From positions 1,088,457 to 1,139,692 of the forward strand of contig FN649729.1 in the NCBI GenBank assembly GCA_000310025.1: a stretch of DNA of 51,236 nt, written 5' to 3'. The position numbers and the translations under genes were made by a program. The notes beneath the pieces were generated by a model. The model ran no database searches, was not told the DNA's origin, and worked only from the letters and a program-made list of their open reading frames with translations. Below, in pieces: positions 1 to 51,236 of this stretch (position 1 is the stretch's first letter; each line of letters opens with the position of its first letter). This stretch comes from Ectocarpus siliculosus. Lineage: Eukaryota; Sar; Phaeophyceae; Ectocarpales; Ectocarpaceae.

Positions 1-2
1 AC

Positions 3-77
3 CTCGCATCCCTACACATCTCGGGACGGAGCACGCCGGGTTCTCACCGGACCAGGCTCTCACATCACCAAGCGCGA
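3..77. repeat. Dispersed repeat, copy 1
   Basis: About 75 bases here reappear at 36592-36666 in the same orientation with roughly ten differences. The shared core includes ACGCCGGGTTCTCAC and GGCTCTCACATCA. No coding potential is seen. It may be an end fragment of a transposable element; the family is unknown. Confidence 0.75.
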
Positions 78-1571
78 AGCGCCGTGAGGTATTCGGCGAG
101 TCGCATTAAGAGTGAGCTGCATCCTGCTAAGGGTGTTCGGCATCTTGTGCTTACTTCCTTGCGTACGGATGACAGCTACGTATGACTTACTTTATTTTCT
201 GGCGCTTTCACTTCCAGAGACAGTTATAAGCACTGTGTAACTGCCTCGAGGATGTTTTTCCAATTTAACACAACGTGGTGCGATCATCCCCCGTTGCGCG
301 GAGTGAGGGTTCTCAACCCCACACAACATGATCTACTCGACCACCATTCATGGTTACCGCAGAAACAAAAATCAGAGGTAAAACTAATAACGGTAACCTG
401 GTTGCCGACTTCACGAAGTGAATTGGCTTGTTTTATAACGTTATTGCCAAGCGACGAAAACCCAATTCCGATGGCAAACACCGAGGGGAGGGCTTGTTTT
501 ACAACGTCGTTGCCAAGCGACGAAAACCCAACCCCGATGGCAAACACCGGGGGGGGCGGCTTGTTTTACTACGTCGTTGCTAAGCGACGAAAACCCAACC
601 CCGATAGCAAACACCGGGGGGGGGGGACCGAGGGGGGGGTGGGGGGGGGGGGGGGGATTCGGCTGGCCGTGTGAGAAAATTGTCTGTACATTCCAGGGGG
701 GGAAAACGAGTGTCGAGAACCTATAATAAGTTGTTGAGAGGCTGACGCGGACTTGTTTACCATGGGTGGATGTCCACCAAACACTTATTAACTTTTGGAA
801 AAAGTCTCCTTGTCGGCAGCGCCGCCGAAATGTATGCTATGAGCATAAGTCACTCGAGCACCAAGCGTGAAGAGCAAACCTCTCACGAAGTTGTTCCTCT
901 CCCTCGCCAAGGCCACTTCGAAAAACACAAGAAAAAAAACACCCAACAATCAGAAACAAGACCGGATGCTCACGAGCTCTTGACGAAGCCGCTTGTACTT
1001 TCTCGCCGCGGAGTTCCGTCCCGTCTCCCCTCCATCCCTGCCGTCGGCTTCCTTTCGAGTGGAAACCCCTGTCGCTGTAGACGACGGGGAGGTTTCCTCT
1101 CTGCCCCGCTTGCGGCTACCGCTGCCGCTTCCGTTGAATCTATTGGCGGTTTCCTGTGGCGTTCGCGGGGAGACCAGTGCACGACGCGATCAAACGAGAC
1201 ATTTTTCAAACACGAAAGCTCAAACAAAGAAATGCTTGAAAAACAAACCTCAGCTCTTCATTCTCGGGACCCTCCGTCGAACGCACGTTTCACACCCCCA
1301 AAAACTCGAACCATCCGTGAACACGAGAGAATCCTGCCACAAATCGAGGAAGAAATTGCGCAAAACGATTCAATACAAATAAATGTATGAAGCACAACTC
1401 TAGAGAGAAAACTCAACAGAGCAAGGGGAAAAAATAGAGCATAGCTCAGAAAAACGTGAGAAGCAACAATGCGGTCGCAATCGTGCGGACAACCGGCAGC
1501 ATGGGTTTCAAGTACGACACAACAAAACATCAGAACAACAAGAGGAGGAGCGCTGTTATTGCAGCTCTTAC
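78..1571. other. No supported gene; left flank of the WW/NELF-C/D gene
   Basis: Apart from the tandem repeat at 425-620 and G-rich runs at 549-656, I see no supported exon. The 3' exons of the minus-strand NELF-C/D-like gene should lie here or beyond the left edge. I looked on the minus strand for the conserved second half of TH1 proteins and did not find it. The open frames at 770-1390 (plus) and 1258-1713 (minus) resemble nothing I know. Confidence 0.5.
425..620. repeat. Three-copy tandem repeat, about 66 bp unit
   Basis: Copies begin with GGCTTGTTTTA at 425, 491 and 558. Each carries AAGCGACGAAAACCCAA and ends in CAAACACCG followed by a G run that lengthens from copy to copy. The third copy runs into a poly-G tract reaching about 656. 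The same unit read on the minus strand gives a repeated short peptide, which is why an open frame appears there. Confidence 0.9.
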
Positions 1572-3284
1572 CGCCGCGGCGGCCTCTTGTCGTGACTCCT
1601 CTTCTGCCGCCCTCTCCAGGTTGATGAGGAGTTGCTACAGCACAAAAAAACAAGAACATGCACGACGGGTGCGGACGGCGATGGAGGGGATACGCAGAAT
1701 CATCATCACGCATACCGCATACTCCGGCACTGTAAGGCCAAGACGGGTCAAGTCCGATGTATCGTCAGCAAAGCGCTATGTGCGAGACGCAAGCGTGATG
1801 CGCAGCCAGCCTGAGCACACCTTCCTCGCAACAAACCAGAAGCAAAGTTGAACACACTTGGTTCGGGCTGAAGCCACAGCAGCAGCAGCAGCAGCAGCAG
1901 AGGCTGGTGAGTGCCGCGACCTTCTCCGGGCAAGGGGTATGTACATGGCACATACATATCACCACCCCCACGGGACACAAACGAGGTACACAGCACGCGT
2001 ATTGCGCACCTGAGAATACATGAACATGTAAGAAGTGCTGCAGCACATGCGCTTGAGGTCCGCCAGTGCCTCCGTCGCTTGCACCTCGTCGTCCGCGGGT
2101 ATTCTAGCCAGGGCATCCTTCAGCACCCCTGTTTTCGGGGAAACAACGGTGTAAGACATGGGACGGAGAGCGGAACAAGAACAGGTACAAGGCGGGGGGG
2201 GGGGGATACGGTGTGAAAAAGAAGGGCAGTCTTCCTCCATGCTCCTGCCTCTCTCCTCTGCCTCTCTGTGTGTGTTGTCACCACAACCATATGTACCTAC
2301 CTTTCTCTTCCATCGAAACAGAGACACCTGTTTACTTTTCTCGTCCATCGAAACACGAAAACCCCCTACACATGCCTCACCATTAAACACCGAAAAAAGG
2401 TCAGTCTCGCTTATGACCGAAGCGATCTCCCTGTGGTAGCCCATGTCGCTGAGCTGCTTCAGCACGAAGCGGAGGAGGGCGGAGGCCCTGTGCTCCCTCG
2501 CCAGCTCTATCAGGGTGCGCCTCCAGCCGGTGTCGTCCTGCATGGCCGTCAGCCAGGCGGGCATGCTCGAGTCGAGGAGCGTGTCCACCTAAGCCGACGA
2601 CGGCGCACAAGCGGAGAGCGCGAAAAACAAAATGCGCGTGTGTGTCTGCTAAGGTGGGCTTGTTCGTGCTCGCCCGCGGAGCAATGGAGGAGGAGGAGGA
2701 GGAGGAGGAGGAGGAGGAGGAGGAGGAGGGGTGTGAGTTGCTCTATCTAGTATGAGGGTCCGTGCGCGCTTCTTCGCAAGTGCCACGAAAGCGGTCGACC
2801 AATGAAAATACTGGATCGGGCCGGGACGAACCCCCAAGAAAGCGATTCGTTTGTTCGTGCGAACTCCAGACAGGGGGGTTGCCGAGGAGGCAGGATGGAA
2901 GGCTCAAGCCTCTGGAGACAAGAGCTCTTTCGCGTGTTCACGTGCTAATTTCCTTCTGCACCAGCGCCGTGTGCGATTGTCGTCGCTCAGCATTCTCGGG
3001 GCAAACAAACCTTCTCGCGTTCTGCTGCGAGGCAAGGACAGGCTGTGAATGGTCGAGTGCTGACGTCCGGGAGCGTGTTTCGTTGGACACAGCAAAACGA
3101 ATGCAATGGGTAAATCGGCCGAGTTGGTCTCCTGGTCGAGTTGATTCGACGTCAGCGCCAGCGTATTTAGCCGCGGGGAACACTTTCAATGGCGGACTCG
3201 GCTCCAAACAGACCCAACCACACCGGACCAAGCAACAACTGGTAAAAACTACTGGTACCTTAGATCAAGAATGGAACGAAAAAG

Positions 3285-3320
<36 letters not shown>

Positions 3321-3810
3321 TTTTCGCGTCAAAGTTGGTCTTGATTAGCTTCTTGAGCTGCTGCAGCATCAGGCTCTCTGTATCTATGTCCCCCTTTGTC
3401 GCCTGTAAACGGAACAGAAAGCAACCGGCGGCCCGGTTGTTGCTTAGACGTAGCATTTACTATCGTGCATCTGCCTCGCTTGGGTGCAGGCGGTTGCGCT
3501 TGCCCTCAGTCACCCCTATCAAACCGCCAGCAACCCAGTGCTACACCAAACATCTCACTACGGTCTGTGCCAGCAACACAAGCACCCACCATGGACGCCA
3601 TTTTCCATGGTGTATTGTATCTCCCTTTCCTCCGTCAGTTTGTCTATCTGTCTGACTGAACTATTGCCTTGGCAGTCTCACCACGCGTATCCAATCGTTC
3701 ACCATCGACGCCTGCTGTGCGTAGCCATTGTACCCGGCGATGAGCTTCTTCACGCTGGCGTTACGGGTTTCCTACAAGACGACATTCGAGACGGAGATGC
3801 CCAAGAGAGA

Positions 3811-3907
<97 letters not shown>

Positions 3908-6190
3908 AGGGAGGGAGAGAGAGAGACAATGACAAGATGATGGACCGTTCTGGTTCCGTTCTGCCGCCCGTCGTGCATCGGAGATTTCATCGTAGCGAGT
4001 TGCGCGTGAGAGACAGACGCGATACTCTTCGCTCCAACAATACGCGTGCACTCTCACGCGAGAGGAAAACTCTCCATCGCGCAAGCGCACGTATGTTGTG
4101 CATGCCACAATCCAGGTCTCGATTCGGAGGGAAAAACAGGCACGTACCACCGTGCCTAGCGACCCGGATAAACACACGAGTCTATGTAGGTCACCTTGAG
4201 GAACGCCTGCCTATTGGGCGCTTCACCCTTCAAGTGCTGCAGCCGTTCCCGTGCGCTCTGGTAGGCCGCGACTCTGGCGGTGAAGTCGACTTCCATGATG
4301 GCGTCCCTCTCCTCCAACTTCGCGCCATCGATCGAGGGAGGGGGGCAGACAGGGGGGTCAGTTCTAAGGTGGTGTGGGGTGGAACTTGCATCGCCATCAT
4401 AGCTTGGTGATTCCCGCCATTCATGTGTCAAACTAGAAACCTTTCTCCTTTTCCTGCCTGAGAAAGGCCCGTTCTTGGTCAGAAGAGAGAACGAACATAC
4501 GAAACCAGCGGGTGTAACGGGCGTGGGTAAGGGGGTAGGCTAGCATCACCACTCCAATCCCGATGTACAGCAGCCGTGTGTAGTGTGGGTTTCGATCCGT
4601 TGTTGCGACCATTCCTTTTCAGCCCCCCCCTCCCGTCAAACTATATGTTGAATCAACCTCTCGACTCAAATACGCAAAGCACCAAAAAAATGTGACCCAA
4701 ATTTTCAGATTTGCATATGCCTCATACCCGATGTTCGGAAGTAGCCGCGCAGAAATACACTCTGGTAAAATGATGTCGTGGAACCACACACCAGCACACC
4801 ATCTTGAACTCACCCTACGTTCGCAATCCGCGATCTTGCTCTCCGCGCTCTTCACCATCTTCGCCATCTCTTCCTCCGAGTACTGCGGCTTCCCGTCCTC
4901 CACCGAGTTCTCCTTCCCCTTCCCCCCCGCCTTCCTCAACCCCTGCTTCTGTCCACCGCCCCCGGCAGCAGCGCCCCCGGCGCTCTCGACAACGGGGGAC
5001 AGGCCGCCGACCGCGGACGCTTCGCTCTCGTTCGGCGATGCCGAATTTTTGCCCCCTTCCAGCTCCTCCTCCTCGTTCACCTGCCATTCCGCGTCGTGGT
5101 TGGGAGAGTAGTCGTCGCCGAACGCCGGGAACGACAGCCCTAGCTCCGGCGACGGGGAAGGTTGGTTGCTGTGGCTCCTCTGGTCCTTGCTGCTGCCGCG
5201 GGTCCGACTTGCAGCGGTGGAGGACCCGTCCGCCCGCGACGGGGATGGGGACCGTGGCGATGAGGACCTGGCTTCCTCTTCCTCCTCTTCGTCCTCGGGG
5301 GAGTAGTGAGGGGAGGGGGTGCCGTCGTAACCTCCGGCAGCGGACGCATCCGCCACTACCGGCGAAAGGTTAAGCCTTCCCTCCTCGACCTTCTCCACCG
5401 GTTCCGCTGGCGATTGCGGGTAGTACTCTTGCTCTGAGTCGTTGTCGCTGTCTGCGGCAGCGGGTGTAGCAGCAGCGGCGGCGGTGGCGGCGGTAGCGGC
5501 AGCGGCGTGGAATTTCGTATACTCCTCCGGCTCGTCCCACGAAGACTCCTCGGTGACCTCGTTGTAGTAGAAAACATCGCCGCTTTCTTCGTCTCGGCTT
5601 TGGATCCAGGCACAAGTAGCGGCTTCAGCACCATCAGCGGCGTCAGGGGCGCCCCTGTCTTCTTGTGTTCCCGTCTGTCGATCGATCTCCTTCGCGGCAC
5701 CAGCCTCGTCGTAGCCAACGGCAGCAGCATCAGCATCAGCAGCAGCAGCAGCCGGAGTACCTTCAGTGGATGACCCCGCCCTCGAGCCTTCCTCCCCTTC
5801 TCGCTTCTCCTCTTTTTCCGCTGGAGAATCAGGGGGTGAAACCGCAACGAAGGCTTCCTCGCCCTGGTCCCCGGAAGAAGCCTGGGAGAGGCCTAACAGG
5901 GCTTGCGCGCCCTCCGCATCGTCCACTTGGCGCTGGTCAGCCCCTCCCACATCCTCCGCTTCGTATGCTTTACCAGCACTACCATCGCGACCACCAGCGT
6001 CGTCATTGGCTCCGCCATTGGCTCCGCCATCGGCACCGCCGCTGGCTTTTTCGTCGAGACCGGCGAAGTGGGCTTCCCATCCTGGCGGGACATCCCACTC
6101 TGACTCCTCAGTGTTCTCGTTGTAGTAGAAGACGGTGCCAGTGTCGTCCCAGTGCCGTTGCCAGGGGCAGACCTCGGGTGCTGCTGCCAT
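1572..6190 (-). CDS. WW-domain protein fused to NELF-C/D (TH1-like) elongation factor subunit, 3' partial
   Basis: Seven exons are read on the minus strand: 6190-4814, 4317-4195, 3771-3682, 3402-3319, 2588-2381, 2128-2010 and 1634-1572. All phases match and they give 688 residues. Residues 10-38 and 195-222 are WW domains (W10/W32 and W195/W218, each with FYYNE). Residues about 225-459 are acidic and Ser/Pro-rich and end in a charged helix that continues into exon 2. From about residue 500 the protein follows NELF-C/D: VKKLIAGYNGYAQQ, then LKKLIKTNFDAKK, PAWLTAMQ with GWRRTLIELA, MGYHREIASV, and VFNGVLKDALARI. These match the N-terminal half of animal TH1 proteins in order and spacing. NELF-C/D belongs to the negative elongation factor, which holds RNA polymerase II in promoter-proximal pause. 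The C-terminal half is not found, so the gene is incomplete. The start is the first ATG, directly before the first WW domain. Two separate genes remain possible. Confidence 0.82.
1878..1901. repeat. (CAG)8 microsatellite
   Basis: Eight uninterrupted CAG units lie in the last recognised intron of the NELF-C/D-like gene (between exons 2128-2010 and 1634-1572). They read as CTG in the transcript. Confidence 0.9.
2686..2729. repeat. (GGA)n microsatellite, CCT on the transcribed sense
   Basis: About 14 GGA units lie in the intron between exons 3402-3319 and 2588-2381. In the minus-strand transcript this is a CCU tract ending about 100 nt before the acceptor of exon 2588-2381, so it could serve as an extended pyrimidine tract. 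Confidence 0.9.
3287..3318. repeat. (AC)16 microsatellite forming a 5' splice site
   Basis: Sixteen AC units directly abut exon 3402-3319. On the minus strand the exon ends in GCGAAAAAG and the intron begins GTGTGTGT, so the donor site is the first repeat unit. The exon end is fixed by homology (FDAKK) and by phase with the next exon. Confidence 0.85.
3816..3905. repeat. (GA)45 microsatellite, CT on the transcribed sense
   Basis: Ninety bases of uninterrupted GA lie in the intron between exons 4317-4195 and 3771-3682. On the sense (minus) strand it is a CT tract ending 44 nt upstream of the exon acceptor. The open frames crossing this stretch (Glu-Arg or Ser-Leu repeats) are artefacts of the repeat. 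Confidence 0.95.
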
Positions 6191-6711
6191 ATTGCGCCGC
6201 TTTCTCTCCCTGCCGACGCAAGCACACTCTCTCTCTCTCGACTCACAAGCTCACAACGCACGGGGCAACAGAGACGCGCATGCACATACCAGACCGCTGC
6301 CGTCTAGCTGTCCTTTCTTGGGCGCTCGCTCCCCGGGATGCGGCGCAACCGGCGTGGCTACCGAGCGGGCACGCGTCGCGATATTCTACCCCTGCTCTTA
6401 GAAATCCTTGCAACTGCGGAGCCCCAGGTGGCTGGTTCACTTGCTGGTTTGCTGCCATTGTCGCGTTGTGTCTGCCAAAGGCAAGGAGCACCACCACCTC
6501 TCCTCTGTCGTTCTGCTGTCATTTTCCCTCACATATCTGTCGTACTCCGGAGCGCTCGATTTTCCAGCGAGTTAGGCACGTGATTTCGTGCGAGAGCGAA
6601 AAATATCGTCGGAGTGTCAAGCACACGCGGCGGACACTACTCCTGTAGGGCAGTCGAGTCTCGCTAATAAGGCCTGCTTGGGAGGGCCGGTCTTCGTTAG
6701 GCATACACAGG
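6191..6711. promoter_or_regulatory. Shared divergent promoter region
   Basis: This 521-bp segment separates the start codons of the minus-strand WW/NELF-C/D gene (6190) and the plus-strand RRM gene (6712). It must hold both 5' UTRs and both promoters unless upstream untranslated exons exist. I see no clear TATA box. The divergent layout suggests a bidirectional promoter, which is an inference. Confidence 0.5.
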
Positions 6712-9465
6712 ATGCCCAAAGAGGCGCAGCCAAAGCGGAATGTGTACGTGGGGGGGCTGGAGGAGCAAGTGAACGAGGAGATCCTACACGCCGCCTTCGT
6801 ACCGTTCGGGGATATCGTTGAGGTGAGTAAGGGTACAGCACCAAAGAGACCTGCGTACCGTCTACATAGTCTACGGCAACGGCAGGCACGCGATTTTCGG
6901 CCAGTAGCACCCGCAGTAGGTCAGAGCGTAGCGTGGAGCTTTGATCCGTGAAGCAGGGCGTTACCTCACATCGGTTGCACAGAAACCTCAGGGATGGTCT
7001 TGCACCCTCCACCTGCGAGGTCGTAGATAGCCCGCACCACGAACAGCAGTGGCATAGCGGTCCTCGAAGGGGAACAAGCACTCCCGATTGACAGTGGGTG
7101 TTATCTTCGAGGGAAGTACATACACTAGTTTGTTTGGTGTTGAAGCACTTGAGCTGACCGCAGCTTTTGAAACGAAGTGTCATTCGGAAAGGACCATTCG
7201 CCACAGGAACCGATAGACCCCTTTGATTGGCGTAGGTTGGCATGTGGGCACATGGGTGCTGAATAGCCGAGTTAGTTGCAGGGATGATTGGGGGATGGTT
7301 CCACCGCAATGTTTGTTACATATCTGCACTACACTTGACAATAGGTTCTACATTCACGAAGGGCCCAGCCTTTGTCTCTGCACACACACGTGATGGCTCC
7401 TAGCAACGTAGATCATCACCACGGCTGCCCTATGCAAAAGCAGACCGCGTGTGCTGCTGCTGTCACCTGTCGCCGCAAGTACCGCCACAGGTTTGTATGA
7501 CTCTGATCTACACGAGGCACGTGTGTTTGATACGCTCGATCCCGTAGTTTGCATGGGCGCCAAAAGTAGAAGACAGAGAGAAATCAAGGGCCATGAGCAC
7601 CACCAGCCAGCTGGCGTGTCAAGCGATGCGTTGACTGAGGGTTCGTGCTGCCGTGGGAAGCGACGTCTCCCGCTCTGCTTGGGCTACGACCGAATCCGAA
7701 TCCGCGCCTGCGGAAAGAGAGAAACAGAGAGATGTGAAGAGAGAGAGAAAGGCAGGCCTCTAGTGGCAACGCCGGATATTTGTGTCAGAGTATGTTGAGC
7801 ACGGTTTTTCTAGGAAGTATACACAACCTCGAAGAGAGACTACCCGTTCGAGATATATTGCCACAGCTGTCGAGAGGGATGTGCTGAAGTCTTTTCAGTG
7901 AGTGGGGGAAAACCGACTGGACACATGGCCTTATGTTGAGTTTGTTTAAGCCTATACACTGAATCGTACCATTCATACCAGCTGGTGCTAAGAACAACGT
8001 TTTTGTCACAGGGCGCGGCTAGTCCACCACCTGCAACACGGCTACACTACCTGCAACACGGGTACCAACCGTTTACTATCAACCATGTCCTTCTCGTTAC
8101 CGTTTGGCGAAGGTCAATCTTCCAAAGGACCACGTGGCGAATACCCACCGAGGCTTCGGATTCGTCGAGTTCGAGGTGGAGGAGGACGCAAAAGCGGCAA
8201 TAGACAACATGGACGGTAAGATTGAGTGTCATTCGTTGTTGTTGCTCCTCATCGCTGCCTGAGAGCCCAGACGTTTGAATCATGTTTACCCAAAGCGGCC
8301 GATGCTGAATGTGTATGTTAGTTATGTACAGCAACAGTGTCAAATTCTCACTTTGAAGATTAACCCGAGAAAATTGCGTCATTGGTACAGCCGCAGAACA
8401 AAAAAGCTGAAATCCTTTTCTCTAACAACTCGTCTCTCGACGTTCAAACCAAGCGCTTTACAGCCTGGCAGGGCGAGCTGCTGCGGCTGGTCTTCGTGCT
8501 CGAGCGATCGACTGGGTGAATCACTTTTCTCGATAGACTCGCCGTGCCGTCTCTCGCGATGCTACAACCCGAACTAAATCTCTAGCGCCGCAGTGGCACA
8601 CGGGACGCCATTGCGGGTGGTCTTGCCAGGCAACGGAGAAGGGCATCTTGCGTCTGTATTAACAACCCTATTGTGCAACGGCAACTTTTGTGTTGCTTTT
8701 TCTGCGCCTCTCTGTCGCCTGCCTGCGCGTGCACCCGCCCGTGTCGTGCACGCTCAGGGGCCGAGTTATACGGAAAGGTGCTGCGAGTGAATGCCGCGAA
8801 GCCCATGAAGCACAAGCTCGGGGCCCACACGGCAGGTGATGTGACTGTTTACTCCCACGCGTTCCTTATTGCAAGTTTTGCAGCTGTGGCGGAGACGGCC
8901 CCTTGTCTTAATTTTCTAGGCCCCGCGCTCACAACCGTCTGCACGCGACAACGTACTTATGCGCGTCATCTGACACTGATGGTGCCGTTTAGTATCGCTA
9001 CACCTCTTCTGATCGACGCCGGCAGTCGTCTTGTTTTTGCATGCATGCCAGTGCGGAGCAGCGTTCGACACGACAATGTAGCAACACAAATCATCCATTC
9101 CGTGTAGGGATATCGACACGGACGCTTTTTCACGTGCTTGCAGTGTTACCATTGGCGTCAGCCGTTTCTGTTATTGTTTTCTTCTGATTGGCCTTGACGA
9201 TACAACGCGCGGTGTGATCAGCCGACCAGACTCACATCTGGTTGCGGAACAATCGGCCTTTCCTTTTAACACCCCCGTGTTCGACTTGTGGCTTTCTGCT
9301 TGATCTTCTCGCCGACAACAACAACAACATCACCCGCCTACAACACCAGTATGGTCGGCTGACGACTGGTACAAGAATACACTGGTGGAGGGGGACGACA
9401 CTGCGAAGCTGGCGGGGGACGAGTTAGAACCGGCAGACGCATTAGAGCCTACCGTATCAAACTAG
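6712..9465 (+). CDS. RRM protein related to the N-terminal half of cyclophilin E/CYP33
   Basis: Four exons, 6712-6822, 8113-8215, 8758-8835 and 9350-9465, join in phase and encode 135 residues with a TAG stop. The RRM has RNP2 as VYVGGL (residues 11-16) and RNP1 as RGFGFVEF in exon 2. Helix residues EEILHAAFVPFGDI and the segment AIDNMDGAELYGKVLRVN are those of the cyclophilin E RRM. After it comes VWSADDWYKN, which matches the conserved linker VWSDDDWLKK of cyclophilin E. Human cyclophilin E continues into a peptidyl-prolyl isomerase domain. Here the frame stops 38 codons after the start of the linker, and I see no cyclophilin motif downstream. In the known family the RRM binds AU-rich RNA and spliceosomal or chromatin partners; I infer a nuclear RNA-binding role. 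Upstream it faces the WW/NELF-C/D gene. The start ATG directly precedes the RRM. Confidence 0.88.
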
Positions 9466-11998
9466 ACACTCGACTATAATACCATAAAACGAGGTAGATG
9501 TATGAGTCCCCACAAACGAAGTATGTCCGTAGCCGGGGCGAAATAGTTGGTTAGGGTGTGGGGTCGTCGTTTAAATTGCGTCTATGGTGAGCGAAGCGGG
9601 CTCGTTTCCCCGGGGCACGGGGCGCAAAGCCAACGCTTGGTAGTTCCCACCCGGAACTTTTTGCGTCCGGAAAAAGACCGGGTCGCGAAGCGACTGGAGC
9701 CCAGCGTGCTCGCTCACTTCTTTCAGCCTTGGACGTGTACCCCGATTTGTCCACGGGCATGGTGACCCCGCTGGTACCTTCGACTGCCGACGCGGCGGGC
9801 CAGATTCGCTTCGCGATCCAGGTAGTTTAATGGGTTTGTGCAGTATATTCGTTCTGGATGCATTCCGAGGAAGGGGACCTGGTGTTGAGCCTGCGCCTGC
9901 CCCGGACGTTCGACCAAGAAGATCGGAAGGTGTTTAGGGTTTTGGCCGAATGTAGTACTCAAGAGGCAGCCCCCAAATCACAATCAGGATCACGCAGACC
10001 CGTCGTTTCAGAATCTAGTGATCGACTTTGTGGGCGTCTATCGCCTTTGACGAGGAGAAATGTTGTTTGTCCCTTTCGATGGCAAGCAGATTGCTGTTGT
10101 TTTCTCAATGTTGTAGTGAAGGAATTGCCCTGTGCTGTGCTTTTGAAGACAAGCGTGGGGTTGTACCAGTCGACAAGTGCTTTTGAAGACAAGCGTGGGG
10201 TTGTACCAGTCGACAAGGGAAGTTGCCAGCCTTTGGCTTCTAACCAATGAATGCTTCACTTGCGAGGAAGGAACAAGAGGTGAAAGCTTTTTTTTTTGGT
10301 AAGTGGAGAGAGCTCCAGTCGTGCTGTCTTCGTGAGCAAACGGGTGGCACGAGGAAGGCGTTTCGGGTGTATGCCCCAACCAGCCCCATTGGAAGTCTGG
10401 CTTATTTGCCCAGGAAATATGACTGGCTTACTTGAAAGAAAGTCATCCGATGTCCAACACGACGTCTCGCTTGCCGGTGCCCTCAATAAAGTAGACACAG
10501 CTCAATTTTGGGCGATGGTCTCAAGTAGAAACCGCTCAAATTTGAGCTTTGGTGCTGGGGGTGACAGATGGGTTCTTCGTCATTTCTCTCAGGTGCTGGC
10601 CTTTCCTCGGATGTTGCCTTTGAAGTGAGGCTGCCTTGGTCCCTTCCGTTGAATACAAGGTTAATGGAGGTTTTCTGTTGGGCCGGGGGTCTTTTTTTTC
10701 CCGCGCGAACTGCAGCCGATCGGTTCGTAGATTCAGATCTACTACGATAGCCTTCTCACGTTGATTGCTACTGTTCTAATGTTACCTAGAGTCCTGTGCG
10801 TTCGGTTGTCCCGCGCCATCACGAGTGCGGGGCGTCACGCGGAAAGAGTCCGAAGAAAAGTGGAAGATAAAACGCTACTCTGTTCATACTGTCATTACTG
10901 GAGTAGCGAACCCATCGCTGTATTGCCTCCTTTGCGTCTCCGCGGATCAGAAACTCATTTTCTTGTTTTTGGCCATGGCACTCCAATAATTAGTGTGTTC
11001 TCTTTGCAGCCCACCACACGTGATTGGGATTTTCTTTCTTCATCCCATTCATTCAACACCGCTCGCAGTTTTACCTTCCCTACATTCACGGGCTCTCGTT
11101 TGGTTTCTTTTAGGGCGTTTCCTCGCCCTGCCCAGCCTTGTTCAATCATTGGTTTGTAAACGTCACCTCCGAATGTCTGGTAGATTGTGACGTCAGATGG
11201 CCTGTCGGAGACCTACCTTCGGGGCGTTGGCACAGATTAGGGCCAGTGGACATGCGAAAGTCCCTTGAACAGCGGGCTATCTGCCTCCCAATCTCGCTCC
11301 ACATCTCCACCTCTACCTCGAACTTAACTAGTAGCGTTCGTCTCGTGCCGTGACGTCACTCCCGCTCTCGTGAGAGGTTTAGCCTGGTGTGTGCTCCACA
11401 CCAGAAAGAACATGGTGAGCCAGTTGCGCAGAACCGGGAGACATATGTCTGTCTCGTAAATGAAATACTAGTATTGGTTTTTCCGTGCGTGTGGAGACTT
11501 ACCCCGTAACTAAATTGTTTCTTTTACTTGTAATACGCACCACATATTGAGTGCCTGTGCCGGCTTGTGGCAACGTTTTTTTTGTCGCAGAGCACGGAGG
11601 AGTACCACATCCGCATGGATGGATGGTCGGGAGGGGTTTTCATATTTCGATGAGATTTTAGCCTTACTGCACATGACCAAAATATGTGTTTCCCGTCTCT
11701 CTCGTTGTGTAGTGCCCGTTCTAATAGCTCGTTTGCCTCCGCGGCAATCCTGAATCCGCCGTCAAACGCGTCTACCTCAAAAGGCTATACCGGCAGTTGT
11801 GCGACAATATACATGATGCCTTTTGACGGCGGACCGGGACTTGACGCCACTATTCGCGCTTTCCGGAGAAGGCTTTCTTTACTTGGTCGGACGACTTTTC
11901 ACCTTTGAAGCCGTTGAATGGGACAGGTCATGATGATTCGGTGCGCGCCATCTACACAATACCTGTGCATTAGTACGGGATATTGTGCGCTTTTGATA
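9466..11998. other. No supported gene; possible isolated exon at 9727-9821
   Basis: Most of this 2.5-kb stretch shows nothing coding. One segment, 9727-9821, is flanked by TTTCAG and GGTAG. It reads on the plus strand as LDVYPDLSTGMVTPLVPS and then ends in GQIRFAIQ, which looks protein-like. A further open stretch at 9858-9965 contains DLVLSLRLPRTFDQEDRKVF. I recognise neither and cannot join them with a canonical acceptor. They could be remnants of a gene or a transposon. Confidence 0.35.
10138..10217. repeat. Perfect 40-bp tandem duplication
   Basis: The 40-bp unit starting TGCTTTTGAAGACAAGCG occurs twice without a mismatch (10138-10177 and 10178-10217), which suggests a recent event. Confidence 0.95.
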
Positions 11999-12624
11999 TG
12001 TTGTGGAGGGTGATAGTGGTGAGCCACGCAAGAATGTAGCAGGGGTTACGTGGAAGCGCCGCTTAAGTGGTACAGACAAAACCCTGTCTGCCGTATGCTA
12101 GACGGAAACATTTGTTGGGTTACCATCACCTTCAATGGGACGGCATCAATCGTGCGTGGATGGTGATTAGATAGAAAACTTCTGCGGGTAGGGGCCTCCG
12201 GGTAGGTTGCACACCCACACAACGTGCTTCGCTGCGTAGTGCAAGCGAACAACACATGTGCGTAGTGTTTGGGATGCTACATGTTGGTACCGACGTTCTG
12301 CATATACAACCGGTGTATCACATTGGGACGATAGAACAATACATCGTATGGTGTCAATCGTCCTATCTGTTTGGGAGTGCTTGAAGCAAAATACGTAGAT
12401 AGCATAGCCCGAACGTGACAAGGTGTCTCATCGATACCTCCCCATGTTATGGGATTTGAATGTAGCCAGTGCCAACGGTATTGCGGAGTAATTCCCAGAG
12501 GAAAGTGCGGGAGATGTAACTCCCGATGGAAGGATAAAACAGGGGACAGGACCTTTGTGACCCCTTTTAGAGGGAGCATGTCCTCCCCCTCTGTGCTCAG
12601 TCTACCTTTGAGAGCAAAGCAACA

Positions 12625-12971
12625 GCAAGCACTGCTGTTCCAAGAAATTAATAAACAAGTGAGTCTTCATCAGGGTCTTCAGGGATCGCTACGCGTGTAA
12701 TCCCACAACATTTGGCGTCGTCTGCAGTAAAGGATTTTAGCCTTCCCTCGGCTCTTTGGTTTCTCAGTTGCTAGCGTGAGAGCTCGTTTTTGCTCCACTG
12801 GCTACATCTCTACCGCGCGGTCTTGCTCCTGCTTTCCTTTCTTGGTATGTCTCATCGTAGGGACGGCAGCGAGGACTCAGAGTCCGCAAGCACTGCTGTT
12901 CCAAGAGATTAATAAACAAGTGAGTCTTCATCAGGGTCTTCAGGGATCGCTACGCGTGTAATCCCACAACA
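12625..12971 (+). mobile_element. Internally deleted LTR retrotransposon remnant
   Basis: An 86-bp sequence ending TAATCCCACAACA occurs twice, at 12625-12710 and 12886-12971, with one difference. It contains an AATAAA signal (ATTAATAAACAAG) and ends in CA, as expected for the 3' end of an LTR. The first copy is followed at once by TTTGGCGTCGTCTGCAG, which resembles a tRNA primer-binding site and leader. An ATG at 12847 opens MSHRRDGSEDSES before the second LTR end cuts in, so it may be a truncated gag start. The left LTR limit is unsure; TGTTGTGG at 11999 pairs with CCACAACA, but no target duplication is seen. Pol is absent. Confidence 0.65.
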
Positions 12972-14696
12972 CCCAGCAGGCTTACCAACGTCTCGCAGCA
13001 TCGTACTTTGGGGGAAGGTTCAGGGGTAAGTTCACAAGGTAAAACACAGCCATTCCCGTGTGGCGACACGTTTTGGGTATAGCTGGGGATGTGCTTCGTC
13101 AGAGAACAAAGCGGGGCGATCATATTTTACCCTCATTGCCTGTACAACTTGCGTCGTCTTGCACAACTACTTGACGATTAGACACGTCCTTCATGACGAC
13201 GTTCAGCCCTTTGGAAATGCTGCAACCAAACGACGATAGGCCCGACGCAAACAGCTTCGGGCTGGGTATTTGCTCTTTTCGCTGTGCGTTCTGCGCCCCC
13301 CCTGCGTGATTGACGTTGGTTGACTGAGACGGTCGTGCTATTGTATGGTGTGAGATGCATCCTGTGGTGGGGAGGCGACGGGTGAATTAGTGTGCTCTAC
13401 TGCGGCGGTCTTCGCAACGATCGAGTCCCAAGCTTCGGCATCACTGCGACCAGAGACCGTTATCTTCACCTGACCCGGTGGAAACTTCAGCACCCTCCCC
13501 CCCCACCGCCCTCCCCAAGAAAAAACCCGACGATCCCGAATGTTACATGTATCGCGCCAATACCACGCGACGTCGTGCCTTGCATCTGGCACCCTGTCGT
13601 CAGAGAGGCAACGCTACCCACGTGTCTCGCAACAGACCCAGCATCAGAAGCAACAGAGTAGGAGCTACATGTATGGACGACAAGAGGACACGAGACGCCC
13701 CTCTCGCAAAACACGCCATTGATACATGTATTATATGCCCATCTTTCGGTCGACGTACGCTCCAAGCCACCCAGAACAAACGGGAAACAATTTGCGGGGA
13801 AGCAGCCCGACAGAAACACGGCAATGGTCCGAGTCCAAGCAACAGGCGTGGTCTGTCCTTCAAAACATTCACATTGAGAAATTGCCATCGCCCGGCTCAC
13901 ATCCTGCCGGCGGCAGCAAGAACACCTCACTCAAGGGATCAAGTAGGGGGCTCGTCCCAGATTTTGCTTGTACACACGGACCTACAGAAATCAAGAGAAG
14001 AGAACGCCCTACCCACAGGCGAATCGCAAGCGAGAAGACAGGAAACAAAAAAGAAACACTGCATCGCAGACAAGGCGTACATGAAGCAAACCAACAACCA
14101 ACAGCGTGTTCGAGGGGGGCCGAACGCGTCATAAATATATCAGGGGCAAAATAGGGAGGAGGACCTCTCGCACATAACTCCACCCTCAAGCGACAACTAA
14201 GATTCAGCTCGCCCCGGGCTTCAGTCCTTTCACACCTGCTCTGTACCAACTCTGCAGCCCATATCTGCACCGTCCAAAAAGTGCGGTCGCCACCTGCTGC
14301 CGCAAAGAATGAGGCGGCGACGTTTGGCTTGAGAAGAGGACACCGCTCGGACCTCTTCCCTGTGCTTGAAACCAAACATGCGGAATAGTCACGAGGTAAA
14401 ACAGAAGCATGGTCAGAGGCATACCTATCGACAGCACTTTCCGTCTGCGCAATTATGCAAGAGAAACAGAGAGACTACATGCTCTTACAAGTCCACGCCG
14501 TCAACGTCATCAAAAGGTGAGAGCGCGAGAGTGTTGCAATCCGGAAATATCGCTACACATAAAAAAAAATGAATTGCACCGCCAGCGGTGCGCACAGGAC
14601 AACAGGTTTGTGCGACAAGTCGAATGGACGCATCCACTAAACGTCTGAGTGGCATGGCCAGCTACAGCACGACACCAATGGTTTCCCTACAGGCTG
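12972..14696. other. No supported gene
   Basis: Open frames on both strands at 13478-14134 and 13869-14375 overlap each other and show no motif I recognise. The stretch also holds a C-rich run near 13497. It lies downstream (3') of the broken minus-strand ankyrin gene. Confidence 0.45.
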
Positions 14697-15014
14697 AAGC
14701 ACAGCCTCCCACAGCACATCACAGCACACAACCCAAAGAGAAGGGAACTGCAGTAGTTAGCTCTCGCTCCCGACAGGTGAAAGAGGCAGCCGATCGGCCG
14801 CGACAGTACAGATATTACTTGTTCAGCCAACACCGCCCAAAACCCTCGTTCGTTTAAGCACAGCCTCCCACAGCACATCACAGCACACAACCCAAAGAGA
14901 AGGGAACTGCAGTAGTTAGCTCTCGCTCCCGACAGGTGAAAGAGGCAGCCGATCGGCCGCGACAGTACAGATATTACTTGTTCAGCCAACACCGCTCAAA
15001 ACCCTCGTTCGTTT
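14697..15014. repeat. 159-bp tandem duplication
   Basis: Two head-to-tail copies, 14697-14855 and 14856-15014, begin AAGCACAGCCTCCCACAGC and end CCCTCGTTCGTTT. I found only one difference (CCCAAAA against CTCAAAA), so the duplication is recent. Confidence 0.95.
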
Positions 15015-15323
15015 CGCACCCCGGTACGATTGTTTCAAACAAATGAAATTCGTTCAGATTTTATCCATACGCTGTGTGAAACGATGCACACGGTACGCAT
15101 CATCTCTGCAGCAAAACTTCATGGGGGCCAATCCGACCAACCTCCCTTGTATGTCAATACCAAGGAAGCAGTGATGCGAAGCATTCGAGATAAACATCTG
15201 CCGCAAGTCCCGCGCATATACACGGCAGTACTCACGAGAATACGTGGCCCATTTTCGCTCTGATGGCAACGAAATAAGAATCAACCCGCAGCATAATTCG
15301 TACCCTCCCTCGTACCTAGTACC

Positions 15324-16862
15324 TCACAGGAAGCCCACCACCAAGCGGAACAAGTCATCACCCTCCAGTCCGACCAGTCTGCCCACAAAATCCCTCAAGT
15401 CGACCATCATGTCGTCTTCCGTCTCCTCATCATCCCCACCCGAACCCTCGCCGCTGACCCGCACCACCTTGGCGGAGCAACCCTTGCTGCTGCCGGCGCA
15501 GCTACCGCTGCTACTGCAGTTTCCGATCTGCACCGTCGTCGGGCAGGAACGGCTCAGCACCAGCCAGCCGCGGCGACGCCATGACCTATCGGCTGGAGCG
15601 GATGCCAGCATTCGGCGAATGAGCTGGTTGTCGACCTCGAATCCTGCGTCGTTGTTGCCTTTATCTTCCCACACTCCGATCACATCTGCAGGGGTGTCTC
15701 CACGTTGTTCATGAGTTTCTCATCTGCCCCCCAACGCAGCATGAGCCTCACAGACGCCACACTTGACCACAAGCAAGCTTCGTGCAGCGGCGTCTGGCCA
15801 TAATTATCGCGCGAAATGAAATTGGCCCCTCCCTCCAACAAGGCACAGATGGTGCCTCTCGATGCTATCCGACGATCTACGGCAACACGCAGAGGCGTGG
15901 GGCAACTGTTGCTAGTGGTCTTCGCGTTGACATCAGGTCCGGCTTCCAACAGTACACACGGACAGCATCGCCGTTGTCAACGACGGGTTTCCCTTCTATT
16001 TCAGTAGCACGGCAGTGTAGGGCTGTGTATCCGCCATCATCGGTGGCGTCGACTTCACTGCTGTCTGCGTCAAGGAAGGCTTTCACGATGGTCGCGTGAC
16101 CGCTGGTTGCAGCAATCTCGAGTGGAGAATAGTCGTTGTTGGCACGAATGCCGGGGTTGGCACCGGCAGCTATAGCAGCTTTTCGACACCTCCGAGATGG
16201 TTGGTTTCTGCCGCCGTGAACAGTGGGGTTTCACCTTCATAATCATCCACGTCCTTCTCTGCGCCGCCCAGCAAAAGCTCAGAGATACACAGCGTATGGC
16301 CCTCGGAAGCCGCCAGGTGGAGAGGAGTGCGGCCGAAATGCGTCCTCGCATCTATCTATACTTGGGCCCGTTTCAGAAGAAGGATACCTGCAACTCCGTG
16401 GTGCCCTGCTTTGGCAGTGAGGTGGAGTGAACTTGCACCCTCCCAATCACGTAGATTCGGGTCTGCCCCAGCGATCATGAGCGCCGTGCATGAGGCTTCA
16501 GCACCCCGCGCTGCCGAAACGTGGAGGGTGGACTCGTTTGTATTCCCGAAGCGGACGTTTACATCCCTCCTCGCCCCAGCCTCGAGCAAAGCCCGCACCA
16601 TCTTGTCGCTATTGTTGCCGCATGCAGCCGCACCTAGCAGTGTTCGTCCATGACAACCCCGCCAGCCTGCTTCCCCGTCGGCACCAGCGTCCATTAACCG
16701 TGTGAAGAGATCCAGGTTTCCTCTGGCAGTAGCATGCTCCAGAGGTGCTCGAAACCACTGCTTCCACTGCTCCGGAGCCGCCTCCTCCTTGACGAGTTTG
16801 AAGATCTCGATCTCGAAGCCGTCAAGACGTGAGCGGTGTCCTTTCCGTTTCGGAGCGTACAT
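15324..16862 (-). pseudogene. Ankyrin-repeat protein gene, broken by a stop and frame changes
   Basis: From 16862 the minus strand encodes an N-terminal region and then ankyrin repeats such as PLEHATARGNLDLFTRLMDA, TLLGAAACGNN, STLHVSAARG and SSLHLTAKAGH. The frame then meets TAG near 16355 inside GTATAGATAGATG. Homology continues beyond it in the same frame with TPLHLAASEGHTLC and TPLFTAAE. A frame change near 16170 leads to SPLEIAATSGHATIVKAFL, another near 15955 to LLEAGPDVNAK and TPLHEACLW, and a third near 15690 to DVIGVWEDKG and RSWRRRGWLVLSRSC, a basic C-terminal segment. Four lesions in 1.5 kb argue for a decayed gene, although sequencing errors or unseen introns could explain some. 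Ankyrin repeats bind proteins; the specific role is unknown. The break positions are given to the nearest ten bases or so. Confidence 0.8.
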
Positions 16863-16899
16863 CGTCTTGGGTTGCTCTCAACTGGATCATTTTTGGTGC

Positions 16900-18457
16900 T
16901 AGTGTACGGAATTCACCCTCTCTCATGTGCTGCGATCTTCCGCGGGGGTGTTCGCTGCTGGTAGTGCGTGCTACGCTATGTTGTGGAGTGCATGCACCAA
17001 AACGATTGCCCGGAACCCCTGTTGTGTTCAAGTTGATTGCCAGGGGCTGCGCAATATGCGATGAATTGGTTGCCCATGTGGCCTGACTCGACATGCCATG
17101 TTTGCTGCACACCACCAGCCACTGCACTTCTCTGCCTCTACCTGTATGGCTCCCGTGCCTGTGCTTGGTTGGGCGTTGCCGTTCGCTCTGATAGGCCACG
17201 GGGTGTGTTTCCAGCTTGTCGCTTCGCCATTTGCCAGGATCGATCACAGAGGGAAAACAGCGGGAACGGCGGCAGGATTGCGATCGAAAACAAGTCGCTT
17301 GCGACACGTACGCGAGGCAGCCACAACGGTCAGGCCGGACAGTAGCGAGAGCAGCGGCTATGAGCAGGCGGGGGGAGACAAGCGTGGGGAGGCAGGGGAG
17401 GGTGGGATCGAGAAAGGAAAGAGCCCTGTGCTGATGGAATACTTCATCAGGTGGGAGAGCAAGCTTGCTGTGGTGCTTTCCATGGTGGACAGCAGTGTTT
17501 GCTTCGAGGCTGAGCTGTCACATGCAGGCTGCGTGTATATGGCGCCCGGCGGTAGCCACCTGTACCACCGGGGAACGTTCCAGCAACGATCGTATGGCAG
17601 AAGTTCTGCGATAGGGTAGGGCTGCGCTTGTTTTGGCATGCGCTTGTCGAAGGTCGATCAAGATGCTCTCCCCCCAGAAGGACCGACCGTTCATGTTCTT
17701 GCTCGGCGCGGCGATTTTCAAAATGATACAGCGGTGGTGGCCCGCACGAAAAATCACCTCCTCTTTCGTCTGCTGCTGAAACCCCCCGCCTTGTGCACCG
17801 GCGCGCTTGCGGTCGCTCCTCTGCCGGTTTACCTCCGCAGACATGGCGTTGAATCGGCGGAGATAGTTCCGGCGGTCGAGTCTGACTACTACACCAGTGG
17901 CATCGAGAGAGCAAACGGCCTCGTGTTCGTGAAAACGGTCATCTTTCAGGCAAGAGTTTTTTCTGGGATCCAGCAACACGGGTGCCAATCAACGTCAACC
18001 GATTGAGCCCTTGGAGAAGGAGAGGCTGGACCCTGTGGCGTTCGTTTCTGCAGGAAACCTGTAGGCAATGTCAATTCATGTGTATGGCCTACAGCAGTAG
18101 TGCATCCAAATCCATGCACTGCGTTGTTGTTTTACGCAATGGTTGTGGCTGCATTGCTCTTCAAGGCCATCAATTTGTAAATTTGTAAATTTGTTCCACA
18201 GACCTACCTGCAAGGACTAGTCTAGGTACCGTACGTAACACTTCGTGTTCTCCCGTGCACACAGCAACACACGGTGGCAGTACACCCGTACACACCAACT
18301 ACATCTGGTTCGGCGAGTTCAACGGAGCGTGGCAGTCGTATACAGCAGTACTTCTCCAACTTCCTGCACACGTATTGAAGACGAAACAAGCGTTGTTTTA
18401 GGATTGGTTTCAGCTATTTACGGGAAAAAAAAAACTACCAGGTATAGTCTAAGGCTG
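16900..18457. other. No recognised gene; open frame at 17518-17988 (minus)
   Basis: The longest frame that might be real is 156 codons on the minus strand, 17988-17518, opening MAPVLLDPRKNSCLKDD. It shows no signal peptide, membrane segment or motif that I recognise, and overlapping plus-strand frames are of similar length. I make no functional call. Confidence 0.3.
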
Positions 18458-19577
18458 AGTCTTACGGCGTGATTATTTCCGGATTGGATTTGGGGGGGGG
18501 GTCCTTTTCTGCGTCAAAAAATAATTTAGACGTCTTACGGGTACGAAGATGGCAATTTCCAACAGCCCAAAATCCAACAGCGCAGTTTCCAACAGCGATT
18601 CCGGCCGGCCTGTTAGAAAATTGGCCCATTTTCCAACAGCGATCCTGTTGGAATATCGCTGTTAGAAATGGGCGATCGTGCCAGAACGAGGAACTACACC
18701 GTCTGCTGGCCAAACAGAGGCCAGTATCACGAGGTCATGCACAAACCTTCTGCAGGTATCTAAAATTCAGGGCGTTCTGCGTCGTGTTGGCCGCACACGA
18801 GCCGAAAACGTCAACCCTGCCACCTCTGCTGACGTTCTTGCCTTTGGGCCGAAAAGAGCCGTTTTTGCGCCTGCTGCATGTGTGACCTGTTCAAAACGCA
18901 TGCCAGAGAGAGGCCTTAAGCCGTCGACATCCACAAACTGCAGCCAGTGGCGTGTGATCATATACACACCCTCTGCTCGCGTACCAGAAACAGAGCGTGT
19001 TGTCCAGTTTTGATTGCACACGGCCTGCAAACGTGAACCAAAATGTGTTGCGGTTTTGACTTTTTGGTCTTTTTTCTTGTTCCGCCGCGTGTTTGCTCCG
19101 TGTGTCACCCGCAACCAGTCAAAAACGTATGCCAGAGAGAGGCCTTTGGCCGACGACATCCACAAACAGCATCCAGTGGCGTGTGGTTGTACACAATCGC
19201 TCTGCTCGCGTCCTAGAAACAGAGCGTATTGTCCAGTTTTGATTGCACACGACCTGCAAACGTGAATCGAGGTGTGGTTCGGTGTTGCCTTTTTTGGACG
19301 TTGCTTTTTTTTTCTGCCGCTTGCTCCGAGTCGAGTGTGATCAGTGTACAACGCATGCCATCAGAGAGAGGCCTTTGGCCGACGATATCCACAAACTGCA
19401 GCCACTGGCGTGCGATGATACACATGCCCTCTGCGGGCGACCCATAAACAGGGCGCTCGGTGCTTGTTGGTCGCACACGAGCCAAAACCGTGTTCTGAAG
19501 CATGTTGTGACTCACAAGATCATGAATCGGCCTCTTTTTTCCCTTCAGAAAAAACTATACCTCGAGGAACCGTAAGA
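18458..19577. mobile_element. Possible non-autonomous element with short inverted ends
   Basis: GTCTTACGG near 18457 pairs with CCGTAAGAC near 19570-19578. Between them lie a hairpin (18571-18670, arms built from CCAACAGCGAT and ATCGCTGTTAGA) and a tandem array (18770-19505). The inverted ends are only nine bases and another GTCTTACGG sits at 18533, so the boundaries are tentative. Confidence 0.35.
18770..19505. repeat. Degenerate tandem array, unit about 228 bp, about 3 copies
   Basis: Units begin with AACG(C/T)ATGCCA near 18896, 19124 and 19350, and each contains GAGAGAGGCCTT, ATCCACAAAC and GGCGTG. A partial unit precedes the first. Both strands show open frames only because the unit is repeated. 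Confidence 0.85.
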
Positions 19578-19654
19578 CGGTCGTTTGGATCTTGATAATT
19601 GTTTCCGTCCAGGCCACCCCCCCCCGACCGAGAGAAAAAAAAAAGGGAAAACGA

Positions 19655-21146
19655 CACAACAGGGTATACCCTGGTCGAAAAGCGACACACCTGGGTACAC
19701 AGTCATTAACAGCAGTACATTCACTCATATCATTGGTCAGCGCCCAATTTCACCCCGGTGCGTCCGAAAAGGCGCAGGGTATACCCTGCCGTGACTACTT
19801 TTCGCAGCAACTGTACCCTGTTTTCGGACATGTACCCTGACGTGACGGGAAAAAAGACCCTTTCATCAAGCATTTCCCCCTCAGGAATCTTCCCAACTCC
19901 TTTTCCCCTCCACCCATGGGATACCAAACGGCGAATCTTCCCGCCAGTAACAACCATGGCAACGGGGCAGGAATCAGTTTCGGCCCTGCGAAACAACACC
20001 AACCATCACCTCTTCCGCTCTAAATCAACAATGGCCGGGCAACACCCCAGCACAGTTGTTCCGTTTGGAAACATGCACACATGCGTACAATACCCCGTGG
20101 ACTGCTGCTTGCTGCAGTCTATGTGCGAGATGCACGGGTCACGCTATGAAAGCAAGACCGATCCAGCATGGTTGACATGCATATGCATGTGTGCGGGCGT
20201 GTGTCGTCGGTTGTGTCTCAATTGCGATGTGCCGTGTGTGCGTGCGTGTGTTGTCTGTTGTGTCTCAATTGCGGTGTGTTTCTTGCTTGAACTACTGCTG
20301 CTGTAGCAGCAGCGGTCACGCTTACCAGCCAACCAAGCCGACCAATCAATCAATCAATGAGTAAGAAGACGTCAGGCAAAAAGCGGGATGAGACGATGAA
20401 ATACAACGCGAGCACTCTTTCTTCTTTCTACCGACAGGGAGGGTGATTGAGTTGGACGACACAGCAGTGTCCTGCTGCTAGAGTAAGGATAAGACTCGTG
20501 TGTGCGTGATTGATATGTCAAGGACATGTCTGTGTGTGCTGGTCCTGCCTCTCCCCTCCACCCTCTCTGCGGGCGCGAGCTCGCCGCCAGCACAGCGCCA
20601 CACATTGGCACATGCATATGCATGTCAACCATGCTGGATCGGTCTTGCTTTCATAGCGTGACCCGTGCATCTCGCACATAGACTGCAGCAAGCAGTAGTC
20701 CACGGGGTATTGTACGCATGTGTGCATGTTTCCAAACGGAACAATGGGGTGTTGCCCGGCCATTGTTGATTTAGAGCGGAAGAGGTGATGGTTGGTGTTG
20801 TTTCGCAGGGCCGAAACTGATTCCTGCCCCGTTGCCATGGTTGTTATTCGGCGGGAAGATTCGCCGTTTGGTATCCCGTGGGTGGAGGGGAACAGGAGTT
20901 GGGGTGGGAAGATTCCTGCGGGGGAAATGATTGATGAAAGGGTCTTTTTTCCCGTCAGGTCAGGGTACATCTCCGAAAACAGGGTACAGTTGCTGAGAAA
21001 AGTAGTCACGGCAGGGTATACCCTGCGCCTTTTCGGACGCACCGGGGTGAAATTGGGCGCTGACCGATGATATGAGTGCATTTACTGCTGTTAATGACTG
21101 TGTACCCAGGTGTGTCGCTTTATCGACCAGGGTATACCCTGTTGTG
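19655..21146. mobile_element. 1.49-kb fold-back element with 538-bp inverted arms
   Basis: The left arm (19655-20192) and right arm (20609-21146) are reverse complements of about 95% identity, with small indels, around a loop of about 416 bp. The ends read CACAACAGGGTATACCC and its complement. GGGTATACCC also recurs inside each arm. No transposase is encoded; the matching open frames at 19758-20306 (plus) and 20518-21081 (minus) are the same arm read from each side. No clear target duplication is visible. It is probably a non-autonomous DNA transposon lying upstream of the YbaK-exonuclease gene, perhaps within its first intron. Confidence 0.9.
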
Positions 21147-21765
21147 CGTCACGGAAATCAAACTTTGCTCCCGGTATTTAGCACCTCTTTTTCCCTCGTG
21201 GGAGATGAAGGGAAAAAAGGTCGCGCTTCGCGCTCCGCGGCTCATTAAAATTACCGCGGAGAAATTAACGAGGACAGCCCTGCCTTTCTTTCTTTTTGTC
21301 ATCCACGACCACCAGACAGGCCCTAACCAGCGCACAACAAGAAGAAAGGCTAGCAAACTACGACTGGCGTAGGCATACTGTACATCCATCCGCTGTGACA
21401 TAATGATGTATACAATTTTTTTAATTAGTTCAAGAAAGAGGCACCCTCGCTCCCATTTTTCCCGTGAGAATTTATTTTTCGTCGTTTCGTCACACCGTCA
21501 CGCACAAAATCCAATCCGTTCAAAGGATCAAAGGAAACGGACCACGGATTGGAGGCAGCCCTACAAGAGCAGGGCAATTTATCCTCCGCACAAGAACCCA
21601 AAAGTCTGCGATGAGCGCTTGAACAGCAGTACGAGAGGGGGGCACCACGTGCTCCCTGTTTCACGCCCCCGCGTGCCCTCTTATTTTGGTTAAATCGTGC
21701 CGGGAAACAATCCTTACCCCCGCGCCCGCGCGTGCACGCCGCAACTCCCGCTCGGCGGCTGACAG
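21147..21765. other. No supported exon; missing 5' end of the YbaK gene expected near here
   Basis: A YbaK domain needs about 60 more residues before the first exon I can place. I searched this stretch and the sequence around the fold-back element for them without success. The open frames here (21403-21693 plus, 21425-21850 minus) match nothing I know. Confidence 0.4.
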
Positions 21766-23606
21766 GCGGATGGGAAACCGTTCGCGGCGGTGATGCGAGA
21801 AGACTTGGTGGCAGACCGAGGCAGCATGGCTCGCCACTTGAGGCTGACAAGTCGGCAGGTTTGTCTATGGTGCTAAACTACGTGGCGCGTGCTCGAGACC
21901 CGACGCCTGTCGCCCAACTGCCGTTTGTTTTTCTTTTTCGACAACTTTTACGAAGTAAGTGGTGCATACAGTCGCTCTTCGCCGTTTGACTCCCTTTCCC
22001 GAGATCCCCAAGTTGCGATCTTCCCATCTCTTTCTCCGCCAGTCCCGTACCTCGTACTCCCGTATTTCCCTCAGCATTTTTTCATTCGCTTTCCGCGCAT
22101 ATATATGCTTTATTTCTTTGTCCCCGCTTTCAGGTCACCCTGGCCAAAGCACCGTACGTGGAAGAGGTGACCGGCTTCCCCGTCGGCACGATTCCCCCCC
22201 TGGGGCATAGGACACGCGTGCCGACTCTCGTAGATGCGGAGCTCCTCAAGTACTCCACCATCGTCGGTGGCGCGGGATGCCCGTGAGTAGCCTGGGGGAC
22301 AGAGGGGTTCCCGTTGTGGACCCGTCAAACTGCCGTAGGTTGCCATGACGTAGATACCACACCCCCAGGAAGGATTTGCAAAGCTTCATTACTGCTACAC
22401 AAAGAGGATACCAAAACCAAATGTTACTTTTTTCGGAAAGCTCTCGAACGAGACGAGTCCAATGCCACACTTTTCGTCACGGTCACTGGCTGTGCTGCAG
22501 AGCAGACGAGCTTTGAAAATCGGTCGAAGGGGGTGAGGTATCTTATGCGTCCTATGGTAATACCACGGCTCTATACACTTTTTACTTTTCTTGACGATTT
22601 TTGTCTGTTGAAGAGTATTGAGAGAGCTCCAGTGCCTGCGGCTGTTGCCCCAGGGCTCGCCTTCCGTGGCCGTGTGCTCCGCTTGCTTTCGGCTTTTGTT
22701 TCTTTTTTTGCGGGAAACAGCCCTGAGGTGGCGGAAGTTTGTCATGCGCCCAACACTGCTGTTCACCTGTGTGCGTTGTATGGCTTCGGTCGAGGTCGCG
22801 CAATAGTTGAGCAGCGGCTCAGTCTCATGATACATTTACCCGGCGCGAAGACTTCGCCGCGTTGCCGTACAGAACGCGGTCTTCGACGCCTCCTCTGGAA
22901 ACCCTGTCGCCGTTTGGTGTTGCTCTCGCTGTCCGCGCCCACGGCCCCACTTCCCGCCGGTCCGTAATCTCTGTTTGTTCTCCCAGAGGCTTTGACTCGC
23001 GGATATCCGTGGAGGACCTCCTCAAGGCCACCGGGGCCTCCGTAATCCCGCTGGCTAGGCCGCGAAGCCTAGGGTTGGCAAGCGCGACGGGCGGTGGGGG
23101 CGGTGGGCCCATCGCGAAGGCGCCAATGCTGAGCTGGTACTCGTCCACGGCAACGATCCCGACGGGCGGGTTCCCGTCCAGCGCCGGCGACGCGGGGGGG
23201 TACGGGGGCGGGGGTGACGCGAACGGGGGTGCATCTTTCCGTGGCAATGGGTACCCACGGTATGTTGCTGAGGATGGCTATGACGAGCAAGGGCGCCGGC
23301 AGGCTCGAGAGGACGACGTTTTTGAGCCCTCTGCGGCGGCAGCGGCGGCGGCTGCAGCCGAGCGCATGGAGGGGGTGGACCTGGGCATACACTCGGGGAC
23401 CGATATCACGAGGAGGAGCAGTGGCGGCAGCAGTAACGGCGGTGGCTTGCTCGTTGGGGGGGGCGGGGGGGGGAGTGATGCCCCGGGAGCGTCGGCTGGA
23501 GCGGGAGCGGCGGGTAATCCGGAGGTTGAGGCCCGGCTCCGGGTCATATCGGCAGCGATGCATGCTGTTTCTTCGGCGTTGTCGGCCCTCTCTGCGCTTC
23601 CGGAAA

Positions 23607-23650
<44 letters not shown>

Positions 23651-25919
23651 TTACAGAGTGGTGTTACCACTAACAGCCACGGCGGAGGAAACCTTGAGGG
23701 GGCGGCGGCTTCCGCGGCCGTGTGTGATGGTAGTACCTCATTGGGCGACGGGGGCACCATGGGTGTAGGCGACCCTCACGCCGACGACTGCGCGGGCCGA
23801 GCGCAAAGTCACAACGGTAGCGTGGCCAGTGCTAGCGCCGTCGCCATGGCTGCCGCCTCGCCACCGGCACCCGGTGCCGGGGATGGTGCCTCCGTCGCGG
23901 CCAAGAACGCCGGGCCACAGCACTCGGGAGTGGAGTCGGTGGTGGTAGACCAAGCGTCGCCGCATAGCACCAAGGGCGAGGAAGGTATGAGACAGGGAGC
24001 ACCAGCGTCAGCGGCCATCCCCGCCGGTGTATCAGGGGCTGTGGCGGCGCCTGAAGTGGGAGGCGCCGGGGCGGCGGCGGCGGCGGCTGCGGTGTATGGC
24101 CGGGAGCTGGCGCGGGCGGCGGGCACCCCAACGGTGGACGCCATCGGCGGCGACGTGCACCTTGTGGCAACCGTAGCCGGGAAGCGGTCTCTCACGCGGC
24201 TGCTTCACTTCGTTGACCTGGTGAGAGCGGGGGGCTGAAAGAACGGGGACTTACGAACGTTAAATACGTAGGAAGGCAGAGGCAGATGCGTGGAATAGAG
24301 AGAATGATGGAAAGGTAGCTGAGCAGCTTCGGGCCACATATAGCAAAGTTCTGTGGGCGGGGTGGGGGTCTTTTGGCCAGTTGCCGTGATCGAAGGGTAC
24401 TCAACGCATTGCACGTGAGTACCAATGCAGCGCATGCAGTGGTGTGCTCGTTCACGACGCCAGCACAGGCAACTACAACTCCCAAATCTGATGCAATGGT
24501 AGCGACGATAAACGTGTTCTGGCTACACCAACCGATGAAAACAGCAGGTTGCCGCTTTGTCCGACCAGAATGACGCTCTTCGCGCGATTTTTCTTTGTTC
24601 ATCCCTATACCACGTATTGGCGCTGTCAGGATCCGAAAGACAGGAAGCAATGACGGAAGTACCAAAATTTTGTTTTTGGCACCAAGTTTTGTCATTGTGG
24701 AGGGGCTGGCTTGCTTGGCCTAAGCATCGCCCCTCCCGATAGAATCCCGTCTTGGTTTGCCATCCGACGCTCCGCAGCTAGGCACGTGCTTACTTTTGAT
24801 TGCGTCAGTATCAGCAGCTTCCCCTCCCCCTTTTTGCTCAAACGATTTGATTTCTGGGAACGTGGCACGGACGGAATTTCGACGCAGGTAGCAGATACGA
24901 AACGTTGGCTCTGTGTTGGCTCCTTCGAAAACCTCCTGTAAAATTATACCGGGGCGACGCTCGTGATCGTCCTTGTAAAACAACTTGCCTGTGTGACAAG
25001 GTCCCTCCTGCAACCGAAGCGACTCCTGTGGCCAATCAGACCTGCCTCGTGAGGAAGGCGTGGATGGTGCCGGGGATGACTCCCGACCGTCCCCCCACCC
25101 CAGTAAAGGTCAGCTTTGTGTTTACGTCTCGGCGTGTTCGTCGTTGTCGTTTTTTGGTTGCCGTTAGATGCAGGCGCAGGGCGGGTATGGCATAGGTATG
25201 CTGGCCTTGTCGTTGCTATCGTCGTTGCTGTCGTTGTTGGTATTGTTGTCGTCACGTCAAGACCCTGTTGGCCCTTTTCGACACGTTTCCCCCCTCCCGC
25301 TTTCGTACTAGCCCTAGGGGAAAGAGGCAACTTTAGTGATTTCGAGCTTCTCACAAATGTTGACTACGTGAAAATTTCACCAGCAGATGATGTGGATCGA
25401 GTCAACTTTGGCAGCATTGCAGGGTTTTTATTGCGCACCTACCACAAGCTGTGCGAATGGTGTACACGATGCATGAATGCGCCCGATGGTTGTACCGACT
25501 ATTGGCGATTGGTTGCCCATAATGTGTGTGCGTGTTTTTTCCTGTTATGGGGGAGGTAGATAGAGGGGGGGGTGCTGGAACGTGTTCCAGGCACTGATAT
25601 CCCCGAACTTTGTGTTGGTGGGTTTCGTTGTCCGGGGCGTTTTTTATTTTTGTGCCAGGTCCAGCTGATTATGGGCAAGACGCTCGTTGACCGGTTGGGG
25701 CAGCAGGAGGCGCTCGTGGCCATGCGGGCGGTGAAGAGAGGACAGGTACGTCGGGAGGGGAGCCGGCGAGACTAAGAACCAATAGGCCACCGGGCTGTCA
25801 GTGACGACGTACGAGGGAGAGTGAATGCTGGGGTCTTGGAGTACGGAGGAATTGAGTTGCTTTTGTGTCGGGAGGTTGCTACAAGCGAAAGCTGATTCTT
25901 CTACCGTGTTTGACCCACT

Positions 25920-25969
<50 letters not shown>

Positions 25970-28900
25970 TTCTTTCTCTCTCTCTCTCTTTCTCTCTCTT
26001 TCTCCATATCTCTCTGTATCGTTCTCTTTTCTCCCTCTCTACCTCTCCCCCTTCTCCCTACTCGTGGCTCTCCGACCATCTACATGCGCACACATATGCT
26101 ACACCGCCAACCCAACGATCATCACACACCTCCGAAACACCCCGCCGACAACGCCAACACAACCACTACCATAATAACCACCGCCTGCGCACCCACCGCG
26201 ATCATCACCACCCCCCCCGACCAACAGCTGTTATACATCACGGGGCGCCCGACGCCGGACACCCGCAAGCACCACCTCGACGGTGCCCCCGCCACCGACA
26301 ACAACAACAACGGCGGCGCCAAGCTTGAGACGTACGACCTGGTGTGCTGCTCGGTGAGGATGCTCGAAGACGCCCCCCTCGTGGAACCGGAGCTGGTGGG
26401 CAAGGGGGACGAGTGGACGGGCGGCGGCGACTACCTGGAGATGGACCTCGAGGAGTCCGCCGTCGTGTACGTGGACTCGGCGAAGCGGCTCAAGGAGATG
26501 GGCGAGTTTTTGCGGAAGGTGGGAGCGACGCGGATGAGAACGGGTAGGGGGGTAAGGCATTGTGTTAGAGGCGGCATGGATCGCGCAAGACGCGTCGGTA
26601 GTGGGTGGTGGTCTTGTGGCGGGAGAGAGATTTCGGACGGCTTTGGGCGGGTGCATTTTTTTATCGATTAAACGGCCAGGAGATGGTGGGGGAGTTTCTA
26701 GGAAGGTTGGACCGGCGAGAATAGGAGGCGGGACAGGAGTGCACTCATGACACCCCCCTCGTGTGTGAGTCCAACGCCACCATGAGCACAAACGAAAGTT
26801 AAGCGTCTTCTCCCATTGGCGTTTGCGGCAAACGGTCCTGGAGACTTTCCGAGGTCATAACACCGATATTTTGCTGGTCAGGACGTTGCTTAACCGGAGC
26901 AGGAGTGAAAGTGACCGAACTAAGCAAGTACAAGTCATTCCTAGCCCATATTGAACATTGAAATATTCCCTCTTTACTCTTACCCGGGACCATTCGACAC
27001 TGTTGCCGCAGACTTCCGATGCGATCAGCGGCCCTCACATACAGTGCGTCGATTTCCCCGGCAACCCTGACTGATGAAGCATCCCTGCTTGCCACTGGGT
27101 TTGCCGTGTGCGGGATGTAGGGTGAATCGTGGGGGAGTGTGGTGCACCGTTCCCTTACAAAAAGGGATATAGTCTGTCGGGATTTGCGTGTGTGTGTTGC
27201 CATTTTTGTGCGTTAGCATCGACGGCGCTAGCTAGAGCAAGGAAGTGACATGATGGCTTTACATGTGGGGTTGCGACTCCTGGACAGCCCTCAAGACCGA
27301 TCCCGAAGCCAGTGACGCGCTAGGCTTCGTCATGCGGCGGTAGCTGACATAGCCCTTCCCTGCCCCCGCGTTTCGCACCCTTCGGTGATTCTACTCCCCG
27401 ACCTTGTCTGTTGCCCTCCACTGCCCACCACAAACCGCCATCAATGCGGGCTGCGCGAACAAACTTACCGTGAACAAGACGCTGCTTGACGACCCCGCCA
27501 TTGAGGACGGTGGTAAGCCGCCTTCGGGTGGGAATAGGCCTCAGCAGCCCGCCCTGGCGGTGGACTGCGAGTGGAGGCCTGCCAGAGTCGCCGGGACGCC
27601 GGCCAATCCCGGTACGCACATACACGGTTTGAATATTAGTCTTCTCTTTTTGCCATTTGTCTTGGTTGCGTTTTCTCCATCTGTCTTTTCCCGCTTGTGT
27701 TCGTTTCTTGATTTCTGGAATTTTCTAAAAGCCGGTTATTTCAGGTGGGTTTCGCGATGAAATAGTAGAGGGAGAGCGTACTCCTACGCGAAAGTGGTAA
27801 ACGAAACTACTGTAAGTGGATGGAGAAGTGTTTTGGGAACGCTGAGAACCCCTGCTCACTGTGTCACACATGAACTACATTTCACCCTTCCTCCGCAAGG
27901 ATCTTGCTGCCTAAATATTGAACGGAGAAAATCTGCCCGCCCTCGGTGGCGGGCTAGAGCTACCTCAACCATGCGACTGTTGTGCCACGTTGCCTACGAA
28001 ACACACCCGACTTTTCATCAATTGCCTATTGCTCCCTGTTCGTCTTGCCATCATCCATCGTTGGTTTCTTTTTCTGTTAGCGGGATTGCTTTTGCTTTTG
28101 CCTGTTTTTTCGGTGTGTTCCCGATCTGTCCAGCGCTTAACTCCCCCTCTCCCCCGACCAACCCCATCACGCCAACCCCAATAGTGTGTCTGCTACAGCT
28201 GGCTGCGGGAGAAAGAACCTTCGTGGTGGACATGTTGCACGTGTGCCGCCCGAAGAGCGCCGCTGCTGCGACCGACGCCGTGGAGGAAACGGCTTCGGGT
28301 TTGACGAAGAGGGAAGCCTTGCTCGAGGAGGCGCTAGGGGCCGTGCTTGGCTCGCCGGGGGTGGTTAAGGTTGGGCTCGGCCCTAAGGTGGGTGGGGTCT
28401 CTTGTTCACGCGCGACATGTCGTTTTCCGTCGACAGGCGGTCTTGCCCGAAAGGAAAGATCCAACAATCATCTTGTTTGCCCATTTTGTTTCTAGAGATC
28501 ATTACGGGTTGATTGGGTTCTTCCTTCTTTTCTTTTGTTCTCGCTTTCGTTTCGTTGACTTTGGTTTTTGTCGACAGCGCCTGGCCAGATAAAAACGAGT
28601 CATGGCGTTTCCGATAACCCTGGTAACTATTCGGGGAGTGTTGCTTAGTCTTTTGTCCGTTGTTTTTGTTTTTTTCCTCTTTTCGTTCCTTGAGCCGAAG
28701 GGGGACCCCGTGCGCACTCGTCTGCGTGTTGATTACCCGCCTTCCGCCTAAGCGACACCTCGTTCCATGAGCCAACACGCTTTCGTCTGATCTAGCCACA
28801 AACACACACACTCCCCACTCATGATGGGAAGAAATGACGTGTTCATCCGGTAGGGCCGGGAGTGGATGGGGCAATAGGAGTACCGAGATCAAAGCGTGTC

Positions 28901-30022
28901 CTCCGCGACACTCACTATTTGCTTTGTACCACATGTATCTCTTTCTTCAGCATCATGCATCGGCGCTTGCATCAAACAGTGTTCTCCAGCGTGGGTGTTT
29001 GACGCGTGCATCAAACGTTGTCGCTCCATCTGTGGAAGCCTGATACCCCTGAATGCTGCTGCTTCTGCCTCCACGAGGGAAGGCGGACTTCCAGAGCCTG
29101 ATACGGTCGTACCCGCACATGCCCTGCTTCCGGAGAGTGTGCGGAGTGGTCAACCTGTGCCACGTGGCCAGCAACGCCTCCTCACTCCGCGGAAAACCGG
29201 CGGATGAGAAGGCTTCCCTCAGTCGCCTGTGCAACGTAGTCCTAGGTGAGTCGTCCTCTGGTAACGGGTTGAACGCATCTCGCTACGGGATGGTTTGTGG
29301 GTACGGTTTTGTTTTTCCGCGTTGGCACTGGATGTTTTGGTGGAACTCCTCCGCCTTATTATTATCTAATCGAAGGTCTTGAAACAAACTGCGAGATATT
29401 TGTGTTTGCCAACTTCACGTCTCACGGAGAGCTACGCCTGAGTGACACAGGATCAAGTTTCCAAACGGCAGTAGTTTGCCGGTTACACTCTGACGAAAAA
29501 CTGCCTCCCACGCACCATCTTCCTTGCGGTTCTTTCCTTTGCTCTGCGTTGCCACCATTCAGCATGCGGTGCCCTCGTCATTTACTTCTACGCGAGATAC
29601 TAAGTACTGCCTGCGCGACCCCCGTGATTTTCGCAGTACTTGTAGAGATGGTACACGTGAAAACCAGTGACCCTCTGCATTGCGGTTGTGGCCTTCTCGT
29701 ATATCTCCTGTGGCGCCCGCTGCTCTTGTTCGTTGTGTTCCCATATCCACATGCATCGGCTTGATCTGAAGCGCATCCTAAGAAATGTCCGGGTGATTCT
29801 CGTTGCCGCGCGTTTCGTTGCGCCGCATCATCGTTTGTTAACGCCGCAGGCAAGCCCTTGGACAAGAGTGAACAATGCTCTGACTGGGGCAACAGGCCCC
29901 TGTCCGGCAGGCAGAAGCGTTACGCCGCGCTGGACGCCCGGGCAACTCTTCTCGTACATCGCGAACTTGCACCGGAGGTGAGCCAATACCTCCTGATTCA
30001 CTCGCTCGTGGCACTACGTTAA
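21766..30022 (+). CDS. YbaK aminoacyl-tRNA deacylase domain + OB-like domain + DEDD 3'-5' exonuclease, 5' partial
   Basis: Ten exons join in phase: 21766-21858, 22134-22282, 22987-24220, 25001-25108, 25659-25745, 26228-26518, 27479-27611, 28185-28387, 29083-29245 and 29850-30022 (TAA), giving 877 residues. Residues 5-120 show the YbaK/prolyl-tRNA editing fold: MARHLRLTSRQVTLA, VTGFPVGTIPPLGH, STIVGGAG and VEDLLKATGASV. A Gly/Ala-rich linker of about 370 residues follows, with a long Gly run. Residues about 480-600 (SLTRLLHFVDL, VQLIMGKTLVDRLG, VKRGQLLYITGRP) look like an OB-fold, a weaker call. The C-terminus is a DEDD exonuclease: LAVDCEW (motif I), VGLGPKADFQSL (motif II) and RYAALDA (YxxxD, motif III), with KPLDKSEQCSDW as in EXD3/Mut-7. 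YbaK proteins hydrolyse mischarged tRNA; DEDD enzymes trim RNA or DNA 3' ends. The N-terminal exon, which should hold the catalytic Lys of YbaK, is not found. The acceptor at 27479 is weak. Confidence 0.85.
23611..23649 (+). repeat. (GGC)n run encoding poly-Gly
   Basis: An in-frame GGC tract in exon 22987-24220 encodes about 14 glycines after LSALPESG. It is part of the linker between the YbaK and OB-like parts and is likely to vary in length. Confidence 0.9.
25919..26012 (+). repeat. (CT)n microsatellite in an intron
   Basis: A CT/CTTT tract of about 90 bases lies on the sense strand of the intron before exon 26228-26518, about 215 nt from its acceptor. The open frames that run through it (25825-26328 and 25865-26671) begin with Ser/Leu repeats and are not real as drawn. 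Confidence 0.9.
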
Positions 30023-32260
30023 TGTACTCCTTTGTACTTGTAAATAGTAGTTGTGGAGCATCTGCACCGACAGGCGTAATTCACCCATGAAACTAAAGTG
30101 GATGCACTCCTTTGGTAAGTGGCCGTGGAGCATCTGGACAGGCATACCGTAAACTACACAAGATAACACACCCCCGGTGATACATTTTTGGCTTTAAAAA
30201 TGTTATCACCGGGGGTGGTATCCTGTGGGGGGTGTGGTATCTTGTGTACCCCGGGTGATAAGTGCAGCTCGCAGGGGCACCTAAGGGGGTGTGATAAACC
30301 AGGGGGTGTGATAGCACGTCCGAACACCCACAGAGTGTGTTTGGGGGTGTGATAAATGAGGGGGTGTGATAGCCAGTCAGTCTGAACACCCGCAAGCAAG
30401 GTGTGTTTGAGGGGGTGATAAATGAGGGGGTGTGATAGCAACTCCGAACACCCACAGGGTGTGTGTTTGCAGCAACTCCGAACACCCACAGGGTGTGTGT
30501 TTGGGGGGGTGATAAAAAGGGGGGGTGATAACACTGCTTGTAGAGTCGAACCGCTGCTGCCGCACATTTGAAGGGGTGCCGCACACTTGAAGTGTGGGTT
30601 CTGCGGGGATGTGGTAAAACGAAGGGGCTCAACGGAGGTGACGAAACTCCTGAGCACGTGATCTCGGTGATGACTCAACCCCCTCAACACCGAAGAAAGT
30701 TTCAAACAAAATAACGTCAGCAACCATCACGGCTCGATGGAGCATGAAAAATGAAAATTAAATCGAAGAGACCTTGTCCGATATGATGCGAGGCGGTGGC
30801 CACAGAGTGCGCCATCCTGCCCCATAATAACAAAGAAGTAGGCTGCTGCATAAATACATACCTACCTTGCTATCGGGTACGACCAAAACAAAATTACGCA
30901 AAGAAACCACCACCAAAAGTCGAACCACAAACCACCACCGTGTGACAGCAGTGTGCGATGCCCACGGGGCAGATGATGTATCACCCCGGTGATAGAAGGA
31001 GGGGCCCCGTGAATGTATGCGGCGTAACCACGGGGTGTGTTATCTTATGTAGCCCGGGTGATAAATCGATGGTTTGTCAGAAATGCCGAAAATTACCACC
31101 GGGGTGTCGTATTCTGTGGGGGGTGTGGTTTCTTATGTGGGTGTGTTATCTTGTGTAGTTTTACGGTAATTGACTCTTGGCATAATATGGCTGTACTTTG
31201 TAGCCGTGGAGCATCTGCACAGACAACTACACTTCACGCAGTGGCTACATTGTTGTGCCTCTGTACCCTGCCTCTCCTCGGTGTAGTGTCTTGAGAGTGT
31301 AGTTTTTCCAATGACAGCAAGTCTCTTTCTTCCAAGCGTCCTCCCATCTTGGATTACTCCTTTGCCACGGCTGCACAGGTGACTTCACTTCACTCCCTTC
31401 CGCACTATTTTTCGTGTACCTTTTTTTGGTTAGTCTTTAGTTTAGAGTGTTGAGAGTGAAGTTTCTTTCGATGACAACGTACCGTTCTTTCAGCGAAGCC
31501 TTCTCTTCCTCTCATGTTGGGTCACCCCTTGAAGCCGTGAAGCATCTACGCGGATGAGTTCACTTCACCTTGTGACATTATATCAGTGTACTCGTTTAAT
31601 GCCGCGGAGCATCTGCATCGACGACTTTGTTTCACTTGGTGACATGAAATTGGTTTACCTCCTTTTGCCGTGGATTACCGTGCCATTGTAGCTGTGGAGC
31701 ATCTGCGCAGACAATTTCACTTGACAGTGTCATAATATGCTGTGCTACAGCAGTGCAACGTTAGCCATGGAGCATGTGCACCTCCAATTTCACTTCACCT
31801 AGTGGCGCTCATTTGAGGTACCTTTTTTTTGCCGTGGAGTACCTTGCTCCTCCTGGTTGTAGAGTCTTGAGAGTGAACGAGTTTTCAAGACGAAATGCCC
31901 CCTTTCGTTCAGGGCTCCTCCGCTCGAGCCCATGTTTGATCACTCCTTCCTAACCGTGTAGCGTGTACATGATAATATCCACACTTCACTTAACCCTTTG
32001 ACACTAATGGGTGACCTTGATTTGTGAACTGTACCAATCCTCTCCTTGATGTAGACTCTAGTGAGTGAACGTGGTTCGGATGGCACAATACCTTCTTTTT
32101 TCCAACTCTCCTCTTCTCAAGGCATGGAAATAACCCCGTTGTAGAGTTGATAATCTACACGGGCAACTTCACTTCACTTTGTGGCACTTGGTGGGGCACC
32201 TCTTTTGGACATGAAGATCCCTGCTCCTCTCCTCTTGGCGTAGAGTCTCTTGAGTGAGTT
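30023..32260. repeat. Degenerate array with TGGAGCATCTGC motifs
   Basis: The motif GTGGAGCATCTGCAC, followed by ACTTCAC, recurs at irregular spacing (near 30053, 30126, 31205, 31545, 31610, 31700, 31770), as does GTAGAGTCTTGAGAGTGAA. It looks like an old, diverged minisatellite. A clean inverted-repeat transposon has landed inside it at 30147-31165. No gene is seen. Confidence 0.75.
30147..31165. mobile_element. TA-flanked inverted-repeat element (Tc1/mariner-like MITE), 1019 bp
   Basis: The ends read CCGTAAACTACACAAGATAA and, at the right, the complement with one extra base, continuing to CACACCC. The match is 28 bases with one indel. Both ends are flanked by TA (30145-30146 and 31166-31167), the target duplication of Tc1/mariner elements. 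Inside are many GGGGTGTGATA units, pairs of CGAACACCCACA, and small hairpins such as GTTATCACCGGGGG with its complement. No transposase is present. Confidence 0.8.
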
Positions 32261-32387
32261 TGGTGTTGTATGCGAAGGTATTTTCAACGCCGTTCACAAG
32301 ACCCCAGGGTTTGCGGTATGGTGGCGGATCCATACATTCCGTTTCATAACCTCATCGTTTCGGCCGGGGTTTATGTGTGACTTTCAG

Positions 32388-35300
32388 GTGCCGCCTGAGA
32401 GAATGGAGTGCCTGTTCAACACCTTCGCGTACGACCACCGGGCTGACGGCATGGTGGTGAGTAGGCAATACCCGTGTATTCCGCCAGTTGTGCATATACG
32501 TCGGTCGTCGTCAGTGTTTCTCGTGTTCGTTTTCTTCTGAACATCATACGAGCTGCTTTACAAACTTGACGTCGTGGTCGTGTCTTGAATAGTCGGCATC
32601 GTTGTTATCTCACATCATCATGGCGTCGCCCTCTCTGGTTATGCCAGGAGTGAAATTCGGCGGCTGGTGTGAAATGGTGGTTGGTCTCGAGCTGCTTGTC
32701 TGTCCCCGTGCTGACGTTGGCGCCGCCTGTTTTCTAGCACATTTGTGTTTGGTTGTTCCGATGTCGTACAGCTCGCGATCGTAGTTTTTTATCCGCTCGT
32801 AGATTACACGGTAGTTGAGCCAGTGAGACAGACTCCAGTGACAGTCGGCAGGTCGTGAGCGCAGACTACGTATTGTATCTCTGTGACAATTCATGATGGG
32901 TTGGCTATCACCTGTTTTGTGGTCTCGCTATGTACAACCATGAGAACACAGCCCCCGCGCCAAGCATACACACTCGCACATGCCTCGCCTGCCCGATCGC
33001 TCTGCATCCAGTCCACCCAGACGCTGCCCTCCGCGCAAAGGTCTCCGGTAGCAAGGGGCGGCGCCACAAGACAGCAGGGGGGCGGGGGGTCTCGGGGGGG
33101 GCGCCGGATGCGCAAGCTGAGGGCCGGTGGATCTCGGCAGGAGCGGATGCTGAGAAAGCAGGTGACCGGCGGCCGAAAAAACAAACAAACATGCGCGCGC
33201 TTGGTTGTTGACGTTGCAGAGTCGGTGAACCAAATGTCCTTCCTCCTGGCGCTGGAATCTAATCCTTGTGAACTATCCAATATTTGTTGGTTGATGGCCT
33301 GAGTGCGGTCGGTCCATTTTCATTGGTTGGTGGTCATGAATTAAACCTTCCGAAGGTCAAATGAAGAAGGATGTAACAGTAGACACAACGCAACCGCATG
33401 ACTGCAACTGCATGATTGTGGGGTGAAGTGAATGTTGGAGCACTGATTTTCGGAGCAAGATTCGAACGATATACGTCGGCTGTGAATCCAGAGGCTGGAT
33501 CCTTCGTTCACTCTCTCGTCTGCCTTCCACCCTACATGCCCCTGCCGGTTAAACACATCACACACACACTGGAAATAATCTTGCACGAATTTTTCGGCAG
33601 CTTCTTTGTTGTCTTGTTGGGCAATTTTTTCATTTTTTCCCATGTGTGACGCTTGGCCGCAGATATAAGCAGGCTGCCTCCCCCTGTTGGCCAGACACAT
33701 GACAGACACAGACTGGAAATGTTGGTCCAGAAATTGCCAACAAGTTTCCCGTTTTCCCACCTGTTGGACGAGTTTCTTTTCACTTCGTGACCCTTGCCCG
33801 GAGAGTGAAACTAAGCAGTTTTGGAGTGAATCTCAATCAGTTTTGGAGTGAATCTCAATGCCACACTACGAGCTTCGCAAGTCCTCGTGTTCCATGCGTC
33901 CAAGTTTACTTCCACTCGACCTTGTTGTATTTTCATTGCTCCCCAATGTTACAAGACTTGACTGCAGAAAAATATCAAAGCAGTCTGTCCCCTGCTTCCT
34001 GTAGACACACGATTACACACATTGGAAATATTTTTCCATAAGTCTCGTCGACTTCTGTGTCGTTTTTTAGAATGTACAACGTTGTTTTTTTTTCCCGAAA
34101 GGGCACTTGGCCGCACATTTGTGTCAAAGCAGTTTTGAAGTGAAATTGAATGTCTCACTATGAGGTTCGCAAAAGCCGCTTGGTTCCAAGCGACCAAGGT
34201 TGCTTCCATTCGGCGTTCTTGTGTTTTTCATTTTTCGCCCTTATGACAACAGTTGGCGGCGGAGTGAAATCGACGCAGTCGTGTCTCAGAAATCGCGTCG
34301 ACGATTTTTCCGTTTTGTTGCATGTGGGACGATTATTTGTTAAATTCACCCCCCCCGTACTGTAGCTTTTGGCCTCAGAGTGAAAGAGCTGTTTTGGAGT
34401 GTCTCCACATCTTTCCTATAATTCGAGCCACCTGTTACGTTCTACAAACGTATCAACAACACAGCTGCGTTGTATGATATGTTACTACGCACATCCTACA
34501 GCAATAGTGCGTTGTTCGACCCGCGCGCTTGATGGATGCAACGTTGCGTGTGCTTCAACAGATTGTTGTAAGTGCAGGAATCCATCCTGCAGGTCTATGC
34601 GAACCTCGTCCGCACTCCTGCATTTTACACGCCCTCGAAACCGATATGCATTTAACTTGTGTCGCTATCCTTCTCTTCGTGGTTCCCTATCCTACTCCTC
34701 ATTACATCATACTTTGACCTTCAGTACGTTGTCGCACCATGGTTTCTCATCCTCGAGATGATACGCTTGTGTCTTGAAAGGTTCTGCTGTTCTTAAGTAC
34801 TCTTGTTTTCAACCTCCGGTAAGTTCCCCAAGTTATCTTCTACAACACCCTTGTTTCTGATCTTGAATCACACCAATATTGTTCACTCTGCTTTTCCCAT
34901 CATCCTCTACTCCAGTCAGAATCCAGTCCACGTCCGACTTAGGGTTATTGTCTCTGTGAATTTCACTTACTCAATCATTCTCGGTGGTATTTGCCCGGTC
35001 CCTCGTTCTTGCTACGGTTCTCAATTCATCAACCCGTCACGGATGTCGTAGTAGGAACGGGGGACCGGACAAATACGACCGAGAATTGAGTGAAATTCAG
35101 AGAGACGTGAAGTCGGACGTGGGCTGGATTGTGAATGAAGTTGGAAAATCGAACAGACCAATTTTTGAGAAGCATGTCAGGAACGAGCTAGAGAGATCGT
35201 ACTTGTCCAAGACTACGAGGTGTTGCGAGCCCCACAGGCTCACTTCCAACCATCCCTCAACATCTCAACCTTGCCAGAATGCCTCAAAAGCGGCATTGAG

Positions 35301-38300
35301 CGTCTACATCGACTTCTGGAAAAGACTTCAGTCTGACCACGACACAAACTTTTGTATGGACCTGCATATAGGCTTGTCCGCCTGAAGACGACCCTTGGGT
35401 ACAGGGCACCTCGACACTATACATTTCTACACAACCGTGGTTGCGTGTGAACCTGAACCTTGACATCGACTGTGCAACTACCTGCAGCGCGTCGGATGAA
35501 CCCACTGCTCTTGTGCCGCGATGCTCTTTGTTACGAAGAGGGTGTGCCCTGATCACGCACGGGAGCCCGCAGTAGACGACGGTTTGTTTTGGTGAGAGAT
35601 TTCGTTTGTTGCTTGATCAGTGGAGACGGGGGGCAGAGAACGGAACAGAAATCAGGTTGAGAGAAAAGGGCCGAGTCTGGCTCATCCACGAAACAATGGC
35701 ACCACACGACCTCTCCAACGTTAGCAGATCAATCGTGTTCAGAATTCGGTGTACTCGTGAGCTGAGATTGCGTTTCTGGCACAGGTAGCTTCGACATCAT
35801 GGTCTCGAAAATTTGCCGTGTGTGAAGGACGGTAGGGAAAGCCCACTGCGCCTGAGCTAGTGACATCCTCGGGAAAATCTTCACGCCCATCTTGAAGGTC
35901 GATCAATCTCACCTCAGAAGAAGGCGCTTGGTGTCCTTTTCAAGTCTGGGGAAAACAGATATGACAAGTCCATGCGCAACTCCTGATGATAATATGTTCC
36001 GTCTGATCCCTGGAGCTATCGTGATGAATAGGGGCGCGATTTTGGTCTTCCCGTTGCTGTCGGTGATGCCGCAGCGTAGTAACAACCGTAGCTGTTTCCA
36101 CGCAGCCTGCTGTCTCTACGCCTGCCGTGGTTGTGGCACGGGGAGGAAACAATCAATCCTGTTCTTCCTGATTCCCATGCTTCCTGATTCCCGGAACAAG
36201 GTCATTTCGTCGATGTAGTGAGTGGATGCACGGCCGTCCACCAACGGTACCAAGAATATTCCGACAATATGTTCAGTGTCGTAAAAAATCCCGCTTTACA
36301 TGTACCCAACGAGGGAGCTTGTGTGAACACCCATCACCACCGGCTTGGCCACTAAACATGAGCGCCACCGCTTGTCGCCGCCGCTGCTCCCTTCTGTGCA
36401 GCTGCTCGGGGTGACGATGATAAACGTGTCGGGGGTGCCACTGGACGTGGAAGGGTTGCGAGATAACTGGCTAGGCCGGGCGTTGCCCGGCCTCACCAAG
36501 GAAGGGGCCGTCAGGTGAGATCATTGAGAAGGCGGGGGGAGGGGGGGGGTGTACTCATAGTCGTGCATGCCGTAGTCGTGAGACCATTAAGCTCGCATCC
36601 ATACAAGGCCGGGACGAATCACGCCGGGTTCTCACTGGACCGGGCTCTCACATCAACAAGCGCGACGTGGGGGGGTTAGGGAGACAGCGACTCGCGAAAT
36701 GGATGGATGTAGTCAGTGGTGGGGCTGGTGTAGCGGCCCCCGGTCTAGCGAGCATGCCCTGCACAGCGACCACAAAATCGCGTGGCACCTCGATGTGTAT
36801 TCCGGCAATGGCGACCTATCTTAAAATCGAGTTCCGTGTTCCCTCCTGACAGTACAAAGGGGTCGCCAAACCAGGCCCACCGCTGTTCACTAGTTTCTTG
36901 TCGGAACAGAGACTATTTGTAGACATGAGGCGCGTGAAAGGCGACGCGCACCAACCGGTCGATGGTCAAGTGTGCCGGTTCGAAATACGCAAGTGCCCGA
37001 GGAAGGGAGGGGTGCGCGCGCGCGAGTGTATGCACCACCAATATCTGTGTTGCTTTTTTTCTTGAAGTTGGGCATGCGTCCCCAGATGTTGTAGTTTTTT
37101 TGTCGTTTATTATTATGTGTGGTAAGTATCGCGCGGCGTGTTTCTCCATGTCCACTCGTTGCTCATGAAGACAGACAGACAGACCTTGAATTTGGGTTAG
37201 GCTTTGTTGCAACGGAAAAAACAGTCATCAAACCCCCGACTGACATGCACCAAGCTGGCGTTGGTTTCGCACGAACTACAATATGTGTACATGACTACGA
37301 TGAGCCAAAAATGACTGGTACCACTTCGAAATCCGAAGCACTGCTGTCACGACATATCCGAAGCACTATTATGTCAAGATCGGCAACAACACAAGTAACC
37401 AGTGCACAATACCTTCAGCAACATCCACAACAACAACGACTTTGGCAGGGCTTGCATCTTTCCACGGGGCGAGATGCCCACCAGCGGCGAGCTGCCGACC
37501 GTCCTGCGCTTCGACCGGCACCAGAGCTTCGTCGAGTTCGGCAACGGTTACGCTCTCCTCATGAACTGCGGCGGGCCGATAGACCGCGAGCATGCAAGGT
37601 GCGGTGTTTGGTGTCAATGCGAAGTGAACACTGTATTGCGGTAGCTAAGACAGTAGCCCGATGCTCACGCAGAGAGACGTTAAGTCGGACGTGGACTGGA
37701 TTCTGACTGAAGTGGGAGAAGAGAAGTGAACGAGTTTTTTTAGAAGCATTCCAGGAACACGCGAAAGAGATCCTAATTGTACCGAGATCACGAGGTGTTG
37801 CGAGCCCCACCGGGCGCACTTCCAACCACCCCTCAACATCTCAACCTTGCAAGCGTGCCTCAAAAGCGGCATTGAACTTCGACATCGACTTCGGCCATCG
37901 TTTCCGTATGGCTCGCCGTTGCTGTCATCACGTACACCGAGTCCCACACGCAACCTCGATGTTCGAAACCATGCGAATTTGCCCACTGCTGTGTTTTGAT
38001 TCTTGCCAAGGCTCTCGTGGTCGAGAGAACGGACAGCAGTATGCATTGCTTCTCGTTACCCTGGCCTGCATGGCCCACTCTTTAAAAACGCTGCTTCTCC
38101 CATTCATTGGTTCGTGCAGTGGCTTCCTGGACGAGAGCGGCACGATGGCGGCGTGGTACCTTGAGGGAAAGCTCTCCTCTGACGCTGCCTTCGTCGACAG
38201 CGAGGCCGCGGAGTACCAGCGGCAGCAGCAGGACTCTCTCCGCCAGGAGCGACAAGGGGCGACGGCAACAGCGACACCACCATCCGGGGGCAGGGGGGTG

Positions 38301-38858
38301 GCCGAGATTTTCACCGGCAGGGGGGCGCCTTCTTCAACGGGGACAGGGGACGCCGCCGACGGCGCGGGGGGCGGCGGCGACGCGATCGGGAAGTTTCTCC
38401 AGAGGCTTGCGGACGCGTCGGGGACGCCTTCGTCGATGTTGGGGGGCCTTCCGGAAGACGACCCCCCTGCCTTCTTGGAAACACCACCACGGGGGGTAGG
38501 GGCCCCCGCAGCTGGCATAGGTGCCGGAGGCGAGGGCGCGGATCAGGAGCAGCAGCAACACCCGCCGCACCTGGTGCTGTTCGCGAGGGTCAAGGGGCGC
38601 CCGTTCGTGTACTGCGGCGCGGTGGACTGCGTCGCGCAGGAGTACGTTTGGAGCGCGGGGTCTTCGCTCGGAATGGTGCGGTTTACGCTGGCGCTGAGGG
38701 AGTGGCGCGAGGCTGCCACGGCGGTGGTGCCGGCAGAGACTTCCCGCCGAGAAGAGGGGGCACCGCGGAGATCCAGTGTGGTGGGGGAGGTCGATGCGGG
38801 TGTGTATGGCGAGGGGAATTCGTTTGCCGGGTTGGTTGAAGAGGGGTTCAGACGTTGA
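32388..38858 (+). CDS. Four-exon gene of unknown function
   Basis: Exons 32388-32456, 36402-36514, 37419-37598 and 38120-38858 (TGA) join in phase to 366 residues; the 5' end may be missing. Exon 1 reads VPPERMECLFNTFAYDHRAD. Exon 2 holds VTMINVSGVPLDVEGLRDNW. Exon 3 holds RFDRHQSFVEFGNGYALLMN. Exon 4 begins SGFLDESGTMAAWYLEGKL, passes through a Gln/Gly/Ala-rich stretch and ends with a compact segment, HLVLFARVKGRPFVYCG followed by VRFTLALREW. That last segment faintly recalls the C-terminal part of DUF3427-type proteins, but I do not assign it. Exons 2-4 are well supported by phase and composition. Linking exon 1 across a 3.9-kb repeat-filled intron is less sure. No signal peptide or membrane segment is visible. 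Confidence 0.6.
33440..34400. repeat. Degenerate repeat, spacing about 455 bp
   Basis: The series CACTGGAAATA, then TTTTTC, then CTTGGCCGCA, then CAGTTTTGGAGTGAA recurs near 33568, 34023 and, weaker, 34300. A small direct repeat, TCAGTTTTGGAGTGAATCTCAA, lies at 33817-33858 (two copies). No coding signal is seen. Confidence 0.7.
34921..35131. repeat. Hairpin-forming inverted repeat
   Basis: 34921-35017 and 35047-35131 are imperfect reverse complements around a loop of about 30 bases. The left arm has ATCCAGTCCACGTCCGACTT and the right has AAGTCGGACGTGGGCTGGAT. It is probably the end or core of a fold-back element, and its right arm continues into the dispersed repeat. Confidence 0.8.
35095..35315. 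repeat. Dispersed 220-bp repeat, copy 1
   Basis: Shares with 37668-37890, in the same orientation, CGAGGTGTTGCGAGCCCCAC, CTCAACATCTCAACCTTGC and GCCTCAAAAGCGGCATTGA, with many small differences. Non-coding. One arm also takes part in the hairpin at 34921-35131. Confidence 0.85.
36592..36666. repeat. Dispersed repeat, copy 2
   Basis: Second copy of the repeat found at 3-77. It lies in the intron between exons 36402-36514 and 37419-37598. Confidence 0.75.
37668..37890. repeat. Dispersed 220-bp repeat, copy 2
   Basis: Copy of 35095-35315, lying in the last intron of the unknown gene. Both copies sit between exons of the same gene. Confidence 0.85.
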
Positions 38859-41782
38859 GGCCAGCACCGTAGCGGGGCTCTTGTCCTCCTTTGGGCGAGG
38901 CGTGATGTGTCGCCGGCGGATAGTGACGGTGTCGTTCCATGAGCTTCCTTTTTTTTTGCCAGGAAAAGGGGCGCGATAGAGATGGTTGTCGCGAAAAGTG
39001 ATGGTGTTTGGCGAGGTGGGTGACGCGGTACTTGCTGCTGCGCGATAAACCGCAGTTTTTGTTGATGGTGGTCGGAAGAAGCGTGTAGCTCGGTAAAGTG
39101 CCGGGTTAGAGTCCTACCTGGCAGGGAATGTGACGTTGGCGTTGAGGTCGGTCTATCTTGGTCGGGTGCGCGCACTTTCCATGTGCGAACAGGTGGACGT
39201 AGAAACGCCTCGTTCTTGATTCGCTGGCGCGCTCTTACAAGCCTGTCAAGTCAAGTTGGAGGGAGAGAGAACCACGATCCCGCGTCTCGTAAGTTCCACT
39301 TGTGAATGTAGCTGTTCGTCGACGCGGCGATGTCTGGATTTTGTTATCTCGTGAATCACTGCAATTTTTGTGTCGTTGCACTGTATTACACACAACCTTA
39401 TTATGTCGTTGTCCTTTGTACAAATGTTTTTGAGGCTCGAGCTACCTAATGGGGCTCCGGGTGCTATTTTTGGCGATGAGGGTGTCCGTGACTGTAATAG
39501 TGTCCGCATATCCCGGGGGTACCCAAGGGTGCCAACATTTGCTTACCGGTGGCGCGGTACTTTAGTAGACTGGACGAGAGTTCCTGTGTGTGAGCCCCGA
39601 TCGGAGCTACTAGAAGACGAGAGCGTAGGGTAAGGTGGGTCGCGGCTGCAGGCAGCAGGCAGCAGTTGTCTGGGAAGGTCTAAGAGAAAGAGCAACAGGT
39701 CTTGGCCTCTGCTACAGATTCGGGCAGCAGTATCAATTTATGTGTTTGTGAAGAACGTACCCTCGCACGCGTCCCACCTGGGTTGACGGTTGGTGCTCGG
39801 TGAAATTATTTGTCGAACATCTCATGTGTGTGTCCATGACTTGACTGCCACTCAACTAGGACCGGCCGAACCTTGCTGTGTGTTGATTTGGAGAGCACGT
39901 TGAAGGCGGGCACGGCTCTATGATTCGAACCATACCGACGGCAAGTGGAGCATGCTTTGCAAGGCACGGGGGGTATCATCCCCGACCAAGGACATCCCCT
40001 TGGGTGATTCCACGCCCCGTCCCCATGGCGAAGGCGACGTGCTTGTGGGCCGAAATATGACCTCCCTCCAAGGAACCTATTCCATTATTCCCCCACCAAT
40101 GGTTTACATAGCTTCACGGCTGTGGACAACCCCACAAAAACCACTATCCGCGTGGTCGATGCCAACGCAAGAAAACGCAAGCCACACCTTCCTTCTCCCT
40201 CCCCCTACTCACTACATGAGGTCCCTTGACGGTGGAAAGGAGTTCATTCGTCGTGTTTGAATAATGTGCCGTCTTCTTCAATTGCGCGCGCCCATTGTTT
40301 TATTTTTTAAACTATGGAGTATTGAGTATACGTTTTTTTAAGGTGAGTTAGGTTGTGGCTGCGGGAATCGACCCCATCAAGCGTTCGATCAGTGTGGGCA
40401 GATGAACTTACTGGGGGGGTGGAGAGATCGGAACGGTTTTACATGCACAACATACAGTGTGCGGCACACGCTCCCTACTCTGCAGCTGCAGTATCGCGCA
40501 ATACAAACTCACTAACTTGAGCATTGTTTGAGTATACCGGCAGCAGATCGTCTGAATAATGTCGGTTCGCTCTGTCAGGGAATATACGGAGGCGTTTGCG
40601 TCCTAGGGACACCTCCTCCCGATAGACAGAAAAAAAAAAAAGAGAGAAAAAATCTTGATTCTTCATCAGCGGACATCACTCACCACTGCTGCGGACAACC
40701 TTCACCGGAACAAGAGCTCAGATAGTATCACCCGCTTCTACACTTCAGCAGGTGAGAGAGAGAGAGAGAGAAAGGTATTGCGTCCAGCTTGGTGCCTAGT
40801 GCCCGTGAGCCCGCCTCTATGGTGCCGCGCGTCCAATGTGTGTTGCGGCGGGATGTGAACCACGCTTACGCCACGGTCTAGCCAGGCTTCCACCCGCCAG
40901 CGGGCCACAGCAACGCGTACATGTGGCCGGCCGGCAATGGGTTAATCTAGGGGATCGAAACAAAAGTCCTTTCCCGTGTCCATGCCAGAGGTGGATCCCG
41001 GGAGTCACTTTGGCTCACCCACGTTTTGGGCTCGGTTGTGGCATTGCTCCTGTTTGACGGGTTGCGCCGCGCGTTGTTGGGGGGTGTGCCGTGCGTTGAG
41101 GAGACTAGGGAGAGAGGGAGTTACCGCAGTAGTTGTGGTCTCGGCCCTCCTGTGCTTGGCCACCCGCGAGGAGCGAGAGAGCAGCGCAAACATCCACATA
41201 TCCCGGATCCCCACAAGCAACCAAAATCCACGGGTCAGATCCAGGACGACATATGCATCCCAGCCAGAAGCCAGAGAGAGAAATGTCGTTTCTTTCGACA
41301 CAGATTCCGGTGCACAGCTTGCACCGCATTTGGATACAGCGGGAGTTTCCCCGCATCGCGGATATGTGTACAGCAGTACCCGCTTCGATCGGCCCATTTC
41401 CGCTTCGTTGATGACCGTTTGAGTTGTAGGCCTGATGTTCGTTGTTTCATCATGTACAATCACCCCTTTCGAACAGCACGGTGGGGTACCCAAATCCGTA
41501 TGTACCTACCCTTCTGCCTCGTGAGGCGCCAAGATTCAAAGTTGCTTGCGGCCACAAAAAAAAAAATGTGAAACGGCCGTCCATATCTCTCCACGCACTC
41601 GTCGTGTATGTAACCAAACCAAGCAAATAGAAATACGATGTCGTCAGCTGCACGATATTCTTCACGGATAATTTGTTTTCTGCCGTCGTACGTCGGCCGT
41701 AACGTTTCTATCGTCGTCAAGCTCACCCCACACACTGACTGGGTGTGTCCCCTTCCTGATTATGTAACCTCAGTGCTCAAGT
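38859..41782. other. No supported gene
   Basis: Several 60-180 codon frames overlap on both strands (for example 41005-41493 minus, 41026-41571 plus, 41460-41735 minus). The last contains YIHDECVERYGRPFH, but I recognise no family. The stretch also carries a (GA)n tract at 40755-40772 and A/T runs. It separates the unknown gene from the start of the PH gene. Confidence 0.4.
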
Positions 41783-43140
41783 ATGATGAGGCTCACGCGC
41801 ATCATGAAGACCAACAGCTGGTTGCTGTTGTTGGTGCTTCTTGGGGCCCTGCTCCTGGGGTCAGCGACCGGCAACAACACCAACAACGACATGAACAACA
41901 ACATGAATGACGACGATCGCAGCTCCAGCACCAACGACATGGTGAGTGTTGTGCCGCTTCTTGTGTTTTCTTCCAGAAATCGATCAATTTGACTGCCGTT
42001 CCTCGTGCGGCCTTTGGCAGCGGACGTCCCTCCGCAACCCCCCTTCTTGTCCCCCGCCGCTCACCTGCACTTCCAGGAGGGCAGTAGGTAGCGGGAGTCA
42101 CCGCGGCGGTGGTAGACGCGAACGGACACTCACCTGTGTGGTGGATTCCCCCCCGGGGGAGGGAGTCAATACCACACGGCGTCGTCTCTGCGAATAAAAT
42201 TTATTCACAGAGACGACGAATATATGCTTGACTCAGTGTTGTAGACCATGAAGGTGTCGCTAAAAACTGATGTTCTCTTCCACGAGGTTAAAGCTCCTTG
42301 TTGTGGTTGATAATGGTGATGCGCTCAAAAGTGGGCGCGCACAAGATGATTTTTGCGTGTCCACCTCCTAGCACACCATCACCGACCACAAGGGTTCAGC
42401 CATATACATACCTCTGGTAGACCAGAACAGCAGTAAGCAGTGACGCAAGCATCATGGTAGGCAGCACTGAGGCGAGATTATTTTGCGATTAACGCAGTTC
42501 GGCATTGACATCCCCGGAGGGCAATCCAACAAATCCGCGTTTTGACAGATTTTGCGAGAAAACATACTCCGTGCACGACGACACCTAGACTGTACGTCGC
42601 TTGTGCTTGTAGGACCGAGGGGGGGGGGGGCAACCAGGGGGGCGTTGTTTCCTGACAGAACAGGTCCCATTCTCTGGCCCCGACAACGACTGTTCACCGC
42701 ATTCCTCAACTTACCATTTTTTTCCCATTCCACTCCTCTCCTCCGTCCACCGTATCGGTGTACATATATCGGAAAAAATTGAACCTGACGTCGTATCCGA
42801 GATCAACAACATCCCCGAAATTGACACCAACGACACGGCTGACGTTTCAGTTTCTCCCACGCTCCCTCAGGTGCCTGCTGGAACGGAGGAGGAATCGGCG
42901 ATTGGCACGGCCGCTGCTACTGCCCCCACCACCGCCGCCATTGTTACTGACGCCGACGCCTACCACACAACCAACACTCCGATCTCTGCCACGATCCCCG
43001 TGGTTGCTGAGCTAACGGAGGGGATGAACGGAGCCGACCTGGGCTTGACCACGGCAATCACCACCTCCACCACCACCGCCACCGCCACTGACGAAGAGAC
43101 CGCCGACCCCAGAGACACGTTGGCTGGTTCATTCGCGGCT

Positions 43141-43171
<31 letters not shown>

Positions 43172-46100
43172 ATCCTGCGATTGTTCCGACGGGGCCGCTC
43201 GTGCCGGGAACAACGGCAAACAGTACCGAGCCCGAAAGCACTACCACCCTCTCCCGCTCCGATCCCGCGGCTTCTGTTATCGATAGCAACGTGGTCGATC
43301 GTTTCAATGGCTCTGGTGACACAGCTTCACGGGAAGAACCAACGGCCGCCGCCGCCGCCGCTGATGCCGCCGCCGCCGCCACCGCCACCGCCACCGCCAC
43401 GGCCGCCAAGGTCACCACCTCCACAACCGATGCCTCTAAAACCATTGGGCACGTGGGGAGTCATCAGAACACAGACGGATCCAACAGCAACGCCAACGGG
43501 TATCATGGTCGTCCATCGCATGGTACGTGGCAGATTCTTTCTCGTTTTTCGGGCTCAGTACGCAATGCATTGGTAGGCTGTTTCGAGAGCAACGGACGAG
43601 AGGAGGGCGTAGAGATAAATAGAAGGGTAGTTGTGTTGTTCCGTTTGAATTCCGTTTTCTCTCTTGTTTGAACTACGCTACTACGTTGTCTCTTTTTTGG
43701 CCCAATGCAGCAACGAAGCATTGCTTGCTTGTTGTATCCGCGTCGTCTTCTTCGCCGTGAAGGCAACGGTCGTCATACACACGCCCATCGCTCCAACCAT
43801 GTGCCTATCTTGCTGATGTCCTTGTTTTCCTGAGTCTTGGGTGGAGAATTAGCCGTGCCTCTAACCCACTCTTCGTGAACAACGTCTCACCGTGGAATAA
43901 CTCAGTGGAAACTTCATCGGTTCCAACACGAGCCGATCTGTCCTTGAAGGGGTCGACACTTAGCCGCTACGATGACCACCTTAGTTGTTTCACCTCTCAA
44001 ACATATCTGGTTCCCTAAGGTCTTTCTATCATTTTGTCTCCTCGCCAATACGAAGTGCTTGTAACCGCCAGTCACCCTCTCTTATGTCTCGAAGAGGCAG
44101 AACGGTGAGACGATCCTTGTGTGCCACAATAGTGCTGTATCATAGCGCTACCTTAACAAACAGAGCAAGCCACTTTCAGAAACCAAGGGCTTGCTAGATG
44201 GACATGTTGTTGATACATTGAGGGGGACAAGCCCGAAAACAAGGAAAGCCTCCACCGAATGTAAGCAAGATGGGTCCCCCCCCGTGTTCCCGCCACCGCT
44301 ACCGCTGCAGCCGATTCGAGTGACGGCGATGGGGGCGGCGCAAATGCGGCTGGGATTGATTCTGCGCCGGAGCTGCCCGAAAAGCCGATAGAGGTTCCCC
44401 GCCCCCTGGCACAAGATGCCGCGCGCACCACCACCGCTATCGGGACAAACGACGGCGCACAATACACCTCAGACATCACACCTGTGGTCAAGGTGAGGGT
44501 TGTTCAATTCCTGAGAAGCGTCTCTTTCGCTCCGCTATCGGTACTCCATCTCGGTGCGCTGTTGTTGAAAACGTAAACACTCAGGCCTCACTCCCATGAC
44601 ATAGCCATTTGGGGGTGTTTCTGTCGCGTCTCCATCCTCAGTGGACACTTGGTGTCGCTCTTGATTTCTGCCATCGTGCTGCGATGACGCTTTTCTTACC
44701 TGATACTGTAGTCCGAGCTGAGGCTCGTCAGGAGGACGATGCCGGACAAGGACTTCTCCGCCCACCTCGTGGAAGGACGTGGCCTCGACCAGCCGTCTCT
44801 CAGATTGTTCAAGGTCGGCGCGGACGCCAACGACGCCGGCAAAGCCAAGAAGGTGAGTAGTTTGTACCGGTTAGCTCGCGCTGGCATTGCAGAGACTACG
44901 CACGGCCGACTAGAAAATGCTAGCGGTTTGTTGGACCAGTCCCTACCAGCGGCATGTCTGTTTTGGTGCGTAGCCCTTCCTACTTTGCACTTATAGTAGA
45001 CTGTCACCTCTCCGAATTTGTATTGTTGTTGCTGTGTCCTCCACGGCGCCGCTGCTGCTTTGATTTCTGTTTCCGGTATTGTTTGTGCGCCCTGCCCATG
45101 TCTCCTCGCACCCCGACTGTTCGCTGCTTGTTGCGCCCTACCGCGTCAATCAAAGCAGGTCATTCTTCTCGTCGGGGGTACGTCTGTTGAGCCGACCTCC
45201 CACAAAGGCTCCACCGACCGCTTCGTGGTCAAGACCCCTAAGGTGAGCAGCAGCGCACTGCGTTTTTTACGAACGAGTGATGGAGAGAACCGCGAGACGC
45301 TTAGGCGTATTCTCTTCCTCTGCGTACTTGAAGTGCATGTAAGCGCCTACTTCGCCCACTCCGAGTACCAACTTTGAACCAATTTTAAAAACTCGGAGAA
45401 ATTTTTTCTCGGTCCAAAAAAGAACGCGCTGTACAGTCCAAAACAGAATGCGTTGCTCCGCACTATGGACCGCGCGATGTGAGGGAGGTAATGACGGTCT
45501 TCGATGCTGCTTATCGTAGAAACGCCAGAAGTGTCACCCTCTTGAGTTGTTTCACAAACATGCTTTCGACCGAAAGTACGGTGAACACGTGAATACCTTG
45601 AATACTGCCCTGTTTCCCTGAGGATCCCGACCCTCTCAAATAATTTTCCCCAGCATATTTGTTGTTTATTCGGGCTAAGAGGACACCTGCAATTCATCAG
45701 ATGACACGTGCGGTCGTATGAGGTTTTAGGCAGCTGAACACAATACAGCTGTATTTCCGTAGCACGTGACTTCGAACCGACGGAATAGATGTTTTGGTAC
45801 ATGTCGGTATTTGTTCGTCTTGTTGCTCTTGTTGGTTTCCGCTCGCGGCGGGAGCAGTGCGGTGCGCATCCGAGGGGGGGTGTTCCATTCGCGTTAGTTA
45901 TTCAGAACAATCTCTCGACTCTCCGCAGCACTGTATTGACCATCACTCCACGCCCTCTCTCGAACTCACCCTCCAACCCCCCGCTAGAAATGAACCACGT
46001 TTTGCTCGTCTCCCTATGGGGCGGGCTCTCCCGAGCATTTTCATGGTGAACAGAACAGCTTCAACGCCCCATTCACCTCAGCACCCGTTCCACGTGGCCC

Positions 46101-47974
46101 CGTGACCTTCTGCGGATTATTTCCTGCACCAGGGTGTGTGGTCGTTCCGTGCTTCCGACACCAAGAACCGGGACGCCTGGGTAAACGCCATCAGGAGCGT
46201 TCGGAGAGTCAGAAGTAACGCTGGTCACGACACCGATGGCGGCGGCAAGAGCAGCGGCAACGATGGTGATGACGACGGTGGCAATACCGATCACGGCGGT
46301 GACAACGGCGACAACAATGGCAGCGATGGTCCCGAGGATTCTGCCTCGGACGATGTCACGCCCGACGCCGTTCAGGTGAGACCCGACTTTGCGGTACTTG
46401 CCTCCCTGCGACGTCTTGGTCGAAGGCAAGACCCATCTCGGAGGCCCATCTGGGGGGGGGGTGGTATTATGCACCTGTACTACTTCAATGCAGCCATCTT
46501 GGAGTCTAGCGGGTCCGTTGTCCTGATACAGAAAGATGATTGTGATGGTATCTTCGTTTCGATTGCAGGAGGTGGGATCGCTCCTGCACTCCTCTGTGTC
46601 TTGAAACGTTGTACCCACTTCCCCCCTCTCGCACCACACCCTCTCTTCGTGCTCCTGCCGTTCTTGCGCCAAACCCTCGCTGTACAGCTTCAGTTTCGCA
46701 AGGAAGGAAAGGTGCTCCACAAGACCACCTTCAGAGGGTGGCAAACCCGAGACCTCGCGCTCGTCTCCGGCTCAGTCCTGCGGCTATGCCACGCTAAGAG
46801 TGGTGTATTCAAGCAGCAGCCCACCTGCAAGGCATGTGTCGTGCGATAAAAAAGAGAGCAAGTGATTCGAAGCCTCTGGTATTTCTTTCGCGTTTTCCTT
46901 AACTAACGGTGAAACGAAGAGGTTGCGGAGGAACGAGATGTTACAGTCGAAGCAGCAGGCATTCGGTTATTATTTCGCTGTCAACGGAAAAACGGAAACG
47001 GGGGGCATCATCCATGGGTTGTGAAATGGTTCGTCGTGCTCTCCTCCCACGCCGGCTCACGTCCACCCTCGTGCCCTCGCCCCCCCCGAAATTCCTACGT
47101 TTTCATTCTGCTCCCACCTGCGTTCCCGCGAATGTGACAACGATGACAATCACAATGTACCGCTACCACTTCTCAGGAACAACGGTTGGGCCGGTCTTCG
47201 GAGGTCGTTGCACTCTCCGAGCAAGATGTCAGGAAGGCGGATGGCGAACGGTTCATGTTCCGCGTCGTGACCAAGGCTCCTCGCGGGAAGATGCACACCA
47301 AGGTGAGTGCCGCTCCTGCCCGCGGGTGGACCGATGTGTCGTTGATCCATTATGGTGGACGGTGAACACCGTCCAAGGTGACAAAGCAATGCGCTTTCTG
47401 TACACCCTCAGGGCAGGGTCGGGAGAGAATGGTTTTCGACTCGTTGATGCTATTGTTTGTGTGCTTATCGGCGTAATGATCACCACGTTTGCCATTTAAA
47501 CGGTGCACTGGCCGTCTTCAAGTATCCCCTGATCAGCTGCATTCATATACTTGTATGGCATGAAACCATTGAACGGCATGCTGTACTGCGTCACTTCGCG
47601 CTGTATATGTCCCAAAAAGTAGGTTGCGATCTCTTCTCCTCAACATTATACCCCAAGTGTGCAAGACAGCGTGGCCCCATGCTGCGTCAATTGCTGCCGT
47701 CGCCTTCTCCTCGCGTGCAACCAGGGTCTTAGTTTCCTTCGCCATCCCCCCGAACAATGCCAGAGTATGTCGTGTTGTGGACTGTGTGTCGAACTAGTCG
47801 CGTTTCTTCTCCACCAACCGTGCTACCTTGCTATTGTGCGTCGTTTGCGGTGAACACGAACCGCAGTGGACGCTGGATGCGGAAAGCCAGTCGGAGTTAG
47901 ACGCATGGGTCTCGCTCGTGCAAGAGGCCATCGCCCTTATCGATCCCGACGACCAGAATGCTAAAAATGACGAC
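41783..47974 (+). CDS. Protein with N-terminal hydrophobic leader, Thr/Ala-rich region and two split PH domains; 3' end unresolved
   Basis: Nine exons join in phase: 41783-41941, 42802-43522 (or from 42664), 44266-44492, 44712-44852, 45159-45242, 46133-46375, 46688-46831, 47177-47302 and 47867-47974, giving 651 residues before further exons. Residues 1-30 form a signal-like leader (SWLLLLVLLGALLLGSATG). Residues 55-365 are rich in Thr, Ala, Ser and Asp with poly-Ala runs. A first PH domain is built from exons 4-6: SLRLFKVGAD, DRFVVKTPK and GVWSFRASDTKNRDAWVNAI, whose conserved Trp and amphipathic helix mark the PH end. An Asp/Gly/Asn-rich linker follows. A second PH domain spans exons 7-9: KEGKVLHKTTFRGWQTRDLA, RFMFRVVTK and WTLDAESQSELDAWVSLVQE. 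Exon 7 appears to use a GC donor (AAG/GCATGT). PH domains bind phosphoinositides on the cytosolic side, so a secretory leader is unexpected; it may be a membrane anchor, or exons 1-3 may be another gene. Confidence 0.7.
43142..43171 (+). repeat. (GCC)n run encoding poly-Ala
   Basis: An in-frame GCC tract encodes about ten alanines in exon 2 of the PH gene. A second Ala-rich GCC run follows at 43345-43382. Confidence 0.9.
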
Positions 47975-48103
47975 GTGAGTAGTCGTTGAATATTATTGTT
48001 GTTGTTTTCGTTGTCGTTGAATATTATTGTTGTTGTTGTAGGTGTTGTTGTTCGTGGTGGTGGTGGTGATGATGTGTATTTCAGTTGCATCCCCCTCCTC
48101 AGT

Positions 48104-48660
48104 GGACGCTTGGTGTCGGTCTTGCCTTCTGCCCTCGTTCTTTGCTGACGCTGGTGTCGCCTGGTATCATGGCGGCACAGGCGTCGGCGGTGGCGGTGAC
48201 GGCTGGTGCGGTATGTTGTTCTAGGGCGGGGCGGACCTTTGTAGTCGGGGCGCAAGGAGACACGCACAGGACCCTCCAAGAACACAAGAACATGAATCAG
48301 AGTGGGAGCAGCACGATAGAGTACACGACAAACCGCGACGATGCGCAGTGATGATACTCCATGCGCAAAGCAGGAAGGATTACACCAAGTGCACGCCCCC
48401 GGTGCGGGCTAGGCTCACCTGCAGCGTTTCGCCCCCCATCGTTCTTGGGCGTGGTTTTGGCTTTGAAATGTCAGCGCTATCTTGTACAACACACACCCCT
48501 CATCGCAGCACCTGCTTCTCTTCGGAAGCGTCTTCGTCGCCCGCGCCGATCTCGAAAAGTTTCAACGAGAGAGCGTGTCGAGACCGCTTCCCTGCACGAG
48601 CTGGACGGGGAAGTCCTTGTTCCGCCCTTGCCCTCCTGGGAAGCCTCAGCTTAGAACTGA
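48104..48660 (-). repeat. Inverted partial copy of the PH-gene segment
   Basis: 48650-48507 on the minus strand is a diverged copy of exon 44712-44852. It starts after GGTATCAG with TTCTAAGCTGAGG, contains AACAAGGACTTCCCCGTC and ends GAGAAGCAG before GTGCTGCG. One base shift breaks the frame between LVQGSGLD and LKLFEIGAGDEDASEEKQ. Minus-strand sequence further along (48440-48170) matches intron 44860-45140 (GTGTCTCCTTGCGCCCCGAC). At 48104-48160 the plus strand instead carries CCTCAGTGGACGCTTGGTGT, a copy of the intron at 44636, so an orientation switch lies near 48165. Confidence 0.75.
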
Positions 48661-48669
48661 TACCTACAG

Positions 48670-48809
48670 TGCTAAGCTCGGGCTTTGCCACGGGGGCAAG
48701 GCCTGACAAGGACTTCTCCGTCGGGCTCTCGCAGGGAAAAGGCCTCGACTCGCCGTTTTTGAAACTCGAGATCGGCGCGACCGACACGGCCGCGTCCAAA
48801 GCGAATCAG
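48670..48809 (+). pseudogene. Direct partial copy of a PH exon (44712-44852)
   Basis: This 140-base copy follows the splice-like TACCTACAG and ends AATCAG/GTGCAG. It encodes ARPDKDFSVGLSQGKGLDSP and LKLEIGATDTAASKANQ, clearly related to MPDKDFSAHLVEGRGLDQ in the parent exon. It is one base shorter than the parent, and the frame that follows its acceptor directly runs into TAA, so it does not continue exon 47867-47974 (phase 0). It stands head to head with the minus-strand copy ending at 48650. Confidence 0.65.
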
Positions 48810-49364
48810 GTGCAGCGAGGGGAAATAGTTTTGCGGGATAGTGCTGGTATCGCACCGCCAACACACGCCCAAAAGCGCTTCAGATGATTATAGTCCCCAC
48901 GAAGGGGCGTGCACGTACGTAGGGTAACCCTTCCTGCTCTGCACAATTATGTAGAGTACGTCTTTCGATATTGCTACTTTCGTCGTGTCCTCTACTGCGC
49001 AGCTCCAACTCTGATAAACTTCCTGATGTTCTTGGTAAGTCTTGTACGTGTCTCCTTCCACCCCGACTACAAAAAGCCCCTCCCCCGCCCTGGAGCAAGA
49101 TCCCACGGCCGCTCCCACAAACACCGCCGGCGGCCGCGCCGGCATGATGAACGGCCGCGCGTACAATAGACCTGTGCTCAAATTTGGCACGGCCCAACTC
49201 CCATTGATGGCGCTTTGCTCTCCGCTGTCAGTACCCCATATCCTTGTGCTGCTGTTGCTAAACGCACACACTGGCTCAAACCGTGATGTATTCATTCTGG
49301 GGTTCTTCGGTTCAATATATGGTAGGGTGGTTCTGTTGCATCTTCCTTCTCAGTAGACGCTCGG
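48810..49364. repeat. Direct copy of the intron after the PH exon
   Basis: Matches intron 44853-45150 and the inverted copy near 48180-48440 in shared stretches such as GTGTCTCCTTCCACCCCGAC and the TCGTGTCCTCTACTGC region. A copy of the phase-fitting exon at 45159-45242 was not found, so this repeat unit lacks the middle of the PH domain. Confidence 0.6.
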
Positions 49365-49875
49365 TGTCGCTCTTGCTTTCTTCCCTCGTGTTGCGATGAT
49401 GCTTTGTTGCGTGGTGCTTATGTAGTCTAAGGTGCAGCCTGTCACTGGGTCAAGGCCGGGTGTGGACGTCCCGTTTTCCTACGCATGCTGCTTTGGCCCG
49501 CCCCCGTTTACGGTGCTAGAGTACGGCGCAGAAGACACGGCTGCGTCCAAAACGAAACAGGTGCGGCGAGGGGAATGGTTCGAAAAGGGAAGCTTGCGCA
49601 AATATCGTGGCCTATTAGCGCTAGCTGCTCTTTTCGAACCATTCCCCTCGCCGCATCTATTTCGTTTTGGACGCAGCCGTGTCTTCCGCGCGGTACTCTA
49701 GGACCGTAAACGGGGGCGGGCCAAAGCCTCTAGCGCAAAAGAACGGGAACAAGGGAACGTCCACACCCGACCTTGACCAAGTGACAGGCTGCACCTTAGA
49801 CTACATAAGCACCAGGCAAGAAAAGCGTCATCGTAACACGAGGGAAGAAAGCAAGAGCGACGGCGAACCAGCGAT
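49365..49875. repeat. Palindrome with about 235-bp arms containing a PH exon copy on each strand
   Basis: Left arm about 49365-49598 and right arm about 49640-49875 are reverse complements of roughly 90% identity around a loop of about 41 bases. The left arm holds an open 135-base exon copy (49426-49560, plus) encoding SKVQPVTGSRPGVDVPFSY and ending DTAASKTKQ before GTGCGG. The right arm holds the same on the minus strand, with a stop in place of the last Gln codon. Confidence 0.85.
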
Positions 49876-50612
49876 GGGAAAACTTCTGGAGGTGAGCTAG
49901 TCCCCACCAGCGGCGTGCACATGGTGTGTTCCTTCTTCCTTTGCACGCAAAGAGCACCATATTTTGCGATATTCTTTCTTTTTGTCGTGTCTTCTACTGC
50001 TCTGGTCCGACTCCGGTTCATTTCTCAATGTTCTTGATTTATTTCCCGATGTTCTTCGTACGCCCTGTACGTGTCTCCCTGCGCCCCGACTACATAGGCC
50101 CCCCACACGCTTGAGCAAGATGCCTCATCCGTCGCCACAACCACCGCCGACCCCGCCACGACGAACGACGGGGCAGCCAGAAAGCCCGTTATCCGGGTAA
50201 ACACTGCTATTCACTTGTTGCTCTTGTTGGGTTAGTGGTGGGGCGGGCGCGGTGCCGTGCGTGCCGGGTGGTGTGTCCTATTACGTTTTTGATCAGCACA
50301 ATCTCTCGATGCCTTCCTAGACTAGAGATAATAACAAGTGAAATCTGGTGCGGGCAGCCGTTTCTCGGCCCATCCGGCGCTAGGCCATTTTGGAGCCTGT
50401 AATACTCCCATCCTGTTTAGATGTTACCCCCCCCCCCTCCCGCGGAACATGAATTCTTACCGCGCAATTTTCTCGTCTCCCACTGGGACTCTCTCGCACG
50501 GTCGGTAAGACCCACGGCTTCACCGCGCCGGCCCGCCGCACCTTTCAACTTAACACCAGCTGCACGTGGCCCCGTGACACTTGTGCCTTTCGCTGAATCC
50601 TTCCTGCATCAG
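49876..50612 (+). repeat. Second tandem copy of PH-gene intron sequence
   Basis: Repeats sequence of 44870-45140 (for example GTACGTGTCTCCCTGCGCCC near 50068) and of 45805-46130 (TTGTTGCTCTTGTTGG near 50215, ACAATCTCTCGA near 50300). The order is the same as in the parent, so this is a direct duplication of the locus. A copy of exon 45159-45242 is not seen. Confidence 0.7.
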
Positions 50613-50876
50613 GGTGTGAGGCCGTTCAGTGTATCCAACATCAAGCGCCGGGACGACTGGGTACCCGGCACCAGAAGGGCTCTGAGAGCCGGTAGTACCG
50701 ACGACGACAACACCGACGACAACGATGGCGGCGGCACCAGTTACGATGGTCATGACGACCACGACAAGAATGACGACGGTGACGACAATGACAACGGCGG
50801 TAACAACGGAGGCGACAACGGCGGCGACGGCTCCGAGGATCCCGCCTCGGACGAGGCCACGGCCGCCGACGTAACG
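50613..50876 (+). CDS. Third copy of the PH C-terminal exon (partial gene, runs off the window)
   Basis: This open 264-base exon is a copy of exon 46133-46375, about 4480 bp downstream. It follows CTGCATCAG and is followed by GTGAGA, as in the parent. It encodes GVRPFSVSNIKRRDDWVPG, keeping the conserved Trp of a PH domain, and then an Asp/Asn/Gly-rich run ending EATAADVT. The parent has GVWSFRASDTKNRDAWVNA. The Trp at the second position of the strand (W to R) and some helix residues have changed. The following intron also repeats (50877-51080 matches 46376-46560). Whether it is spliced to the upstream PH exons or belongs to a duplicated gene cannot be settled here. Confidence 0.55.
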
Positions 50877-51236
50877 GTGAGATCCGACGTTCCGGTACTT
50901 GCCTCCCTGCTGCGTCTTGGATGGGGAACAAAACCCATCCCGGGGGGGTTGATGTTTGGTACCTGGACTATTGGATTAAGCCGTCTTGAGGTCCAGGGGG
51001 TTCGATATCCTGATATAGAGCGATGGTTGTGATAGTTCCCTTTCTCTGTGCCGAGTAGTTTCTTCGTCGACGACAATTAGAACACTTTCTCTCTGGCGAG
51101 TAGAGGTTCCAGACGTAGTGATTAACCGTTCACCAGCGGAGGTATTTGTCTCTCTTGATATGTGGCGAGGAAGTGCCAAGCGTAGCCGATAGTCTCGGCT
51201 TTTCTAGTCCAAGAAAGGTGGAAGCTGAGAGAGAGT

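What the first reader, a model, noticed from the sequence alone, without database searches (positions are those of the whole stretch)
1572..6190. Two WW domains apparently fused to a NELF-C/D homologue
Seven exons join without a phase break. They lead from two WW domains through an acidic Ser/Pro-rich region and a charged helix into a clear NELF-C/D (TH1) N-terminal half, over five exons in the right order. NELF is best known from animals and is absent from yeast and land plants. WW domains commonly read proline-rich or phospho-Ser-Pro ligands, including the RNA polymerase II tail in factors such as Prp40. A fusion would place a polymerase-tail reader on a pausing factor, which I have not seen described.
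Basis: partly seen in the sequence, partly recalled or inferred. Interest (0 to 1): 0.88.

Follow-up and report, generated by a model that had tools for sequence, protein, structure and literature searches.

The report
Pausing factor with two WW domains
A brown alga's version of NELF-C/D, a protein that helps pause the gene-copying enzyme RNA polymerase II, carries two extra WW domains of a kind best known from splicing proteins, and water moulds share this design, so it looks like an old, overlooked feature of this branch of life.

Summary
The window is Ectocarpus siliculosus: a database protein of that species (1130 aa, "conserved unknown protein") is identical over this stretch except that it omits 103 residues holding the second WW, and it supplies the rest of TH1. 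No second such locus was found in the held genome. Most relatives found share the architecture: other Ectocarpus, oomycetes (several already named "negative elongation factor") and two unnamed metagenome proteins; 47 of 55 sequences that keep the TH1 start have two WWs. Both WWs are closest to Prp40/PRPF40A and TCERG1. A Pin1-like phosphoserine-reading loop is absent, so "polymerase-tail reader" is possible but unshown; my best guess is a tether to proline-rich parts of polymerase or early splicing factors. Nine literature searches found no paper describing it. It is a new variant of a known kind: real, probably ancient, and testable. No transcript data were available.

The parts
4814..6190 (-). 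exon 1: start codon, WW1, WW2, acidic Ser/Pro-rich arm, charged helix at the start of the TH1 match
   Evidence: open frame, donor GTGAGT, phase 0; Pfam WW and start of TH1 match
6083..6169 (-). WW1 (residues 8-36)
   Evidence: Pfam PF00397 two stretches; closest PDB PRPF40A 2l5f E 2.6e-10; 0.90 identity to P0005
5525..5617 (-). WW2 (residues 192-222)
   Evidence: Pfam PF00397 best stretch 194-221; closest PDB Prp40 1o6w E 1.7e-9; 0.81 identity to P0005
5452..5760 (-). 309-bp in-frame GT-AG stretch holding WW2, left out of the database model P0001, kept in six of six other Ectocarpus or related models (P0002-P0007)
4910..5524 (-). arm, residues 223-427: 36 acidic and 16 basic of 205 residues, 12 SP pairs; predicted disordered
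   Evidence: pLDDT < 50 at 46-331 of P0001
5099..5152 (-). conserved short motif SPELGLSFPAFGDDYSPN in the otherwise variable arm (residues 347-364)
   Evidence: 0.94 identity to P0005 against 0.47 for the whole arm; its SFPAF core is in P0001-P0007 and in none of the other 67 proteins
4195..4317 (-). exon 2, TH1 (LEERDAIME...)
   Evidence: DAIME-type start motif shared with oomycetes
3682..3771 (-). exon 3, TH1
3319..3402 (-). exon 4, TH1; its donor lies at the edge of a GT repeat
2381..2588 (-). exon 5, TH1
   Evidence: Pfam TH1 E 1.8e-6 for this exon alone in the whole-genome search
2010..2128 (-). exon 6, TH1
1572..1634 (-). exon 7, TH1
974..1153 (-). exon 8 (not in the finding): low-complexity insert ending RKYKRLRQEL, donor GTGAGC; the gene continues below window position 1
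   Evidence: matches P0001 exactly

Best explanation
This is the NELF-C/D gene of Ectocarpus siliculosus, the only TH1 locus found in the held genome. It encodes a complete TH1 (NELF-C/D) body with a long flexible N-terminal arm bearing two Prp40/TCERG1-type WW domains. SHOWN: the architecture, its sharing with oomycetes, and stronger conservation of the WWs and TH1 than of the stretches between them. INFERRED: the TH1 body works as in animals, as part of the NELF core on paused RNA polymerase II, and the arm acts as a tether. From near the NELF-B face the two WWs catch proline-rich segments of the early transcription and splicing machinery (the polymerase C-terminal tail, or Prp40-class partners such as an SF1-like factor), adding a multivalent hold on the elongation complex in a lineage where the animal add-on parts (NELF-E, the HDAg part of NELF-A) have not been reported. 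The arm's own SP motifs may mask the WWs until they are phosphorylated or outcompeted.
For: TH1 and two WWs above cut-off in one spliced frame. Database protein of the same species identical apart from the WW2 stretch. Relatives: WW plus TH1 in 10 of 10 hits and 32 of 39; two WWs in 47 of 55 sequences that keep the TH1 start. PDB: NELF-C/D is the only family that P0001 matches at 1e-5 (8 of 8 sequences, best E 8.2e-36); P0013 matches NELF-C/D over its body and Prp40-type WWs at its start. Fold: the ten best PDB chains are NELF-C/D for both models (E down to 1.3e-18 and 2.3e-12). All 11 listed whole-genome matches of P0001 are collinear on one strand of one contig. Identity to P0005: WW1 0.90, WW2 0.81, TH1 0.81, against 0.41 and 0.47 for the linkers. 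The N-terminal region of human NELF-C crosslinks to NELF-E and NELF-B (PMC4940160, passages). PRPF40A's tandem WWs bind proline-rich SF1 and are regulated by an intramolecular proline-rich motif (PMC11079029, passages).
Against: No ligand, expression or binding data. Human NELF-AC did not bind CTD peptides (PMC4940160, section 6), so nothing in the body predicts tail binding. A NELF-B search of the genome found nothing, but it rang in no control genome either. The C-terminal tail of Ectocarpus RPB1 could not be read. The E. siliculosus database model lacks WW2, and its remaining WW1 scores 25.5 bits, just under the Pfam cut-off of 26.9. Seven of 39 hits show no WW. The Ectocarpus fold model is of modest quality (mean pLDDT 56.0; TM-scores by target length 0.46-0.56 and rmsd 11.5-15.1 to the ten best NELF chains). 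The human RNA-binding patch K371/K372/K374 has no lysine counterpart in P0013 or P0001 (read off the alignments).
Confidence: 0.6

Rival explanations
1. The WW pair is mainly an internal switch: it binds the Ser/Pro motifs of its own arm (including the conserved SPELGLSFPAFGDDYSPN) and gates access to the TH1 body or to weak ligands, rather than recruiting anything stable.
For: The arm has 12 SP pairs and one motif at 0.94 identity where the arm as a whole is at 0.47. PRPF40A shows such autoinhibition (PMC11079029, passages).
Against: The motif core SFPAF is in P0001-P0007 but in none of the other 67 proteins, and the three oomycete arms examined have basic clusters instead (P0008, P0013, P0030), so an internal ligand would not be shared although the WWs are. 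The motif has no PPLP-type core.
Confidence: 0.2
2. The WWs read the phosphorylated polymerase II tail directly.
For: Nearest solved relatives are Prp40, PRPF40A and TCERG1; binding of the phosphorylated tail by yeast Prp40 WWs is recalled, not looked up. The oomycete second WW also matches the WW of PCIF1, named phosphorylated CTD-interacting factor 1 (2jx8, E 3.1e-5).
Against: Loop I is acidic in both Ectocarpus WWs (WDDTG, RDEESGD) and lacks Pin1's phosphate-binding arginines (residue roles recalled). In PRPF40A, tail binding is ascribed to the FF domains, and the WWs are reported to bind proline-rich proteins (PMC11079029, passages).
Confidence: 0.2
3. Two neighbouring genes were wrongly joined by gene prediction: a WW protein and a NELF-C/D.
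For: The intron between exons 1 and 2 (4813-4318) could hide an end and a start; no transcripts were available; the firmly conserved TH1 motif begins only on exon 2.
Against: The TH1 profile match starts on exon 1; six other Ectocarpus or related models have the same order; many oomycete proteins have it; P0009 and P0010 (JGI) carry both domains in one predicted protein.
Confidence: 0.03

Closest known systems
NELF-C/D (TH1) of animals
   Same: TH1 domain over both halves; NELF-C/D chains are the best sequence and fold matches
   Different: Human NELF-C/D is 590 aa (chain 7ycx_g) and has no WW (recalled). The Ectocarpus protein also has a long Gly/Ser-rich insert and lacks the K371-K374 lysines.
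Oomycete proteins named negative elongation factor (D), for example Phytophthora infestans P0013 and Albugo laibachii P0008
   Same: Two WWs then full-length TH1 in one protein
   Different: WWs closer together, arms with basic clusters, loop I of WW1 mostly TK[ED]GR
Prp40 / PRPF40A tandem WW domains
   Same: Closest solved WWs for both Ectocarpus and oomycete domains
   Different: Prp40-type proteins carry FF domains (PRPF40A: PMC11079029), not TH1
TCERG1 (CA150), a WW-bearing transcription elongation regulator
   Same: WW type (PF23517 matched below its cut-off) and, by its PDB name, a link to elongation
   Different: A different scaffold, without TH1 (recalled)

Membership tests
NELF-C/D (TH1, PF04858) | TH1 profile match above the curated cut-off | tested here: met
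   Window part 115.8 bits against 24; P0001 197.3 bits
NELF-C/D (TH1, PF04858) | both halves of the domain present | tested here: met
   N-half in the window; P0001 matches human NELF-C/D at 405-576 and 817-1053; the last exons lie collinear on the same contig; part of the middle reads N in the held assembly, so it is known here only from P0001
NELF-C/D (TH1, PF04858) | NELF-C horseshoe fold | tested here: met
   Ten best Foldseek PDB chains are NELF-C/D for both models; the eleventh (NELF-BCE, 8jj6) is level with or little ahead of unrelated helical repeats. Firm for the oomycete model (pLDDT 75.7), weaker for Ectocarpus (56.0)
NELF-C/D (TH1, PF04858) | partner subunit NELF-B in the same genome | tested here: inconclusive
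   PF06209 found nothing, but nothing rang in the 14 controls either
NELF-C/D (TH1, PF04858) | assembles into NELF and pauses RNA polymerase II | not testable with these tools
   needs biochemistry or nascent-RNA sequencing
WW domain (PF00397) | two conserved Trp, aromatic core ending in Asn, closing Pro | tested here: met
   Both domains in the window
Pin1-type phospho-Ser/Thr-Pro WW | basic, phosphate-binding loop I | tested here: not met
   Loop I acidic in both Ectocarpus WWs; the roles of the Pin1 residues are recalled
Prp40-type tandem WW | closest sequence relatives are Prp40/PRPF40A WWs | tested here: met
   Best solved chains: PRPF40A 2.6e-10, Prp40 1.7e-9, PRPF40A 1e-14 for the oomycete pair
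Prp40-type tandem WW | binds PPLP or polyproline ligands | not testable with these tools
   needs peptide binding

The most novel reading that the evidence does not exclude
In stramenopiles the NELF core evolved its own add-on: a WW arm on NELF-C/D that stands where animals later placed NELF-E, and that couples polymerase pausing physically to the early spliceosome or polymerase tail through proline-rich ligands, an independent solution to regulated pausing.
Probability: 0.3. Interest if true: 0.82.

Novelty: new variant of a known kind. Interest (0 to 1): 0.62.

Why it matters
NELF-B and NELF-C/D are thought to be old, with NELF-E and the HDAg part of NELF-A added on the animal side (PMC11482795, section 6). 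A NELF-C/D with a built-in WW pair, shared by brown algae and oomycetes, would show that another lineage extended the same core in a different way. It gives a direct handle on what the NELF core does without the animal parts, and on whether pausing and splicing are coupled through a single polypeptide.

Tried and rejected
Gene-prediction artefact (two genes joined): rejected, because the TH1 match starts on exon 1 and oomycetes show the same order in one protein.

That the gene ends at exon 8 (stop at 950): an early guess of mine; rejected, since P0001 leaves exon 8 at 974 and goes on.

Reach beyond brown algae and oomycetes: the profile search gave 60 proteins; the 32 that bear an organism name are all oomycetes, 28 bear none. 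Only the 7993 candidates sharing most words were scored, and proteins behind its own query alignment (for example P0045 and P0009) are not in its list, so it says nothing about diatoms, other ochrophytes, labyrinthulids, alveolates or rhizarians. Searches were capped likewise at 7994 candidates. A scan of viral contigs for P0009 gave nothing; a scan with A1 could not be built.

Polymerase tail of Ectocarpus: PF05001 rang nowhere, controls included; one strict heptad pattern found nothing; the RPB1 region was located and two neighbouring stretches read, but part reads N and no heptad array was seen in the rest. Inconclusive. NELF-B: inconclusive.

Of the 39 hits, seven lack WW in the precomputed domains: P0033 (variant 1 of an Aphanomyces invadans gene whose variant 2, P0038, has it), P0034 (468 aa; P0042, same species and contig length, holds the WW half), P0039, P0040, P0041 and P0043 (A. 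astaci models without the TH1 start motif; P0031 of that species has both WWs) and P0045 (587 aa, no WW, taxon not given; animal-like by my reading). In one search, 19 of 74 proteins lack the TH1 start motif and were left out; of the 55 kept, 47 have two WWs, five have one (P0001, P0028, P0037, P0051, P0055) and three none (P0045, and P0068 and P0071, which are fragments). WWs were counted there by a regular expression of mine that allows Tyr or Phe for the second Trp, not by Pfam. Most of these sequences are close oomycete relatives, so they are not independent cases.

Script failure: one search stopped with an error after the comparison with P0001 had been printed; the identity part was redone.
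Full report
WHAT IS THERE. The gene lies on the minus strand. The translation (with exon 8 and seven residues read past it) matches Pfam TH1 (PF04858, 115.8 bits, cut-off 24, E 3.1e-33, residues 428-679, profile positions 13-247 of 579) and WW (PF00397, 52.3 bits, cut-off 26.9, two stretches). The edge of such a match is soft: the firmly conserved DAIME motif stands at residue 464, on exon 2. Against solved structures the TH1 part matches human NELF-C/D (E 1.4e-18); the only other match up to E 1 is one aminotransferase at 0.24.

WHOSE GENE IT IS. A protein search with residues 440-690 returned ten proteins, all ten with both TH1 and WW in their precomputed domains. The best, P0001 (1130 aa), is from Ectocarpus siliculosus and is called conserved unknown protein / WW domain-containing protein. 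My window model of 748 residues, which includes an eighth exon at 1153-974 that the finding did not list, is identical to P0001 except for 103 residues. These are a 309-bp stretch, 5760-5452, with GT-AG ends, which P0001 leaves out and which holds WW2. Six other Ectocarpus or related models (P0002-P0007) keep WW2, and WW2 is 81% identical to the more distant P0005 while the stretch between the WWs is 41% identical. WW2 is therefore very probably real coding sequence; whether E. siliculosus also makes a form without it needs transcripts.

THE REST OF THE GENE. The window lies at C4:1088457-1139692 of the held genome, which has 189,456,909 bases in 492 contigs. P0001 matches that genome at 11 listed places (19 candidates scored); all 11 are collinear on the minus strand of the same contig, and the last exons were mapped there. 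Part of the stretch between reads N, so the middle of TH1 is known here only from the database protein. P0001 matches human NELF-C/D in two stretches, 405-576 and 817-1053 (E 8.2e-36). No second TH1 locus appeared, although a six-frame exon-by-exon search can miss diverged copies.

RELATIVES. A search from the TH1 part of the Albugo laibachii homologue gave 39 proteins, 32 with WW plus TH1. They include species of Phytophthora, Peronospora, Plasmopara, Bremia, Hyaloperonospora, Pythium, Aphanomyces, Saprolegnia and Achlya; several are already named negative elongation factor or negative elongation factor D. A profile search gave 60; the 32 with an organism name are all oomycetes. Across the 74 proteins of the three searches, 55 contain the TH1 start motif; 47 of these have two WWs upstream, five have one, three none. 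The three are P0045, a complete TH1 protein of unstated taxon that looks animal-like, and two fragments that lack the start of the protein. The five with one are P0001, discussed above; P0028, in which the second Trp of WW2 reads Cys; and P0037, P0051 and P0055, whose WW1 lacks its first Trp because the model's start is cut or misread. The simplest reading is one old fusion, before brown algae and oomycetes parted. That rests on two named lineages and two unnamed proteins, because the searches, all capped at about 8000 candidates, did not reach other stramenopiles.

STRUCTURE. The AlphaFold2 model of the oomycete P0013 (mean pLDDT 75.7) shows two three-stranded WWs, a low-confidence arm and a helical TH1 body. 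That of the Ectocarpus P0001 (56.0) shows one WW (P0001 lacks WW2), the arm and a helical body. For each, the ten best PDB chains are NELF-C/D: E 1.3e-18 to 2.2e-11 for P0013, and 2.3e-12 to 1.9e-6 for P0001 with modest overlap (TM by target 0.46-0.56). The eleventh is from a NELF-BCE structure and stands level with, or little ahead of, unrelated helical repeats.

WHICH WW. Each Ectocarpus WW has PRPF40A, Prp40 and TCERG1 as its nearest solved relatives; the oomycete pair matches PRPF40A at 1e-14. The core aromatics are intact. Loop I, where Pin1 binds phosphate (recalled), is acidic in both Ectocarpus WWs. A Pin1-like phosphoserine reader is therefore unlikely, and a proline-rich ligand of the Prp40 class is more likely. 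PRPF40A's tandem WWs bind proline-rich SF1 and are held in check by a proline-rich motif of the same protein (PMC11079029, passages including part of the abstract). The Ectocarpus arm has 12 SP pairs, 36 acidic and 16 basic residues in 205, and one motif, SPELGLSFPAFGDDYSPN, at 94% identity to P0005 in an arm at 47% overall. The motif's core occurs in P0001-P0007 and in none of the other 67 proteins. It could be an internal or external ligand; this is speculation.

CONTEXT FROM PAPERS. PMC11482795 (section 6 read; [quoted passage not shown] its main text does not contain stramenopile, oomycete, WW domain, Phytophthora or Ectocarpus. PMC4940160 (section 6 read; other passages) reports that human NELF-AC did not bind CTD peptides and that the uncrystallised N-terminal region of NELF-C crosslinks to NELF-E and NELF-B. 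From these I infer that the WW arm springs from the side where NELF-E sits in animals. PMC13289920 (passages) surveys ten other elongation factors for lineage-specific domains; its main text does not contain NELF or WW domain. Nine answered literature searches, of which I saw listings of the best-ranked papers, brought up no title or abstract that describes WW domains on NELF-C/D; the library holds open-licence papers only, so this is weak evidence of absence.

VERDICT. The fusion is real (about 0.97) and probably old. Its naming as NELF-C/D is met on sequence, coverage and fold; partnership with NELF-B could not be tested. The mechanism is inferred: a proline-rich-ligand tether from the pausing factor to the transcription or splicing machinery (about 0.5 on its own). 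Direct reading of the phosphorylated tail (0.2) and an internal switch (0.2) are the main rivals. The architecture already sits unremarked in public databases, so it is a new variant of a known kind, not a new kind.

Noticed in passing
5452-5760 (-): In-frame 309-bp GT-AG stretch holding WW2 is removed in the database model of E. siliculosus but kept in six other Ectocarpus or related models: a candidate retained intron, cassette or annotation error.
   Followed up: partly
6712-8860 (+): Divergently oriented gene starting about 520 bp from the NELF-C/D start codon, with RRM exons (Pfam RRM_1 8.9e-10 at 8023-8262; a second at 6652-6951 is just under the cut-off). It looks like a PPIE-type cyclophilin by recall.
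   Followed up: partly
16359-16877 (-): Open frame with ankyrin repeats (Ank_2 8.1e-19).
   Followed up: no
3287-3318 and 3817-3904: The donor of exon 4 lies at the edge of a GT (CA on the + strand) repeat, and another intron carries a long GA repeat; length changes there could affect splicing.
   Followed up: no
P0039, P0040, P0041, P0043: Aphanomyces astaci models join part of TH1 to RRM and PX domains; this may be a neighbouring gene wrongly merged.
   Followed up: no
P0009 and P0010: Unnamed metagenome proteins with the same order of domains, but the second Trp of WW2 is Tyr.
   Followed up: partly
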